A stretch of DNA of 64,000 nt. It comes from Dictyobacter arantiisoli (GTDB lineage: Bacteria > Chloroflexota > Ktedonobacteria > Ktedonobacterales > Ktedonobacteraceae). The stretch spans positions 62,001 through 126,000 of the forward strand of contig NZ_BIXY01000003.1 of assembly GCF_008326305.1 (NCBI RefSeq), read 5' to 3'. Positions within the stretch are counted from its first letter, which is position 1, and the number at the start of each line of letters is the position of its first letter. A model generated the notes under the pieces. That model saw only the letters and a list, made by a program, of their open reading frames with translations, was not told the origin of the DNA and did not search any database. The translations under genes were made by a program, and so were the position numbers. Shown piece by piece: positions 1-64,000 of the stretch.

Positions 1-162
1 AACGGTGGCTTGCTCTTCTTCGATGATTTCTCGACACAGATCGATACATTCATCGCAGATGTAGACACCGCCAGGGCCAGCGATTAATCGCTGGACCTGA
101 TCCTGGCTTTTGCCACAAAAAGAGCAACGGTATGTCGTACGCATATTCTTTGAGTTTGCCAC
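1..162 (-). CDS. clpX: ClpX N-terminus (partial, runs off window)
   Basis: This is the 5' end of the AAA+ unfoldase subunit of the ClpXP protease, which unfolds tagged proteins and feeds them to ClpP. Only the N-terminal zinc-binding domain is in the window. The paired cysteines are visible as CSFCGK and ICDECIDLC, typical of ClpX, and the AAA+ module lies beyond base 1. I place the start at a GTG at 162 because it has an AGGAAAGG ribosome-binding site at good spacing. An in-frame ATG at 144 is the alternative. It lies 49 bp downstream of tig on the same strand, so the two are probably cotranscribed. The usual clpP is not between them. Confidence 0.93.
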
Positions 163-211
163 TTCTGTCACCTTTCCTGCATGTACAACACAGCACCAGA
201 TGGTTGCACTT

Positions 212-1645
212 CTACTCTACTGTCTCCGTTGTTTCGTTGCCTGGTAGAGATGTTGCTGCCTCAGATTCCTCGGCTTCATTTTCGGTCGCCTCGGTCTCTC
301 CAGCAATGGCCGCTGCTTCAGCGTTAACTACCGCAGCGTCTTCCTCTGCAACCTCTTCGCTTTCTTCATCGGGATCAGGATCAGTTGTTAATTCGAGCAA
401 GCGCGACAAGGTTTTTTCGCGGCGGAAGCTAATCATGAGTGCGCGGATCTGTTCTTCCGTACGAGGAAGGTTTTGTCCGATCTGTTCGTAGGCATTAAAT
501 AAAGCCTCGATCTCATTTGCATCAACCGTGATGTTTTCTTCGCGTGCCAGCTGTTCCAGGACGAGTTGTTGTTTGACGCGCTCCTTGGCCTCAGGATGAA
601 GTTCCTGATGATACTCCTCGTGCGTCTTGTTGACCATTTTCAGATACTGGTCCATATTGAGGTGCTGTTGCTCAAGCATATGCCCGAACTGATGCTCCAT
701 CTCATGGACTTCTTCCTCAATCAGAGTCGGGTGAATTACGAACTCTGATTTCTCGATAAGCTCTTTGAGGATCTTATTGCGTAATTCTTCAGTGTTGGTC
801 CGTTTTTTCTGCTCCAGGATGTTGTCGCCAAGGGCTTTACGTACGTCTTCCAGGGTGTCGAACTGATCATCGCTTACTTTTTTCGCGAATTCATCATCCA
901 GAGCAGGAAGTTCTTTGGTTTCTACCAGGTGTAGTGTGACATCATAATTCGCTTCTTTACCCGCCAGCTTGGTATTGCTGTAATCTTCTGGGATGGTGGT
1001 GGTGAATGATTTGCTCTCACCGACCTTCATACCGAGGATATGCTCATCCATACCTGTGAACAAGCCCTTGCGGTCATTTGCGATCTCAAACGCATTGTCT
1101 TTCAGATCGGAAATCTGTTGCTCACCTGAGGTCAATTTCAGATCAGCTTTAATGCGATCTCCATACTCAACAGGGCGTTCAATGCTCTTCCACTCGACCG
1201 AGCGGTTCTGGAAGGACTCTAATTCTTTCTCAACCTCTTCTGACGAGACAGTTACCTCTTCACGCTCAAAATGCATCGACTTATAGTCAGCTAATTTGAC
1301 CGGAGTCACAATGGGCACGACCAGGCTGAAATGGTAATCCTTCTCCATCTCGAAGGCAGGAGCATCCAGGGTAGGTTGTGAAATTGGCGTGAGGTCATTT
1401 TCGGATAAAGCGTTTTTATAAGCCTCTGAGATCAGTTCATCAAGGCCCTCTTGATAAATGTACTCTTTCCCTACGCGGCGTTCCAGAATGGCACGTGGAG
1501 CTTTCCCACGGCGGAAGCCCTGGATATCAACTGTTTTGACTAACTTTTTATATGCCTTGTCTGATGCCTTTTGCACTTCGTCCCATGTCAAATCTACATT
1601 CAGGACGGCCTCGCTATTTGGCAATTTTTCTACAGAGACCTTCAC
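212..1645 (-). CDS. tig: Trigger factor (ribosome-associated chaperone)
   Basis: Trigger factor binds the ribosomal exit tunnel and shields nascent chains; many members also have peptidyl-prolyl isomerase activity. The ribosome-docking signature is clear near residue 43 ([11 protein letters not shown]). A FKBP-like middle domain follows at roughly residues 150-245, then a helical C-terminal chaperone domain. At 477 aa it is slightly longer than usual because of an acidic Glu/Ala-rich tail over the last 50 residues or so, which is probably disordered. It starts at GTG with GGAGG four bases upstream. It is first in a tig-clpX unit. Confidence 0.96.
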
Positions 1646-1989
1646 ATTTCCTCCAACAGATTGTTCTTTGTTGTATTTTTATGTCACTTGACAGTGTTAA
1701 AACTTTTTGCGAAGCTGCACTTCACTTTAATCCAGAGATGTGGCCTGCCGAGCAGGTACACTGCACTTATCTGAACAATGGAATTGCGCTATTTGAGAAT
1801 AAGACCGCGGGAAGCGCAGAGAGGCAATCACTATCCATAGACCACCCCACAGCAGAAGTTTGCATGTACCGCATAACCAACATATCTGTATACTTTACAA
1901 ACGCGTTGTGAGCTACGTCTGATGCAGTTTGCTATATGCGCTTACCATAGAGGGCAGCCTCTCGGATGCCCTCTGTCTAGATAAGTTGG
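1646..1989. other. Intergenic region upstream of tig
   Basis: This 344-bp stretch between tig and tRNA-Gly should carry the tig promoter on the minus strand. I see no convincing promoter hexamers and no gene. The short reading frames here lack ribosome-binding sites. Confidence 0.5.
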
Positions 1990-2061
1990 AGCGGGAGACG
2001 GGATTCGAACCCGCGACATCTTCCTTGGCAAGGAAGTGCTCTACCACTGAGCCACTCCCGC
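1990..2061 (-). tRNA. tRNA-Gly (anticodon GCC)
   Basis: The minus strand folds into a full cloverleaf. The acceptor stem GCGGGAG pairs with CTCCCGC, the D arm is GCTC/GAGC, the anticodon stem CTTCC/GGAAG holds loop TTGCCAA, and the T loop is TTCGAAT. CCA is not encoded. It sits 34 bp from the next tRNA on the same strand. Confidence 0.96.
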
Positions 2062-2095
2062 TTAACTGCGTCACTATTATAATACATTTTATAAG

Positions 2096-2178
2096 TGGGC
2101 GGTAAGAGACTCGAACTCTTACGGTTCATCACCAACAGATCCTAAGTCTGCCCTGTCTACCAATTTCAGCAACCGCCC
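2096..2178 (-). tRNA. tRNA-Leu (anticodon UAG)
   Basis: This is a type II tRNA with a long variable arm. The acceptor stem GGGCGGT pairs with ACCGCCC, the anticodon stem CAGA/TCTG encloses TAG, and a TTCGAGT T loop is present. The discriminator base is A. It lies just upstream of tRNA-Gly in transcription order, so the two may be processed from one transcript. Confidence 0.94.
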
Positions 2179-2373
2179 TTAATCCTTACAAATAGGAGAC
2201 ACTGGTCCCCACGTGTGGATAATACATCAGTAGCTCACCGGATGTCAAGATAAATTGGTCTCTTTTCCTCTAAAGTCACCGTTTATTCTTATCCATACAG
2301 TTGTGTCCTGCCGATATGGGATATATTTGACGGTCCTTTTGGGCCATCTTTCTTTTATTATGCTTCAGTTTAG

Positions 2374-3990
2374 CTAGTGTTTAACATTAAGATAGGCAAC
2401 AGCGGTCCAGGAGCCATAATCTTCTTCTGTCTGTTGGGCTTGTTCGTAGATTTGAAAACCCTGCCCGGCGATTACTCCTCCCAGGGTACAGGTGCCAGCA
2501 AACTTGATACTCTCTCCCGTCGTTAAGAGGACTGTAAACTGCATTGCCCCTTGCTTATTGATGCTGCCTCTGAAGTGACCTTGTTGGCCCTGCGCCTGAA
2601 ATTGTCCGGTGAATGTATTCTGATGTTGCTGTATATTGAGGAGCTGAAAGGAGCTTTTCCCTAACGAGAGGCCCGCATGTTCCATGGTTCCTCTATAGCA
2701 AGAGGCCAGCAAAATGGAATAGCTATCTGTACTATTCGATGCCGCATAGTCTGTGCTACAAAGGGTGTTATCAGGGATGGCCGTGGCCGGTATTTTAGGC
2801 GTCGCGCGGCTACCATGATTGGTTTGAACTAGCGGAGAGGATGTATGGTGCTGACCGATGTTCATCAGTAAGAGATCCATGATTCCACCAAGCAGAAGCA
2901 GGATCAATAAGGACCGTATCATTATTGTGCGCCGTTCCAGGCGTTTTTTGGGAGGATGATAGCCATAGTGCAGCCGTTGTGGCCTGGATGCTGCTTTTTT
3001 TTTATTGCCTGCCGCTTGTTGTGGTTCGATAGCGTAATGTGAGGTCGTAAGGATTGCAATATCTTCCTGGGATAACGCGGGCTGATTGGCGGTCAGAGCC
3101 TGACTAATCTGTTGAGTGGCGGGCTGGACGGCTGCGATTGTTAGTTCCTGCCAGAATTCTTCAACGGTGGCGTAACGCTCTTCAATCGCGAGGCTCATCG
3201 CTCTGTCAATGACGCGCGAGACCCTGGAGGGGATGCTCGGGCAGATGTTATGGGCCGCTATTAATGAGTTGCCTGGTTGCCGCTTCATCATACGCGTCAT
3301 AGCGTCTACGGGCACGCGGCCAGTTAAGAGAGTATAGAGCGTTGCGCCCAGGGCATAAATATCTGTGCGTGTATTCGTGCCCTGACCATATTGTTCTGGA
3401 GAGGCATAGCCCGCTGTCCCAAAGCGGAAGACGCTTGTTGTATTGCCTTCGACATATTCTTTTGCCAGACCAAAATCGACAAGCATGGCATCCCCGGTGC
3501 CGATGGGAATAATAATATTTGATGGCTTGATATCGCGGTGAATAACAGGCGCTTTCTGATTATGAAGATAGACCAGGGCATCGACGATAGGCGTCAGGAG
3601 CGTTAGTGTCAGGGCCAGCGAGAAGCGCTTTTCAGGCTGCTCGCGGCGTAACACTTCAAGATTTTTGCCCTCAATATAATCCATAAGCATATAGATGCGG
3701 TTATTTCTGGTATCTTCGAAGACCTGATACACCTGTGGAAGTGAGGGATGGGAGAGACGGCGCATTAATCTGGCCTCATAGGTGAGTTGGCCACGTTCCT
3801 GAGAACTGGGATTAATAAGTTCTTTGAGGGCATAGCGTGTCTGCTTGCCATGACGTTCACGGGCGCAATAGACGGCACTGAAGCCACCCTGGCCGAGCAA
3901 CGCTTCGACAACATATCGCTCACCTGTCAGACCCTGTATGACAGTTCCTGGCGGGAGCGACATTTGTTCTTGTAGCACACAACACCTCAC
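2374..3990 (-). CDS. Membrane serine/threonine protein kinase
   Basis: This is a Hanks-type Ser/Thr kinase with its catalytic domain in the cytoplasm. The glycine-rich loop GQGGFSAVY is followed by the ATP lysine in YALKEL, the catalytic loop HRDIKPSN, the metal-binding DFGLAKEY and an activation-segment motif ASPEQYG, so it appears active. A hydrophobic span near residues 353-376 is a single membrane segment. It leaves a Ser/Thr-rich outer domain of about 150 residues that I cannot assign; no PASTA repeat is seen. The start may be GTG at 3990 or the ATG at 3963, and neither has a strong ribosome-binding site. Its substrates are unknown. Confidence 0.9.
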   Translation of the reverse strand: MRCCVLQEQMSLPPGTVIQGLTGERYVVEALLGQGGFSAVYCARERHGKQTRYALKELINPSSQERGQLTYEARLMRRLSHPSLPQVYQVFEDTRNNRIYMLMDYIEGKNLEVLRREQPEKRFSLALTLTLLTPIVDALVYLHNQKAPVIHRDIKPSNIIIPIGTGDAMLVDFGLAKEYVEGNTTSVFRFGTAGYASPEQYGQGTNTRTDIYALGATLYTLLTGRVPVDAMTRMMKRQPGNSLIAAHNICPSIPSRVSRVIDRAMSLAIEERYATVEEFWQELTIAAVQPATQQISQALTANQPALSQEDIAILTTSHYAIEPQQAAGNKKKAASRPQRLHYGYHPPKKRLERRTIMIRSLLILLLLGGIMDLLLMNIGQHHTSSPLVQTNHGSRATPKIPATAIPDNTLCSTDYAASNSTDSYSILLASCYRGTMEHAGLSLGKSSFQLLNIQQHQNTFTGQFQAQGQQGHFRGSINKQGAMQFTVLLTTGESIKFAGTCTLGGVIAGQGFQIYEQAQQTEEDYGSWTAVAYLNVKH

Positions 3991-4021
3991 ATGTGTGGAC
4001 AGATAAAGGAAATGAGTTTAT

Positions 4022-4870
4022 TTATGCGCTTCGTCTGAAGTGGCGTGTTATTCCCAGTCCAAGCAGTCCAAGTAAGGCCATTGCCAACAACCAGATAGGC
4101 GATGCAGGGATGGATGTGGGAGCAGGCATGGCATTTGGATCACTCCCCGTCTGTGGCAGGCCCGGTATGCCCTGTGTGGTAGCTGCCACTAACTGGGCTT
4201 TGGGATTCCCATGGAGCATACCAACCGCAAATACGCTGGTGACTGTATTGGCAGCCAGGGTCCGGGGCAGGGTCATCTTCTCATTTGAAGATGGCATCGT
4301 AAACGCAAATGTACAGGGACCACTATCGACAGTTACATAATCACTGTTATCCTGATACGCCATATCTTTGATGGTTGTGTCTTCTCCAATTGAGACCGTA
4401 ATGGTGCCTGCATCAGGAATTAGATGATAGATGCGCACCTTTGAATAATTGGCAACGACTCTGTTGTCATCGACAAAGACCTGGAGATTAAGGGTTTGTG
4501 GGCTCGCACCAACGGCGGCAATTGTGTATGCCTCGCCAGCCTGAACCGGTAATGTTTTTGTCAGGGCTGCAGCTCCAATGCCTTTGCCAACCAGGGCAAT
4601 CTGGACTTTGTGGTTACCGGCGGGTAACGCCGCATAATCTGTGACCGAGGCAAAACGAAAACCATTCAAGAAAGGCTTACCATCGACGAACACATCCGCT
4701 GTTCCCACAAAAGGTGAGGCATGAATCACTCGTACATATGACGTACTCTCATCTGCCGATGCCTTAGGAGATGAAAGCGCGCAGAAGCTATACAGGCTAA
4801 CCAGACTAGCAATGACTACCATGAGACCATAGCGATACACATACTTATTAAAATGATGAGGTCTATCCAT
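4022..4870 (-). CDS. Secreted DUF4397 protein with LPXTG-like anchor
   Basis: This is an exported surface protein of about 282 aa. It has a hydrophobic signal segment near residues 15-35, then a DUF4397-type beta-rich domain (VRVIHASPFVGTADVFVDG). The C-terminus ends in LPQTG, a short linker, a hydrophobic stretch and a basic tail (RHFRRSA). That is the layout of a sortase cell-wall sorting signal, so covalent surface anchoring is inferred. I chose the ATG at 4870 because GAAGG lies 8 bases upstream; the open frame extends further without support. No sortase gene is in the window. The molecular function of DUF4397 is not established. Confidence 0.82.
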   Translation of the reverse strand: MDRPHHFNKYVYRYGLMVVIASLVSLYSFCALSSPKASADESTSYVRVIHASPFVGTADVFVDGKPFLNGFRFASVTDYAALPAGNHKVQIALVGKGIGAAALTKTLPVQAGEAYTIAAVGASPQTLNLQVFVDDNRVVANYSKVRIYHLIPDAGTITVSIGEDTTIKDMAYQDNSDYVTVDSGPCTFAFTMPSSNEKMTLPRTLAANTVTSVFAVGMLHGNPKAQLVAATTQGIPGLPQTGSDPNAMPAPTSIPASPIWLLAMALLGLLGLGITRHFRRSA

Positions 4871-5210
4871 CGTGCTACCTTCTCTACTTGTGTAGTGAAT
4901 AATATATATAAACAAAAATAAATAACTGAAATGAAATATATAACCATAGTATGCAATAAAATTCATGATTATGAAAGGGCTTTCCGGTGATGAAGTGGTT
5001 AAGAAGGAGCGACGTTTGTATATTAAAAAAACCAAATTTTAACCGATTTTTTGTACTATGCTATTTATGGAGTCACATACATAGAGGCTTTGTACCATAA
5101 AACCTGAATCCTGTAGTAAGGACAGGATATGGTTGACTATCTTGCTACTTGACGTACTTCACAAATGGGATTATAACAACGGCAGATATTACGTGCTGGG
5201 CGAGGAGAAT
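4871..5210. other. Divergent intergenic region
   Basis: This 340-bp AT-rich stretch separates the DUF4397 gene from the HTH-TPR gene, which are transcribed away from each other. It must hold both promoters. I see no gene and no clear operator. Confidence 0.45.
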
Positions 5211-6437
5211 ATGGGAAAACCGAATGAAATGTTGCGAGCTGCTCGAATGGAAAAGCATTGGACGTCTCAGTTTGTAAGCGAGCAGGTAGGGGTAAGTTGC
5301 CATACCTATAATCGTTGGGAAGCCGGTGTCCAGATGCCACGTCCGGCGTCTCTGGAGGCTCTCTGCACTGTTTTTGCCTTACCTCCTGAGGAGTTGGGCT
5401 TTGCTCGACCTGTCGTTTCAACACGGAACTGGCAAAGACACCACTCTGTGTTGCTTGAGAATTCCTCTACAGATGCTTTTGAAACACCAGGTAATGGTGT
5501 GGGGGATGCTGAAGATGGTGGGGATGCAGAGGAGGATAACGAGCAAGACCTTTCCATGCTGCTAGCAAGCCGGGCCCTGGGACTTGCCTCGTGCTGGCAC
5601 AGCTATATGGCAGGCGAACAACGCGAGCTTGAGAGTCTGCTTCCTACCTATATTACACGCCTGATCAAGCCGACGCTCATTCCTGGTCCTGACCAGAAGA
5701 TGGCCGCCAGTTTGATGTCCCAGGCCTATCAACTGGCGGCGCTATTAGACTTACAGCGTGGAGATTTTTCAGCGGCGCAAACCAATGGCACGCAAGCCCT
5801 GGTATATAGCCAGCTCTCTAAAGATTGGAATGTGTATGTCGCTGCCCAGATCCGTATGGCGACGATTGTTGCCGCGCGTAAACGTGTCGGGGCTGCTTTA
5901 AGTGCCTATAATGATGCATTGCGTTGTGTAAACACGAACAACGACCAGATTTCTCCTATTCTGCATAGCTGGATATTTGCCGGACTGGCCGAGATTCAGG
6001 CGGCTATGGGGCGTGATGCCGAATCGCTCCAGCTATTAAAGCTTGCCGTGGCGGTTTTCCCAGACCGACCCGAGGAAGATGCATGTATTGCTTATGCATC
6101 CTGTGATCGCTCGCTACTCTATCTCTATCAGGGATTAGTTTTTTTGCGCCTGGGGCAGCCTCGCCTGGCCTGGGAAGCCTTCTCACAGGTGGATGATATG
6201 AAGCCTGCACCCCCGGAACGTATGCGGGCTGAATTTTTAAAATATCGTGCCTATACCTCCCTTATTCTCGGCAATATGATTCAATGTTGCATCTATCTGG
6301 AAGCGGCTGCTAAAGTAGCTCAAACGATTAATAGTGACCTTGTCTTGAGTGAAATTTATACACTGTATGAAGATATGCTTGCGATCTGGGGCCAGGAGCC
6401 GCGTGTTAAGGCATTGGCATTACTCTTTCAGCGTTGA
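5211..6437 (+). CDS. XRE-type HTH regulator with TPR-like domain
   Basis: This protein is about 408 aa. It has an N-terminal Cro/C1-type helix-turn-helix (residues about 5-60, with the typical YNRWEAGVQMPRP recognition region). An acidic linker near residue 105-120 leads into a long helical C-terminal region resembling degenerate tetratricopeptide repeats. Such proteins usually sense a ligand or partner through the repeats and regulate transcription. I chose the start at 5211 (GAGGAG just upstream, short spacing), which puts the HTH at the N-terminus. It is convergent with the Wzz-like gene, with only 34 bp between stops. Target genes are unknown. Confidence 0.82.
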   Translation: MGKPNEMLRAARMEKHWTSQFVSEQVGVSCHTYNRWEAGVQMPRPASLEALCTVFALPPEELGFARPVVSTRNWQRHHSVLLENSSTDAFETPGNGVGDAEDGGDAEEDNEQDLSMLLASRALGLASCWHSYMAGEQRELESLLPTYITRLIKPTLIPGPDQKMAASLMSQAYQLAALLDLQRGDFSAAQTNGTQALVYSQLSKDWNVYVAAQIRMATIVAARKRVGAALSAYNDALRCVNTNNDQISPILHSWIFAGLAEIQAAMGRDAESLQLLKLAVAVFPDRPEEDACIAYASCDRSLLYLYQGLVFLRLGQPRLAWEAFSQVDDMKPAPPERMRAEFLKYRAYTSLILGNMIQCCIYLEAAAKVAQTINSDLVLSEIYTLYEDMLAIWGQEPRVKALALLFQR

Positions 6438-6471
6438 CGCGGCATCTGCTGGTCCGGATATGTCAGTTGTC

Positions 6472-8517
6472 TCAGGTAAGCTGCTCACGGCTGTGTTCGC
6501 CTGTATAGGTTTGTTTGAATTGTTGCAAACTACTGCCCCGGGTACGTGCGGTATGGCTGGTATGCGTTGGCAATTTCTTCATGATCGGCAATTCCAACGA
6601 GGTCTGGAAATTCCGCACGGTCTCATCATCCTCCAGGGTTTCCTCTTCCAATTGCATGGATGGAATACGGAGTGTCGCGTGCTCTGCTCTCTCTGTGTGG
6701 ATATATTCTCCGGTTGTTGGCTCTTCGGGCTCTGGTACTTCTCGTGACATCAGGGATTGAAACTGGTGCGCCGTAGTGTTTTGAGCCGTTGGTAAGGTTA
6801 ATCTGGTCTGCACGGAAGTTATGGATAAGCTACTATTGTGCCAGGGTGGAGGCGTTTCTGGCAATTCCATTGGCGGTAAGCTGATATGATCTGCTAACAT
6901 TTGGGATGTTTCTGGCAGGGTCCCCTGGATTTCTGTTTGCTGTCGCTGCTGTTTTTTGACGTAAAAGTAGCTGCGATGGCGCGATTTGTGTTTGGTCAGG
7001 ACGGTACCTATTACAGGTGTCTCGAGCTGTTGTAGTGTCTGGCTGGCATGTTGCAGTTCCTCGGGTTGTGTAGTGTTGGCTGCAATTGTCAGAAGGCTGG
7101 CGTCGGCTACGGTGGTCAGCATATGGGTCATACTTCCTGTATCAAGTGGCCCGGCATCAAAGATGATCAGATCAATCAGTTGAGGTAATGAGCTATAAGA
7201 ATCACTGTTGTGTTGTCCGAGAAGCCATTCTTTAAGCTGAACCAGATCTGATATGAGGTTTGATGCTGGCAGGTCTGGCTCTACACAGGTTGGACCGCAG
7301 GGGAGCAACCAGAGATTGGGTAGATAGGTTTTCCATTGTGCCAGCCAGGCTGCTGGATAGAGTGCAGGTTGCTTATCAAAATGGCGTACATCACTCAGGC
7401 TGGTCGTCAGTCCATAGGTGTCTGGCAGGTTGAAGATAGTATGCAAGGCTGGCTGTTGGATATGCATATCAACCAATAAGACGCGCATACCTGTCTGGGT
7501 CAGATGAACGGCCAGTTGTGAAGCGGTCGTTGTTGTACCGCTTTTACGTTGCAGACTGGTACAAAGCAGGGCTGATTGGCCTTTATGGAGTACCTGGAAG
7601 CGGATACCCATTACTGTATAGGCAGTACGAATGTCTTCTAGCTTCTCCAGCGAGAAATCCAACAGTTGCGCGCCTTGCGTCAGCGAGCGTCGATAGGGAA
7701 TTTGTCCCAGAGATGCTAAATCAACTTGTTGATAGATATCCTCTGCAGTTTGAATAGCTGTATGTAACCAATCCCATAGCAAGGTCAGAAGCAGCGTCAG
7801 CGCTAAACTGATGGCTGCTGCCAGGAGCGTGTTGTGTTGGATATCAGGTGCGATGGGTTGCTGTGTAGCGCTGGCTGCCCGCGGTAAACTCAATAGTTCT
7901 GGCACATGGAGGTTCTCAAACTGTAGCTGGTTATACTCAAGCTGTAACTGGCTATAATGGCTTTGCTCACTGTCCAATGAGCTTTTCTGCTGTGTGGTCG
8001 CTGTTTGTTTGGAGTGGATAGCCAGCTGTTGACGTGTATTGGTTATCTCTTGCGAAATATGGGCCAGTGTGACCTGTAATTGTGTGCCCTCTTTTGTGAT
8101 CTGGATATGTATAAAACTGTTGGCGACTGCATTGACACGCTCTAATGCCTGATGGATAGAGTTGCCCCGGGCATAAATCATTAGGAACTGTGTTTGATCG
8201 ATTGGCGAGCTGCTGATGGCTCCGTTCAACTGATCCACAGAGGTTCGGGACACTGTTTTTGTTGCCGCCTGGAGCACATCTGGACTGGTAACTAATTGGG
8301 CATAATCAGCCGTCTGTATCTGTACGTTGGTACTGCTATCGCCAGTATTGGTGCTCAATGGCGTGACTTTTACCAGTATGCTTGCTTGATAGGTGGGAGG
8401 AAGATACACACTGACGACGTACGTAAGGCTGGTACAGAGAGTGATACACGATAGTATCTGTATGCTATGGTGTCGTATCACCCAGGCGTAATGTCGTAAG
8501 GTTGCATGTAGAGACAT
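6472..8517 (-). CDS. Wzz/Wzc-like polysaccharide copolymerase with degenerate kinase domain
   Basis: The architecture matches bacterial tyrosine autokinases that control exopolysaccharide chain length. There is a first membrane span near residues 18-40, an outer Wzz-type region with coiled-coil character to about residue 225, a second span near 230-250, and a cytoplasmic CpsD/MinD-like domain around residues 310-520. The P-loop reads RKSGTTTTA where the family has PGEGKSTTA, so the ATP-binding lysine is absent. Walker A' reads VDMHIQQP instead of the usual D-x-D form. A Walker B-like IIFDAG remains. There is no C-terminal tyrosine cluster. A non-catalytic regulator is inferred. The long C-terminal tail is low-complexity. 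Confidence 0.8.
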   Translation of the reverse strand: MSLHATLRHYAWVIRHHSIQILSCITLCTSLTYVVSVYLPPTYQASILVKVTPLSTNTGDSSTNVQIQTADYAQLVTSPDVLQAATKTVSRTSVDQLNGAISSSPIDQTQFLMIYARGNSIHQALERVNAVANSFIHIQITKEGTQLQVTLAHISQEITNTRQQLAIHSKQTATTQQKSSLDSEQSHYSQLQLEYNQLQFENLHVPELLSLPRAASATQQPIAPDIQHNTLLAAAISLALTLLLTLLWDWLHTAIQTAEDIYQQVDLASLGQIPYRRSLTQGAQLLDFSLEKLEDIRTAYTVMGIRFQVLHKGQSALLCTSLQRKSGTTTTASQLAVHLTQTGMRVLLVDMHIQQPALHTIFNLPDTYGLTTSLSDVRHFDKQPALYPAAWLAQWKTYLPNLWLLPCGPTCVEPDLPASNLISDLVQLKEWLLGQHNSDSYSSLPQLIDLIIFDAGPLDTGSMTHMLTTVADASLLTIAANTTQPEELQHASQTLQQLETPVIGTVLTKHKSRHRSYFYVKKQQRQQTEIQGTLPETSQMLADHISLPPMELPETPPPWHNSSLSITSVQTRLTLPTAQNTTAHQFQSLMSREVPEPEEPTTGEYIHTERAEHATLRIPSMQLEEETLEDDETVRNFQTSLELPIMKKLPTHTSHTARTRGSSLQQFKQTYTGEHSREQLT

Positions 8518-9037
8518 AGAATTTATCTATCCTTCCTGACTAAAAAGCTGACTGGTTGAGGCTGGTGGATAGGTCTGGTGGATGTGGTAGGTGCTGATCG
8601 ATAGTGGTTGCCCAAGCATTGATCTATTCCTCCTCCCTCGCAACATAATGGCTTGCGCTTTATTTTCTATCGAATGCTAACGTGCATCATTCGATAGAAT
8701 AGTAAGCTTAGCATTAAATCTATTTCTCTCTATATCATAAAACATGCTTTGCATTGAAAGATAATAATAAGTACTTTTAGTTTTTATATGTATATTTATT
8801 CATTATTGAGAAGCAATATTCATGTTTTTGTCATCTTTCAGGATAACTTAAGAGAGGATAGCGCGTAACTGGCTTTTTGTGGTAACCTGAAGAGAGCTCG
8901 AAATATTTGATTGGTATGATTGACAAGCAGCAAGGCACAACATACAATCCATATGAGAAGATTCTAGTTTTTATGCATAGAATGCGCAGCCGGGAGTGAT
9001 CCCTCCCTTTTCGCTACTTGTAGGATGTTATTTCCGA
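8518..9037. other. Divergent intergenic region
   Basis: This 520-bp region lies between the Wzz-like gene and the TPR gene, which are divergent. It is AT-rich and contains one clear 12-bp inverted repeat, listed separately. No gene is evident. Confidence 0.5.
8665..8699. repeat. 12-bp inverted repeat, possible operator
   Basis: The arms TTCTATCGAATG and CATTCGATAGAA are perfect complements around an 11-nt spacer. Its place between divergent genes and the lack of a T run suggest a regulator binding site rather than a terminator. The regulator is unknown; the nearby HTH-TPR protein is one candidate. Confidence 0.5.
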
Positions 9038-10792
9038 ATGAAAGATGCTAATGAGCGGCGTGCGACCGCTGATTCTCAATTTGCGTTGGGTATGACCTAC
9101 CGTAACTCTAACAATGATGATTCACAAGCTCAACTGGTACAGGCCATCACTTGTTTTCAGTCAGCTTTAGATTTATATTCCCTGGATACTTCGCCTGTTG
9201 AATGGGCAAAAACGCAACAACAACTAGGTATTGCTTACCGTGATCTGGCCTTGAGGGGTGAGCAGCAGAACCTGAATAAAGTTTTTGCGGCTTTGCAGGC
9301 TTCATTAGAGGTGTTCACACGCGAGGAAACGCCACTAGATTGGGCTTTGACACAATATGAGTTGGCACTAACCTACTTCCACGTGCTGGGAAGTAGCCGT
9401 CGCGTATCGCTCTTCAAGGCATTGTCGTGTTTACAGGCATGTCTGGATGTGTACGGCTACGAAACTTTTCCTATGCAGTGGGCTGCGGTACAGTATAACC
9501 TGGCCAATCTCTATTGTTTATTGCCAACTGATGATCGCTATGCGACCTTGCGTAAAGCTATCACCGCCTATGAAGCTGCCCTGCGTGTATATACCAGTGA
9601 GGGCACTCCGCAGGAATGGGCATCGGCGCAATACAACCTTGCCAATGTGCATGCCTTCCTGCCTGGAGGTGAGCGGCAGACCAATCTTGAACGGGCGATT
9701 ACCCATTACCAGGCGGCCTTGCAGGTCAACACACGCGAGCAATATCCCGATCTCTGGGCCAATATCATGCAGAGTATGGGCAATGCCTATCGCAATATGC
9801 CCGGTGATGAGAGTGAAGAAAGCCTGCACTATGCCGTGGATTGTTATGAGGATGCTCTGACCATCTATTCACGTGAACACACACCGTTGGATTGGGCCGC
9901 CATCTATACCAATCTAGGTATTACCTATAACTTGATGTCGAGTAATGACGAGCAATCCCGTTTGGAACAGGCGGTTGCTTGCTTCCGTGCCGCGCTTCAG
10001 GTCTACACTCAGAACGCGTATCCCACCGAGTGGGCTAAAACTAATAATATGTTGGGTCTGACTTATCTCGATATGCCGGAAGGAAATGAGCAAGAACAGC
10101 TAAGACAGGCTATTAGCTGTTTTGAAGCAGTATTACACATCTATACCTTTGCGCAACATCCGCTAGCCTGGGCCAGCGTCCACTATAACCTTGGGCATGT
10201 CTATATATTAATACAAGAGCCGGACGAAGACGCCCATCAGATGAATGTGCAGAAAGCCATTGCATCCTTTGAATCGGCACTCCAGGTCTATAATCGTAAA
10301 GATACGCCTTATGAATGGGCGAAAACCCAGAGCGATCTGGGCAATGCCTATAAAGAATTGTGGTCTGGCGAACGCTTTGCTCATTTGCAGCAGGCTATCT
10401 CTTGTTATCGTGCCGCGCTTCTTGTCTATGCGCGTGAGAACATGCAGGATGAATGGGGCGCGACACAGGGAAACCTTGGGCATGCCTATTGGAGTATTTC
10501 GAATGGAGAACGGCAAGAGGATCTTGAAAGCGCGATTGCCTGTTTTGAAGAGGCACTCCAGATCCAAACACCAGATTTGACACCGCACGAATGGGCCTTT
10601 AACCAACATTATCTTGGTCAAGCCTACGCCCATTTAACGCGTGGTGAGCGTGAGCAGAACATACGCCACGCGCTCTCCTGTTATGAACTGGCGCTATCTG
10701 TCTATCGACGTCTCCATATGGAGATGCAGATGCTTACCATTCAGCGGGATATCGCAACTGCCCGTAAACTTCTCACCACCCGATATATGTAA
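9038..10792 (+). CDS. Protein of twelve ~46-residue TPR-like repeats
   Basis: Almost the whole protein is about twelve consecutive repeats of 46-49 residues. The consensus is roughly A-I-x-C-F-x-A-A-L-x-V-Y-T-R-E-x-x-P-x-E-W-A, followed by N-L-G-x-A-Y and a loop rich in G-E-R. These are helical TPR-type repeats of the long kind often found beside CHAT-protease or NB-ARC domains, but here no other domain is attached. It has no signal peptide or membrane span, so a cytoplasmic scaffold is inferred. The start at 9038 is preferred; a GTG at 8996 is in frame and possible. Confidence 0.82.
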   Translation: MKDANERRATADSQFALGMTYRNSNNDDSQAQLVQAITCFQSALDLYSLDTSPVEWAKTQQQLGIAYRDLALRGEQQNLNKVFAALQASLEVFTREETPLDWALTQYELALTYFHVLGSSRRVSLFKALSCLQACLDVYGYETFPMQWAAVQYNLANLYCLLPTDDRYATLRKAITAYEAALRVYTSEGTPQEWASAQYNLANVHAFLPGGERQTNLERAITHYQAALQVNTREQYPDLWANIMQSMGNAYRNMPGDESEESLHYAVDCYEDALTIYSREHTPLDWAAIYTNLGITYNLMSSNDEQSRLEQAVACFRAALQVYTQNAYPTEWAKTNNMLGLTYLDMPEGNEQEQLRQAISCFEAVLHIYTFAQHPLAWASVHYNLGHVYILIQEPDEDAHQMNVQKAIASFESALQVYNRKDTPYEWAKTQSDLGNAYKELWSGERFAHLQQAISCYRAALLVYARENMQDEWGATQGNLGHAYWSISNGERQEDLESAIACFEEALQIQTPDLTPHEWAFNQHYLGQAYAHLTRGEREQNIRHALSCYELALSVYRRLHMEMQMLTIQRDIATARKLLTTRYM

Positions 10793-10801
10793 ACCTCATG
10801 A

Positions 10802-10838
10802 TCCCGAGAAGTGCATCAGACTTCCGCTCCTCTCGGGA
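10802..10838. terminator. Inverted repeat between convergent genes
   Basis: An 8-bp stem (TCCCGAGA with TCTCGGGA, 21-nt loop) lies just after the TPR gene's stop and before the convergent SDR gene's stop. A T run is not adjacent, so this is a weak terminator call. Confidence 0.35.
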
Positions 10839-10915
10839 CCTTGCTGCTCACCTGTACCCTTTTTATGAGTCATCCAGGTGCTAGAAATGTTCCCCAAAAA
10901 TCCGGGATGACTATA

Positions 10916-11827
10916 TTACCTCTCTGTTGTGTCTTCGTTGGGTATCTTGAAAGCGAGAGGTTCAGTCAACCCCCATGCATCGAGTAGTGCCTGTTGAACC
11001 TGTGCTTTTACGGCATTCACGGGTGCTAATCCCAGGTCGATGCCGGGGATCGTTCGGAGGGGACGTGTCCCTTGTGGTTGTGCAATGAGATCGGCAACCA
11101 CATCGGCAACGATCTGTGGATTTTGTGCATCTGGACTATTGTTCGCTGCTTCGTTGGCATGCAATACCTGAGCAACAATGTCGTTGAGGGCTCCATACTC
11201 GATCAATCGCTCCTGATCGCGAGGAGCTTGCTGACTTGTCAGTATCTCTGTCGCAAATAGTGCAGGCTCTACGATGACTGATTCAATTCCAAAAGGGGCA
11301 AGTTCATAATGATAGCCTTCAGCCAGTGCTTCAAGAGCCATTTTGCTGGCAGCGTACAGTGTTGAGAAGGGAAAAACTAAGCCACCGAGTATGGAACTCA
11401 TATGGATCAGTAAGCCATTGCGCTGGCGGCGCATGTATGGAAGGACCTCGCGATCCAGGTGAACGGGTCCGAAGAAATTGATCTCCATGTGCGTTCGAAC
11501 CTGATCGAGCGTATATCCCTCGGTGATTCCAGAATAGGCGACTCCTGCATTGTTCACGACTACATCAATGCGCCCCGCTTGATCAATCACTGTCTGAACT
11601 GCCTGGTTGACTGAGGTTTCGTCGGTCACGTCAAGATCGAGAACGGAAAGAGCGAGATGTTCGCGTTGCGCGAAGTCGCGTAATGCATTTGCATGCGAGG
11701 CGTTGCGTCCATTGACATCACGCATAGAAGCAAATACTATATGATCTTGCCGTGCCAGTGTTTCAACAATTCTGCGACCAAACCCACTACTGCTTCCTGT
11801 TACAAGGATGACCTGCTGAGAACTCAT
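10916..11827 (-). CDS. Short-chain dehydrogenase/reductase
   Basis: This is a classical SDR-family NAD(P)-dependent oxidoreductase of about 303 aa. The cofactor motif TGSSSGFG is near residue 10, followed by NNAG and the catalytic serine region (HMSSILGG). The YAASK motif carries the active-site Tyr and Lys. The substrate is not predictable. The start at 11827 has AGGAG eight bases upstream, and longer frames add a non-homologous leader. It is divergent from an MmyB-type regulator 170 bp away, an arrangement that suggests local control by that regulator. Confidence 0.92.
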   Translation of the reverse strand: MSSQQVILVTGSSSGFGRRIVETLARQDHIVFASMRDVNGRNASHANALRDFAQREHLALSVLDLDVTDETSVNQAVQTVIDQAGRIDVVVNNAGVAYSGITEGYTLDQVRTHMEINFFGPVHLDREVLPYMRRQRNGLLIHMSSILGGLVFPFSTLYAASKMALEALAEGYHYELAPFGIESVIVEPALFATEILTSQQAPRDQERLIEYGALNDIVAQVLHANEAANNSPDAQNPQIVADVVADLIAQPQGTRPLRTIPGIDLGLAPVNAVKAQVQQALLDAWGLTEPLAFKIPNEDTTER

Positions 11828-11997
11828 GCTGTAGACTCCTTTTGTTTGAATAGAAAGATCTATCGTCACATCAACGCTTTGCGTGTAAGCGCAAAGGCAC
11901 ATTTATCATGTGTGCTAGAATTATGCAATGTGAGTGATGTTAGAACCAGGAGCCAAATTATTCTGGTATAAAAACTAACAGGATAAGGAAGTAGACG

Positions 11998-12858
11998 ATG
12001 AAAGAGCAAGAGCGACGATCAGAATTAGCCCAGTTTTTGCGGACCCGCCGTGAGCGCATTTCCCCCAGTCAAGTTGGATTGCCCATGGGAACGCGCCGCA
12101 GAACACCAGGACTGCGCCGAGAAGAACTGGCGCTGGTTGCGGGAGTGGGGACGACGTGGTATACCTGGCTAGAACAAGGACGAGATATTATTGTCTCGAC
12201 TCCAATAGTGGAAAGCCTGGCTCGCGCCTTACAGTTAGATGCAGATGAGCGAGCACATCTCTTCGTTCTGGCGCGAGAGCAACTTCCTGCCACCCCATTT
12301 CCCGCGGAGGATATGGTTGATCCTGCTCTCCAACTCATTCTTGAGACGATGGGAGTCTATCCTGCCTATGTTGTCTGTCCTAGTTGGCATATCATCGCCT
12401 GGAATCAGGCGGCCTGTCAGGTGTATGCTGATTTCAGCACGATGTCTCCCCGAGAACGCAATTTCCTCTGGTTCCTCTTTACAGATCAACGGTTACGTAC
12501 ACGGCTCGTCAATTGGGAGGGAGAAGCGCAACACGCACTGGCCCTCTTTCGTGCCAGCACCCAGCGCTATATTGGAGAAGCATGGTTGACAAAAATAATC
12601 ACGGATCTCGAACAGGTGAGTCCAGAGTTTCGCGAGTGGTGGCCGCGTTATGATGTGCAAGGGGTGCATACGGGACAGCAACATCTCGATCATCCTCTCG
12701 TTGGATTGTTACGCATGCAGGCAACGACCTTCCAGCTTGCAGATCATCCCGGTTTACGCATGATGGTGTACACTCCTGTTTCCGGAACAGATACCATAGC
12801 TAAATTGACCGCTCTTTCAGAATCTGGCTCAAGACTTCAATCTCTTAAAGCCGTGTAA
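11998..12858 (+). CDS. XRE-family regulator with MmyB-like ligand domain
   Basis: This is a 286-aa transcription factor. An N-terminal helix-turn-helix (residues about 8-80, with RREELALVAGVGTTWYTW) is followed by a MmyB-type PAS-like sensor domain with the characteristic WHIIAWNQAA segment. MmyB-like regulators commonly bind fatty-acid or related ligands and control a neighbouring oxidoreductase gene. Here the divergent SDR gene is the obvious candidate target. An AAGGA site precedes the ATG. It is convergent with the catalase gene. Confidence 0.88.
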   Translation: MKEQERRSELAQFLRTRRERISPSQVGLPMGTRRRTPGLRREELALVAGVGTTWYTWLEQGRDIIVSTPIVESLARALQLDADERAHLFVLAREQLPATPFPAEDMVDPALQLILETMGVYPAYVVCPSWHIIAWNQAACQVYADFSTMSPRERNFLWFLFTDQRLRTRLVNWEGEAQHALALFRASTQRYIGEAWLTKIITDLEQVSPEFREWWPRYDVQGVHTGQQHLDHPLVGLLRMQATTFQLADHPGLRMMVYTPVSGTDTIAKLTALSESGSRLQSLKAV

Positions 12859-12957
12859 TATGAGCCATTCCAGATTTTTGGAGAACCTGTAAAACACCTC
12901 AAGTAGGTAAATTGAGGATTATGTCCGGTAAAGTTCTTGGAAATAGAGTAGTCTAAA

Positions 12958-13008
12958 TTTTATATGATGCATAGTATGCTTTTCAAGCATACTATGCATC
13001 ATATAAAA
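12958..13008. terminator. 24-bp perfect palindrome between convergent genes
   Basis: The arms at 12958-12981 and 12985-13008 are perfectly complementary with a 3-nt loop (TTC). The palindrome starts two bases past the catalase stop. With T-rich ends on both strands it probably acts as a bidirectional terminator for the catalase and the MmyB-type regulator. The stem is unusually long for that job. Confidence 0.75.
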
Positions 13009-13009
13009 A

Positions 13010-14500
13010 CTATTTGACTTCTTCAACCTGTAGAGAGATGGCTAAGCCAAGGCCCTGGGCGATGCGGGTACCCAGATCGGGATCGACCTGATACCACAAT
13101 TTGATGGCACGTTCTTGAATGAATTTCTCAACGCCCTGACTCATATGGTTCACGATGTTGTTTACCAGATGATCACGGTCTTCCGGCGAGAGAACGTGGC
13201 GGTATAGCGTGCCAGCCTGCCCAAAATCATCATCCTCAGCGTGCAAGGTATAGGCGCTGCGTACTAACGCGCCGTCAGTTTCCCAACCGGGCTCGATAAT
13301 GTTGGGATTGGCCTGTGGTCCGCTATAGCTATTGGGCGCATACACTGGCTGGTTGCCGTTATGGCGATAGCGCATGGAACCATCTTTGTTATAGCTATGC
13401 ACTTCACTCTTCGGCTGGTTGACCGGGACCTGCAGATAGTTGGTGCCAATGCGATAGCGATGCGCATCTGGATAGCTGAACAGGCGCCCGAGCAGCATCT
13501 TATCAGGACTGGGACCGATGCCGGGAACCATGTTGGATGGCTCGAACGAAGCCTGTTCAATCTCGGCAAAGAAGTTCTCTGGATTGCGATCCAGTACCAG
13601 ACGACCGACCGTGATGGCTGGATAATCGCTATGCGGCCAGACTTTGGTCAGATCAAATGGATTAAAGCGATAGTTGGCGGCATCGGCGAAGGGCATGATC
13701 TGCATGTCCAGACGCCAGGCCGGGAAGTCTCCTTTGTCAATGGCCTCACGAAGATCGCGGCGATGGAAATCGGGATCTTCAGCCGTCATGGCTTTGGCCT
13801 CGGCATCCGTAAAGTTCTCGATACCCTGCTCGGTCTTAAAGTGATACTTGACCCAGAATTTCTCGCTCTGCGCATTGATCCACATAAAGGTATGGCTTCC
13901 AAAGCCGTCCATATGGCGATAGGTACGTGGGGTGCCACGATCAGTCATCAAGAATGTCACCTGATGGATCGTCTCCGGGGACAAAGACCAGAAATCCCAT
14001 TGCGCATTGCTGCTGCGCATATCGTCTCCAGGCATGCGCTTCTGCGAATGGATGAAGTCCGAGAATTTCGATGGATCTCGTACGAAGAAAATAGGGGTGT
14101 TATTACCAACCAGATCGTAGTTGCCTTCTTCGGTATAAAATTTGATGGCAAAGCCGCGTGGATCACGGACGGTATCCGCAGAACCCTGCTCACCAGCTAC
14201 TGTTGAGAAGCGCAAGAGAACCGGCGTACGCTTGCCAACAGTATTAAGAAAGGCAGCGCTGGTATATTTGGTTACATCGGCGGTAACTTCAAAATAGCCG
14301 AAAGCGCCACTACCCTTGGCATGTACCACTCGCTCAGGCACACGCTCGCGGTTAAACTGCGCCATCTTTTGAATCACATAATGATCTTGCAGTAACAAAG
14401 GGCCGTTGGGGCCAACCGAGAGTGAATGCTCATCACTGGTGGCTGGAATGCCCGCATCTGTCGTTGTTACTGGTGGTTTTTTTTCGAATTGGTCGCTCAT
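13010..14500 (-). CDS. katA: Monofunctional heme catalase (small-subunit type)
   Basis: This enzyme breaks down hydrogen peroxide to water and oxygen in the cytoplasm. At 496 aa it fits small-subunit catalases. The catalytic histidine lies in RVVHAKGSGAFGYF, the distal asparagine in VGNNTP, and the proximal heme tyrosine in RLFSYPDAHRYRIG. The RFSTVAGEQGSADT segment is strongly conserved. It starts at ATG 14500 and is a single-gene unit with a palindrome right after its stop. The 548-bp upstream region presumably holds its promoter; no PerR/OxyR box was recognised. Confidence 0.96.
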   Translation of the reverse strand: MSDQFEKKPPVTTTDAGIPATSDEHSLSVGPNGPLLLQDHYVIQKMAQFNRERVPERVVHAKGSGAFGYFEVTADVTKYTSAAFLNTVGKRTPVLLRFSTVAGEQGSADTVRDPRGFAIKFYTEEGNYDLVGNNTPIFFVRDPSKFSDFIHSQKRMPGDDMRSSNAQWDFWSLSPETIHQVTFLMTDRGTPRTYRHMDGFGSHTFMWINAQSEKFWVKYHFKTEQGIENFTDAEAKAMTAEDPDFHRRDLREAIDKGDFPAWRLDMQIMPFADAANYRFNPFDLTKVWPHSDYPAITVGRLVLDRNPENFFAEIEQASFEPSNMVPGIGPSPDKMLLGRLFSYPDAHRYRIGTNYLQVPVNQPKSEVHSYNKDGSMRYRHNGNQPVYAPNSYSGPQANPNIIEPGWETDGALVRSAYTLHAEDDDFGQAGTLYRHVLSPEDRDHLVNNIVNHMSQGVEKFIQERAIKLWYQVDPDLGTRIAQGLGLAISLQVEEVK

Positions 14501-15048
14501 AAAATCTCCAATCCTGCTACAGTGGCTTCAGCAGATTGGCCTTGCAGCCATACATTGGAAGCCATTGTTTGCTACAACATATCTCAGATCTGTATGAAAA
14601 TTGTCTCGGGTTGCCTGGAGCAGTTCCCCATCAGACAAGATGGCAGGTAAATATTGATCACCTGCCATTCGCTGAGTGAGGCGCTGACACAAAGTTTTCC
14701 AGGGCTTTGGATCATGTAAAGTTTGGGATAGCTACTCTGTGCTGATTTGTTTTGGTTCACCCTGTTCCATTCTATCAGATAGTTTAGTTGGGATGCAAGA
14801 ATATATTCCTGGGGACAATGAACAGGAATACCGCATAGCAAACAAAGCTATTCTCTTCATTATAGAAGAGCAAAGATGTATTGGTAATGAAAATGCTATA
14901 GTAGCCGTACGACATAAACTAAAATGGCTCTTCCAACTCTAAATATACTTTGGCGTATGGAGGTATTCACTTTCTCAAGAAAGGTATGTTATACTCAACG
15001 AGTGAGTACTTATATGTTGAGATAGAGTTTGTCTTGAGGAGGTTCTGC
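14501..15048. other. Divergent intergenic region (catalase / modA)
   Basis: No gene is supported here. A 9-bp inverted repeat (ATGGCAGGT with ACCTGCCAT) lies near 14639-14668 in the catalase leader region. The modA promoter is listed separately. No molybdate-responsive ModE site was recognised. Confidence 0.45.
14967..14995 (+). promoter_or_regulatory. Putative modA promoter
   Basis: There is an extended -10 element, TG-T-TATACT (14987-14995). A weak -35 (TCACTT) sits 17 bases upstream of the TATACT. It lies 54 bases before the modA start. Confidence 0.45.
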
Positions 15049-15897
15049 GTGAAGTTTGCCGGTCGCCTGTTTCCACTCGTGCTGATCATCTTATTACTGT
15101 TACTGGCAGCTTGCGGTGAAAGTAGTCCCACCGCCACATCATCAACTACGACAACGCCATCAACATCATCTTCTTCAGCCGTATCTCTGAACGTGTTTGC
15201 GGCGTCCTCGTTAACCGAGTCATTTAATGCCATTAAAACCGCCTATCATACTTCCCATCCTGATGTATCGATAACGTATAATTTTAATGGTTCGCAGGCT
15301 TTGGAGCAGCAAATTGCTAATGGTGCTGAGGCCGATGTATTTGCATCTGCCGACCAGATAAACATGCAAAAAGCGATTGATGCTGGCGTGGTCACGCAGA
15401 GTCAAAATTTTGCGCGCAACAAGCTGGTTGTTATCATTCCCAATAGTAATCCCGGTCATATCACTTCTTTAAAGGATCTGGCGAAAGCTGGAACGAAAAT
15501 CGTCCTGGGTGCTCCTGCGGTTCCAGTGGGCAAATATAGCTTGCAGGTACTGGATAAGCTGGGTAAATCTTCTGCCTATGGAGTGGCGTATGAGAAGAGT
15601 GTCAGGGCAAATATCGTCTCACAAGAGGAAAATGTCAAAGCAGTCGTTCAGAAGGTACAATTAGGAGAGGCCGATGCAGGCATTGTCTATCTTACTGATG
15701 TGACGAGTGCAGCATCCACAAAGGTTGAAACATTGACGATTCCCGATCAGGATAATGTCATTGCCCAGTATCCTGTCGCTGTGACGAAGAACAGTGCCCA
15801 TGCGCAGACTGCTCATGCATTCATTACTTATCTCCTCTCGGCGGATGGGCAGGCGATCCTGACCAAATATCATTTTATTGCTATAAATAGCATTTGA
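15049..15897 (+). CDS. modA: Molybdate ABC transporter substrate-binding lipoprotein
   Basis: ModA captures molybdate or tungstate outside the cell and delivers it to the ModB permease. The protein begins with a short basic region, a hydrophobic core and a lipobox LAAC near residue 20, so it should be membrane-anchored as a lipoprotein. A Ser/Thr-rich linker follows. The ModA family motif VFAASSLTESFNAI and the later PVGKYSLQVLDKLG segment are clear. I chose the GTG at 15049 because GAGGAGG lies just upstream; the frame is open further up without a ribosome-binding site. modB follows after 530 bp of palindromic repeats. Confidence 0.93.
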   Translation: MKFAGRLFPLVLIILLLLLAACGESSPTATSSTTTTPSTSSSSAVSLNVFAASSLTESFNAIKTAYHTSHPDVSITYNFNGSQALEQQIANGAEADVFASADQINMQKAIDAGVVTQSQNFARNKLVVIIPNSNPGHITSLKDLAKAGTKIVLGAPAVPVGKYSLQVLDKLGKSSAYGVAYEKSVRANIVSQEENVKAVVQKVQLGEADAGIVYLTDVTSAASTKVETLTIPDQDNVIAQYPVAVTKNSAHAQTAHAFITYLLSADGQAILTKYHFIAINSI

Positions 15898-15968
15898 GAG
15901 CGTGCCAAAATCCCATCGTTTCCATGATCTTCGCGCATGAATTTTCGCACCAATGGTGCTCAAACATA

Positions 15969-16027
15969 TTTTTAGTATGTATTGTAGAAAAAGTTCTACG
16001 AACTTTTTCTACAATACATACTAAAAA
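15969..16027. repeat. Long palindrome, copy 1
   Basis: A perfect 28-bp stem (15969-15996 with 16000-16027) has a 3-nt TAC loop. The outer end is TTTTTAGTATGT on the left and its complement on the right. Relative to copy 3 it differs at three stem positions, and each change is matched on the other arm. Confidence 0.95.
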
Positions 16028-16128
16028 GGGCGCAGGCGCGCAAGCGCCTGCCAGCAGGTGAGCAGTAAGATCCCGTGCTCTCCACGATCTCTGTGCATGA
16101 GTTTTCGCACCTGCGGTGCTCAAACAGA

Positions 16129-16189
16129 TTTTTAGTGGTGTGATGTAGAAAAGGTTCGAAGAACCTTTTCTACATCACACCACTAAAAA
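16129..16189. repeat. Long palindrome, copy 2
   Basis: A perfect 29-bp stem (16129-16157 with 16161-16189) has a GAA loop. Compared with copy 3 it has one extra base pair and one substitution (GGTG for ATG), both mirrored on the opposite arm. Confidence 0.95.
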
Positions 16190-16202
16190 GGGCGCAGGAG
16201 TG

Positions 16203-16245
16203 CATGGGAATCAAACACTTTGTCACAAAGTGTTTGATTCCCATG
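16203..16245. repeat. 21-bp palindrome with 1-nt centre
   Basis: The arms 16203-16223 and 16225-16245 are perfect complements. A single arm of it recurs at 16400-16420, ten bases before the modB start, so the element has been duplicated or the second copy truncated. Confidence 0.92.
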
Positions 16246-16296
16246 GTCTTCGCCATCCTGGCGCATGAGTTTTCGCACCAATGGTGCTCAAACAGA

Positions 16297-16355
16297 TTTT
16301 TAGTATGTGATGTAGAAAAGGTTCGAAGAACCTTTTCTACATCACATACTAAAAA
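16297..16355. repeat. Long palindrome, copy 3
   Basis: A perfect 28-bp stem (16297-16324 with 16328-16355) has a GAA loop. Its inner half is identical to copy 2 and its outer half to copy 1. Confidence 0.95.
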
Positions 16356-16430
16356 GGGCGCAGGCGCGCATGCGCCTGCCAGCAGGTATCCCGATGGTGA
16401 TGGGAATCAAACACTTTGTGAGTGGAATGT

Positions 16431-17267
16431 ATGCAGAATACACAACAAATACAGAAGAGCGGCATGCCAGGTATGCTGCTCACAGAAAAAATCATCTGGC
16501 TGGGAGTAGCATTGCTCGCCAGCTTTTTTTTCCTCTTCCTGGGTATCCCTCTCGTCTCTTTATTTTTTCGCGAACAGCCCTCCGTGATCTGGAATGAGTT
16601 ATTGCAGCCAGATATCTTTCAGTCCTTGCAGTTAAGCGTGGTCACAACAACCATCAGCACGCTCCTGACGATCCTTTTTGGTTTACCCGTGGCGTATCTG
16701 CTGGTACGCACCCGCTTTCGGGGTCAAGCTGTATTGGAAACGCTGGTCACGCTGCCCACGGTTCTGCCGCCAGTGGTTGCGGGGGTGGCATTGCTGTTGA
16801 GCTTTGGACGGATGGGGTTGATAGGTCACTATCTGGATCTGGTGGGGATTACCATTCCTTTTACGACTGTGGCTGTGGTGATGGCGCAGATTTTTATCGC
16901 AGCTCCGTTTTTTATCAATAGTACCAAAGCCGGACTTGAGCAGTTGGATCGGCGCTATGAACTGGCGGCTTATACCTTGCGGGCCTCGCCGTTCTATACT
17001 TTCTGGCATGTCGTTCTGCCATTGATCCGGCCAGCTTTGCTTTCGGGTATCGGTTTGAGCTGGGCCCGTGCATTGGGCGAATTTGGTGCCACGATTACTT
17101 TTGCAGGCAATTTTCCCGGTACCACTCAGACGATGCCCATTGCCGTCTATATTGCCTCCGAATCGGATCTGGATAAATCAATCGCGCTGGCAGTCGTCTT
17201 GCTGGCTGTTTCCTTCGGTCTATTGCTTACCCTGCGTTTAAGCCAGCGCTATTATCTCAATAGGTAG
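16431..17267 (+). CDS. modB: Molybdate ABC transporter permease
   Basis: ModB is the membrane channel of the molybdate importer. At about 278 aa it has five or more hydrophobic spans. It also carries the permease signature near residue 215 (ELGEFGATITFAGN in slightly shorter form ALGEFGATITF), followed by NFPGTTQTMPIAVY, which is diagnostic of ModB. The start may be ATG 16431 (GAGTGGA upstream) or the in-frame GTG at 16422. The start abuts a half palindrome, so the leader appears to have been reshaped by the repeat array. No ATPase gene (modC) follows within this window. Confidence 0.92.
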   Translation: MQNTQQIQKSGMPGMLLTEKIIWLGVALLASFFFLFLGIPLVSLFFREQPSVIWNELLQPDIFQSLQLSVVTTTISTLLTILFGLPVAYLLVRTRFRGQAVLETLVTLPTVLPPVVAGVALLLSFGRMGLIGHYLDLVGITIPFTTVAVVMAQIFIAAPFFINSTKAGLEQLDRRYELAAYTLRASPFYTFWHVVLPLIRPALLSGIGLSWARALGEFGATITFAGNFPGTTQTMPIAVYIASESDLDKSIALAVVLLAVSFGLLLTLRLSQRYYLNR

Positions 17268-17380
17268 TATGTCCTGGATTCAGCTTGATTTTGGTGCTTT
17301 ATATGCTTAATTTGGGAAAATACATAGGCGTTTCGCCTAGTATTTTTTCTCAGCTTTCTAAGAATCTGGGGATAAATTGA

Positions 17381-17409
17381 TTGACAATTACCAAGCACCC
17401 CAGTACAAT
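17381..17409 (+). promoter_or_regulatory. Sigma-70-type promoter of the toxin-antitoxin pair
   Basis: A perfect -35 TTGACA (17381-17386) and a -10 TACAAT (17404-17409) are separated by 17 bp. They lie 41 bases before the antitoxin start. Confidence 0.75.
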
Positions 17410-17450
17410 AAGAAGAGATGGCGTCGTGTTTATCACCAGGAGGCACCTTC

Positions 17451-17777
17451 ATGGCTGTTGTACATACAGACCTTTATCGTCATGAGCACCTCGTTCGAAA
17501 ATCGATTCAGATCCCTTCTACTCAGCACAGCGAGCTCAATGCACTGGCTGCAGAACTCGACTCCTCTTTAGGAGACGTACTGGAAGCGATTGTGGATTTG
17601 ATGCGACAAGATGATTACCAGCAGGTCAAATCGGTAATTATTGAAAAGCGCGAACGTGAAATTTTCTCTCTCAACCACTCCCTCGACGAGGCTTACGCAT
17701 ATCTAGGAACAATCCCCGAAACTCTTGAAGAAGCTCAATTTTGTTTTTGTGCTGGTCGTGAAGGTATGTATGCATGA
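17451..17777 (+). CDS. Putative antitoxin partner of MazF
   Basis: This 108-aa protein sits directly upstream of a MazF-type toxin and overlaps it by four bases (ATGA), which is the standard antitoxin position. Its sequence (QIPSTQHSELNALAAELD, then helical and charged) does not look like AbrB-type MazE. It may be a ribbon-helix-helix-like DNA-binding antitoxin, but I do not recognise the family. The start has a strong AGGAGG site at 7-base spacing, and a good promoter precedes it. The function is inferred from position. Confidence 0.7.
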   Translation: MAVVHTDLYRHEHLVRKSIQIPSTQHSELNALAAELDSSLGDVLEAIVDLMRQDDYQQVKSVIIEKREREIFSLNHSLDEAYAYLGTIPETLEEAQFCFCAGREGMYA

Positions 17778-18193
17778 GTAATGAGGCGAGGCAATCGTTG
17801 CCCAGCCTGAAACAGCAGCAGGATGCGAATGGCAGTGTGCCAGCTCCACTCCGTGGCGAAATTTGGGATGTCAATTGGTCACCTGGCCGGGGCGCTGAAC
17901 AACAGGGTACTCGACCGGCGTTAGTGATACAGAATGATCGAGGGAACGCTTCGGGATCATATCCTTTGACTATTGTTGCCTCTATGAGCCGTACCGAGCG
18001 CGAAATCGCGCTGCATGTGCGCATTACACCCAGTCCCCAGAATGGGTTAACTGATTTCACTGATGTGAAGTGCGAGCAGATTATGACCGTTGAGAAGTCG
18101 CGTTTACTGCGGCGGCGCGGTTCCATCACCGAAGAAGATCTGGCTCGTGTCGATCAAGCTCTGCGCTTAAGTCTCCAACTCTTGCGAGATTAA
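17774..18193 (+). CDS. mazF: MazF/PemK-type mRNA interferase toxin
   Basis: MazF toxins cleave mRNA at specific short sites when their antitoxin is lost. The 139-aa protein has the family's opening motif GEIWDVNWSPGRGAEQQGTRPALV near residue 27 in contiguous blocks (GEIWDVNW, then RPALVIQND). It also has the conserved TDVKCEQIMTVEKSRL segment that carries core fold residues. A 25-residue N-terminal extension is unusual. It overlaps the antitoxin stop, implying translational coupling. Confidence 0.88.
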   Translation: MSNEARQSLPSLKQQQDANGSVPAPLRGEIWDVNWSPGRGAEQQGTRPALVIQNDRGNASGSYPLTIVASMSRTEREIALHVRITPSPQNGLTDFTDVKCEQIMTVEKSRLLRRRGSITEEDLARVDQALRLSLQLLRD

Positions 18194-18306
18194 GACAGAG
18201 TTTTCTTTTTGTCCCTTCCCTTCCTTTCAAGCATCACAAAAAGCAGCCAATTGAGATGGCTGGTCTCCTTTTAAGTCATTGGCTGTAGCAGTTAGCCGAT
18301 GACCTG

Positions 18307-18315
18307 TGCTAGAAT
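18307..18315 (+). promoter_or_regulatory. Possible extended -10 promoter of pdxS
   Basis: TG-C-TAGAAT forms an extended -10 element 68 bases upstream of the pdxS start. No convincing -35 is present. Confidence 0.35.
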
Positions 18316-18383
18316 TTGGGCAGGATAGACTACTTCTATTTTTATACAATACAGCATATAAGCACGCCAGGAGTGATATACAC

Positions 18384-19271
18384 ATGGAAAAGCAGATAGG
18401 AACAGACCAGGTTAAACGTAGTTTTCCAGAAATGTTAAAGGGCGGTGTCATCTGTGATGTCATCAATGCCGAGCAGGCAAGAATCGCAGAAGAGGCCGGT
18501 GCCTCTGCCGTCATGGCACTCGAGCGCGTGCCAGCAGACATTCGTGCCCAGGGTGGCGTCTCTCGCATGAGCGATCCTGAATTGATCATCCAAATCAAGC
18601 AGGCGGTGACCATTCCTGTGATGGCGAAGTGCCGCATTGGTCACTTTGTTGAAGCCGAAATCTTGCAAGCCATTGGCGTCGATTGTATCGATGAGTCAGA
18701 GGTGCTGACGCCAGCCGACGAGCGCTTCCACGTCAACAAGCGCCAATTTTCAATCCCCTTTGTCTGTGGTGCACGTGATCTGGGCGAGGCATTACGCCGT
18801 ATCGGTGAAGGTGCCGCCATGTTGCGTACCAAAGGTGAGGCCGGTACTGGTAACATCATCGAGGCCGTCCGCCATATGCGCACCGTCATGGATGGTATCC
18901 GTCGCCTGCAAAGCCTGCCGGAAGAAGAGTTGATGTCCGAGGCCAAAGAGCTTGGTGCTCCTTATGATCTGGTATTGCAGATTGCACGTACCGGGAAGCT
19001 GCCTGTCGTCAATTTCTCTGCTGGTGGTGTTGCAACCCCTGCTGATGCTGCTTTGATGATGCGTTTAGGCGCGGAAGGTATCTTCGTGGGCTCCGGCATT
19101 TTCAAATCTGGTGATCCTCTGGCGCGTGCCAAAGCAATTGTCAAAGCGACCACCCATTATCAGGACCCCGAGATTCTGGCTGAAGTCTCGCGCAATCTCG
19201 GTGAGCCAATGGTTGGTATCAATCTGGACACCCTGCCTGAGCAAGAGTTAATGGCCCGTCGTGGCTGGTAG
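18384..19271 (+). CDS. pdxS: Pyridoxal 5'-phosphate synthase, synthase subunit
   Basis: PdxS makes pyridoxal 5'-phosphate from ribose 5-phosphate, glyceraldehyde 3-phosphate and ammonia supplied by PdxT. At 295 aa it matches the family exactly. Conserved blocks include [16 protein letters not shown], the active-site lysine region ([13 protein letters not shown]), and [13 protein letters not shown]. The phosphate-binding loop [17 protein letters not shown] is also present. The start at 18384 has an AGGAG upstream; an upstream frame adds a non-homologous leader. pdxT follows after 23 bp. Confidence 0.97.
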
Positions 19272-19294
19272 GGTCTGGTGGTAAAAAGAGACAC

Positions 19295-19903
19295 ATGGAA
19301 AAATACAACCCAACACCGCGTATCGGCGTATTAGCATTACAGGGCGATTTTGATGCTCATATCAAGATGTTGCGAGAGCTTGGCGCGGAGGCCGTAGCTA
19401 TCCGCCTTCCCCGACATCTTGAAGAAATAGATGGTATAATAATACCGGGTGGAGAGAGTACAACGATTGGAAAGCTAATGGTTGTCTACGAACTCCATGA
19501 GGTATTGCAAAGAAAGATTCGCGCCGGCCTCCCCACCTGGGGGACATGCGCAGGTCTGATCTTACTGGCCAGGGAGACGGACAATTCCATGGCCGGCCAG
19601 CCCTTGCTGGCAAGCATGGATATTCGCGTCCGCCGTAATGCGTTTGGTAGTCAGCGAGAAAGTTTTGAAACTGATCTGTCAGTGCCCGTATTAGGCGAAG
19701 CGCCATTCCACACCTTTTTCATTCGTGGACCGCAGGTTGAAAGCGTGGGTCCAGAGGTAGAGGTGCTGGCAACGCTCGACGATGGAACCATCGTTGCTGT
19801 CCGTGAAGGAAGCTTACTTGGTACTGCATTTCATCCTGAAGTCTCAGGAGACACACGTTTTCACCAATACTTTCTCCGCATAGTACAGAGCATGCAGCGG
19901 TAG
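19295..19903 (+). CDS. pdxT: Pyridoxal 5'-phosphate synthase, glutaminase subunit
   Basis: PdxT is the class I glutamine amidotransferase that supplies ammonia to PdxS. At 202 aa it is typical. The start GVLALQGDFDAHI, the nucleophile cysteine in TWGTCAGLILLA, GGESTTIG, and the catalytic His-Glu in FHPEVSGD are all present. It forms an operon with pdxS upstream and probably the acetyltransferase downstream (44 bp gap). Confidence 0.97.
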   Translation: MEKYNPTPRIGVLALQGDFDAHIKMLRELGAEAVAIRLPRHLEEIDGIIIPGGESTTIGKLMVVYELHEVLQRKIRAGLPTWGTCAGLILLARETDNSMAGQPLLASMDIRVRRNAFGSQRESFETDLSVPVLGEAPFHTFFIRGPQVESVGPEVEVLATLDDGTIVAVREGSLLGTAFHPEVSGDTRFHQYFLRIVQSMQR

Positions 19904-19947
19904 AAGCGGTCTAAAATTACGCCTTCTATCCAATGCGGGAGTTGTGG

Positions 19948-21021
19948 ATGATAAGACCGGTGTTATATGTAGATTTACCGGGAATCATCTACGCCATTGA
20001 CCACCGTGCTCGAGGCAATCAGCACGATCTCGCACATTTTGTGTGTTGGCTCGAGACGGTGGAGAGTGCGCAACCTGCGCCTTCATTCTTGAGGCATCTC
20101 CTACCTATTCCTCCCACGATCCGCACCTGGATCTGCGAGGACCACTGGCGCTTACTAGGTTTTGCCCAGGTACGCGAACGCCCCTCCCATGTCGCCTGGG
20201 ATCTTTCATTCCTGGCCGCGATGGGGAACCGTGAGGGTACTAATCTGGCGGGTGACGATATTATCACCGCCCTCCTGGAATACGCGTTAGAAATGGCCTC
20301 AACTCATGGCATTCTGCGTATATTCGCGAAAATTGAAGATGACGCGCCAGAAATGGAATTATTCCAACGTTCAGGTTTTCAGCGCTATGCGCGTGAGCTG
20401 ACATATGTCTATGACCCCCAAAGCCAGACATCCAGGTCAACATATGAATCAGCCGAGCCTGACTTGCCTTCGCTTCGTCGCTGGCATCGCCATCACGCAT
20501 GGGGATTATACCAGCTCTACCGTGCAACCACACCTCAACGTGTGTTGACGGCTGAACTCTATGAGAACAGTGAAGAATTTGCCAGACTCCATGCTGGCTC
20601 ACTACAGCCTGTTGTTTCCCCTTTTACCCGGGGCAACGAGAATTATGTATGTGATGTCGGTGTGCGTATTGGTGCCTGGATGCGGCTTTATCGAGGTCAC
20701 GGCTCGACGCCGCACCGCATTTCATTGTTTGTGCATCCAGAACATAGTGACCTTGCCGAACCGCTGATTCAATTCGGCATCCGACGTCTTCTGGAAGTCG
20801 ACGTACGTCGCATTTATTGCCTGGTGCGAGAGTACGACTCTTTTGTTAACACCGCTCTTTGTAATAGTGGATTTGAGCAGGTCCTGACAAAGGTTCTGCT
20901 AGTGCGACACGTGGCGTTACTCGCCACGAGGCAGAGCACAGTCCCCCTGCTGGAACAACGAGCGGTCTATGGCTTGAAGGGTCTGGGGACGGTCAATTCA
21001 CGCCAAAAAACTATGAGGTGA
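19948..21021 (+). CDS. GNAT-like N-acetyltransferase, two-domain
   Basis: This protein of about 357 aa contains two regions with GNAT-type folds. The first half has [18 protein letters not shown] followed by [15 protein letters not shown], which resembles the end of an acetyltransferase domain. The second half ends with [21 protein letters not shown], a similar pattern. The acetyl-CoA loop is not canonical in either half, so catalytic activity is uncertain. I moved the start to ATG 19948, which has a GGGAG site. The gene sits between pdxT and the R3H ATPase with tight spacing, implying cotranscription. Confidence 0.7.
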
Positions 21022-21031
21022 CAAACTGCCT

Positions 21032-22927
21032 ATGCAACATGTGATCACTGACGATCTGGAGGCTCTGCTGGCTACATTACCGCCAGACATCCACGACGCG
21101 GTCAATCGTCTCGAAAACCGAAGCGAACTGCTGGAGATCGTACTGGACCTTGGGCGTCTTGCCGAGGGCCGTTTCCCAGAAGGGGAAGTGATCCTTAGTA
21201 CAACACCGGTGACCTATGCCGATCTGGAGTATGTAGTTGAACGTATCGGGGAATTCGGCGACGATAACCGGGCTGGTATTGAGCGGACACTCCATCGTAT
21301 TAGCGCGATGCGTAATCGTAAAGGACGAGTTGTCGGCTTAACCTGCCGTATCGGTCGAGCGGTGCTTGGCAGTATTGCCCTGATCCGTGATATAGTCGAA
21401 CAGGGCCAATCCATTTTGATTCTTGGTCGTCCAGGTGTGGGTAAGACTACCCTGCTGCGTGAAATCGCCCGTGTGCTTGCCGACGAGGCGAATAAGCGTG
21501 TGGTCGTAGTCGATACATCCAACGAAATTGCTGGCGATGGGGATATTCCTCACCCCGGCATTGGTCGCGCCCGCCGTATGCAAGTAGCACGTACGGCTGA
21601 GCAACACGCTGTGATGATTGAGGCTGTGGAAAATCATATGCCACAGATTATCGTCATTGACGAGATTGGTACCGAGTTGGAAGCGGCTGCGGCACGTACA
21701 ATTGCTGAGCGTGGTGTCCAATTAGTCGCAACGGCTCATGGTAATTCGCTGGGAAACTTGCTGGTGAACCCGACTCTTTCAGATCTGGTAGGAGGTATCC
21801 AAACCGTTACCCTGGGTGATGAAGAGGCGCGCCGTCGTCATACACAGAAAAGTATTCAGGAGCGTAAATCTCTTCCAACTTTTGCCGTGGTGGTGGAACA
21901 GCAGAGTTGGGATGAAGCGGTCGTCCATCGTGATGTCGCTGATACGGTCGATAATATGCTGCGGGGTCAGGCGATCATTGCAGAAGAGCGTACACGCGAT
22001 GAAGAGACCGGCGAAGTGACTGTCCGCCGTATCACGACGGGTGGTATGGATGTACCCGGTTGGGGCAGTGGTCTGGGGGGACCCGCTCGCCAGCAGACAC
22101 AGGGTTTCACTACCAGTATGTTTGAGCGCTCGGATCGTAATCACACGCATCTTAGCTCACTGCGTAGCAATGGTCTTCCAGGAGTGCCCACGGTTGATCC
22201 ACGTGGTGGCGGTGAGCGCGTTCGCAATCGCAATCAGACAACCGCACATATCGCTCCGCAGGTGCAGGCCCTGGCTCCAACTGGAACCTCTCCACGGGAT
22301 GGCGAGGCGCGTGCTGCTGTATTGACGCAGTCCCGACCGGTGACTGATATCACTGAGGGCATCTTCCAGGCCAATGAGCCAGCCAGCGATTTTAGCCCGC
22401 CGAAGACGCTGAAGGTGTATCCGTTTGGTGTCAATCGCGATCGCCTCTCAGAGTCCGCACGTCAACTAGGGGTGCCCGTTCTGATTACTAACAACGAACG
22501 TGAGGCCGATGCTGTTATCACGCTGAAGAATTACTATCGTCGTCAGCCTGAGCGCTTGCAGCAAGCTGAGCAAGAGCGCAAGTTGATTATTATTCTGAAG
22601 AACAACACTATCGCGCAGATGCAACATGCCTTCGCGCGCATCTTTGACATTCCTGAAAATGCCATTGATGAAGCCAGTGCCATTTCGGATCGGGTCACTG
22701 GCGATAGTGAGACTGAATTTGATGATCCAGGCAAGCAAGCCATGCTTGAGACGGAAGATGCTATTCATCAGGTGCTCAATAAAGGTTTGACCACAGCCGA
22801 ATTAGCGCCTGCCAATGCTTACATCCGACGTTTGCAGCACCAGATGGCTACGCGTTATAATCTCATTTCGCGTAGTCGTGGTAAAGAGCCTTATCGCCGC
22901 GTCAAAATCTTCCGCGCCCGCGATTAA
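21032..22927 (+). CDS. R3H-domain AAA ATPase (Ycf45-like)
   Basis: This 631-aa protein has a SpoIIIAA/Ycf45-type ATPase domain at about residues 30-290. The P-loop is [15 protein letters not shown], the Walker B is [13 protein letters not shown], and the [22 protein letters not shown] signature appears in consecutive shorter blocks. The middle (about 330-460) is low-complexity and Gly/Arg/Thr-rich, probably disordered. Near the C-terminus [11 protein letters not shown] is an R3H motif (Arg-x3-His), which binds single-stranded nucleic acid. A role in nucleic-acid handling is inferred; the function is not established. It is last in the pdxST run and a strong terminator follows. Confidence 0.87.
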
Positions 22928-22957
22928 TTGTCCACATACGTCTACAAAATATAACCA

Positions 22958-22990
22958 GGGGATGCATCACTTCGATGCATCCCCTTTTTT
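22958..22990 (+). terminator. Intrinsic terminator after the pdxST operon
   Basis: An 11-bp stem (GGGGATGCATC with GATGCATCCCC, 5-nt loop) is followed directly by six T residues. Confidence 0.9.
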
Positions 22991-23000
22991 AATCTCTTCT

Positions 23001-23067
23001 ATGATCTTCATACATGAAATTTTGAGCTCAAGGTGTCTGCTTGTTTGTGGTCAAAAAAGCGCAGGCC
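23001..23067. repeat. Decayed copy of the 16-kb palindrome module
   Basis: The block ATGATCTTC-x-x-x-CATGAA-TTTT resembles the 5' block of the modA-modB array, and AAAAAAGCGCAGGCC resembles its 3' block. The long palindrome between them is missing. It abuts the ilvA stop. Confidence 0.5.
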
Positions 23068-23072
23068 AACAC

Positions 23073-24344
23073 TTAGTCGAAGGTCTGTGCTTCTTCAACC
23101 ATATAGCCTTCGGAGCGCAGACGTTGCAGAAGTTGTTGACACTGAGTGCGGTCGCTGGTTTCGAGCGTGATTGTCTCTTCACGTTGCATGATTGGGAGCC
23201 GATTTGAGATACGCTGATGGCGTACATCAATCACATTGATCCTCATCTCGGTGATAATCTCAAGTATGCGCATAAGTTCGCCGGGACGATCCGTCAGGCG
23301 TGTGTGAATGACAAAGTAACGGCCAGCGGAAGCCAGTCCATGCTCGATAAAGCGTCCGACCAGATTAATATCGATATTTCCGCCGGTCAGAGGGACCAAT
23401 ACCTTCTTGCCTTTGAGGTTGACTTTGCCGCTCAATAGCGATGCCAGGCCAATCGCGCCCGCTCCTTCAACCATCATTTTGCAGCGTTCCATCAATAGGA
23501 GGACCGCGTTTATTGTTGCTTCATCATCCACTAGCACGACCTCATCAACCAGTTTTTGGATAATTGAGAAGGTTAAATCGCCTGGACGTTTTACCGCGAT
23601 GCCATCGGCAATTGTGGTGATAGCTGGCAAGGAGATGGGTGAACCAGCTTCCAGGGAGGCAAGACAACTGCCGGAACCCGAAGCCTGCACACCGATAATA
23701 ATGATATCCGGCTTCAGGGCACGGGCAGCAATCGCGATACCGGACATCAGGCCGCCGCCGCCGATGGGCACAATAAGCGCATCCGCATCGGGCAAATCAT
23801 TGAGCATCTCCAGTCCCAGCGTGCCCTGACCGGCGATAACTTTTGGATCATTGAAGGCATGGATAAAGGTCGCGCCTGTCTTTTGTTGCAATTCCAGGCA
23901 GTGTTGATAGGCATCGTCATAGGTCGCACCGTGAAGAACGACATTCGCGCCATAGCCTGCGGTAGCGGTCGTTTTAGCCAGTGGAGCGCTTTCTGGCATC
24001 ACAATCGTGCAGGGAGTATGGTATTGGGCCGCTGCAATTGCCACGCCTTGCGCATGGTTGCCTGCCGATGCGGCGACCACTCCTGCCCTGTGTTGTTCCG
24101 GGGTCAGCGTCGAAAGTTTATAGCTTGCGCCTCGTATTTTGAATGCACCCGAGCGCTGCATATGTTCACATTTTAAATAGACATCCGCGCCTGTCATCTC
24201 ACTCATTGTCCGAGAATGGGACAACGGGGTATGGTGAATAATCGGTTTGAGGTATTTATAGGCGTGCCAGATATCGGCGATTGTGACAGGATTTTCCCCC
24301 TCAGGGGTAGTGTCGACAGTTACATCATTCTCTACAAGACGCAT
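23073..24344 (-). CDS. ilvA: Threonine ammonia-lyase with ACT domain
   Basis: This PLP enzyme deaminates threonine (and often serine) to 2-oxobutyrate, the first step to isoleucine or a catabolic route. The PLP lysine lies in GAFKIRGASYK, and the phosphate-binding glycine loop is PIGGGGLMSG. A C-terminal ACT domain follows from about residue 340 (VIHTRLTDRPGELMRILEII). At 423 aa with one ACT domain it fits the short form, often annotated IlvA or TdcB, so biosynthetic versus catabolic use is unclear. GGAAGGAA precedes the ATG. Confidence 0.93.
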   Translation of the reverse strand: MRLVENDVTVDTTPEGENPVTIADIWHAYKYLKPIIHHTPLSHSRTMSEMTGADVYLKCEHMQRSGAFKIRGASYKLSTLTPEQHRAGVVAASAGNHAQGVAIAAAQYHTPCTIVMPESAPLAKTTATAGYGANVVLHGATYDDAYQHCLELQQKTGATFIHAFNDPKVIAGQGTLGLEMLNDLPDADALIVPIGGGGLMSGIAIAARALKPDIIIIGVQASGSGSCLASLEAGSPISLPAITTIADGIAVKRPGDLTFSIIQKLVDEVVLVDDEATINAVLLLMERCKMMVEGAGAIGLASLLSGKVNLKGKKVLVPLTGGNIDINLVGRFIEHGLASAGRYFVIHTRLTDRPGELMRILEIITEMRINVIDVRHQRISNRLPIMQREETITLETSDRTQCQQLLQRLRSEGYMVEEAQTFD

Positions 24345-24493
24345 AGTGTACGATTCCTTCCCGTCCTACCTGGGACGCCCGGGCCCTCATGGCTATATTT
24401 GCAGGCCGCACTGCCTCAATGATATGGAATGGATTATAGCGCATGTGCAACCCCCCTGACAACCATCTCCCGAAAGACTACAAGAGCTTCAGA

Positions 24494-24660
24494 GGAAGCA
24501 AGGGGTGCAGGGGAAGGCAGCCCACCAGCCGGGGTGTTTCCCCGTTTCCCATTTCCCACCCTCAACGCTCAAGGAAGCAAGGGGTGCAGGGGACTGCCGT
24601 CCCCCTGCTGGGGTGTGGGGTGTTCCCCACCTCTCTCTTCTCTCCCTGCTGCCGAAGGCG
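24494..24660. repeat. G-rich direct repeat pair (79-bp period)
   Basis: The 21-bp unit GGAAGCAAGGGGTGCAGGGG plus A occurs at 24494-24514 and again at 24573-24593. Each is followed by C/G-rich sequence that can fold back (CCAGCCGGGG, CTGCTGGGG). A related unit (GGGGTACAGGGGCGGCAGCC) occurs near 50705, so this is a dispersed repeat family. The region 24345-24730 holds no gene; the overlapping frames in it are repeat artefacts. Confidence 0.75.
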
Positions 24661-24664
24661 GCAA

Positions 24665-24706
24665 TAAAAGAGGACCCCCAACCTTTGAGATTGAGAGATC
24701 CTCTCT
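24665..24706 (-). terminator. Probable terminator after accB
   Basis: On the minus strand AAGAGGAT pairs with a GTCCTCTT-type arm across a loop of about 20 nt and is followed by TTTT. It lies 25 bases past the accB stop. Confidence 0.5.
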
Positions 24707-24730
24707 TGAGTTTTGCTCTGGTGCATGAGA

Positions 24731-25198
24731 CTAGACAGGCTCCACGCGCAACAGCACATCCCCTTTTTGGACCACATTTCCATTGGTAGGAACAATTGCG
24801 ACAACACGTCCTGAAACCTCTGAATCGATCTCATTAAAGACCTTCATGGCTTCGAGCAACGCCACAACCTGTCCTACATGGATGACGTCACCAATATTGA
24901 CGAAGGATGGTGTGGTGGGCGACGGGGAAGAATAATAGACGCCTGTTAACGGTGCGATAACAGGTATCGATGTATCCACTTTAGGGGTACGTCCCGGTCC
25001 TGCTCCTGGTGCCGGAGCGGGCTGTCCAGCCAGCATAACCGGAGTAGGAACGCTGGTCAACACCATTTCCGGATTGCGGCGAATGGTGATTTCGGTCGTA
25101 CCTTCTATTAGAGCCAGTTCGCCTACACTGCTTCCCTCGAGCGCCGCTGCTAGTGCTTCAACGCGCTCCAACCACGATGATTGTTTTTCTGTATCCAT
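24731..25198 (-). CDS. accB: Biotin carboxyl carrier protein of acetyl-CoA carboxylase
   Basis: AccB carries the biotin that AccC carboxylates to begin fatty-acid synthesis. The C-terminal biotinyl domain has the modification motif LLEAMKVFNEI, where the lysine takes biotin, plus the upstream GVYYSSPSPTTPSFVNIGD hinge. The N-terminal part is helical and followed by a Pro/Ala-rich linker (APAPGAGPGR). At 155 aa it is normal. It starts 6 bp after the fabF stop, so it is translated with fabF. Confidence 0.95.
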   Translation of the reverse strand: MDTEKQSSWLERVEALAAALEGSSVGELALIEGTTEITIRRNPEMVLTSVPTPVMLAGQPAPAPGAGPGRTPKVDTSIPVIAPLTGVYYSSPSPTTPSFVNIGDVIHVGQVVALLEAMKVFNEIDSEVSGRVVAIVPTNGNVVQKGDVLLRVEPV

Positions 25199-25204
25199 GT
25201 CCTC

Positions 25205-26443
25205 TTACTCTTCGTATCGTTTGAAGATCAGGCTAGTGTTATGACCACCAAAGCCCATGGAGTTTGACATAACCACGTTGACGGTGGCATGGCGCGCTTC
25301 ATGGGGTACATAATCGAGATCGCATTCAGGATCGGGATGATGCAGATTGATGGTAGGAGGAATGATGCCATTCAGAATTGTCTGAATGGAGATCACTGCT
25401 TCGACTGCGCCTGCCGCACCCAATGTATGGCCTGTCATTGATTTGGTGGAACTGACGGCAATACGATACGCATGTTCGCCAAACACTGTTTTGATGGCCT
25501 GGGTCTCATTGCTATCGTTGAATGGTGTGCTGGTGCCGTGAGCGTTGATATAATCAACATCCTCAGGGCGCAAGCCTGCTTTCTTGAGTGCGCGACGCAT
25601 CGCACGGACAAGTCCCTCACCGCCGGGGGCGGGTGCTGTCACATGATTGGCATCTCCAGTGCTGGCATAGCCAACAATCTCGGCGAGAATGTGCGCGCCA
25701 CGAGCCTTCGCGAAATCGAGATCCTCCAGGATCAGCATGGCTGCACCTTCGCCCATCACGAAGCCATCGCGTAAGGCATCAAAGGGGCGACTGGCCTCCT
25801 GATAATTCTCATTGTGGCGGGATAGGGCATGCATATTGTCGAAGGCAGCCATCGCAATCGGAGTGATTGCTTTCTCGGCACCACCGGCAATCATGGCCTG
25901 AGCATCGCCGCGACGAATGGTCTCCCAGGCTTCACCAAGCGTGTTGCCACTCGTTGCACAAGCAGAAACAGCGGCCCAGTTCGGCCCCTTGGCTCCCGTC
26001 AAAATGGAGACAATGCCGGGGGCACCATCAATAATCATCATATTAATGAAGAAAGGGCTGATGCGATCTGGTCCCTTTTCATGGAGTACTTTAAACTGAT
26101 CGTGTAAAGTCTCCAGGCCGCCGATACCGCTACCGATATAGACACCAATCTCATCCGCATTCTCAGCAGTAATCTGTAATTGCGACTGAGCGAGTGCCTG
26201 TTTCGTGGTTGCGATCGCTAATTGTTCATAGGCATCGTTGCGCCGAATTTCTTTTCGATCCATATACAGGGTAGGATCGAAATCTTTAACCTGTCCGCCA
26301 AAATGGACGCGGTGTTTACTGGTATCATACGCAGTAATCTCACCAATGCCCGATTTTCCCTGGATTAAAGCATCCCAGGTAGAGGCCAGATCGTTGCCCA
26401 ACGAGGTAACCAGTCCCAATCCGGTTACAACTACGCGAGACAT
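25205..26443 (-). CDS. fabF: 3-oxoacyl-ACP synthase II
   Basis: FabF condenses malonyl-ACP with acyl-ACP in fatty-acid elongation. The nucleophile cysteine is in VSACATSGNTLG near residue 165. The first active-site His is in NAHGTSTPFND, and the Lys and second His are in STKSMTGHTLGAAG. Length (about 412 aa) is normal. I chose the ATG at 26443, which has GGAGGTG upstream; the longer frame adds five residues. It sits between accC and accB in one transcription unit. Confidence 0.96.
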   Translation of the reverse strand: MSRVVVTGLGLVTSLGNDLASTWDALIQGKSGIGEITAYDTSKHRVHFGGQVKDFDPTLYMDRKEIRRNDAYEQLAIATTKQALAQSQLQITAENADEIGVYIGSGIGGLETLHDQFKVLHEKGPDRISPFFINMMIIDGAPGIVSILTGAKGPNWAAVSACATSGNTLGEAWETIRRGDAQAMIAGGAEKAITPIAMAAFDNMHALSRHNENYQEASRPFDALRDGFVMGEGAAMLILEDLDFAKARGAHILAEIVGYASTGDANHVTAPAPGGEGLVRAMRRALKKAGLRPEDVDYINAHGTSTPFNDSNETQAIKTVFGEHAYRIAVSSTKSMTGHTLGAAGAVEAVISIQTILNGIIPPTINLHHPDPECDLDYVPHEARHATVNVVMSNSMGFGGHNTSLIFKRYEE

Positions 26444-26544
26444 AAAGTCACCTCCCATTTGTCTAGAAAGGCATCGTCACAGGATGCCAGTTAAGAACGT
26501 TCCATAGCATAGTGCATTTGAGCTTGGCACGCACGCATCTGCAC

Positions 26545-27897
26545 TTACTTAATACCTAAGGCTGCCGATTCTTCTTGAATGAAGCGTGTATAGGTATCGC
26601 CGCTGATAAACCCTTCGTGTTTCAGCAGTCGTTGGTGGAACGGTATCGTTGTTGTGATGCCCTCAATAACATATTCTTCTAGAGCGCGTTGCATGCGAGC
26701 GATAGCCTCATCCCGGGTTTCAGCCCAGACGACCAGTTTTGCGAGCAACGAGTCGTAATGTGGAGGGATCTCATAGCCAGCGTAGAGATGGCTATCAACG
26801 CGTACACCTGGTCCACCTGGTGGCAAATACTTCTCGATAACGCCGGTTTGTGGTCGGAAGTCTTTATCGGCATCTTCCGCCGTGATGCGGCACTCAATCG
26901 CATGACCACGCAATTTGATATCTTCTTGACGCAACTGCAAATGTTCGCCATAAGCGATTCGCAATTGTTCCTTCACGAGATCCAGGCTTGTGACCAACTC
27001 CGTAACGGGATGCTCGACCTGTAAGCGTGTATTCATTTCCATGAAATAGTAGCGATTTTTTTCATCGACCAGAAACTCAAGTGTGCCGGCATTGCGATAG
27101 CCGACCTTTTGCACTGCCCGAACTGCTCGTTCACCCATCTCATTGCACAACTCGCGTGGCAAGATAGGGGTAGGAGACTCCTCGAGCACCTTCTGGTTAC
27201 GGCGTTGACAAGAGCAGTTGCGTTCACCTAAATGGACACCATGACCGTAATTATCTACGAGCACCTGAATCTCGACGTGACGGGCCTTTGCGACATAGCG
27301 TTCCAGGTAGATGCCATCATCGTTAAAGGCTTCACGGACCTCATTCTGAGCAACAGTAAATGTCCGTTCGAATTCTTCGGGTGCATTAATCAAGCGAATA
27401 CCGCGTCCGCCGCCGCCAGCAACAGCTTTAAGCATCAGGGGAAAGCCGATCTCTGCTGCTGCTGCTTTAGCCTCTTCTAAGGTACGCAAAACGGGGGTGC
27501 CTGGAAGAGTAGGCAACCCTGCTTCGATCATAGCCTGGCGAGCGGAAACTTTATCGCCCATAACTGACATTACCTCGGCTGAAGGGCCGATAAAAGTAAT
27601 GTTTACATCCTGACAGATTTGAGCAAAGCTCGTATTCTCTGATAGGAAACCATAGCCTGGATGAATTGCTTCAGCATTTGAAATAATAGCTGCGCTAATG
27701 ATATTAGGGATATTTAAATAGCTTTTTCCACTGGCTCCTGGGCCGATACAAATCCGCTCATCTGCCATTTGTACAGGGAGTGAATCACGATCAGCTTCGG
27801 AGTGGGCAATAACACTACGTATTCCCATTTCGCGACAAGCGCGAATGACGCGTAAGGCAATTTCACCACGATTTGCAATTAAAATCTTACGAAACAT
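26545..27897 (-). CDS. accC: Biotin carboxylase subunit of acetyl-CoA carboxylase
   Basis: AccC uses ATP and bicarbonate to carboxylate the biotin on AccB. It is an ATP-grasp enzyme of 450 aa. The opening FRKILIANRGEIALRVIRA, the glycine-rich ATP loop (VAGGGGRGIRLI), and the biotin/bicarbonate-site block EMNTRLQVEHPVTE are all present. The ATG at 27897 is chosen because the family starts at MFRKILIANRG. It is first in the accC-fabF-accB unit; the carboxyltransferase genes accA/accD are not in the window. Confidence 0.96.
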   Translation of the reverse strand: MFRKILIANRGEIALRVIRACREMGIRSVIAHSEADRDSLPVQMADERICIGPGASGKSYLNIPNIISAAIISNAEAIHPGYGFLSENTSFAQICQDVNITFIGPSAEVMSVMGDKVSARQAMIEAGLPTLPGTPVLRTLEEAKAAAAEIGFPLMLKAVAGGGGRGIRLINAPEEFERTFTVAQNEVREAFNDDGIYLERYVAKARHVEIQVLVDNYGHGVHLGERNCSCQRRNQKVLEESPTPILPRELCNEMGERAVRAVQKVGYRNAGTLEFLVDEKNRYYFMEMNTRLQVEHPVTELVTSLDLVKEQLRIAYGEHLQLRQEDIKLRGHAIECRITAEDADKDFRPQTGVIEKYLPPGGPGVRVDSHLYAGYEIPPHYDSLLAKLVVWAETRDEAIARMQRALEEYVIEGITTTIPFHQRLLKHEGFISGDTYTRFIQEESAALGIK

Positions 27898-28100
27898 AAT
27901 ACATATTGGCAAAGCAACCGACTAAGGATGCTTTAGCTTGCTCCTCTCACTATAAGCCCTCGTGAGGGGGTGTTTGTAAAGCAAATTATATCATGCCCGT
28001 CCGCTTGAGGCTAGAGTGAGGGTAAATATCGCTATCTTGAGAAAAGAAGCATCTTTCCGATTACGCTTTTCTGATTTCCTCTGGATAGTGTTTTTTTTAC

Positions 28101-28128
28101 TTGACAACCGGCATTGAACGGTTAATAC
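28101..28128 (+). promoter_or_regulatory. Promoter of the MaoC gene pair
   Basis: A -35 TTGACA (28101-28106) and a -10 TAATAC (28123-28128) are 16 bp apart, 57 bases before the first MaoC-like start. Confidence 0.6.
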
Positions 28129-28184
28129 TGAGTGCGCGAGTTGCCTCTATGGTAGCGCATGTGATGTACAAAGGAGTTCTGGCT

Positions 28185-28622
28185 ATGTTTGATAAAAGTA
28201 AGATTGGACAAAGTTTCCCGCCCTTTACTGTGAGGGTGGAGCGTTGTAAGGTCTACGAATTAGCCCTGGCAATCGGGGATACAAATCCTATTTATCATGA
28301 TCTGGCAGCCGCGCAGGCCGCTGGCTATGCGGATGTGCCCTTGCCTCCCACTTTTCCGACCGTGCTCAATTTTTGGGGTAATACCCTGATGTGGCAACAA
28401 TTGGCTGAAACTGGCATTCAGATTGCTCAGGTGCTGCATGGGGAAGAGGCGTATGAGTATCTCGCGCCCATTGTCGCTAATGATGTGTTGACGGGTGTGA
28501 TGTCGATTGTGGATGGGAAGAGTCGTCCCTCTATGGATATCGTGACCGTCGAAACTCGTTATACCAATCAACGCAACGAATCTGTCTTGAACGTGAAAAC
28601 GATGTTTATCGTGCGGGAATAG
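28185..28622 (+). CDS. MaoC/FAS1-like dehydratase, N-terminal-type subunit
   Basis: This 145-aa hot-dog-fold protein matches the N-terminal MaoC-like dehydratase family. DTNPIYHDLAAAQAAGY and PLPPTFPTVLNFW are typical. Such subunits pair with a catalytic MaoC partner to hydrate or dehydrate enoyl/hydroxyacyl thioesters, as in HadA/HadB; the partner here is the next gene, 81 bp away. The start at 28185 has AAGGAG upstream. It is divergent from accC, placing it in a lipid-metabolism neighbourhood. Confidence 0.85.
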   Translation: MFDKSKIGQSFPPFTVRVERCKVYELALAIGDTNPIYHDLAAAQAAGYADVPLPPTFPTVLNFWGNTLMWQQLAETGIQIAQVLHGEEAYEYLAPIVANDVLTGVMSIVDGKSRPSMDIVTVETRYTNQRNESVLNVKTMFIVRE

Positions 28623-28703
28623 CTGCGACTGGTTGTATCTCTAGAAGATCAAGATGTGCGCATCTCTGGTCTGATCTATTGACTTCAATTGAAGGAGAAA
28701 AAC

Positions 28704-29156
28704 ATGACAACGCATGCCAATATTCCAACCAGCCGCTATTTCGAGGATGTGCAGGTTGGAGATGTGATTCCACAGTTAGTGAAATCGCCAATCACGCATC
28801 AACAATTGGTGCGCTATTCGGGAGCCTCAGGCGATTTTAATCCCTTGCATACTGACCCCAGGGTCGGTGAGGCCGTTGGGACGGGTGGTATCATCGCCCA
28901 TGGAATGCTGATTATGGGTTTCGTCGGCCAGATGCTGAGCGATTATACTGGCCCATTGCCATTACAGAAATTTGGGGTGCGCTTCAAAGGTATGACCCAT
29001 CTTGAGGATGTCATCACATGCACAGGTACAATCACCGATAAATATGAAGCTGATGGAAAAGGCTATATTAAAGGTAAGGTACAGGCGAAAGATCAAACTG
29101 GCGATGTAAAAGTTGCTGGTACTTTTGTTGCTGCCCTGCCTTATCGAAACGCTTGA
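28704..29156 (+). CDS. MaoC-like (R)-hydroxyacyl dehydratase, catalytic subunit
   Basis: This 150-aa hot-dog protein carries the MaoC hydratase signature. In SGDFNPLHTDPRVGE the Asp and His are the usual catalytic pair, and IIAHGMLIMGFVG follows. With the preceding gene it probably forms a heterodimeric 3-hydroxyacyl dehydratase for chain elongation (HadAB-like). A strong AAGGAG site sets the start at 28704. The exact substrate cannot be told. Confidence 0.88.
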   Translation: MTTHANIPTSRYFEDVQVGDVIPQLVKSPITHQQLVRYSGASGDFNPLHTDPRVGEAVGTGGIIAHGMLIMGFVGQMLSDYTGPLPLQKFGVRFKGMTHLEDVITCTGTITDKYEADGKGYIKGKVQAKDQTGDVKVAGTFVAALPYRNA

Positions 29157-29418
29157 GCCTGTATTCAGATTCCCTGTCTATTATCAACTCACCATGTACC
29201 ATCATACATTATTCCAGAGGCTCAACACGCGAGCCTCTTCTCTTTCTAACTTCCCTCTAGCCTAAAAAGATTGATTTATGTTCATTTTATCTTCCTTATG
29301 GTAAAATAATAAAGTGAATACTTATCTTTGTAAGTGACAGTACTTTCATAGATATCATAGATATCTTTCAATATGAGAGGCTTTTGGTTGGCTCTACCGC
29401 AACGAAGTGGAGGAGAGC

Positions 29419-30615
29419 GTGCGCTATCCAAATGCTATATTTTATTACACTTTAAATATATCTTTCCTGGCGCAATTGTGCTGGACAGTGGTCGCAGCAC
29501 TCATTTCGCTCGTCCTCGTCGTGTACACTCCCTGGCTCGGACATAATCCTATCATCTTTGTGATACCGGCTATCCTGGCAACCTGGATCTTTGAAGGCAC
29601 TGGCTTGTTTATCTGTCTGTTTGTATTGTTGTGCCTGTCCGGTCTGAATTATATTATGCAGATGGGCTTTGTCTGGCCCCCAGCTTCTCATCTTCTGGTG
29701 TGGAGTATCGATACATTCATATGCATACTCATTGGATTAATTGTGAATGCGCTGCGCGCTATATTACTGGTCACTTTACAGGCAAAAGAAATTGCGGAAA
29801 GCAAGTACGAGGAACAGTGCCGCGTGGCTGAGGTGAAAGATGAGTTTCTCCAGAAAGTCAACCATGAGTTGCGCACACCCTTGACGGCGCTGTATGGATA
29901 TCTTGAGTTGTTGCTAGAACACGGTGAGCAGTTAGATACGGAGATTCGTACAACCTTCTTACAGCATGCCATGCAGGGTTGTGATGAGTTGCAGTTACTG
30001 GTCAATAACGTCCTGGACACAATGAGCAACGAAAAAGATCGCCCTTCGCCCTATACAGAACAACTGCCCGTCCGAGATATCCTCTTTGAGGTATTGGAGC
30101 GCTTTGATCCCAAGAGCGTGCAGGAGCATTCCATTTATGTGGATGTTCCTGATTATATTGTGGTGCAGGGAAATGCTCAGTATCTCCGCCAGATTTTACG
30201 GAACCTGCTGGCAAATGCCTTCAAGTATGCCCCTGCACATACGCCGATCACAGTCAGTGCGGCTTTGAATGGCATGGTGGTTCATCCTCTCCATGCAGCT
30301 CCTGAAATCTGTATCAGTGTGCGGGATGTGGGCCCTGGTATACCCGAGGATGAAATGCCTTTGCTGTTTAAACAGTTTGTGCGTTTACGGCGCGAGACCA
30401 GTGGGCGCGTAGGCGGTTCGGGTCTGGGACTTTTTTTGAGCAAGCAATTTGTCGAGGCAATGGGTGGTCATATCTGGGTTGAGAGCGCGGGAATTGAAGG
30501 TCAGGGAAGTTGTTTCTCGTTCACATTGCCGTGTGTGATACGGCCGAAAGTCCAGGCCAAAACCTCTCCCGATGATTTTACCCAGTTTAACTCATCCGTA
30601 TCACTGCCATCGTAG
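29419..30615 (+). CDS. Membrane sensor histidine kinase
   Basis: This protein of about 398 aa has three or four N-terminal membrane spans within residues 10-130. A HisKA domain follows with the phospho-acceptor His in VNHELRTPLTALYGYLELL. Its HATPase domain has NLLANAFKYAP (N box), DVGPGIPEDE (G1) and GGSGLGLFLSK (G2), so it looks functional. No extracellular sensor domain of size is present, so it may sense within the membrane. The GTG start at 29419 has GGAGG upstream; another GTG lies at 29407. No response regulator is adjacent. Confidence 0.9.
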   Translation: MRYPNAIFYYTLNISFLAQLCWTVVAALISLVLVVYTPWLGHNPIIFVIPAILATWIFEGTGLFICLFVLLCLSGLNYIMQMGFVWPPASHLLVWSIDTFICILIGLIVNALRAILLVTLQAKEIAESKYEEQCRVAEVKDEFLQKVNHELRTPLTALYGYLELLLEHGEQLDTEIRTTFLQHAMQGCDELQLLVNNVLDTMSNEKDRPSPYTEQLPVRDILFEVLERFDPKSVQEHSIYVDVPDYIVVQGNAQYLRQILRNLLANAFKYAPAHTPITVSAALNGMVVHPLHAAPEICISVRDVGPGIPEDEMPLLFKQFVRLRRETSGRVGGSGLGLFLSKQFVEAMGGHIWVESAGIEGQGSCFSFTLPCVIRPKVQAKTSPDDFTQFNSSVSLPS

Positions 30616-30718
30616 CTGGTTTCCTTATACCCTCCATGCTATACTTTTATAGCAACTCTCTAAGAGGATATCAAATTTCCAGTCCCATTGAGGCCCTGGT
30701 GCTCGCCTGTAGGCAGAC

Positions 30719-30780
30719 GCAGGTGTGAAAACTCATGTGTTCTTCATGAACGATTTTTTGCACCGATGATGCTCAAAAAC
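30719..30780. repeat. Two inverted fragments of the palindrome-module 5' block
   Basis: Bases 30719-30737 read as the reverse complement of the block CATGAGTTTTC-x-CACCTGC. Bases 30741-30780 (TCTTCATGAA, then TTGCACCGATGATGCTCAAA) match the same block in forward orientation. The two face each other, and the stem is absent. They sit just before the GlcD-GlcE start. Confidence 0.55.
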
Positions 30781-30795
30781 GGAAAGGTTGGCGTG

Positions 30796-33429
30796 ATGTT
30801 AAAAGAAAGCACTCTGCATATCTTGAAAAGATTTCTGCCGCCTGGACGCGTGTTGACAGATAGGGCGACGCTGATCTCTTATGAGGCTGATGGTGGCCTG
30901 GATAAGGGGCTGCCTGAAGCTGTGGTCTTTCCTCGTTCCAGGGAAGAGGTTATTGCGGTGATGCGTTGGGCTGCGGTCTATGGCGTGCCTTTGATTGCGC
31001 GAGGTGCTGGTACCGGTCTGTCAGGTGGCGCGGTCGCGGAACAGGGCGGCATGATTGTTGAGTTTGTGCATATGAATCGTCTCCAGGAGATCGATGCCGT
31101 TGGGCGGAGCGCGGTGGTTGAGCCAGCGTTGATTAATCTACGTCTGGACGAACGGGCACAGACATTGGATCTCTACTTTCCGCCCGATCCTTCAAGTCAG
31201 CGGGCCTCGACGATGGGTGGGAATGTGGCAGAGAATTCGGGTGGTCCCCATTGCTTTAAATATGGAGTGACGACGAATTATGTCATAGGCATGCAGGTGG
31301 TATTGTCGGATGGGGAGTGCATTCAGGTTGGTGGACGCGCGTTTGATTATCCCGAGTATGATTTTTGTGGATTGATTACTGGTAGCGAGGGTATGCTGGC
31401 CTTGTTGACGTCGATTTCGCTGCGCTTGCTGCGTCGTCCACCTGCCGTAAAGACCTTGCTGGCGATCTTTGATTCAGTGGAACAGGCCGGGGTAGCTGTT
31501 TCGGCTGTGATTGCCGCCGGACTTATGCCAGCCACCATGGAGATGATGGATCAGCAGATTGTGCGCATTATTGAGCCGTTCGCACATGCTAACCTGCCGC
31601 TGGATGCTGGCGCGGTACTGATTATCGAGTTTGATGGCTATCCAGAGAGCCTGGATGGACAGTTGCGCGAAGTATTGGATATTCTGGAATCCCATGGCGG
31701 GAAAGATATGCGTGTGGCCCGAACTGAAGAAGAGCGGGCAAAGATCTGGCTGGCCCGTAAAAGCGCAGCGGGCGCGATTGCCCGTGAGGTTCCGGCTCAA
31801 TATACGGTTGATATCACGGTTCCTCGGAGCCGACTGGCTGAGATGCTGATGGAGGCTAATCGTGTAGGGGAGGAGTTACAGCTACGTATGGGCCATGTTT
31901 TCCACGCCGGGGATGGCAATTTGCATCCTATGCTCCTGGTTCCCGAACCGGGTGATCCTGTTTTGATGGCGCGTATCCATGCGGGCGGCCGCGAGATGGC
32001 ACGCTGCTGCGTGGCGATGGGTGGGAGTATCACAGGAGAGCATGGTGTGGGGATTGAGAAACGCGACTTTATGCCCTTGATGCATAACGCTGCCGAGATG
32101 CTGGCTATGTGGGATATCAAGCAGGTCTTTGATCCTCGCTGCCTCTTGAATCCTGGCAAGATTTTTCCCCTGCCCGCGCCAGATGAGCCTGGTCCTTATG
32201 CCGGTTATATTCCTTTGGAACAGCAAGTGCCCGCTGTGGCTGAGATAACGAATCAAGGCTATACCCCGGCTACCGCTGAAGAGGCGGCGCGACAATTACA
32301 GGCACTGACCAGGGCGCGTCAACCAGTTACAATCACCAGTGCTCCATTAGCTGCTGAACAGATCGGCCCCAGGCGCTATCTCAGTACCTCGGCACTCCAG
32401 GGCATCTCTACCTATGCTCCCGAGGATCTCTCTATGACCGTCGGCGCGGGCACACCGCTTACAGAGATACATACATTTCTGCGTGCACATGGCAAGCATG
32501 TACCGCTGGTCGCGCCATGGCCGGATATGACGATTGGAGATCTGGTGGCGTCCAATGTAAACGCTCCTTTGCGTATGCGCTATGGTGCGGTACGGGATAT
32601 TGTGCTCTGTGCCACCGTCGCCCTGGCAGATGGACGCGTCATTCGGACTGGCCGCCCGATTGTCAAAAATGTGGCAGGCTTTGATCTGACCAAGGTGTTT
32701 GTGGGATCGTATGGGACGCTGGGCCTCTTGACCGATATCTCCCTTAAAGTATTATCCTTACCGCGCTGCAAACGCACCTTGCTCTTTCCTGTCGAGGATC
32801 TCAGCAGTGGACTGCGCTGGGGACAGGAGATGCTCCATCTGGCCTTAACGGCATCCGCTGTGGTATTGATCAGTGACGTCACAACCTATGAGCTAACGCA
32901 TACTCCTTACACACTGGCCTATACCGCCGAGGGTGTGCTGGAGGATGTAGAGGCCGAACTGGCACAGGTGCAGACATCCTTATTGCATCTGGGGGCACCG
33001 CAGCCTGTTCTTACGGAGACGCTGACGGGTAGTGATCTCTGGTCGCAACTGATCGGTGCACCGCATGCGGCTGCTACATGTGTCGTACGCATTGGAATTC
33101 CTGCTAGAGATCTGGTACTGTACAGTGAGCAGCAAGCCGCGCTCCTGCAAGAGGGAACATATATCGTGGATATCGCCAATGGTTTTATCTACGTGGTGCG
33201 TCAGTACACAACCCTTGCCGAGCTGCAAAACTGGTTGGATGCCTTGCGTCAACCAGCCCTCGCTCTGGGTGGATATGTATTGGTGATGGCACAACCAGCG
33301 GCAATGCGCGGACAGATCGACTGCCGGGGCTATCAGCCAGGTAGCCAGGCAGTGATGCAACGTTTGAAAGCTCAATGGGACCCGGCTGGCATACTCAATT
33401 CAGAGGCGTTCATCCTCACCAGACGCTAA
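30796..33429 (+). CDS. Fused glycolate oxidase subunits GlcD-GlcE
   Basis: The protein is about 877 aa. Residues 1-460 are a complete GlcD-type FAD-linked oxidase: FAD-binding ARGAGTGLSGGAV and NVAENSGGPHCFKYG, then HVFHAGDGNLHPML and GEHGVGIEKRDFM. From about residue 500 a second, GlcE-like FAD-binding domain follows (TVGAGTPLTEIHTFL, FDLTKVFVGSYGTLG). In most bacteria these are separate subunits that work with the iron-sulfur subunit GlcF to oxidise glycolate or D-lactate. No glcF follows here. The start at 30796 has GGAAAGG upstream. Confidence 0.87.
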   Translation: MLKESTLHILKRFLPPGRVLTDRATLISYEADGGLDKGLPEAVVFPRSREEVIAVMRWAAVYGVPLIARGAGTGLSGGAVAEQGGMIVEFVHMNRLQEIDAVGRSAVVEPALINLRLDERAQTLDLYFPPDPSSQRASTMGGNVAENSGGPHCFKYGVTTNYVIGMQVVLSDGECIQVGGRAFDYPEYDFCGLITGSEGMLALLTSISLRLLRRPPAVKTLLAIFDSVEQAGVAVSAVIAAGLMPATMEMMDQQIVRIIEPFAHANLPLDAGAVLIIEFDGYPESLDGQLREVLDILESHGGKDMRVARTEEERAKIWLARKSAAGAIAREVPAQYTVDITVPRSRLAEMLMEANRVGEELQLRMGHVFHAGDGNLHPMLLVPEPGDPVLMARIHAGGREMARCCVAMGGSITGEHGVGIEKRDFMPLMHNAAEMLAMWDIKQVFDPRCLLNPGKIFPLPAPDEPGPYAGYIPLEQQVPAVAEITNQGYTPATAEEAARQLQALTRARQPVTITSAPLAAEQIGPRRYLSTSALQGISTYAPEDLSMTVGAGTPLTEIHTFLRAHGKHVPLVAPWPDMTIGDLVASNVNAPLRMRYGAVRDIVLCATVALADGRVIRTGRPIVKNVAGFDLTKVFVGSYGTLGLLTDISLKVLSLPRCKRTLLFPVEDLSSGLRWGQEMLHLALTASAVVLISDVTTYELTHTPYTLAYTAEGVLEDVEAELAQVQTSLLHLGAPQPVLTETLTGSDLWSQLIGAPHAAATCVVRIGIPARDLVLYSEQQAALLQEGTYIVDIANGFIYVVRQYTTLAELQNWLDALRQPALALGGYVLVMAQPAAMRGQIDCRGYQPGSQAVMQRLKAQWDPAGILNSEAFILTRR

Positions 33430-33559
33430 GGGCTACCTCAATGGCTGTTGTTCAGTATCCTTTTTCCAATCTCTTGCGTGCCCTATCATAAGAAGGAATT
33501 TTTGCTTCTCCCTTATAATCCTGCCAGGACATACAACGTAAAATGAAGGAGAATCTGCT

Positions 33560-33793
33560 ATGCCAGAGGATAAAAAACAACCAGAGAAGCCTCTGAAGTC
33601 AGATGAGGCAACCCTGACCGGTGCTCAGGGGAACACAGGGCAATATGGACAAGGACAGTATGATAGCGAGGGCAATCCCGATCCTCATGGTCCGCAAGCC
33701 AAACAATTAGCTGCAGATGAGCCAGCACAAAATCCTAAAAAAGCATCATCAGCCAAACAGACAGCCCGACAATCCGAAGTTCCCCAGGATTAG
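33560..33793 (+). CDS. Small disordered hydrophilic protein
   Basis: This 77-aa protein is almost all polar (Lys, Gln, Glu, Asp, Gly, Pro) and has no hydrophobic core, membrane span or known motif. It has a good AAGGAG site before the ATG. It may be stress-related or an intrinsically disordered protein, but I do not recognise it. Confidence 0.6.
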   Translation: MPEDKKQPEKPLKSDEATLTGAQGNTGQYGQGQYDSEGNPDPHGPQAKQLAADEPAQNPKKASSAKQTARQSEVPQD

Positions 33794-33818
33794 CAATTCT
33801 TTTATGGTTGCTTGCAAG

Positions 33819-33885
33819 TTATCCACACTCTTGAACATTTGTCCACATAGTTATCCACAATTGGCTTTTTATGTGGATAACTATG
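33819..33885. promoter_or_regulatory. Cluster of DnaA boxes
   Basis: Three perfect TTATCCACA sites lie at 33819-33827 (+), 33851-33859 (+) and 33872-33880 (-). A one-mismatch site, TTGTCCACA, is at 33839-33847. The second and third sites are embedded in a 14-bp inverted repeat (33846-33859 and 33872-33885). DnaA initiator binding is inferred. Confidence 0.65.
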
Positions 33886-33996
33886 GCTGATCTGGTTGTA
33901 TCACTAAGCGGTCTCTGTTTCGTATTCTAAGAAAGATCCCTATTCCTCTCAGTAAACCTCCTCAGATAGCCTCCAACCTTAGAATAAGATAAGTGT

Positions 33997-34052
33997 AGCT
34001 TAGGATTAGATTAAAAATAGAATATTAGAGATTTTTAATCTAATCCTAAGCT
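33997..34052. repeat. 22-bp AT-rich inverted repeat
   Basis: The arms 33997-34018 and 34031-34052 are perfectly complementary around a 12-nt AT-rich loop. The arms are about 73% AT. It lies 111 bp downstream of the DnaA-box cluster and upstream of the sigma-factor gene. Confidence 0.85.
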
Positions 34053-34178
34053 TGTGCTAAGCACTTAAATTTACGCTTAGAGAGCCTTATGGTAGAGCTT
34101 TTAAGCTCAAAAAACGCTTGCAATTTCCCTCAAATATCCCTATGCTATAGGAGTCAAAAGAAAGTGAGGTTGTTAATT

Positions 34179-34817
34179 ATGCAAGTTAAAGAACGTACAC
34201 GAGTCCAGAAAACACAGACACATGAGATTACTGATGGAATGTTGGTTACACGTACACTCGCAGGTGATCAGGGTTCATTTGAACTATTAGTGAACCGTTA
34301 CAATACACCCCTCTTCAATTTTATCTGTCATTTGTTGGGTGATTATGATCTGGCCTGTGATGTATCGCAGCAGGTGTTCTTGCAATTATATATTTCGATG
34401 CCAACTTTACGTACCGGTGAGCCATTGAAAGCCTGGCTGTTCCAGGTCGCTCGTAACCGTTGTTTGGATGAGTTGCGTCGCAAACGTTCCATTCACTTCT
34501 CTGAGTTGGAGGCCAGTCGGGATGATGACGATCTGTCTCCTCTAGATATTATGCCGGATGCACAGCCACTGCCAGATGAGATGGCGGAGCGCAGTGATCT
34601 TCAGCAGGCATTACGCGAGGCTATCGATGCCTTACCCCCGAAATTCCGTTCGGTGGTATTGTTGCGCTATTCCAGTCAATTGAGCTTCTCTGAAATTGGG
34701 AAAGCTTTAAACATGCCTGAGGCGACCGCCAAGACCTATTTCCAGCGCGCACGTCCACTGCTGCGTACAGCGATGGCCAGCCATTGGAAACCCGAATTGA
34801 ATGAGGCGGCTTCTTAG
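34179..34817 (+). CDS. ECF-type RNA polymerase sigma factor
   Basis: This protein of about 212 aa directs RNA polymerase to specific promoters. Region 2 is clear (FELLVNRYNTPLFNFICHLL, DVSQQVFLQLY, KAWLFQVARNRCLDELRRK). Region 4 carries a helix-turn-helix (SFSEIGKALNMPEATAKTYF). ECF sigma factors are usually held by an anti-sigma protein; the small 70-aa protein just downstream is a possible partner, though it has no membrane span. The start at 34179 has GTGAGGT upstream. Confidence 0.93.
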   Translation: MQVKERTRVQKTQTHEITDGMLVTRTLAGDQGSFELLVNRYNTPLFNFICHLLGDYDLACDVSQQVFLQLYISMPTLRTGEPLKAWLFQVARNRCLDELRRKRSIHFSELEASRDDDDLSPLDIMPDAQPLPDEMAERSDLQQALREAIDALPPKFRSVVLLRYSSQLSFSEIGKALNMPEATAKTYFQRARPLLRTAMASHWKPELNEAAS

Positions 34818-35040
34818 TATTCTGTTAGATTGGCTTTGTGAAGCGGGATTGGATTGTCCGCAGGTGGCATGCAAATGAAGAGAAACAGCATACCAGCTTA
34901 ACAGGTAGCTTGAGATGGTTCTGTAGAAGTTTAGAATTAGCGGCCTCTTTCCTGAGAAAACTTGGAAAACTGAAACTTCTTTCTAAGGTTATTCGTGTTA
35001 AAGACAGATAACGAATATGAATAACTTTAAGGGAGTTCTT

Positions 35041-35253
35041 ATGAAGAACATATCGCTGGACCTGTTGGCTGTTGATGTAACCGATGATGCTGCTCTTGAT
35101 GCAATGCTAGAAAAATTAGAGCAAATGGAGCCGCCAGTAGATATGGTTAGCCGCGTGTTGAATGCGGTCTCACAACTTCCTTTGACCTATGGCGCGCCCG
35201 TCGCGCTTGTGCCGTCCTGGCACGAGCTTGAGGTTGTTGCGCTAGCGGAATAG
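35041..35253 (+). CDS. Small protein downstream of the sigma factor
   Basis: This 70-aa acidic, hydrophobic-patterned protein follows the ECF sigma gene by 224 bp and has a GGGAG site. It is helical (ALDAMLEKLEQMEPP) with no membrane span or cysteine cluster, so it is not a typical ZAS anti-sigma factor. Its position suggests a regulator of the sigma factor, which is inference. A terminator follows. Confidence 0.55.
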   Translation: MKNISLDLLAVDVTDDAALDAMLEKLEQMEPPVDMVSRVLNAVSQLPLTYGAPVALVPSWHELEVVALAE

Positions 35254-35320
35254 GCATATACCAGGATAACAAAGAACTACATAATAAAAACAACCACACC
35301 AGATTAAACACGAACTCTTT

Positions 35321-35350
35321 AGGCAAGGCAATGTGACCTTGCCTTTTCTT
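35321..35350 (+). terminator. Intrinsic terminator after the sigma-factor unit
   Basis: The 8-bp stem AGGCAAGG/CCTTGCCT (8-nt loop) is followed by TTTCTTT. Confidence 0.75.
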
Positions 35351-35732
35351 TGTCTGTAGTAAGAATACCAATACAATTGGATAGCATGTTGATAACTTCA
35401 TTCTTTCTCTCAGTTTCATTCATCTATGGGACGCCGTACCTTCTTAACATAGATGCGCTCGGATTGCCGCTGAAGGCGGTAACGGGAGGGAATGAGGAAC
35501 AGGGTTTTCCAATGAGCAGGATGCCAAATCCAACGCCTGTTTCATTGATTTGTAGCCTCGTCTCCACGTGTGAGAACTGGAAGATCTTGGAACGAGGGGT
35601 TATTGATTGGATTATTTACATATGATGTACTATAATACAACATGTATCGACGAAGATCATCGTAGCGGTTGAAACCCGGATGCCATACTGAATGGACAGT
35701 TATGCCAGCATCAACGAGAAGGGGAATAAACA
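35351..35732. other. Intergenic region
   Basis: No gene is convincing here. An open frame of 91 codons at 35350 has no ribosome-binding site and an unlikely composition. A short GC-rich stretch near 35462 (GATTGCCGCTGAAGGCGGTA) resembles the dispersed repeats seen near 24650. Confidence 0.4.
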
Positions 35733-36101
35733 ATGTACTCATTGGCTGTAAATATGTCTGCGGCCCAGATTGCCCAGGTGCGCCTGACCATGGTCATCGT
35801 TTTTGTGATCATAAGCATCATCTGTGAAGGTTGTTGCATCTACTTTGTACCCAAACTGGCCTTCTTAAACAAGCTACAGCGCAGACCCCGACACTGGTAT
35901 CAGCAACCTCTCTACTGGTATCTCCCCGGCCTGCTCTTCTTAATTCTATCCAACATCTTTGACATATTGATAATTACTAATAAATTGTATAAAGAATATG
36001 CTATCTTTTCGCTATTGTTTACCTTCTTAATTATCAGCTTCGGCCTATTTTATGCCAGCATGTTACTGCTCAACCGCCGCATCCACACTATAAAGCTGTA
36101 G
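35733..36101 (+). CDS. Small three-span membrane protein
   Basis: This 122-aa protein has hydrophobic spans near residues 16-38, 64-85 and 90-112. The loop between the first two is basic (KLQRRPRHWYQQP). It starts at ATG with a good GAAGGGG site. No family is recognised, and the function is unknown. Confidence 0.6.
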   Translation: MYSLAVNMSAAQIAQVRLTMVIVFVIISIICEGCCIYFVPKLAFLNKLQRRPRHWYQQPLYWYLPGLLFLILSNIFDILIITNKLYKEYAIFSLLFTFLIISFGLFYASMLLLNRRIHTIKL

Positions 36102-36211
36102 TATCTGATGGATCGTGCCAACTGTTTACCGAACAACGCTCTATGTGAGTACCTGAACGGGGTCGTCCGGGTGCTCTTCATTTTATACTGGCGCTAGCAT
36201 TCATAACGTGT

Positions 36212-36784
36212 TCAATCCTCCAATTCCAGATACACTTTGTGATAAATATCCCGCACCAATAACGTTGTATCTATGCTCGTAAGCTCTACCACATCATCCT
36301 CATCCGCATAAAGAAAGTGCTCCCACTTAGAAATGCCAGAGCGATGATGATGCTCAACGAAGTGCTTACGCGAATCTACAAACACAATTTCCTGCACCGT
36401 AGGATGCTGCTGATAGGCTAAAAGCTTCTCGCCTCGATCGATCTTCTCCGTAGAAGGCGAGTGTACCTCCACGATAACCGCAGGAGCTTCAATCGACTTT
36501 TTGCGCTTCCTATCTTCTAGATCGCAAGAGATAGAGACATCAGGATAGTAAATACGCTTCTGGGAGAATTCTACGGCTACATCGGAGCCATACACATTGC
36601 AACTGGTTGCATATAAAGCGCGATCAAGCAAACCAGCAATCCTGGCTGCAATCTGGGCATGGGCAGGAGAACCCCCGGTCATCATACGAATGTCGCCATC
36701 CACATATTCATATTTTTGATCCGGCAAGTTTGCTGCAATGTGCCAATACTCATCCAGGCTATAGAAGTGCTGTGGATCGAACAT
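36212..36784 (-). CDS. Uma2-family (DUF820) restriction-endonuclease-like protein
   Basis: This protein of about 190 aa has the PD-(D/E)XK-like fold found in Uma2/DUF820 proteins. The conserved start EYWHIAANLPDQKYEYVDGD, YYPDVSISCD, and the catalytic-type pair in APAVIVEVHSPSTE match. The biological role of the family is not settled. The ATG at 36784 has AAGGA upstream, and another ATG three codons earlier is possible. It stands alone. Confidence 0.85.
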   Translation of the reverse strand: MFDPQHFYSLDEYWHIAANLPDQKYEYVDGDIRMMTGGSPAHAQIAARIAGLLDRALYATSCNVYGSDVAVEFSQKRIYYPDVSISCDLEDRKRKKSIEAPAVIVEVHSPSTEKIDRGEKLLAYQQHPTVQEIVFVDSRKHFVEHHHRSGISKWEHFLYADEDDVVELTSIDTTLLVRDIYHKVYLELED

Positions 36785-37274
36785 AACTGGCATCCTTTCA
36801 CTACCACCAACATCATAACTTCACCCATTCAATGTACCCCGCTTTGCCCCGAAAAGCAACAAGCAAACACCCATTAACTGAATGAAGAAGCCCGGTGATG
36901 CTGGACTATGGATTATTGATCACCTGCACTGTAGTAGTTCGCGCCTGACAAAAGAGTTTGTCCGCAAGCAGTTAACAATAAGCAGAAGGCGATGTATAAA
37001 AAAACAGCTTTAATATAGTGGTGAGGCTTATATTTTTCCATATTGTCTTACCTATTTCCTATCTTAAGTATTAAGATCAACTATTTTACATTTTAATTGA
37101 TGAATATAGGTTTGAGCAAGACATAGAATGTGAAATATTTAACACTAATTCTGTGAGGAAGATCACTATATTGTAGGGATAACACATGAAATCAAAAATA
37201 GGAGCAAGCTATTGTAATAGCGAGTCAGAAAGCAATGAGCGCGGCTGCTTTACACGCAGTAGGTCCGGGGATAG
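36785..37274. other. AT-rich intergenic region ending in a tRNA-Val fragment
   Basis: About 490 bp lie between the Uma2 gene and the tRNA-Val terminator. The first 440 bp are AT-rich with no gene. The last 30 bases are an inverted fragment of tRNA-Val, listed separately. Confidence 0.5.
37241..37270 (+). repeat. Inverted fragment of tRNA-Val
   Basis: Thirty bases repeat the anticodon arm, variable loop and T-stem 5' half of the nearby tRNA-Val in the opposite orientation, with one mismatch (37241-37270 against 37359-37388). It lies beyond the tRNA's terminator. Confidence 0.85.
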
Positions 37275-37322
37275 CAAAAAGCCCATCCATAGCTTTGGTG
37301 CTTGCTTGCTATGAATGGGCTT
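37275..37322 (-). terminator. Terminator of tRNA-Val
   Basis: A 15-bp stem with one mismatch (37279-37293 with 37308-37322) ends in five T residues on the minus strand, 17 bases past the tRNA. Confidence 0.8.
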
Positions 37323-37338
37323 CGGAAGTGCTTTGAGG

Positions 37339-37412
37339 TGGGCGATTAGGGATTCGAACCCCAGACCTACTGCGTGTAAAGCAGCCGCTCTAACCAGCTG
37401 AGCTAATCGCCC
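37339..37412 (-). tRNA. tRNA-Val (anticodon UAC)
   Basis: A full cloverleaf is present: acceptor GGGCGAT/ATCGCCC, D arm GCTC/GAGC, anticodon stem CTGCT with loop containing TAC, and T loop TTCGAAT. Discriminator A. CCA is not encoded. Confidence 0.95.
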
Positions 37413-37478
37413 TCTTTGTGTCTCTGTTTTGTAAAAATTGGCATCTGATTTGATTGCTCTTTTCAGATGCCATCTTAA

Positions 37479-37558
37479 TGCCCTCGAGTGGACTCGAACC
37501 ACCACGCCTCTCGGCACAGCCCCTCAAGCTGCTGCGTATACCATTCCGCCACGAGGGC
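37479..37558 (-). tRNA. tRNA-Leu (anticodon GAG)
   Basis: A type II tRNA with acceptor stem GCCCTCG/CGAGGGC, anticodon stem CAGC/GCTG around loop TTGAGGG, and a T loop TTCGAGT. It is the second tRNA-Leu in the window and lies 66 bp upstream of tRNA-Val in transcription order. Confidence 0.94.
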
Positions 37559-37658
37559 ATGTCCTTCTGGACTACGCGGATTATCATACACCGCTGACGC
37601 TACTTTGTCAACAGGTTTTTTGACTTTTTTTCTCTGTATTTCAATATCTTCCTAAAAC

Positions 37659-38837
37659 TCATCTATGCTCTCTTCCTCCAATCTCGATCAAAATTGGCAG
37701 CAAGGGAGTTAGAGGAACGTTTCCCAGGTGGGCGAGTATGGGGGTCGGAGGGACGGCGACGAGTGCTTCGGTGATCGTGTGGTATTCGGAGTAATCGGGA
37801 TATTCTGGCAGGCTGGCTATGCTTCTCACGCTATGGCTATCGGTTTGTGCTTGCTTGCTGCGTTGCTTTATAAGCTGACGGATGCGTTTACTTCCCAGCA
37901 GGAGCAGGATGACGGCGGCCAGGATAAAGCATCCTGCGCTTCCCCGTTCCAGCCATTGCTTTTCCGTCATGTTACCGATCATGTTCATGTGATCAGTAAT
38001 GTCTGTCCGCTTGTTTTCACCCTTTTCATATAGCTTTATTCCTGTGACAGGTAGCGTCATGATCCTCTGATGAGTTGTGCTATCAGGAGCGGTTCGTGCC
38101 AGCCAGCCCGAATGATGATGCGTCTGAACCTCGATCCCGCTTTGATGCCAGCCCTGTTCATGTCCCAGGGGAACATAGCTGCGTAGCTGTGGTGTTGGAT
38201 CTGGTGTGGGTGCGGGGGAAGGAGAAGGATTGGGTATTATGGTGGAATTTGTACTGGCCGGCGCGGTTACCGGGGCTGCATAGCGATATTGTGCCATCAG
38301 GCTGGAGACTTTATAGGCCCAGTCATCTGCACCTGATGTCCCGACATACGTACTGCTGATGCCATAGACGGTGACCGCTCCTCGTCCTATATAGCTGTTT
38401 TGGAGGAGTTGAAACCAGGTAGGGATAGCTACAGCATAGGAAGGATAGATGGTGTAGCCGCTATAGTCACCGGGATAAATCGTGCTGCCACGCACGCTGC
38501 CGGGATTGCGATCAGTGCGTCCGACGCCGGCCTCACCATCGTTAGTTTCGGCCCACCAGACGGCGAGGGCAAAAGCATCATCTATATGGGTGGCACGGGA
38601 TGCCTGTTCAACAATGCTACCTGTGCCTGTCATGGGACTGCCAACGTGGGCGAAAATATGATCTACCGTCGTTGCCGATAGGCTGGTGGTTCCAATTACG
38701 GTTATATCCGCTGCTCTACTGCTTTCTTGCTTCTGCCAGCACAGGACTAGCAGGCCTCCCGTTATCATGAGCAAGGAGCTGAGCATCAGAAGTAGACGGG
38801 TTGGCTGCGAACGGCATACTTTTATCTGGCTTGTCAT
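37659..38837 (-). CDS. Exported lysozyme/glucosaminidase-like membrane protein
   Basis: This protein of about 392 aa has an N-terminal membrane span (LLLMLSSLLMITGGLLVLC). An outer domain follows with a lysozyme-like pattern: DDAFALAVWWAETNDGE (a likely catalytic Glu region), RNPGSV, and YPSYAVAIPTWFQLL. A Pro/Ser-rich linker leads to a second span near residue 300 (CFILAAVILLLLG) and a cytoplasmic tail. Cleavage of peptidoglycan is inferred. I chose the ATG at 38837, which places the signal anchor near the N-terminus; the ribosome-binding site is weak. Confidence 0.72.
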   Translation of the reverse strand: MTSQIKVCRSQPTRLLLMLSSLLMITGGLLVLCWQKQESSRAADITVIGTTSLSATTVDHIFAHVGSPMTGTGSIVEQASRATHIDDAFALAVWWAETNDGEAGVGRTDRNPGSVRGSTIYPGDYSGYTIYPSYAVAIPTWFQLLQNSYIGRGAVTVYGISSTYVGTSGADDWAYKVSSLMAQYRYAAPVTAPASTNSTIIPNPSPSPAPTPDPTPQLRSYVPLGHEQGWHQSGIEVQTHHHSGWLARTAPDSTTHQRIMTLPVTGIKLYEKGENKRTDITDHMNMIGNMTEKQWLERGSAGCFILAAVILLLLGSKRIRQLIKQRSKQAQTDSHSVRSIASLPEYPDYSEYHTITEALVAVPPTPILAHLGNVPLTPLLPILIEIGGREHR

Positions 38838-39267
38838 ACAAAAAAATACCATCCTGTCTCTTGTACTAATGTTTGCTAGTGACAGTATAAACAGATGCAT
38901 GAAATTTTCTCGGTAGAAGCTCGTATTGCTTCCTTTCAACACGTTCTATGGTATGAATATCAAATAAAGTATTTCCTGGTACTTGCAGAGAAAAAAATCC
39001 TGATGCATTCTGGTTTGTATAACATTTGTACTATTTTACCCCCGTAGTACTACTCATATTGGCTTAGCCATGCGTTTTACATATGGACAATAAAATACGT
39101 CAAAATAGGTGTACGATCCTACGAGGAAGTCGTCAGTCAGATTTGAAAAATGGAATATGTGATAGGTCATTGAAGCATAATCCATCTTCCTGATAGGTAG
39201 TAGGTCCCGACAGGGTTATGTTATACTGAAGGGCAAATATCGTATCCCGAACAAAAGCTAAGAAAAG
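38838..39267. other. Divergent intergenic region
   Basis: This 430-bp stretch lies between two divergent genes. It is AT-rich, and I see no gene and no clear operator. It contains the region where the second kinase's open frame begins (after a stop at 39201-39203). Confidence 0.45.
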
Positions 39268-41612
39268 ATGGGGGGCTCACAATCAGCGGCCGAACGAATA
39301 ACCCAACCGGTCATCTGGACCGAGGCACCATTCTTCATAAACGCTACCAGCTCCAGAGGGTAATTGGACAAGGTGGCATGGGTGCGGTATATCTAGCGAA
39401 GGATCTTAAGGAACAGGGCCAACTCTATGCAGTTAAAGAGATGAGCCTGTCCCTGATCCCGCCGGCTGAGCAGCAACAAACGATCACAAACTTCAAGACT
39501 GAGGCGAAAATGTTGTGGTCGTTGAATCATCCGAATCTGCCCTCGGTACGCGGTGTTTTTGCTCAGGGAGAACGCTATTTCCTGGTGATGGAATATGTTG
39601 ATGGCGCGACACTCGAAGAGTTGTTGGAGCGCAATGGTGGTCCCTTCCCGGAACGACGTGTCCTGGATTGGGCCCGGCAACTATGTGATGTGCTGGCCTA
39701 TCTGCACAGCCATAGTCCTCCCATCATTTTCCGGGATATGAAGCCGGGCAATATTATGTTGACGCGCAACGGACAAATTAAGTTGATTGACTTTGGTATT
39801 GCGCGTTTCTTCCGCCCATCACATGCCCAGGATACCCAGGTTCTGGGCACGCCAGGCTATGCGCCGCCAGAGCAGTACGGGAAGGCGCAGACAGACGTGC
39901 GCTCCGATATCTATGCCCTGGCAATGACACTCTTCCATTTGTTGACCAATACCCTATCGGATGATGGCTTTGGATTGGAAAACGTACGTGCCATCAATCC
40001 ACGTATCTCTCCGATGGTGGCACGGGCACTGGAGAAGGCGTCAAGCATCAAGCCAAGCGAACGCTATGAGAGTGTGGATCTGTTTCGGCATGCGTTACTG
40101 GGCGTAGGGACGTTTGGTTTCGCGAGCGGTGAGGTAGCTTCAATCCCCGAAGAACTGGCAACGCTGTGCGCACGCTATCCAGAAGAGGCGGGCGAGTATC
40201 TTGTAGATAATGAAATCGAATCCTGGCTGCTCGATCTGGGCGAGGATGAGTTGTCGGAGATGGCCGGTCAGCTCGCCCGTACGGTAGTCGATCCAGTGGA
40301 TGCGATTGAGCAGTTTGTAGAATCAGTGCTCTTCAATAAATCGGGGAATGCACGCTACAATGCATCTTCTCCTCTCAATTCAAATAGTAGTGCCAGCACA
40401 GTGAATGTACAGGTGCGCAATGCCGCACGCTATCATACGCCTCCGCCACTCACCCAATCCAACCGACTGCGCCTGACACCGAAGCGGAATGTGCCGGTCC
40501 CTGTCAGTCCACGTGTGCTCGATTTTGGTACGGTCTATCCTGGTATCTCAGCACCATTGAAGATTACCATTGGAGACCCATCTGGTTTGTCTGTGCGCGG
40601 CACGGTCCATACGCCCGATCCCTGGATACAGCTCAGCCAGGTGGAGTTGGATGCCGCAGTAACCGAGATCAGTGTGCGCGTGAATAGCTTGCGGCTTTCG
40701 CGTCACAGCCACTATAAGGGCAGTGTCGTGATCAGCCTGGAAGGCAATACGCGTGGGGATATCGTGGTGACGGTGGAGGCTGAGGTGCAGGGCTTTGTCG
40801 TGCGCAATAAGCGCCATCCCGGCCGTACCAATGGCGCGGATCTGGATTACTATGATGATGATGAGTTTGATAGTGAGGGAGCCATCCCGGTCGTGAATAC
40901 GACGTCGCTGGGACAGCTCATGACCCCGCCTTCGCTGACTCAAAAGCATGGTAAGGATCTGGATAAATATGGCACACCCTACATGGATGATTGGCAACTC
41001 AATCCACTGGGAAGGACGGTGCGTAAATGGCAACGCCTGGCCTTTACGTGGGTGAGTGCTTTTATGACCGCCAGTCTGGGGTATACCTGGTTGACGGGCT
41101 TACGCCCTGTTCCACTCACGCCTGCACCCTCTTTTCTCTGGGTCCTCTTTATCATGATTCCTACGGCGGTGGGTGGTGCCCTGGTGCTGCAACATGAAAA
41201 GCGTTGGCGTAGCTCTGATACGTATAATCGTACGCTTACCGGTCTGGTCAGTACGTTAGTAATTGTGAGTATGGCGGAACTGATCTGGAAATTGACTGCG
41301 GCACACATAGTGTTGGGCTGGATTCAGTTGATGGTAATGCTGGTGGCGGCTGCGACAGGTGCTACGCTGGGTGTATATCAGACTCCCAGCCGTAAAATGT
41401 TGACGACGACGAAGCTGATAAAGAGAAGAACCCATCAGCCGCGCTGGACGATGCTCTTTTTTGCGGTCCTGCTGGGTGGCATCTTTGGTTGGCTGCTGGC
41501 ACTGAGCTTTTCCTTCAATCTCTTTACAGTGTCTGGTATGCTGTTAGCTATAGGTATTATGGTGGGGTTGGTGGAGCGCGTTGATTATCTGGTTAGATAC
41601 AGACGTTTGTAA
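39268..41612 (+). CDS. Serine/threonine kinase with outer beta domain and multispan C-terminus (start disrupted)
   Basis: A kinase domain (about 300 residues) has GQGGMGAVYLAKD, the lysine in YAVKEM, FRDMKPGN (His of HRD replaced by Phe), DFGIARFF and GTPGYAPPEQYG. A beta-rich, Ig-like domain follows (DFGTVYPGISAPLKITI), then an acidic linker and about five membrane spans. The kinase frame is open back to 39204, but no ATG, GTG or TTG lies upstream of the glycine loop. An ATG at 39268 sits in the next frame, followed by a run of six G. Seven would restore the frame, so the CDS as given contains a one-base shift or uses a non-canonical start. Confidence 0.8.
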
Positions 41613-41627
41613 AGGGTTTGGTTTGCA

Positions 41628-42569
41628 GTGGGGAATAAAACAGGTGAACAGCCGGATTTGATAGTCGTTCTGGGTCCGACTGCTTCGGGAAAAAGTGCAT
41701 TGGGCATTACGCTGGCGCAACGCTTCGCGGGCGAGATCGTCTCTGCCGATTCGCGTCAGGTATATCGAGGATTGGATATTGGGACGGCCAAGGTTACGCC
41801 GGTCGAGCAGGCTTTAATACCACATCATTTGTTGGATATTGTGGAACCACTGGAGATATATGGCGTTGCACAATTCCAACAGGATGCGGTTGCCGCGATT
41901 GATATGATTATTCAAGGTGGACGCCTCCCGCTACTGGTGGGCGGCTCGTACCACTATATTCAGACTGTCATCAATCATTTCGATATTCCGGCCGTTCCGC
42001 CTCAACTTGAACTGCGTGCGCGTCTGGAAGCTCTCCCTTTGCCACAATTGCTGGCGCAACTGGAGGAATTAGATCCCCAGAGTATGAAGACGATTGATCA
42101 GCAAAATCCTCGGCGGGTGATCAGGGCATTAGAGGTATGCCTGGTGACAGGGCAGCCTTTCTCGCAGCAGCGTGGCATCTCCCATCCTCTCTATCGTTGC
42201 CTGTTATTAGGCATTCAATGGCCGCGTCCTTTTCTTTATCAACGTATCGATAGTCGGATTGATGAACGGATGCAGGCGGGATTGGTTGAGGAAGTCCAGA
42301 CGCTGCTGGAGCGTGGTATCAGTCATGAGCGCCTGGACGCGTTGGGATTGGAATATCGCTTTGTGAGCCGCTGGCTGCGGGGCGAGTATCCTTCCGAGGC
42401 TGAGATGGTGCAACGCTTGAAGTATGCTTCTCATGATTTTACGCGCCGTCAGCTCAGCTGGTTCCGGCGCGAGCCGCGTATCGTCTGGTTGGATGGCGAG
42501 GTGGATCTGGTGGCACATGCCACGCAAGCCGTACAGAATTTTTTACAGCCCACTCCCACTCATCCTTAA
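41628..42569 (+). CDS. miaA: tRNA dimethylallyltransferase
   Basis: MiaA adds the isopentenyl group to A37 of tRNAs that read U-starting codons. At 313 aa it is full length. The P-loop GPTASGKSALGI, ADSRQVYRGLDIGTAKV and the PHHLLDIVEP block are diagnostic. The tRNA-contact region QRGISHPLYR and the ending FTRRQLSWFRRE also match. It starts with GTG 15 bp after the kinase stop, with a poor ribosome-binding site, so translation is likely coupled to the kinase. Confidence 0.96.
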   Translation: MGNKTGEQPDLIVVLGPTASGKSALGITLAQRFAGEIVSADSRQVYRGLDIGTAKVTPVEQALIPHHLLDIVEPLEIYGVAQFQQDAVAAIDMIIQGGRLPLLVGGSYHYIQTVINHFDIPAVPPQLELRARLEALPLPQLLAQLEELDPQSMKTIDQQNPRRVIRALEVCLVTGQPFSQQRGISHPLYRCLLLGIQWPRPFLYQRIDSRIDERMQAGLVEEVQTLLERGISHERLDALGLEYRFVSRWLRGEYPSEAEMVQRLKYASHDFTRRQLSWFRREPRIVWLDGEVDLVAHATQAVQNFLQPTPTHP

Positions 42570-42714
42570 GTATCAGCGTAAGGTTCGTCAAACCGCATGG
42601 CAAAGGGCTCGGTCCTTCCATTTAAGCTGACACTTGCCTGTAAAACATATGCGATATAATATTAATCGTCTGGTCACTCTCTAAAACGTAGTTTGTATGA
42701 AAGGGAATAATACA

Positions 42715-42993
42715 ATGGTAACCGCACTCGTTTTGATCAATGTGCAACGTGGAACCGTGAATGAAACGGCGGAACGTTTGCTTGAATTGGATGGTGTCTC
42801 GGAAGTGTATTCCGTCACCGGTCAGTATGATCTGGTTGCCATGTTGCGCTTCCAGCATTATGAAGATCTTGCCAGTGTGGTGACAGATCATATGCTCAAG
42901 CTCTCCTCAATTACCCAGACACATACATTGATGGGCTTCAAATGCTTTTCCCGTGCTGATTTACAGCAGGCCTGGGATCTCGGAGTTGAATAA
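42715..42993 (+). CDS. Lrp/AsnC-type ligand-binding (RAM) protein, no DNA-binding domain
   Basis: This 92-aa protein is a stand-alone RAM/AsnC effector domain (VLINVQRGTVNETAERLLE, then VTGQYDLVAMLRFQ). It lacks the HTH of full Lrp proteins. Such proteins form oligomers that bind amino acids and may modulate other regulators. The ATG at 42715 has AAAGGG at proper spacing; an ATG six codons earlier lacks one. Confidence 0.88.
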   Translation: MVTALVLINVQRGTVNETAERLLELDGVSEVYSVTGQYDLVAMLRFQHYEDLASVVTDHMLKLSSITQTHTLMGFKCFSRADLQQAWDLGVE

Positions 42994-43012
42994 ACAGAAT
43001 TGACAGAAATGT

Positions 43013-43579
43013 ATGATTTTAACAACTGAACGCCTGGAAATTCGAGATTTTGAAGAGCGCGATTGGAAACCAACCTTAGAATATCAATCCGATCCCGATT
43101 TTTTGCACTTTAATCCCTGGACGCATCGTACAGAGGCCGATGTGCGTTCGTTGGTGCGTATGTTCATCAATTGGGGTCGAGAACGTCCGCGCAGAAAGTT
43201 CCAACTGGCTATCATTTTAAAGAGTGAGCGGCGGCTGATTGGGAATTGTGGCTTGCGTATGAGCTATGCGCAGGAAGGGATTGCCGATCTTGGCTATGAA
43301 TTGGATCGACACTACTGGGGGCATGGTTATGCTACTGAAGCTTCACGCGCACTCTTGCAGTTTGGCTTTGAACAACTGCACCTTCATCGCATCTGGGCCT
43401 ACTGCCTCTCCGAGAACGTTGCCTCGGCACATGTGCTAGAAAAGATCGGCATGCGCTTCGAAGGCGCGCAACTTGAGAGTGAATGGATGAAGGAACGTTG
43501 GTGGAACACGCTCTTCTATGCCATGCTGGAACGAGAGTGGCTCTCCCTCTGTGGAGAAGCGCCAGCAAAAATCTCATAA
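43013..43579 (+). CDS. RimJ/RimL-type GNAT acetyltransferase
   Basis: This 188-aa protein has the RimL/RimJ layout: TERLEIRDFEERDW near the start, LGYELDRHYWGHGYATEA for acetyl-CoA binding, and NVASAHVLEKIGMRFEG near the C-terminus. Members acetylate ribosomal proteins or small amines; the substrate here is unknown. It starts 19 bp after the RAM protein and is followed by a terminator. Confidence 0.92.
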   Translation: MILTTERLEIRDFEERDWKPTLEYQSDPDFLHFNPWTHRTEADVRSLVRMFINWGRERPRRKFQLAIILKSERRLIGNCGLRMSYAQEGIADLGYELDRHYWGHGYATEASRALLQFGFEQLHLHRIWAYCLSENVASAHVLEKIGMRFEGAQLESEWMKERWWNTLFYAMLEREWLSLCGEAPAKIS

Positions 43580-43609
43580 TTCTGTCTATCATTCACAATA
43601 ATATACACC

Positions 43610-43660
43610 AGCACCAGCCTGCGACTCTCATCTTCATAATGAGGGTCGCAGGCTGGTGCT
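43610..43660. terminator. 22-bp hairpin between convergent genes
   Basis: The arms 43610-43631 and 43639-43660 pair over 22 bp with one G-T wobble and a 7-nt loop. It lies between the acetyltransferase and the convergent penicillin-binding protein. There is no long T run, so terminator function is inferred from position. Repeat-like GC-rich sequence follows to about 43765. Confidence 0.55.
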
Positions 43661-43764
43661 CTGTCAGACTTGTTCTGAAAAGCAGAATTGTTAGGGGTTG
43701 CATCTTTAACCCGAGTTCCAGGGCTGTGCCCTGGTCTTCTCCCATCCTGCCGCAGGCAACAACA

Positions 43765-46059
43765 TTATTTAATGTGCCAATCAGTGGTAGTTTTGCCTGG
43801 ATAGGCGACGCTTTTCTTGATCAGATCTTGAGGTGGAGCAGGGAAGGATCGAATTGGATGCCCTTGCTCTACCGCCATCATTGTGTCGTGCCAGATAGGA
43901 CCAGCGCCATCGACACCGGTGACATTGACCATCGGTGAGTTGTCGTTGTTGCCTGCCCAGACACCAACGGTATAGTCGGTTGTATAGCCCATGGTCCAGT
44001 TATCGCGGAAGTCATTGGAGGTACCTGTTTTGGCTGCTGAGACGCGGATAGGGCCTGGATAACTGGCATAACATTGGTTCATGGTGTTGGTATAGAGTAC
44101 CAGCGAGCTACATTTACCGAATTCGAAGGTACGCGAATCGTTGTCGCTCAGTACGTCGGTAATCATGAAGGCTGCTTCTTTACTCAATACACGTACCCCT
44201 TTGGGTGCGACTTTCAGAATTATATTGCCATCTTGATCCTTGATGGTATTGATGGCATGTGGCTGAATATGAATGCCTCCATTGGCGAAGGTGGCGTAAC
44301 CGGCAGTGTTATCAATCAGGCGCACGCTCAATGAACCCAGCACCATGGTATAGTTGGGAATACCCTCATAATGGGTAATACCCATTTTTTGTGCTACCGC
44401 GAGTGCTTTATCAACACCAGTCTGCATTAATAGTTTCACCGCTGGAATGTTGAACGAGTTCTGCAATGCATAGCGGTATGTGACCCAACCATGATACATC
44501 TGGTCATAGTTATGAGGTGAATAAGAGGGCAGACCGCAGCACATCTGTACCGTTAAAGGACCATCCATGACGGTGGCACCCGGACTGGTGCCATCCTGGA
44601 AGGCGGTCGCATAGATGTAGGGCTTGAAGGAAGATCCCGGTTGGCGATAGCCTTGCGAGGCCACATCAAAGTCACCATAGCGTGGATTGTTGGGATCGAT
44701 ATTGCCGACCAGCGTAAGAATGTCTCCTGTATGCTGATTGAGTACTACAACGGCTGCATCAGACATATGGTGTAAGCTAGACATCTCGGCAATATGTTTC
44801 TGCGCGGACTGCAGAGCGCGATTTTGCAGGGCCAGATCGAGCGTTGTGCTGACAACCGTGCCTGTGCGTGAGAGATCCGTTACCTTGAGATGTAGATCGT
44901 TAGCGAGTTCGCGTAGCGTATAGTTGACGAAATGAGGGGCCAGGCGGTTGTTAATAATGCCGGGTTTGAAGAAGCCTGGATTTTGTGCCTCCTCAATGGC
45001 GTGCGCACGCTCTTGCGCCGTGATATAGCCTTGCGCGTACATCTGTTGCAGCACCTCTTCCATGCGCGTCGCGGCCGCTTTGGGATGCAGGAAAGGATCA
45101 CGTGCAATGGGTGAACTGGGTATCCCTGCCAGCATGGCTGCCTGAGCGATATCTAATTGTTCCGCGCCTGTCTGGGTAGGCGTATCTTTCAAGTCATAGT
45201 ACTTAAATGCTGCTGCCTCCGCGCCATAAGCCTGTTCACCATAATAGGTCGTATTCAGATACATGCCCAGGATCTGATCTTTGGTGTAGTAGCGAGAGAT
45301 CTCGGGTGCCAGAATAATCTCTTGTAACTTACGCAACATCGTCGTGTGGTTGCCGACAATAGCGTTTTTGATCAGTTGTTGTGTAATCGTGCTCCCACCT
45401 GCCACCACCTTTTTGCTGCTAAGATTAGAAATCGCCGCGCGTACGATTCCGCTGATATCATAACCAGGATTTTTATAGAAGTATTGATCCTCGATGGAGA
45501 TTTCAGCATGGATCAATTGTGGTGAAATCTTATCCAGAGGTTCGCTGACCTGCATGCCGTCATCGATAGCTTCATAAATGAGATCTCCATTGGCATCGTA
45601 GATCCTGGTGCTATCTTTAGGCAAGATATCTTGCAGCGTGACAATCCTGGTACCAAATTTCTGCTGCGTGGCATTCACAAAACCTATTACAGTAACAAAG
45701 ATCAGCATCCCCGCCAGAAAGACCGAGAGTACACTGGCTGCCAGAGGAATCAAGGTGTGTGTGCTGATACGCTCTGTTGTCGCGATGGCAGTGAATGTCT
45801 GGCGCAGATTGCGGCGTTTGATATGTCTTCTGGTGCGCCATCCTGTTTTTTGTGCCAGGTGGTGTGGCACTGCATAGAAATAGCCGGGTACAGCATGCTC
45901 AGGAATATCATTGAGTCGTTGAGCAACAGCTGCCTGAGTATGGGTTGGCATTTTCGCGGGAATACGGCCCTGAGTTGTCCGCTCTCCCTCGGTAAGAACT
46001 ATCTCTGAGGCTTCCTCGGACTTTGAAGAGGGCTCTCCGATATTCTTTTCGGTTTGCAT
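43765..46059 (-). CDS. Class A penicillin-binding protein (first copy)
   Basis: This is a bifunctional peptidoglycan synthase of 764 aa. After a basic cytoplasmic region, one membrane span lies near residues 105-130. The glycosyltransferase (GT51) domain has AEISIEDQYFYKNPG with the catalytic Glu, and GGSTITQQLIKNAI. The transpeptidase domain has PGSSFKPYIYA with the active-site Ser, QNSFNIPAV, and AAKTGTSNDFRDNW. All key motifs are intact. It is a paralogue of the next gene. It starts at ATG 46059. Confidence 0.94.
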   Translation of the reverse strand: MQTEKNIGEPSSKSEEASEIVLTEGERTTQGRIPAKMPTHTQAAVAQRLNDIPEHAVPGYFYAVPHHLAQKTGWRTRRHIKRRNLRQTFTAIATTERISTHTLIPLAASVLSVFLAGMLIFVTVIGFVNATQQKFGTRIVTLQDILPKDSTRIYDANGDLIYEAIDDGMQVSEPLDKISPQLIHAEISIEDQYFYKNPGYDISGIVRAAISNLSSKKVVAGGSTITQQLIKNAIVGNHTTMLRKLQEIILAPEISRYYTKDQILGMYLNTTYYGEQAYGAEAAAFKYYDLKDTPTQTGAEQLDIAQAAMLAGIPSSPIARDPFLHPKAAATRMEEVLQQMYAQGYITAQERAHAIEEAQNPGFFKPGIINNRLAPHFVNYTLRELANDLHLKVTDLSRTGTVVSTTLDLALQNRALQSAQKHIAEMSSLHHMSDAAVVVLNQHTGDILTLVGNIDPNNPRYGDFDVASQGYRQPGSSFKPYIYATAFQDGTSPGATVMDGPLTVQMCCGLPSYSPHNYDQMYHGWVTYRYALQNSFNIPAVKLLMQTGVDKALAVAQKMGITHYEGIPNYTMVLGSLSVRLIDNTAGYATFANGGIHIQPHAINTIKDQDGNIILKVAPKGVRVLSKEAAFMITDVLSDNDSRTFEFGKCSSLVLYTNTMNQCYASYPGPIRVSAAKTGTSNDFRDNWTMGYTTDYTVGVWAGNNDNSPMVNVTGVDGAGPIWHDTMMAVEQGHPIRSFPAPPQDLIKKSVAYPGKTTTDWHIK

Positions 46060-46722
46060 GGCCGAAACCTCTTTCTACATTCTATGTGTAGTAATGAATA
46101 CGCTACTTGTCGTGCATACCTCGAACGTGGCGCAACATACTCTCCATACGATCCTGGCTCTGGCGAGAAGATCTTTTTCGCCGATGCTGAAGAGTGGCGG
46201 CACGTGCTGTATCTTATGTTCTACTCCGCGCTGATGGTTGTGGTGGACACAGGTACATCCATAGTGAAGCACAGCGGCACCTTGCGGATCGGATTCTTGA
46301 ATTTCTGTGCATATATAGAATAATGCAGCGATGGAGTATTTCCATAAATGAAAGGATGAAATCTACTGAGGTCTATATATGCTCTGCTTCGATGCGCCCT
46401 GGCTGTGATCTTCATGCTCCTGTCTGCCTGCATAACACCATGTTATGTCTCAATATTACATTAAATGGCATTCCCTGCTAATTAGATGAGCTTTCCTTAT
46501 AAGCAGGTATCTGTACATAGTAACGCTGTAAACGAAGAGATGGTAACTCGTCCATAAAAGAACGATTCTTCTGTGAGAGGAGTGTATGTGAGGAGAAGAT
46601 CGATAAATAGTTATGTCAAGTTGCCGACTTCTGCCGGAGGTTGTGCTGTAAATTTTATCTCAAACGGACAGCATGGGAGCCCTGTGACTCTCTTTCATCT
46701 TGCCCGTTTGAGGATAGATCTA
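46060..46722. other. Intergenic region between the two PBP genes
   Basis: This 663-bp stretch holds no convincing gene. The short frames in it lack ribosome-binding sites. It should contain the promoter of the first PBP gene on the minus strand, since the two genes are far apart and probably separately transcribed. Confidence 0.5.
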
Positions 46723-49560
46723 TTACCACCAGCCACGATTGAAATCGTCGAAGTGGGGGGCTGAGAAAGCAAAGTTAAAGTTTGAGCAATAGGGATGACT
46801 GCTATTATATTCCTGTCCTGTGATCGGGGTTGTCTTTGGCTGATTGGTTGTGTTTTTTGTGGCTGTACTGTTCGTTACTGGTGTGCCTGCTTTAGCAGAG
46901 ACAGGATAATGTCCTGGTAAATACCAATCGGTGCTCCGGACGCCATTGGGGTCTGTGATCTCGCTACGTTCTAATCCTCCTGGATTGACGAAATCTTTGA
47001 TAGGATGTCCCTCTTCGGCGGTCAGCATCGAATCGTGCCAGATAGGTGCGGCCCCCTGTACGCCAGTGACATCAATCATTGGCGTATTATTATCATTGCC
47101 CGCCCAGACGCCCATCACAAAATCACTACTATAGCCCATGGTCCAGTTATCGCGGAAGTCGTTAGTGGTACCTGTTTTAGCGGCGGCTGGACGGACCTCG
47201 CCACGATTCCCAGCATAGCATTGATTCTCCGAATTGCTATAGAGTTGGAGAGGATTACAGTCCAGGAACTCTGGTAGCCGCGAGTCATTATCACTGAGGA
47301 TATTCGTCATCATATAGGCAACCTGTGGGGAAATGGTCTGAGGACCTGTCTGATCCTGATGGGTCATGGTTTTATGGGTATAGGTGTTAACGACCCTGGT
47401 AATTGCATAGGGCTCAAGGCGTTTCCCATTATTGCCAAACGCCCCAAAGGCCGTGGTATGTTCCAGGAGACTGACATCCAGTCCACCGAGCACCATCGAG
47501 TAGCCCGCATAGCCTTTGGTATGCACAATACCCATTTCTTTGGCGGTCTGAAGCGCATTATTGATACCCACATGCTGCAGAGTTTTGACGGCTGGAATGT
47601 TCAGTGAGTTCTGTAAGGCGCAGCGCAACGTGAGTTGTCCATGATAGTGCTTGTCATAGTTCTCTGGTGCGTAGGTAGCTGGTTTAGAGCCCGGCGGCAA
47701 TACAATGGTCAGTGGGCCATCATCAATGCCCTGTGCTGGTGAATAGCCCTGTGAGAGGGCTGTGGCATAGACATAGGGTTTAAACGAGGAACCTGGCTGA
47801 CGATAACCCATCGTCGCGACATCAAATTTTCCATCAATCACCGTGTTATTATAATCAAGGCTGCCCAATAACGAGATAATCGCCCCGGTATGGTCATCCA
47901 TGAGCACCTCAGCCGCATTGGTGATATTATGTCCCGCCAGTTCCGCAATATGTCCCTGCATAATCTTTTGAATCTTATTCTGCAAGGTAATATTGAGGGT
48001 GGTATACACCGCCAATCCTGAGCGCGATAACCGCTGACGAGTCAGATGGTATTGCTGCTCCAGTTGGTTGATCACATATTGTGTAAAATGCGGAGCAAGG
48101 TCGACCAGGTTGGAAGGACCTTTAAAGAAATTAGGTTTTTGGGCCTCCTGGATAGCCTCCTGAGCCTGTGCGTGGGTGATGTATCCCTGACGTTGCATCA
48201 AATTCAGCACCGAGAGGAAGCGGTTAAAGGTCGTTTGTGGATGCAGGTCTGGATCATATAGCGAAGGTGAGCTGGGAATACCCGCCAGCATTGCTGATTG
48301 GGCCAGATCTAATTGTGAGGAAGCTGGCTTATCGGGTTTATCCTCCAGTCCAAAATACATGTTGGCTGCGGCATCGATACCATATGCCTGCTTCCCATAA
48401 TAAATGGTATCCAGATACATCTCCATGATCTCTTTTTTCTGATAGAGGGCGTTAATCTCCGGTGTCAGCATCACTTCCTGTAATTTACGCATGATATTAG
48501 TTTCATTGCCAACGACCAGATTTTTGATCAACTGCTGGGTAATCGTGCTTCCGCCAGCCACTACGCGGCCGTGTTGAAGATCCTGGATGGCTGCTTCAAT
48601 AATACGCACGATATCCACTCCCGAGTTCTTCCAGAAGTTTTTGTCTTCAGTGGTGACCGTGGCATTGATGAGGTTTGGTGCAATCTGTGTAAGTGGGACC
48701 GTGGTATGCAATCCTTGATCCGTCATTTGTGACAGGAGAGTGCCGCTACTATCGTATATTTTGAGATTATCACGTGGAGTCAGGTCGTGGAGTGAAGTGA
48801 GCCGCTTTTGATATTCAAGCGTGGTGTCATGATAGAAACGATAGGTGACATAGGAGCCTGCGCTCGTAATTGAGAGAGCCAGAAGAGCCAGAACGGTCAC
48901 AATACTTAATCCAGTGAGCATCAGGTGTCTGAAGACATGCTGTGAACGTATGCGCTTGTTACGACGCTGTCTGCGTGTAAAACGCTGTAAGAATATGCTA
49001 TGCCTTTTTCTCTCCTTTAGTAACTCACGAGTACCTCTAGAGCGTGCTGAGCGCATTGGTAATGGATAAGCAGTACTATTACGTACCGGATGCTCTAGAG
49101 CCGACCTGAGGTCTCTCATGGCGCTGGATGGCGGGTGGGTCTGGTTGTGGGGTGTGCCATTTGTCACATTGGAGGGGTATGTATCACCGTCAATTAAAGG
49201 AGATGTTGTTGAGGCGGCTGCCAGACGCTCGCTGCGTTTGCGTTTTTGTTCGAGATAATAGCGTGCGCGCTCTATGCGCTTCTGGCGTGTCGGCGTCAGC
49301 CTGGTCTGTATGTCGTTATGTGCATATGGGACGATTTGCCAGTGATGCGTTGCGTCTGCTGATGGTGCTGTTGATGGAGGTGGCGTGTTGGGATTCTCCG
49401 GATGCTCGGCATGATGTGGCTGTTCATCGGTGGGTATGCTGTTTGTCTTCGAGGGCACATCGTCAGAATGTGCTGCTCGGCGGGCAGTAGAGGACTGCTC
49501 ATGCTGGTAATCTTCGTGGGATGTCTGTTGGTCTTCAGGCTTTTGATATTCCATTGGCAT
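46723..49560 (-). CDS. Class A penicillin-binding protein (second copy, long N-terminus)
   Basis: This 945-aa paralogue of the neighbouring PBP carries an N-terminal cytoplasmic extension of about 210 residues, rich in Pro, Thr, His and Arg and probably disordered. It is followed by one membrane span and GT51 (EDKNFWKNSGVDIVRI, GGSTITQQLIKNL). The transpeptidase domain has PGSSFKPYVYA, QNSLNIPAV and AAKTGTTNDFRDNW. A Thr-rich tail ends in an aromatic sequence (FNRGWW). All catalytic motifs are intact. The extension and tail distinguish it from the first copy. Confidence 0.94.
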   Translation of the reverse strand: MPMEYQKPEDQQTSHEDYQHEQSSTARRAAHSDDVPSKTNSIPTDEQPHHAEHPENPNTPPPSTAPSADATHHWQIVPYAHNDIQTRLTPTRQKRIERARYYLEQKRKRSERLAAASTTSPLIDGDTYPSNVTNGTPHNQTHPPSSAMRDLRSALEHPVRNSTAYPLPMRSARSRGTRELLKERKRHSIFLQRFTRRQRRNKRIRSQHVFRHLMLTGLSIVTVLALLALSITSAGSYVTYRFYHDTTLEYQKRLTSLHDLTPRDNLKIYDSSGTLLSQMTDQGLHTTVPLTQIAPNLINATVTTEDKNFWKNSGVDIVRIIEAAIQDLQHGRVVAGGSTITQQLIKNLVVGNETNIMRKLQEVMLTPEINALYQKKEIMEMYLDTIYYGKQAYGIDAAANMYFGLEDKPDKPASSQLDLAQSAMLAGIPSSPSLYDPDLHPQTTFNRFLSVLNLMQRQGYITHAQAQEAIQEAQKPNFFKGPSNLVDLAPHFTQYVINQLEQQYHLTRQRLSRSGLAVYTTLNITLQNKIQKIMQGHIAELAGHNITNAAEVLMDDHTGAIISLLGSLDYNNTVIDGKFDVATMGYRQPGSSFKPYVYATALSQGYSPAQGIDDGPLTIVLPPGSKPATYAPENYDKHYHGQLTLRCALQNSLNIPAVKTLQHVGINNALQTAKEMGIVHTKGYAGYSMVLGGLDVSLLEHTTAFGAFGNNGKRLEPYAITRVVNTYTHKTMTHQDQTGPQTISPQVAYMMTNILSDNDSRLPEFLDCNPLQLYSNSENQCYAGNRGEVRPAAAKTGTTNDFRDNWTMGYSSDFVMGVWAGNDNNTPMIDVTGVQGAAPIWHDSMLTAEEGHPIKDFVNPGGLERSEITDPNGVRSTDWYLPGHYPVSAKAGTPVTNSTATKNTTNQPKTTPITGQEYNSSHPYCSNFNFAFSAPHFDDFNRGWW

Positions 49561-49791
49561 AAGAGATACCCCTTATCTGTCCAAAATATACCTCGCAAAA
49601 TGACACATATATCTGTATACCTGGAACTATACGCTAGAAAAATGCATAGAGATACACAGGGAAAAGTATCGCGCACGAAAGATTTCTTTGCAGTTGAGCT
49701 ACTTTTAGCTCAAGCTATTCCAGCGTATTTTGCTTCTCTCCCTAATAGACGTTCCAAACAGGAAAATGTCTCACAACCATACTCATGCCGC

Positions 49792-50427
49792 TTACTGAGC
49801 ATTTTGTGCGGCCTCGATCAGCGCCGGGAGAATTTCATTAGTCACAGCTTGTATCTGGTGGAAGCTTTCGATCCAGAGATTATCATGGTCCCGGCCATTA
49901 CGTATCTCTGCTAATTGCAGGACGCCTTCGTCGATTAAGGTGCGAAAATAGAGGAATGCCCGCACCGCATCTGCCAGCGGTACATGAGAAGATTGTGTCA
50001 CCGAGCCATAAGTGTGTCCCAGCGTGATTGCCTCATTCTTTAGCTCTTCCTGGGGTGCATCCTCATTGAGGACGCGGAGCACCAGATCCAGTAAGAGACG
50101 GCCCAATTGGCGGTACGCATCACGTGCGGCGGTATCGAAGTGTTTATACCAGGGGAATGTATCGAGTGTGCCATCCGTAAAGGCAAAACGTATCCGGCCC
50201 AGCACACTCTGAATGAGTAAGAGTGAGGCGGGATCAGTTTTGGGTTCGGCCTCCTGGCGCAGGCGAGCCTCGATATCTGTGCGGCGGAAGCGGCGGTGTC
50301 CACCACTGGTGCGGCGCGAAGGTATCTCATTCCGGTCGGCCCATAAACGTACTGTCGCTGGATGCATACCGAGCATCTCAGCGGCCTCGCGTAAGCTTAG
50401 CCACTCCTCCCCTATTTGCGATGTCAC
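49792..50427 (-). CDS. MerR-like HTH regulator
   Basis: This protein of about 211 aa has an N-terminal MerR/excisionase-type helix-turn-helix (LSLREAAEMLGMHPATVRLW, then TSGGHRRFRRTDIEA). An all-helical C-terminal domain of about 140 residues follows, without a recognised ligand motif. The GTG at 50427 has a perfect AGGAGG at 7-base spacing; the open frame extends 12 codons further. It is upstream of the second PBP gene on the same strand (231 bp gap), so control of it is possible but unproven. Confidence 0.82.
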   Translation of the reverse strand: MTSQIGEEWLSLREAAEMLGMHPATVRLWADRNEIPSRRTSGGHRRFRRTDIEARLRQEAEPKTDPASLLLIQSVLGRIRFAFTDGTLDTFPWYKHFDTAARDAYRQLGRLLLDLVLRVLNEDAPQEELKNEAITLGHTYGSVTQSSHVPLADAVRAFLYFRTLIDEGVLQLAEIRNGRDHDNLWIESFHQIQAVTNEILPALIEAAQNAQ

Positions 50428-50679
50428 AGATGATCCCTCCTGAATGAAGCCTGTGCAGACCAAACAGACAATAATAAATGCTGCGTGTGTAGCTTGATTG
50501 TATGGAATTACCGCTGCTCCGTCAAGTCTTCATTCTCTCTATCCTCTACATACCATATCGAACTGTCTCGCTAATTGGATAGGCCGTGACACCCAAACCA
50601 AATGTATCAGCAGACTTTACGGGTGTATTTCTACTTACATGCGTATTGGTTGGTTTAATACAATATCAAAATGTATTTT

Positions 50680-50792
50680 GGCTCTCCGTCCTTGCGGGTG
50701 AAAGCGGGGTACAGGGGCGGCAGCCCATGACGGAGCGCGAGGTGTCCTCGCAAACTCCTCCTCCTCTCAATCCCCCGGAAGGATAGAGAGCC
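50680..50792. repeat. 113-bp element with imperfect terminal inverted repeats
   Basis: The ends GGCTCTCCGTCCTTGCGGG (50680-50698) and the complementary 50774-50792 match at 16 of 19 positions. The inside shares GGGGTACAGGGGCGGCAGCC with the G-rich repeats near 24.5 kb. It resembles a small non-autonomous repeat of a dispersed family. Confidence 0.6.
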
Positions 50793-50937
50793 CCGTTGCC
50801 TTTTGATAATATGCTAATTATAGACAAAAAACATGTAGCATTCCCAATGCTTAAAGAGCTTGAAAGAGAACAACTTCCCACCTAATAGCCAGATGTTCTT
50901 ACTTATACATGAAAAATCGTTGTACATTCTTTTTTTC

Positions 50938-50975
50938 ATGAAAAATATTGGCAGAGTAACGCCAATATTTTTCAT
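50938..50975. repeat. 15-bp inverted repeat in the M3 peptidase leader
   Basis: The arms ATGAAAAATATTGGC and GCCAATATTTTTCAT are perfect complements with an 8-nt loop, ending 66 bases before the pepF-like start. On the plus strand the 3' arm contains a T5 run, so it could act as an attenuator or an operator. Confidence 0.6.
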
Positions 50976-51041
50976 CGGGGCTTCTTGCATGCTACAATGC
51001 AGACATTACCACTATTTGGATAGAAAAAAGGAGAAAGTCTC

Positions 51042-52850
51042 GTGACTACGACCCCCTCCCTTCCTCGTTGGAATATGAGTGTCATCTATCCTGGTCTGGA
51101 CTCGCCAGAGTTTGATCAGGGCTTCGCGGATGTGGTGCACTCAATTCAGATGTTGGGGCAACTCTTCGATACGCATCATATTGAGAAGCAGGATGCACAG
51201 CATGTCGAAGAGGCGTTGCAACAGACCTTTGAGACGGTGATTGCACAGTATAATTCCGTCCTGGAAGATGTGCAGACGCTAAGTGTCTATATCAATTGCT
51301 TTGTCACGACCAATTCACGGGATGCGTTAGCGCAGGCGCGTGCCAGCGAGCTGCAAAAATATCTGGTGCAGCTCAGCCTGTTGAGTACCCGTTTTACAGC
51401 CTGGCTGGGTTCATTGGGTGTCGAGCGTTTGATAGCTGTTTCGCCTGTAGCGGCTGAGCATGCTTATATCCTGCGTCAGGCCAAAATAGAGGTTGCCCAT
51501 ATGATGTCTCCCGCCGAGGAGCGTCTGGCGGCGGAACTGAATTCCAGTAGTGGGCGTGCCTGGTCCAAACTGCATGGCAATATAACCTCTCAACTGGTCG
51601 TGTCATTAGAGATAGATGGACAAGTGCAGCAGGTGCCCATGAGTGTGGTGCGCAGTCTGGCATCCAGTACCGATCGTGATCTACGTCAGCGGGCCTACGA
51701 GGCTGAACTGGCTGCCTGGAAAGATGCTACCGTTCCTCTGGCAGCGGCCCTTAATAGCATCAAAGGCGAAGTGAACACGCTTGCCACGCATCGCCATTGG
51801 GAGTCCGCCCTGGATGAGTCCTTATTCGCTAATAGCATTGATCGTGAAACCTTGCAGGCGATGTTAAGCGCGGCCAAAGCTTCTTTCCCGGCTTTCCGTC
51901 GCTATATGCATGCCAAGGCTCAGGCGCTCAATATTCCACGTATGGCCTGGTATGATATCTTTGCTCCTCTCGGTTCCATGAAGCGTAGTTGGGATTTTAA
52001 GGATGCCGAGCAGTTTATTGTAGAGCAGTTTGGTACCTATTCCGAGCGTCTCTCGACGTATGCTGCACGGGCCTTTCATGAGCATTGGATTGATGCTGAG
52101 CCTCGTCCCGGGAAGCGCGATGGCGCCTATTGTACACCGCTACGTGGAGATGAGTCGCGTGTGTTCGCCAATTTTAAGCCGAATTTTGATGGTGTGACCA
52201 CCCTGGCACATGAGTTAGGACATGGTTATCACAATGTCAATCTGGCGCGACGCACGGCCTTGCAACGCTCGCTGCCCATGACGCTGGCGGAGACCGCCAG
52301 TATCTTCTGTGAGACGATCATCAACCATGCCGCGCTCCAAAAGGCTGATCGCCAGGAGCGCATTGCCATTCTGGAGTCCTCGATTCAAGGCTCCTGTCAG
52401 GTGGTGGTCGATATCACCAGCCGCTTCCTGTTTGAGCAGCAGGTCTTTGAGAGCCGTCAGCAGCGTGAGCTTTCCGTAGAAGAGCTGAATGCTTTGATGC
52501 TCCAGGCGCAGCGCGATACCTATGGCGATGGATTGGATGAGCAGTCCTTGCATCCCTATATGTGGGCTGTGAAGCAACATTATTACAGTACCGGCCTCTC
52601 TTATTACAACTATCCGTACATGTTTGGTCTGTTGTTTGGCCTTGGTCTGTATGCCCAGTATCAGCAAGATCCTGAGACCTTCAAGCAGAACTACGATGAT
52701 CTCTTGTCATCGACCGGTCTGGCGGATGCCGCGACCCTGGCGGCACGCTTTGGTATCGATCTGCATGCTGAAAGCTTCTGGACGGCAAGTCTGGATATCG
52801 TCCGGCAGGAGATTGATACGTTTTGTGAGCTTATCCAGTCAGAAGGTTAA
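51042..52850 (+). CDS. pepF: M3-family oligoendopeptidase (PepF-like)
   Basis: This zinc peptidase of 602 aa cleaves short peptides in the cytoplasm. The HExxH zinc motif is in TLAHELGHGYHN near residue 388, and a distal glutamate lies in MTLAETASIFCE. The length and C-terminal region match the PepF/M3B family. It starts with GTG preceded by AAAGGAG. It is a single-gene unit with a terminator after it. Confidence 0.92.
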   Translation: MTTTPSLPRWNMSVIYPGLDSPEFDQGFADVVHSIQMLGQLFDTHHIEKQDAQHVEEALQQTFETVIAQYNSVLEDVQTLSVYINCFVTTNSRDALAQARASELQKYLVQLSLLSTRFTAWLGSLGVERLIAVSPVAAEHAYILRQAKIEVAHMMSPAEERLAAELNSSSGRAWSKLHGNITSQLVVSLEIDGQVQQVPMSVVRSLASSTDRDLRQRAYEAELAAWKDATVPLAAALNSIKGEVNTLATHRHWESALDESLFANSIDRETLQAMLSAAKASFPAFRRYMHAKAQALNIPRMAWYDIFAPLGSMKRSWDFKDAEQFIVEQFGTYSERLSTYAARAFHEHWIDAEPRPGKRDGAYCTPLRGDESRVFANFKPNFDGVTTLAHELGHGYHNVNLARRTALQRSLPMTLAETASIFCETIINHAALQKADRQERIAILESSIQGSCQVVVDITSRFLFEQQVFESRQQRELSVEELNALMLQAQRDTYGDGLDEQSLHPYMWAVKQHYYSTGLSYYNYPYMFGLLFGLGLYAQYQQDPETFKQNYDDLLSSTGLADAATLAARFGIDLHAESFWTASLDIVRQEIDTFCELIQSEG

Positions 52851-52988
52851 GCGCAACCTTCATTGCAGCCTGGCGGCGTGGTATGCGATACTAACAGGTG
52901 ACCAGATATAATCTTATGAAACGCGGGCGCAAGCCACGCTTTCTCTCGCATATATGTCGGCGTGTGAAGATACTTGATAAGTGTGGAG

Positions 52989-53018
52989 AGGCACCGTTGA
53001 CGAAGCGGTGCCTTTTTA
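52989..53018 (+). terminator. Intrinsic terminator after pepF
   Basis: An 8-bp stem AGGCACCG/CGGTGCCT (9-nt loop) is followed by TTTTT. Confidence 0.85.
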
Positions 53019-53065
53019 CTGTGTCTTTATTTTGAGCTATTGTGTGGGTCGACAGAGGAGTAGCT

Positions 53066-54256
53066 ATGAGTGATCGTGAACCAGCCGCACTGAGTGCGTT
53101 AGTCATAGATGAAGATTGGGAACAGGCCCTGGAGCAGGCGCTTGCTCAGGTGAAGGAGATTGAGGCGGATGTGGTGTTCTTATTCGCAAATATCGAGTTT
53201 GCGCCATATTATGAAGAGATGCTGCATATTGTACGCGATGAGATGCATGCTCCCATTGTGATTGGTTGTTCGGGACAAGGCATCGTGGGTTCTGACCAGG
53301 AACTGGAGGATCTTCCAGCTGTTTCGTTGCTTGCGCTCTCGTTGCCCGATGCTATTTTGCAGCCAGTACGCATTACGCAGGCGATGCTTGAGAAAGCAAA
53401 ACAACCGGAGCACTTGCGGGCACACCTTGGTTTGCCGCTCGATACCTTGAATGCCTGTTTCATCTTCGCTGATCCTTTTCAGATAGATTGCGAGCGGTTG
53501 CTGGCGACCCTGTCAAAAGCTTATCCAGGGATACCGATGATCGGTGGTCTGGCTTCCGGCGATCTGGAAGATCATTATACCTATACCTTTTTAAATGATG
53601 ATGTATTTGAGGAAGGCGCGGTGGCACTGGCTATCGGGGGGGATTATACGCTCTATCCGTTAGTTTCGCAGGGATGTGATCCGATTGGCGAGCCCTGGAC
53701 GATTACTAATGTGCTGGATAACGGTCTCATCGATGGGATCTCCAATCGCTCGGCCTATACGATGCTGGTCGAGACGTTACAGACGCTGAGTCCAGAGCTA
53801 CAGCGCCGTTCGCAGCGCAATCTGGTGGTGGGCCTGGCCGCCGATGAATATCAAGATAGCTATGAGCGCGGTAGTTTTTTGATACGCCAGCTATTTGGGG
53901 TAGATCGTCGTACCGGAGCACTGGCTATCAGTGCCTCACCACGTGTGGGCCAGACGATCCAATTTCAGTTGCGGGATGCCACATCGGCTGATTTGGATCT
54001 GCATGAGTTGATTGCACAGGCGAAGATTGATCTGGGTGAAAATAAGCCTATCGCTGGTATTCTGTGTACCTGCAATGGGCGTGGGGTCGGTATGTTTGGA
54101 GTGCCGGATCATGATGCGGGGGTGATTGCGCGTGAATTGGGTCAGATCCCGCTGGCAGGACTCTTCTCGAATGGAGAGATTGGGCCAGTTCACAAGAATA
54201 TTTTCTTACATGGCTTTACCGCCAGTATCGGTCTTCTGGTGAAGAAGACATTCTAA
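53066..54256 (+). CDS. FIST-domain sensory protein
   Basis: This protein of about 396 aa contains FIST_N (residues about 20-230, with VIGCSGQGIVGSDQELED and PGIPMIGGLASGD) and FIST_C (about 230-380, GILCTCNGRGVGMFG, PLAGLFSNGEIGP). FIST domains are thought to bind small ligands, perhaps amino acids, in signalling. No output domain is attached, so it may act through a partner. GAGGAG lies 6 bases before the chosen ATG at 53066. Confidence 0.92.
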   Translation: MSDREPAALSALVIDEDWEQALEQALAQVKEIEADVVFLFANIEFAPYYEEMLHIVRDEMHAPIVIGCSGQGIVGSDQELEDLPAVSLLALSLPDAILQPVRITQAMLEKAKQPEHLRAHLGLPLDTLNACFIFADPFQIDCERLLATLSKAYPGIPMIGGLASGDLEDHYTYTFLNDDVFEEGAVALAIGGDYTLYPLVSQGCDPIGEPWTITNVLDNGLIDGISNRSAYTMLVETLQTLSPELQRRSQRNLVVGLAADEYQDSYERGSFLIRQLFGVDRRTGALAISASPRVGQTIQFQLRDATSADLDLHELIAQAKIDLGENKPIAGILCTCNGRGVGMFGVPDHDAGVIARELGQIPLAGLFSNGEIGPVHKNIFLHGFTASIGLLVKKTF

Positions 54257-54307
54257 TCCTCGTTGTTTTGCCAGTCTAATCTCTCCCTATTTGTTTGTGT
54301 TCGCGTG

Positions 54308-55312
54308 CTATACATTCGATCCCGAATTGTTTGCCTGTTGCAAGATCTGTGCCAGCGTCGTTTTCACGACGTTGGATGGGATCGCAAAGCCAATGCCGTT
54401 CGCGCTCGTATTGGACTCTGTATTGATGGCTGCCAGAGTTGGAATACCAATCAACTCTCCTCGCAAATTGATCAATGCACCACCACTATTGCCGGGATTG
54501 ATAGGCGCATCGGTCTGAATGGCTCCCGTGATGTTTACCGTGCTGGACTCTGCGATATTGCGATTTAAGGCACTTACAATTCCACGCGTTGCAGTCTGTG
54601 TAATGCCCAGTGGATTTCCAACGGCCAGCACTTCCTGCCCCACGGTTAATTGGGAAGAATTCCCAATCGGAGCTACAGTCATATGATTGAATGGTTGTAT
54701 GCGTACTACAGCCAGATCCGTTTGCGCTGCCGTACCTGCCAGTTGGCCTATCTCTTTCTTCCCGTTGCTGAGCACGACTGTAATGCTGTTTCCACCATCG
54801 ACGACGTGATTATTGGTGATAATATCGCCTTTGCTGTCTACAATCACACCCGAGCCAATTTGTTCGCCCTGTTGCGTCGTGACGACCAGTTCCACCACCG
54901 CTGGTTTGATATTATTGATCGCAGCCTCCTGAACACCTTGAAGTGTGGTCAGATTAATCGTCTGGTTGGAACTGGACGATGTGGAGGACGTTGCCTGATT
55001 TGATCCCGTTGACGTTGTGCTTGTGCCTCCATGTGCGAACTCCCAACCTGCGAAGAGTCCTATCGCCAGTACTGCCAGCAGGATCAGGGATAAAGCGCTC
55101 ACCGCGACGATACTTTTTCCTGTATGCCTTTGCGGCGATTTTTGTGGAGGGAGCGTCTGCAACGCCTGTGGAGTTTGCACAACGGGATCTGTATCATTAT
55201 AAGGCACGGATGTGCCTGACACCGGCGATTCTCTCTGAACGTACTGGGTATAGGGTACATACTCAGCTTCAGTATCATACGGATTGGTAGGATTCGGGTT
55301 ATCCTGAAACAT
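54308..55312 (-). CDS. HtrA-like serine protease without PDZ domain
   Basis: This protein of about 334 aa has a Pro-rich cytoplasmic start, one membrane span near residues 75-95, a Ser/Thr linker, and a trypsin-like protease domain outside the membrane. The catalytic triad is visible: His in TNNHVVDGG, Asp in TDLAVVRI, Ser in NPGNSGGALIN. The usual C-terminal PDZ domain is missing; the protein ends soon after the protease fold (GFAIPSNVVKTTL). The start at 55312 has AGGAGG upstream. It should act in envelope protein quality control. Confidence 0.91.
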   Translation of the reverse strand: MFQDNPNPTNPYDTEAEYVPYTQYVQRESPVSGTSVPYNDTDPVVQTPQALQTLPPQKSPQRHTGKSIVAVSALSLILLAVLAIGLFAGWEFAHGGTSTTSTGSNQATSSTSSSSNQTINLTTLQGVQEAAINNIKPAVVELVVTTQQGEQIGSGVIVDSKGDIITNNHVVDGGNSITVVLSNGKKEIGQLAGTAAQTDLAVVRIQPFNHMTVAPIGNSSQLTVGQEVLAVGNPLGITQTATRGIVSALNRNIAESSTVNITGAIQTDAPINPGNSGGALINLRGELIGIPTLAAINTESNTSANGIGFAIPSNVVKTTLAQILQQANNSGSNV

Positions 55313-55720
55313 AGCTCTCAACCTCCTGTTTTTTATATCTATATATTTCAATTTAGAAAATAACTAATACACAAATGCTTTAAGCGCTTCTCTAGCTAGA
55401 ACGATGAATGACTGTCTATGTATCCTAACCACTACCTCTATCTCAGAAATGCTTGCATTTCGCCATTCATTTGGTCTGCGTCGTGCTCCACTTCGCAGGC
55501 TTGCTTCTCTTTGTTTGTCTCTTTATAAGATAGTCTACAATCATCAAAAAAGATCCATATAAATGTAAAATGAATGTAAGAAGAGTCTGTACTAGATTTG
55601 ATACTATGCGGATATATCTATAGCTTATGCAAGGTATGCAAACGAAATTGCGTTGTGGGTCGTGATACAATTATGATCATGACAGGATTTATCGTTAAGT
55701 AGTGTAAGGTTGGCACGATA
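55313..55720. other. Divergent intergenic region
   Basis: About 408 bp lie between the HtrA-like gene and the LarA-like gene. It is AT-rich and must hold both promoters. No gene or clear operator is seen. Confidence 0.45.
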
Positions 55721-56974
55721 ATGTATGGACATGGTTCTACAACACAGACATTGACCGTCACTGAAGTCCAGCAGATATTGACACAGACATTTGCTGACAT
55801 GCAACTAAGTGGGAAGCGAGTTCTCGTCATTATCCCTGATGGGACACGTACAGCACCGTTGCCATTGCTGTTTCGTCTTCTCTATGCGCAGTTGGGTCAG
55901 CGCGTAGAGCAATTGGACTATCTGATCGCCCTGGGCACGCATCCGCCGCTGTCGGAAGAGGCGATTGCACAGCTTATTGGGGTGTCCGCGCAGGAACGAG
56001 CAGAGCAGTATCCAAATGTACAGGTGTTTAACCATCTCTGGGCTGATCCCGCGTCGCTCAAGACAATTGGCGTGATCTCTTCAGAGGAAGCTCGAGAATT
56101 AACCGCTGGTACGTTGGATAGCGAGGTCCCGGTAACGTTAAATCGCATGATCTTTGATTATGATCAGTTGATCATCTGTGGTCCGGTCTTTCCGCATGAG
56201 GTGGCTGGCTTTTCTGGTGGGGCCAAGTATCTTTTCCCGGGTATTGCGGGCGCGGATATTATCAATTTTTCGCATTGGCTGGGGGCACGTATGACCAGCA
56301 TGGCAACGATTGGTGTGCAGGATACCCATGTGCGACGTGTTATCCACCGGGCAGCCGAGTTTGTGACGTTTCCACTGCTCTGTATCTCGTTAGTTGTACA
56401 GGGACACGATCTGCATGGACTCTACACGGGAACCTATCTGGAAGCATTCCAACAGGCGGCGGCACTCTCTGGAAAATTGAACATTGTGTATGTAGAGCGT
56501 CCCTTTAAGCAGGTGCTCTCGATGGCTGCCGAGCAATATGATGATCTTTGGACCGCTGCCAAGGCGATGTATAAAACGGAGCCCGTGATTGCTAATGGTG
56601 GTGAAGTGATTATTTATGCACCACACATCACGGAAGTCTCCTATACGCATGGCAAACTGATTGATCAGATTGGCTATCATGTGCGCGATTACTTTTTGCA
56701 ACAATGGGAGCGTTTTAAGGATATTCCTGGTGGTGTACTGGCTCATAGCACGCATGTGAAAGGTTCAGGCAGTTATGATCTTACCACGGGTCGTGAGGTT
56801 CCACGCATTCAGGTAACCCTGGCAACCGGTATTCCAGAGGAGCGCTGTCGGCGTATCAACCTGGGCTATCGAGACTATCGGACGCTTGATCCACACGCCT
56901 GGGAGGACCGTGAGGACGAAGGTATGCTGCTGGTTCCGCATGCCGGGGAAGTATTATTTCGTCTGCACTCATGA
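55721..56974 (+). CDS. LarA-family nickel-dependent racemase-like protein
   Basis: This 417-aa protein belongs to the LarA (lactate racemase) family, which uses a nickel-pincer nucleotide to racemise or epimerise hydroxyacids. HEVAGFSGGAK places a His ten residues before a Lys, and NFSHW gives another His sixteen after it. That spacing matches the cofactor-binding residues of LarA. LGTHPPLSEEA adds the N-terminal conserved block. No larB, larC or larE is nearby, so cofactor maturation would come from elsewhere. The substrate is unknown. The ribosome-binding site is weak. Confidence 0.85.
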   Translation: MYGHGSTTQTLTVTEVQQILTQTFADMQLSGKRVLVIIPDGTRTAPLPLLFRLLYAQLGQRVEQLDYLIALGTHPPLSEEAIAQLIGVSAQERAEQYPNVQVFNHLWADPASLKTIGVISSEEARELTAGTLDSEVPVTLNRMIFDYDQLIICGPVFPHEVAGFSGGAKYLFPGIAGADIINFSHWLGARMTSMATIGVQDTHVRRVIHRAAEFVTFPLLCISLVVQGHDLHGLYTGTYLEAFQQAAALSGKLNIVYVERPFKQVLSMAAEQYDDLWTAAKAMYKTEPVIANGGEVIIYAPHITEVSYTHGKLIDQIGYHVRDYFLQQWERFKDIPGGVLAHSTHVKGSGSYDLTTGREVPRIQVTLATGIPEERCRRINLGYRDYRTLDPHAWEDREDEGMLLVPHAGEVLFRLHS

Positions 56975-57174
56975 TGTGATAGCGGCACGTTCCCATGTCT
57001 ACCTGTAGAATGTTTGATGGTTCATAGATTCCTGTTGATAAAATCCTGGAGGGATTATGATGCAGAAGTTTGACAATGTGGTTCAGTGGTAAATTATGCA
57101 GTCTATTTGCTACGTTTTCTGAATACATGCTAGAATATGGCAGGTATAGACGCCAACCAAGTGGGGATTGTTTT

Positions 57175-59331
57175 ATGGATCAACAAATAGCACATGAGCC
57201 GACTCCATCGACTCTGGAACGAACTGACCTCTATATTAATCGCGAACTGAGTTGGCTTGAGTTTAACCGGCGCGTCTTTGAAGAGGCGAAAGACAAGCGC
57301 CATCCACTTCTGGAACGTGTCAAGTTCATTGCCATCTTTGAAACCAATCTTGACGAGTTTATCATGATCCGTCTGGCTGGTTTGAAAGATCAGATTGATT
57401 CGCACACGGCTCCCCGGAGTCCCGATGGGCGTACCGCCGAGCAGCAACTGACCGCTCTCCGCCAGCGCCTGGCTCCTTTGATTCAGGATGTCCGCCGCTA
57501 CTGGCGCAAAGAACTGTTGCCATTGCTGGCCCAGGAGCATATTCACGTTCTTGATTATGAACAACTGGATGTCTCCCAGCGTGCCGCAATGCGTCGTTAC
57601 TTTGAGAACGAGATTTATCCTGTTTTGACTCCATTAGCTGTCGACACCGGGCATCCTTTTCCCCACATTTCCAATCGTAGCCTCAATCTGGCTGTCGTGA
57701 TCGCATCTGCACGTGATGAGCAGGAAGATTTATTCGCTCGTATCAAAGTTCCCCCGGCCTTGCCGCGTCTCCTGCCCGTGCCTGTGGCTTCAGATGAGCT
57801 GCAGGCTGTTGCCTTTGTCTGGCTGGAGCAGGTCATCGCCGCCAATATTCAGATGCTCTTCCCCGGCTTTAAAATCTGGGAATCATATCCATTCCGTGTC
57901 TTGCGCGATGCTGATATCGAGTTACAAGAGGATGATGCCGCTGATCTTTTGGAATATATTGAGCAAGAGGTGCGTGAGCGGCGCTTTGGCGTAGTCGTCG
58001 ATCTGGCGGTCAATCCCTCGATGCCACAACGTATTCGTAGCTTGCTGCTCGATAATCTTGAAATCACCGAAAATGATTTGACGATTATCGATGGGCCCTT
58101 AGGGATGGGCGATGTCAACGAGTTGCAACACATTACGCGTCCCGAACTGAAGGATCCTCCTTTTACGCCACGTGTTCCCCCGATTATTCGCAACAATGAG
58201 AACATCTTTGATGCTATTCAGAAGCACGATATTCTGCTGCATCATCCCTATGATAGCTTCAATCCAATTGTGGACTTTATTCGAACCGCCGCTGAAGATC
58301 CTCAGGTGCTGGCAATCAAACAGACCCTCTATCGCGTAGGCTCCAATTCTCCTGTAGTGAATGCGCTCTTGCATGCGGTTGAAAACGGCAAGCAGGTCGC
58401 GGTCCTGGTTGAATTAAAAGCGCGCTTTGATGAAGAGAATAATATTGGTTGGGCACGTGAACTGGAGCGCGCCGGGGTGCATGTCGTCTATGGATTGGTC
58501 GGTTTGAAGACGCACGCCAAGGTCGCTATGGTGGTGCGTAAAGAAGAAGACGGTTTAAGTCGCTATATTCATCTGGGCACGGGCAACTATAATGCCTCGA
58601 CCGCCAAGATCTATGAAGATCTGGGTATTTTCACCTGCCGTCACGATATCGGGGTAGATGTCACATCGCTGTTTAATTCGCTCACTGGCTATTCCCGGCA
58701 GGGGGATTATCGCAAACTGCTGGTAGCTCCTGTGAGCTTACGGCGTGGTGTGGTAGAGCGTATTGAACGTGAGATAGCTGTTCACCAGGAAAAAGGCAAT
58801 GGTCGCATCATTTTCAAGATGAATGCTCTGGTTGATCCAGAGGTAATCAATATGCTCTATCGTGCCTCGCAGGCGGGCGTCATGATTGATCTGATTATTC
58901 GTGGTGTCTGTAGCCTGCGTCCAGGCGTGCCCGGTGTCAGTGAAACCATTCGCGTGCGCAGCCTGGTTGGTCGTTTCCTGGAACATAGCCGTGTTTACTA
59001 TTTTGGAAACAGTGGTAAGGACGAAGTCTATCTGGGTAGCGCCGATATGATGCAGCGGAACCTGAACAACCGCGTCGAGGTACTTTTCCCTATCGAGTCC
59101 CGTGGCATGAAAAAGGCGATTATCCAGCAGATGATCGAGCCTGTGCTGGCTGATACAGCCAACGCTCATATATTACAGCCAGATGGTAGTTATGTGGCTG
59201 TGCAACCACCAGCGGGGAAAGAGCCTTTTGACTCTCAGAAATGGTTCCTGGGGCGTCCCTTATTCGAACTCAACGAAGAAGGAAATCAGACCACTAATCC
59301 AACGATCAGCGCTATTCCTTCCAGTTCTTAA
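57175..59331 (+). CDS. ppk1: Polyphosphate kinase 1
   Basis: PPK1 builds inorganic polyphosphate from ATP. The protein is about 718 aa with the usual four domains. INRELSWLEFNRRVFEEA opens the N domain, and the phospho-histidine is in LKTHAKVAMVV near residue 448. The second catalytic His/Arg block is visible further on (NMLYRASQAGVMIDLIIRG, YLGSADMMQRNLNNRVE). I chose the ATG at 57175 because the family begins just before the INREL segment. It lies 200 bp downstream of the LarA-like gene. Confidence 0.96.
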   Translation: MDQQIAHEPTPSTLERTDLYINRELSWLEFNRRVFEEAKDKRHPLLERVKFIAIFETNLDEFIMIRLAGLKDQIDSHTAPRSPDGRTAEQQLTALRQRLAPLIQDVRRYWRKELLPLLAQEHIHVLDYEQLDVSQRAAMRRYFENEIYPVLTPLAVDTGHPFPHISNRSLNLAVVIASARDEQEDLFARIKVPPALPRLLPVPVASDELQAVAFVWLEQVIAANIQMLFPGFKIWESYPFRVLRDADIELQEDDAADLLEYIEQEVRERRFGVVVDLAVNPSMPQRIRSLLLDNLEITENDLTIIDGPLGMGDVNELQHITRPELKDPPFTPRVPPIIRNNENIFDAIQKHDILLHHPYDSFNPIVDFIRTAAEDPQVLAIKQTLYRVGSNSPVVNALLHAVENGKQVAVLVELKARFDEENNIGWARELERAGVHVVYGLVGLKTHAKVAMVVRKEEDGLSRYIHLGTGNYNASTAKIYEDLGIFTCRHDIGVDVTSLFNSLTGYSRQGDYRKLLVAPVSLRRGVVERIEREIAVHQEKGNGRIIFKMNALVDPEVINMLYRASQAGVMIDLIIRGVCSLRPGVPGVSETIRVRSLVGRFLEHSRVYYFGNSGKDEVYLGSADMMQRNLNNRVEVLFPIESRGMKKAIIQQMIEPVLADTANAHILQPDGSYVAVQPPAGKEPFDSQKWFLGRPLFELNEEGNQTTNPTISAIPSSS

Positions 59332-59530
59332 ACACAATTGTTATAGGTGATACATAATTCATTTGATATTGATCAGTACCCACTTTAAAGAAGCTATCTG
59401 AACATGATACAATAGTCCCATTGTAAGTTCTCAAATGGGATTTTCTATCATGCCTCTTTGCGACCGTAGCTTATCGTGTCGTTAAAACGAGCACAGCAGT
59501 TACCAACGAAACGGGTACATAGATTTTAGT

Positions 59531-60910
59531 ATGCTAGACATAATTATGTTGCTGGCGGAAGCTTTTCACGTTCAGCATAAACAACTTTATATAGTTGGAG
59601 GGACAGTGCGGGATGCCCTGCTCCAGCGTGGACAATCGCATGACGGAGATATGGCGACCGACGCCAGACCGGAAGAGATTAAGCGTCTTGTCGCTCCCAC
59701 GCATCCTACTGCCGTTGTTCTGGTGGGAGAGCGTTTTGGCACTGTGCGTCTTCACTATGACAACAGCATTATTGAAATCACGACGTTTCGCTCCGAACGC
59801 TATAATCCTGAATCACGGAAGCCAGAGGTTTGTTTTGGCGATAGTCTGGAAGATGATTTAGCACGTCGTGATTTTACCATTAATGCCCTGGCCCGCGATC
59901 CCTTGAGTGAGCGTATCATTGATCTGTATAATGGTCGTCAGGACCTGGAAGATCATGTGTTGCGCGCGGTAGGTGCTGAGCCTGATAAGCGTTTTGATGA
60001 GGACCCGCTTCGCCTGTTACGGGCGGTGCGCTTCGCCGCTCAGCTCAATTTTGAGATTGAAGCTGAGACGCGTGCCGCGATTGAGCGTCAGGCCAGTAAG
60101 CTTCAGAAAATCAGCCGTGAACGTATTCGCGATGAGATGAATAAATTATTACTCTCTCCTTATCCCGCCCGTGGACTAGATCTGCTGGTGGAATTGGGAT
60201 TGATGGAGTACATTATTCCTGAAGTGATGGAGTTGCGCGGGGTGAGCATGCGCTCCCTCGGTATGAGATCGACCAAGGATGTCTATGCGCATGTCTTACG
60301 GGTTGTTGAGCGTTCGTCTCCCGATCTGAGTAAGCGCTGGGGAGCCTTATTGCACGATATTGCCAAGCCGCGTACCAGGAGCATCGAGGACAATAAGGTT
60401 CACTTTTTCGGGCATGAGGATGTAGGGGCTTATATGGCCCGCGATATTTTGAAACGGCTGCATTTTGATCGCGAATTTATTCAGAATGTTTCTTTGATGG
60501 TCAAGCTCCATATGCGTGCCAATGCCTATACATCCGATTGGACCGATGGAGCTGTCCGCCGTTTGATGCTGGATAGCGGTGATGTCCTGCCAGATCTGTT
60601 GGATCTGTCGCGGGCCGATATTACCAGCTATCGGGTGGATAAGGTGAATCGTGCCGTGGCGCGAGTACAGGAACTGGCCGAGCGTTGTCAGCATTTGCGA
60701 GAGGAAGCGGAGCGGGTTCCGCTGAAGAGTCCATTGGACGGTAACGACTTGATGGCTTTATTCGAGCGTGGCCCTGGTCCCTGGTTACGTCCGATTAAAG
60801 ACTATCTGCTGGGATTAGTCATCGATGGAGTTCTGGCCTCAGATGACAAAGAGGAAGCAACCCGAATTGCCAGGCAATGGCTGGATGAACACGAGCAAGC
60901 CGCGAAATAG
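59531..60910 (+). CDS. cca: CCA-adding tRNA nucleotidyltransferase with HD domain
   Basis: This 459-aa class II nucleotidyltransferase has GGTVRDALLQRG followed by DGDMATDA, which supplies the catalytic acidic pair. Later it has RRDFTINALA and a C-terminal HD domain (LLHDIAKPRTRS). It completes tRNA 3' ends with CCA, which matters here because none of the four tRNA genes encodes CCA. A poly(A) polymerase role is possible, as the families overlap. The start has no strong ribosome-binding site. Confidence 0.92.
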   Translation: MLDIIMLLAEAFHVQHKQLYIVGGTVRDALLQRGQSHDGDMATDARPEEIKRLVAPTHPTAVVLVGERFGTVRLHYDNSIIEITTFRSERYNPESRKPEVCFGDSLEDDLARRDFTINALARDPLSERIIDLYNGRQDLEDHVLRAVGAEPDKRFDEDPLRLLRAVRFAAQLNFEIEAETRAAIERQASKLQKISRERIRDEMNKLLLSPYPARGLDLLVELGLMEYIIPEVMELRGVSMRSLGMRSTKDVYAHVLRVVERSSPDLSKRWGALLHDIAKPRTRSIEDNKVHFFGHEDVGAYMARDILKRLHFDREFIQNVSLMVKLHMRANAYTSDWTDGAVRRLMLDSGDVLPDLLDLSRADITSYRVDKVNRAVARVQELAERCQHLREEAERVPLKSPLDGNDLMALFERGPGPWLRPIKDYLLGLVIDGVLASDDKEEATRIARQWLDEHEQAAK

Positions 60911-61079
60911 AGGAGTCCATTTTTTATCGTCCCATTTATGTGCATGCCAGGGTTGTCATTGTCGATGACAGTTGGATCACCATTGGTTTTGCGGAGAATC
61001 GATGGCGGAGATTTCGATAACTGACTCTGAGCGAGGAAAGCCCACAGTTCCAACCGAAGAGAAGAAAGAGGTTTTTCAT

Positions 61080-61607
61080 ATGGCGAAAGATAATACAACA
61101 GGGCGCAAGCAAGCGTTGGGAGATACACAGCATACCAGTACCAGTACCAATGCAGCCAAACAATCCCTGAGAGCGGTATCCCAGGCGTCCGCAACGCCTC
61201 AAAAGGGCCATACCCATCGTGGCAGTGGTAAAAGTTCGCGACCAGTTATTGGTGGCTCAGCGATTCCGGGAGCCAAATCCACGCAGCCCAAACAGATTTC
61301 TGAAGTGCGCAATCCTCAGCAGCAGCAATACGAGAGTTACAATCGTGACATGCGTCGCCGAATGGAACGCATGGGTTATGAGGATGAAGAGAATCGGGCC
61401 GAGACCGCGCAGACGCAGCGTCAGAAGCGTATGCAACGTCTGAAACAGCGTCGTCAGGAGCAACTTGCGCAGGTAAAGAAATCCTTACCTGGAGGCAAAA
61501 TCGATACAAATATGCGCCGTGTCTACTACATGGTAGCCGTCGTCGCTATTATTATCGTACTCTTGATTGCCTTTGCTCTTCTGCGCGCAAATGGCGTTTT
61601 CCATTAA
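61080..61607 (+). CDS. Basic tail-anchored protein of unknown function
   Basis: This protein of about 175 aa has a polar, low-complexity first half. A highly basic, coiled-coil-like region follows (RQKRMQRLKQRRQEQLAQVK), and a single C-terminal membrane span ends it (VAVVAIIIVLLIAFALL). It therefore looks tail-anchored with its body in the cytoplasm, perhaps RNA- or DNA-binding. I prefer the ATG at 61080 (AGAGG upstream). A longer start at 61002 is possible. It sits between cca and RNase J. Confidence 0.65.
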   Translation: MAKDNTTGRKQALGDTQHTSTSTNAAKQSLRAVSQASATPQKGHTHRGSGKSSRPVIGGSAIPGAKSTQPKQISEVRNPQQQQYESYNRDMRRRMERMGYEDEENRAETAQTQRQKRMQRLKQRRQEQLAQVKKSLPGGKIDTNMRRVYYMVAVVAIIIVLLIAFALLRANGVFH

Positions 61608-61627
61608 GCCAGAAGGATTCGTAAAAT

Positions 61628-61672
61628 GTGTATCATCGCAACTTGTGGAACAACCCATTGTATGATACACTC
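61628..61672. promoter_or_regulatory. 9-bp inverted repeat upstream of RNase J
   Basis: GTGTATCAT and ATGATACAC are perfect complements about 27 bases apart. They flank a possible promoter region (TAATAT at 61682-61687). An operator is one reading; autoregulation of RNase J is another. Confidence 0.4.
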
Positions 61673-61795
61673 TAAATGGCATAATATTGCTTGATTTTGG
61701 CTTTTACTCCTGTGGTAGAGGCAGGAGTGGAGATAGATAAAACCCACTTTTATTGTTATACACGCTATATGTTATATAAGGAGGTAGTTTATACC

Positions 61796-63466
61796 TTGAC
61801 AAAAGAAAAAGTTCGACTAATCCCGCTCGGTGGCCTGGGAGAAGTTGGCAAAAATATGTTGGTTGTGGAATACGGTGAAGATATTATCATCGTTGACGCG
61901 GGCGTGATGTTTCCAGACGAAGAGATGTTTGGGGTGGATCTAGTAATCCCCGATACAAACTATCTGATGGATAAGAAGGATCGTATCCGTGCTATCCTGA
62001 TCACACATGGTCATGAAGACCATGTCGGTGCCCTTCCGTATGTTTTGCCAATGCTGAATTTCCCTCCCATTTTCGCGACGCGTCTCACCAATGGTCTGAT
62101 TAATGTGAAGCTCAAAGAGCATCGCCTGCTCGATAAGGTCTCAGTGACTACGATTGCTCCTGGTGATCAGGTCGATCTTGGCACCTGCTTTGCTGAGTTT
62201 TTCCGCGTCAACCATAGTATTCCGGACGCGGTTGGCATTGTCATTCATACGCCTATCGGTGCGATTGTGCATACAGGCGATTACAAATTTGACTATACCC
62301 CGGTTGACGGAAAACCGGCTGACCTGGGATTGCTGGGTAAGCTGGGTAATGATGGGGTATTGTTCATGATGGGTGATAGCACCCGCGTAGAGTCGCCTGG
62401 CTATACACCTTCGGAGCGCGTGATCAATGATTCTTTCGATAAGATCTTTGCCAATGCTCCCGGTCGTATTTTGATTGCGACTTTCGCTTCGCTGATCTCC
62501 CGTGTCCAGCAGGTTGTGGATACCGCCGTACGCTATGAGCGCTTTATTGCTCTGGTGGGACGTAGTATGCAGAACAATGTCCAGATGGCGATTGAACTGG
62601 GATATCTCAATATGCCCAAAGGGATGTTGATCCGTCCTGAGGACATCAATAAGTTTAACCCTGATCAAATCGTGATTATCTGTACTGGCAGCCAGGGCGA
62701 ACCAACCTCTGCTCTAACCCGTATCGCTAATCAGGATCATCGCCAGATTCGTATTCAGACCGGGGATAGCGTCATCCTATCCGCGACGCCTGTGCCCGGT
62801 AATGAGAAGATGGTGCATCGCACGATCAATAGTTTATTCCGCCAGGGTGCGGAGGTGTATTACCAGGGCATCTCGAATGTGCATGTCTCTGGACATGGTG
62901 CGCAGGAAGAGTTGAAGCTGATGCTCAGCCTGTTGCGCCCACGTTTCTTCATGCCAGTACATGGCGAGTATCGCCAGTTACTCTTGCATGCGAAACTCGC
63001 ACTCTCTCTGGGCATCCCTGAAGAGAATATCGTCGTGGCTGAAGATGGTGACATTATTGAAGTCACAGAAGATTCAGTCAAACGGGTCGAGCATGTCTCT
63101 TCTGGCAACGTGTTTGTCGATGGCTTAAGCGTAGGAGATGTCGGACAGATTGTCCTGCGTGACCGCAAAGTCTTATCTCAGGATGGCATTTTGATGGTCA
63201 TTCTGACTATCGATAAAGAGAACGGTGTGCCCATTGCTGGACCAGATATTGTCTCACGTGGCTTTGTCTATATGCGTGATGCCGAGGAGCTTCTTGATAA
63301 CGCACGTCTGCGTGTCATCGAAGCCTTCCGTAGCGTTGATAAGCAGGCACACGGTGGATCAGATTGGTCCTTCATCAAAGACAAAATCAAACATACGCTG
63401 AGCGAGTACCTCTACGAACAGACTCGCCGCCGTCCAATGATTTTGCCTGTGGTCGTAGAAGTCTAA
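61796..63466 (+). CDS. rnj: Ribonuclease J
   Basis: RNase J is a metallo-beta-lactamase-fold 5' exonuclease and endonuclease that processes and decays RNA. The zinc motif HGHEDHVGALPYVLP, VNHSIPDAVG, and later HVSGHGAQEELKLML are diagnostic. The family's usual length of about 555 aa fits a TTG start at 61796, preceded by AAGGAGG at slightly long spacing. The open frame extends 35 codons further up without support. It is followed by a strong terminator. Confidence 0.95.
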   Translation: MTKEKVRLIPLGGLGEVGKNMLVVEYGEDIIIVDAGVMFPDEEMFGVDLVIPDTNYLMDKKDRIRAILITHGHEDHVGALPYVLPMLNFPPIFATRLTNGLINVKLKEHRLLDKVSVTTIAPGDQVDLGTCFAEFFRVNHSIPDAVGIVIHTPIGAIVHTGDYKFDYTPVDGKPADLGLLGKLGNDGVLFMMGDSTRVESPGYTPSERVINDSFDKIFANAPGRILIATFASLISRVQQVVDTAVRYERFIALVGRSMQNNVQMAIELGYLNMPKGMLIRPEDINKFNPDQIVIICTGSQGEPTSALTRIANQDHRQIRIQTGDSVILSATPVPGNEKMVHRTINSLFRQGAEVYYQGISNVHVSGHGAQEELKLMLSLLRPRFFMPVHGEYRQLLLHAKLALSLGIPEENIVVAEDGDIIEVTEDSVKRVEHVSSGNVFVDGLSVGDVGQIVLRDRKVLSQDGILMVILTIDKENGVPIAGPDIVSRGFVYMRDAEELLDNARLRVIEAFRSVDKQAHGGSDWSFIKDKIKHTLSEYLYEQTRRRPMILPVVVEV

Positions 63467-63525
63467 GTCCAGGTTAAGGGTCTAGATACACCACTATTCA
63501 ACATCCAGGCTAGAAAAACCGAGCA

Positions 63526-63559
63526 AAAGGGATATCCATTTTATGGGTATCCCTTTTTT
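63526..63559 (+). terminator. Intrinsic terminator after RNase J
   Basis: A stem of about 14 bp (AAAGGGATATCCAT with ATGGGTATCCCTTT, one mismatch) runs into a T6 tract. Confidence 0.85.
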
Positions 63560-64000
63560 CTCTCCTTCGTAGGCTTATCCGTATCCCTGCCCTGGCACCA
63601 TTTCAGGGGGTACAAATACCCCTCCATTTATGATCATCATTCTTCTTCTTGAAGCGGTATTGCCCATGAAGGATGGCTCCTACTGAGAAAAAGGTCATTT
63701 GGGCTACATGCTGCACCCGATACACACTATAATGAGAATTGCTACCGAACAGGGCTTCCAATACGTATAACAAGAGAGCCCATGGATAGTTTTTGGGACT
63801 TTCACGGTGCGCTTAATAAAATGCAATTACTGCATGGTATAATAAATCCTATATCAGGGGTGGAGTCGCGTCAGCGCCTGCTCTAATGGAATAACAACGG
63901 AATAGTCAATTGTTAATAATGCATCATAGATAGATTTCTTAGTATACTATGGCCGAAAGTTTGAGCTATAGCCTATTGCTTCAATGGAACATCTGCGCTA
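63560..64000. other. Terminal intergenic region
   Basis: About 440 bp to the window edge contain no open frame with a ribosome-binding site and no repeat that I recognise. It is AT-rich towards the end and may hold the promoter of a gene beyond the window. Confidence 0.4.

Follow-up and report, generated by a model that had tools for sequence, protein, structure and literature searches.

A high-copy mobile element in Dictyobacter arantiisoli with long palindromes whose arms change in step, very probably through template switching

The window analyzed here, a stretch of 64,000 nucleotides (C3:62001-126000) of the 7.2 Mb draft genome of Dictyobacter arantiisoli, assembled in 256 contigs, carries between the molybdate transport genes modA and modB an array of three hairpin modules that follow one another at a spacing of 160-168 bp (Table 1). 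The initial annotation had described perfect stems of 28, 29 and 28 bp with 3-nt loops, which an inverted-repeat search confirmed, and had stated that the stems differ from each other only by changes matched on the opposite arm, which holds for modules 1-3 without exception. The smaller hairpins that it placed on the flanks of every stem are only partly as described: the 5′ one (GCACC-NNN-GGTGC) accompanies all three modules, whereas the 3′ one (GCAGGCGC-NNNN-GCGCCTGC) is present in modules 1 and 3 and has been lost by deletion from module 2. Modules 1 and 2 are truncated copies joined at their ends and module 3 is complete, the mismatch between its flanking triplets probably being the result of recombination between tandem copies. 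Since mononucleotide-shuffled contigs yielded zero palindromes with arms of at least 18 bp, those of the array are not a product of chance.

Table 1. Features of the modA-modB region (positions within the window)
Feature	Position	Strand	Evidence
modA, molybdate-binding protein, left neighbor	15049..15897	+	TIGR01256, 157 bits, above cut-off
Inserted array, three element copies	15907..16421	+	Sequence; gap comparison with two congeners
Module 1, 5′ small hairpin GCACC-AAT-GGTGC	15947..15959	+	Sequence; family-wide
Module 1, core palindrome, 28 bp, loop TAC	15969..16027	+	Arms 15969-15996/16000-16027
Module 1, 3′ small hairpin; terminator-like with the T5 that follows on the minus strand	16032..16051	+	Sequence
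Module 2, 5′ small hairpin GCACC-TGC-GGTGC	16107..16119	+	Sequence
Module 2, core palindrome, 29 bp, loop GAA	16129..16189	+	Arms 16129-16157/16161-16189
Module 2, right terminal inverted repeat; 3′ hairpin lost by deletion	16204..16222	+	Sequence
43-nt palindrome formed by abutting TIRs of modules 2 and 3	16203..16245	+	Inverted-repeat search
Module 3, left flanking triplet TCA, target-duplication position	16223..16225	+	
Module 3, complete 193-bp element, TIR to TIR	16226..16418	+	
Module 3, 5′ small hairpin GCACC-AAT-GGTGC	16275..16287	+	Sequence
Module 3, core palindrome, 28 bp, loop GAA	16297..16355	+	Arms 16297-16324/16328-16355
Module 3, 3′ small hairpin; resembles a terminator on the minus strand	16360..16379	+	Sequence
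Module 3, right flanking triplet TGA, mismatching left TCA	16419..16421	+	
modB, molybdate ABC permease, right neighbor	16431..17267	+	TIGR02141, 219 bits, above cut-off

The modules are all copies of one non-autonomous mobile element (MITE), full copies of which can be aligned over approximately 190-200 bp. A BLAST search with the element returned 84 matches, with copies dispersed in the source genome, which was read over 2.06 Mb (29%) with home-made gene calls and with similarity searches that score limited numbers of candidates. The terminal inverted repeats (TIRs; consensus [CG]A(A/G)(A/T)GTGT...) occur as related variants, which are mixed inside elements, and their pattern was found at about 190 places, against 0 for a control pattern, with inward-facing pairs mostly 180-220 bp apart. 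An exact 3-bp target duplication borders 48 of 65 full copies (TTA 13, TGA 9, TAA 8, TCA 6, TAT 4, AAA 3, ATA 2, TTT 2, TTG 1), while the triplets flanking the other 17 do not match and other offsets gave few matches. Extrapolation from 1.2 Mb of contigs chosen by size gives about 310 core hairpins and about 173 full copies per genome, the core palindrome measuring 26-39 bp, mostly 26-32 bp, with a loop mostly of 3 nt. Copies stand at contig ends of the source assembly (G000; C1:8, C7:136, C96:28400-28760 and C38:60789), and the repeat is therefore a probable cause of the breaks in the draft. Four loci (L004, L016, L022, L027) have another MITE-like repeat, CTCGACTTTGTACA...TGTACAAAGTCGAG, next to copies of the family. 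Outside the detected copies, 65 further palindromes (arms of at least 18 bp, at most one mismatch) were counted in the 2.06 Mb, 22 of them in convergent gaps; two long palindromes of the window, at 12950-13010 and 43610-43660, both lie between convergent genes according to our gene calls.

Transposition with a 3-bp TNA-type target duplication is characteristic of some IS5-family groups, namely of the IS1031/ISL2 type, with which the element agrees in 36 of its 48 duplications and disagrees in the 12 that are not TNA, and the loci of PF01609 and PF13340 transposases carry no element TIR pair. Within the same 29% of the genome no transposase gene flanked by the element's TIRs was found, and a search for an autonomous insertion sequence, with TIR pairs 600-3500 bp apart, produced a single unconvincing pair. 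Bacterial MITEs, which are non-autonomous derivatives of insertion sequences (reviewed in PMC10969869), are likewise short, non-coding, intergenic elements of high copy number with TIRs and 3-bp target duplications; to this plan the present element adds a long perfect internal palindrome with a small hairpin on either side, an arrangement shared by two genera, and no autonomous partner was found. REP and BIME sequences (PMC3733652) share with it the high-copy intergenic palindromes, often clustered, and the alternative complementary stem residues, but REP stems are 5-13 bp long, bear a GTAG or CGTC tag and often contain G-T pairs, the GTAG type being tied to RAYT transposases, whereas the stems described here are long and untagged, have few G-T pairs and lie in elements with TIRs and target duplications. 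A REP/RAYT origin was ruled out by the stem length, by the absence of a GTAG/CGTC tag at the stem base and by the transposase evidence; the genome's one Y1 transposase gene (PF01797) sits at a locus with neither TIR nor 5′ hairpin motif. Literature searches on Ktedonobacteria turned up no account of this repeat.

The array is a species-specific insertion, because in two congeners the gap between modA and modB measures only 23 bp (G001) and 21 bp (G002; loci L191 and L194), and its absence there led us to reject a conserved role in the regulation of modAB. The initial annotation had reasoned that many genomic copies with covarying stems would point to a repeat or RNA family, and these were indeed found by the genome search and by a covariance model, which makes it a repeat family; the annotation had missed the MITE nature, visible in the TIRs and 3-bp target duplications, as well as the species-specific character of the insertion between modA and modB. 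At E ≤ 0.01 the model matched at least 150 copies in the source genome, 143 in G003, at least 150 in G004, 77 in G001 and 5 in G002. In the wider family, at E ≤ 1e-6, it matched one other genus (g8), probably Ktedonobacter, with 59-68 copies in three genomes and 1 in a fourth, and zero in 11 other genera. The layout of small 5′ hairpin, long perfect palindrome and small 3′ hairpin is found in Ktedonobacter too, the 5′ hairpin reading TTTTCGCGCC-TGC-GGCGCTC and the core being again a near-perfect palindrome, but of other sequence. Three Ktedonobacter genomes also carry, at orthologous sites, paired core hairpins that are oppositely oriented and lie some 2.1 kb from each other (L226, L242/L245, L243/L246).

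Most of the 123 core hairpins of the source genome are perfect or nearly so, including those of copies that miss most of the element, and 99.2% of the core cells in the family alignment are paired. Comparison of each stem with its closest relative among the 86 hairpins with a 3-nt loop gave 148 mirrored and 12 one-sided changes, a count that is restricted to 3-nt loops and long arms and therefore favors well-paired copies; in all 75 full copies, taken without selection, the core showed 79 mirrored and 42 one-sided changes. The TIRs of these same 75 copies, about 165 bp apart, showed 9 mirrored against 283 one-sided changes, so that the mirroring goes with a short spacer. The small hairpins are uninformative on this point, being so short and so conserved. 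Over the whole structure, changes on both sides numbered 304, compared with 75 after shuffling. Neither strand is favored, because G-T and A-C mismatches in the cores are equally frequent (17 each) and the main loops are about as common as their reverse complements (TTC 23 and GAA 21, ATA 8 and TAT 7), although certain rarer loops occur in one orientation only (ACA 6, TGT 0).

The same behavior was followed in place at orthologous loci of Ktedonobacter, where matches from G020, G023 and G041 gave 18 pairings with flanks mostly 91-98% identical. The 14 non-redundant pairs analyzed (flank divergence 3.8%, 397 stem pairs), a set biased toward better-scoring hairpins and drawn from about 30 of about 70 loci in each of two genomes and 10 in the third, contained 29 mirrored changes, 17 one-sided changes and 2 other double changes, when only 0.19 mirrored changes would be expected if the arms evolved independently. 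Six of the 14 orthologous loops are exact reverse complements, one is identical and seven differ otherwise, and insertions or deletions, too, are mirrored at some loci. Mismatches were of the G-T style in 10 cases and of the A-C style in 7. Turnover of the stems equals or exceeds that of the flanks, and the core sequence is thus not strongly constrained, while the 5′ small hairpin diverges less than the flanks (1.7% vs. 3.8%, p = 0.04) and the 3′ side more (9.6%).

We consider it highly probable that a MITE, combined with homogenization of its arms by template switching, explains the mirrored stems. In this process a DDE-type transposase acting in trans would insert the element with a 3-bp target duplication, and copies would land in intergenic DNA, at times beside or inside one another, giving rise to arrays such as that between modA and modB. 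During replication, the nascent strand would switch onto the complementary arm, by which a mutation in one arm would be either erased or copied to the other, the arms would change in step, and the loop would sometimes become inverted. The mirrored changes, the loop inversions and the control with distant TIRs together fit DNA copying and not compensatory selection on RNA, and the initial suggestion of palindrome correction by template switching is strongly supported by the changes and inversions seen in place at orthologous loci. Template switching between short inverted repeats has been reported to homogenize arms and invert spacers, including TTC to GAA and the reverse in yeast (PMC8604942), and PMC8794818 treats the difficulty of distinguishing it from compensatory substitution. 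Quasipalindrome correction as described in these works shares with our case the homogenization of arms, the inversion of short spacers and the TTC/GAA flips, but here it would operate on hundreds of dispersed copies of a mobile element, with arms of 26-39 bp that remain matched while the stem turns over. We infer template switching rather than cruciform-based exchange, and the palindrome itself would not need to be selected, with purifying selection upon it a possible addition to correction. We make no claim that loss of SbcCD explains the tolerance of such palindromes, given that Mre11-like proteins are present and the SbcC cut-off was passed in just 1 of 14 control genomes; no protein of five Dictyobacter genomes passes the SbcD cut-off. 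Two Mre11-like phosphoesterases of about 440 aa were observed (L213:448-1773, L217:1405-2718).

It is possible, if rather unlikely, that the host keeps the palindromes as terminators or insulators between transcription units and that template switching merely helps to keep them perfect. Convergent gaps hold more copies than expected (27 of 103 vs. 14%, p = 0.001) and divergent ones fewer (p = 0.003), but the same bias would result from a mobile element purged from promoters. The initial annotation held that the stems are not ordinary intrinsic terminators; this needs correction for the minus strand, where in modules 1 and 3 only the GC-rich 3′ hairpin is followed by the T5 of the stem base and resembles a terminator. 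The genes of the window run along the plus strand, on which the array has no strong site of this kind. Ktedonobacter retains its copies at orthologous sites, as this reading would have it, yet its cores lack the T5, and their turnover is no slower than that of the flanks. A further reading that we regard as unlikely is that 5′ hairpin, long palindrome and 3′ hairpin make up an old functional unit, such as an insulator acting in both directions or a landmark of replication or transcription. Template switching would keep this unit perfect, and in Dictyobacter it would have turned into a transposon by gaining TIRs. A host role of the element is possible, but unproven.

Very little weight falls on the proposal that the arms change jointly because gene conversion or recombination replaces entire stems with those of other family copies. 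The source genome does contain many similar copies, and the fused ends of modules 1 and 2 and the mixed TIR variants suggest that exchange between copies probably does occur. Such exchange would, however, swap an entire stem and leave the loop inversions unexplained, and the median difference between stems at different loci of one Ktedonobacter genome is 8 of 24 positions (about 30 of about 70 loci sampled per genome), whereas orthologues are often separated by one or two mirrored pairs in scattered positions, which are therefore unlikely to have come from another copy.

We hold it to be highly improbable that the modules represent a structured RNA or a processed transcript in which the mirrored changes are compensatory substitutions under selection. 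The covariation is strong, the predicted fold of module 3 is very stable (z = -13.3) and the sequence of the 5′ small hairpin is conserved across the genus. Against this, no Rfam family reached its gathering score (within the window, only tRNAs did), and stems stay perfect even in the degenerate copies mentioned above; at a permissive E-value the matches below gathering were mostly microRNA precursors, as expected of any long perfect hairpin, and were discarded. Selection for structure, the other explanation offered in the initial annotation, finds no support, given the absence of an excess of G-U-style over A-C-style mismatches, the near parity of the main loops with their reverse complements, whereas rRNA loops are strongly one-directional (PMC8794818), and the scarcity of one-sided intermediates among close pairs. 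Nor is the strand fixed relative to genes (34:23, p = 0.18). An assembly artefact, as might be suspected in a 256-contig draft with several copies at contig ends, can practically be dismissed, since the same layout and mirrored evolution recur in assemblies of 2 to 10 contigs (G003, G004, G020, G023, G041).

Mirrored changes in stems are usually taken as evidence of a functional RNA, and here the same pattern would stem from a DNA process, of which the loop inversions are a second fingerprint, in a family with hundreds of copies and with orthologues in close species. The finding calls for caution in RNA discovery based on covariation, and the family may serve as a natural assay of the frequency of template switching.

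Follow-up and report, generated by a model that had tools for sequence, protein, structure and literature searches.

The window, a stretch of 64,000 nucleotides from a genome of the Dictyobacter group (order Ktedonobacterales) whose nearest named relatives are D. vulcani, D. kobayashii and D. aurantiacus, carries a Ser/Thr protein kinase gene followed by a conserved neighbour that we take from its sequence to be miaA (tRNA dimethylallyltransferase). These genes and the elements around the predicted kinase start are listed in Table 1. The kinase domain corresponds to Pfam PF00069 over residues 22–224 (E = 1.7e-45; 156 bits against a curated cut-off of 31.7). With the PknB/Stk1 PASTA kinase model NF033483 the protein scores 201.3 bits, which is below the cut-off of 450. 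Since the kinase domain is followed by hydrophobic C-terminal segments, the protein is probably membrane-bound. The 7.2-Mb genome contains 77 protein-kinase domain matches.

Table 1. Features of the kinase locus (coordinates are those of the window)
Feature	Position	Strand	Remarks
Conserved upstream promoter box TAGGTAGTAGGTCC	39194..39207	+	TAGGTAGTANSTCY upstream of the kinase in 22/28 genomes with an orthologue
Extended -10 element TGTTATACT	39219..39227 (hexamer 39222-39227)	+	Predicted transcript start near 39234
Out-of-frame ATG with 31-codon frame, judged not to be part of the gene	39268..39363 (stop 39361-39363)	+	ATG absent in most orthologues
Shine-Dalgarno (SD) site GGGGGG (G6 run)	39270..39275	+	CGGAGG or AGGGGG in other orthologues
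Predicted start codon ATC	39282..39284	+	Six bases after the SD site; ATC/ATT/ATA in 28/28 orthologues
Ser/Thr protein kinase gene, 776 aa	39282..41612	+	PF00069; hydrophobic C-terminal segments read from sequence
Conserved coding motif TGHLDRGTILHKRY	39306..39347	+	TGxL...LLHKRY in the family; amino acids kept, third codon bases vary
miaA (presumed), next gene	41628..42569	+	Conserved neighbour; negative control in the start survey

The kinase frame is directly preceded by a TAG codon (39201–39203) and is open from 39204 to 41612. Re-reading it bore out the initial annotation, according to which no ATG, GTG or TTG occurs before 39378; the ATG at that position lies within the glycine-rich loop GQGGMGAVY. 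The 1.264 Mb of this genome that were surveyed (17.5% of the total) contain 684 non-overlapping frames with 200 codons or more, and in six of them, the kinase included, at least 58 codons precede the first canonical start, so that the start-less lead is by itself unusual, not decisive. Four causes had been offered for it: a sequencing error, a phase-switching homopolymer, frameshifting and a rare start codon, for which an ATT at 39330 was named. The last proved right in kind, though the codon indicated by the comparison described below is the ATC at 39282. The ATT lies downstream of the conserved TGxL motif, and of the four remaining Dictyobacter orthologues three read TTT at this place.

The orthologue search covered 29 genomes of the Ktedonobacter family of soil bacteria and gave one strong match in 28 of them, representing all 13 genera. 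One locus (L024) is cut by its contig before the start, and the N-terminal half from the same genome was read as L118, which brings the number of readable starts to 28; G022, which is without an orthologue, and L216, which is cut before its start, were left out. In all 28 an in-frame ATH codon (ATA, ATC or ATT) is placed 5–8 nt after an SD-like site. The codon at this position is ATC in 19, ATT in seven and ATA in two; ATG, GTG and TTG were not seen there. Since every readable relative has an ATH codon at the SD-spaced position, the kinase gene looks intact. The comparison with orthologues, proposed in the initial annotation, revealed none that appears to begin inside the loop. Two orthologues possess a tandem ATC ATC, either codon of which could be the start; for one of these (L025) the first ATC was used in the start survey, and the second for the tree and the codon-change counts. 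On the protein tree there are at least six changes of the start codon, all between ATC, ATT and ATA and none to ATG. Chance could account in part for the lack of a G in six changes.

It is our view that the kinase very probably starts at AUC 39282, picked by the strong SD site which the G run provides six bases upstream. We regard this ATC, at its distance from the G run and conserved as ATC, ATT or ATA in the orthologues, as the decisive fact in predicting the start. The search of the window's own genome assembly found no 16S gene and the anti-SD sequence was therefore read from relatives; the 16S 3' end is GGATCACCTCCTTTCT in all five of the family relatives examined, and contains the anti-SD CCUCC.

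The region between the ATH codon and the loop was checked for signs of translation. Frame 0 is interrupted there by stops in none of the 28 sequences, against 21 and 18 for the other two frames, and in the 33 codons upstream of the ATH frame-0 stops are found in 26 of 28. When near-identical sequences were dropped, leaving 23 of the 28, pairwise differences numbered 5060 at third codon positions versus 2044 and 2004 at the others. Conservation is weak in the 15 alignment columns that follow the start (1355 nonsynonymous versus 407 synonymous codon differences), which means that support in this segment comes from frame and spacing, not from amino-acid conservation.

The alternative that the ATH is an internal isoleucine codon, some species starting translation at a canonical codon further upstream and the others in a different way, we consider improbable. 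In half of the orthologues (14/28) the start is less forced, as some canonical codon stands in frame after the upstream stop and ahead of the ATH. Five Thermogemmatispora-type genomes have an in-frame ATG ten codons above the ATH, and in L014 one stands five codons above it; translation might begin at the ATG in these genomes. Against this, the other 14 have no such codon, and in seven (L010, L012, L013, L020, L036, L025 and L018) the stop lies just 6–8 codons upstream. In six of the 28 there is no canonical start anywhere from the upstream stop to the loop. The window genome itself has none in frame upstream of ATC 39282. Moreover, the canonical codons upstream are not in the same place from group to group, while the SD site and the ATH are common to all.

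Programmed frameshifting or a phase-variable homopolymer, through which the ATG at 39268 would be joined to the kinase frame by way of the G run, is very unlikely. This ATG is indeed in the next frame, as the initial annotation has it, but it is followed by five more G residues, not six, its own G being the first of 39270–39275; read alone, its frame amounts to 31 codons (39268–39360) and a stop. An out-of-frame ATG is found 14 nt before the start in eight genomes, those of the window and seven others, and exactly six G are present at the SD position in nine, a length that is constant across them. Elsewhere the longest G run before the start is of another length (2 to 5; 19 of 28 orthologues), several orthologues have CGGAGG in place of the run, and in 17 of 28 no out-of-frame ATG occurs within 24 nt upstream of the start. 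That most orthologues lack the six G, the out-of-frame ATG or both argues against frameshifting and phase variation alike, and the run is in any case explained by its role as an SD site.

A shorter protein made from ATG 39378 is scarcely credible, even though this is the first canonical start of the kinase frame in the window, since it would cut the ATP-binding loop and the preceding 24 or so codons are coding, judged by synonymous change in the family. A sequencing or assembly error concealing a true start at ATG 39268 has next to no probability, for although the window genome is a 256-contig draft, the same out-of-frame layout is present in eight genomes that were assembled independently, four Dictyobacter among them, and this together with the exact six G shared by nine is strong evidence against a chance slip in assembly.

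Two genes served as controls for the start at AUC 39282. The positive control, infC (IF3), begins after an SD site with ATT in 26 and ATC in two of 28 family loci. In the negative control, miaA, an in-frame ATG, GTG or TTG stands before the Walker motif in all 23 loci holding the gene, and in 21 of them the SD score is modest or better. Relatives from outside the family have an ATG and a Cys-rich segment at their start in nine of nine readable cases, three of which are upstream of miaA; one more is cut by a contig end. The ATH start thus seems to go with loss of the Cys-rich N-terminal segment in the Ktedonobacter family.

Two further IF3-related sequences were noted. A Dictyobacter relative has an IF3 paralogue consisting of the N-terminal domain only (L147, G002:C1:2426063-2426275; 101-codon frame), which itself has an SD site with ATT; it is possibly a modulator of initiation. 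A second fragment with the IF3 N-domain, in the window's own genome (L148, G000:C175:4099-4314; 87-codon frame), adjoins an apparent transposase start and is perhaps a remnant.

A scan of the same 1.264 Mb for SD-placed ATH codons revealed no general excess. It was of low sensitivity and confined to 17.5% of the genome, and its first version failed to list even this kinase. The second version left two candidates, the kinase and a frame which from its sequence is presumably that of an acyl-CoA dehydrogenase. The "SD-ATC" of the latter was rejected, as it belongs to a hairpin with a terminal T run and the frame has an ATG of its own. No other convincing SD-ATH start was found by this low-sensitivity scan in the 1.264 Mb and, there being no excess in this part of the genome, the case rests on the kinase orthologues.

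Upstream of the gene, the box TAGGTAGTANSTCY next to an extended -10 element occurs at this site only in the 1.264 Mb of the window's genome. Over the 29 genomes the box was matched 31 times in 24, 22 of these matches being upstream of the kinase, and a backward control pattern matches too. It may bind a dedicated regulator. A second match in the window's own genome (window 17261-17274) lies where a coding frame ends, and we attribute it to chance. In D. vulcani (L011/L039) the promoter box is located some 300 or more bases further up, and extra, repeated-looking sequence separates the promoter from the kinase start.

In 27 of 28 orthologues the 260 nt preceding the start contain an extended -10 element of the TGNTATACT type, at distances of 36–57 nt in 12 and 105–152 nt in 15 (overall range 36–152 nt). 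A generic sigma-70 scan found no two-hexamer promoter upstream of the kinase. In the window the leader would be short (about 47 nt), assuming a transcription start seven bases beyond the -10 element. The predicted fold of this leader RNA is no better than that of shuffled sequences (z = 0.47).

Initiation factor IF3 discriminates against start codons that are not AUG, GUG or UUG. In our reading the non-canonical codon is kept by selection and would lower initiation, and the kinase, under IF3 discrimination, would be scarce and would rise when little IF3 activity is available per ribosome. The most likely reading of our analysis is that the non-canonical start keeps translation of the kinase low and IF3-sensitive. 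The gene is probably kept deliberately hard to translate; its sensitivity to IF3, taken separately, we hold to be rather likely. The frame, the SD site, its spacing, the ATH codon and the infC start codons come from comparison, and from them we infer that ribosomes start here, that the yield is low and that IF3 is the discriminator.

As a tentative proposal, with the odds against it, the Ktedonobacteraceae might use a membrane kinase to read out IF3 activity, the state of initiation being converted into phosphorylation signals by a circuit that would include the promoter box and miaA. As infC and the kinase gene share ATH starts, a fall in free IF3 would in this scheme raise the kinase along with IF3. 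The predicted kinase start would connect the fidelity of translation initiation with phosphorylation signalling in a simple way that lends itself to testing. There is also a practical side, in that gene callers limited to ATG, GTG and TTG would lose or misplace the N-terminus of this protein, the ATP-binding loop included.

To our knowledge, few genes other than infC have a non-canonical AUH start, and here one appears to have been retained throughout a bacterial family in the gene of a signalling kinase. In the open-licence literature we found no report of an AUH start beyond infC in this phylum (Chloroflexota), and none that brings together a noncanonical start codon, IF3 and a protein kinase. 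That the kinase gene bears a family-wide rare start codon, and so joins the known genes with non-canonical starts, is well supported by the sequence comparisons.

A close parallel, infC, is found in the same genomes. Like the kinase gene, infC (known with AUU, AUC or AUA) combines an AUH start with a strong SD site and is conserved in this over a family; it differs in that infC is a case of self-control, whereas any effect of IF3 on the kinase would be control of another gene. In Escherichia coli pcnB has an AUU start (Binns and Masters 2002, as cited in PMC13009471 and PMC9410913; the gene is also named in PMC4245954). It resembles the kinase gene in being a gene other than infC that is limited by such a codon, and encodes another protein. 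For Staphylococcus aureus, non-canonical starts are described in PMC13009471 for infC, cvfC1 and ccpN, and the same source gives the activity of AUH start reporters as about 10% of that of AUG in poor medium. The conserved non-canonical starts of ccpN (AUA; S. aureus and Bacillus subtilis) and cvfC1 (AUU; staphylococcal), which according to that source are accompanied by an extended SD site, are comparable to that of the kinase. These two are not kinases, and their starts are documented there by ribosome profiling and reporters, whereas ours is deduced by comparison alone. Lastly, Streptomyces sigR is described in PMC5472188 as having a GTC start and being repressed by IF3. Its start is GTC or GTT, not ATH, and the IF3 effect was tested for sigR in that work whereas for the kinase it is a prediction; yet sigR is, as the kinase gene would appear to be, the gene of a signalling regulator held down by a conserved non-canonical start.
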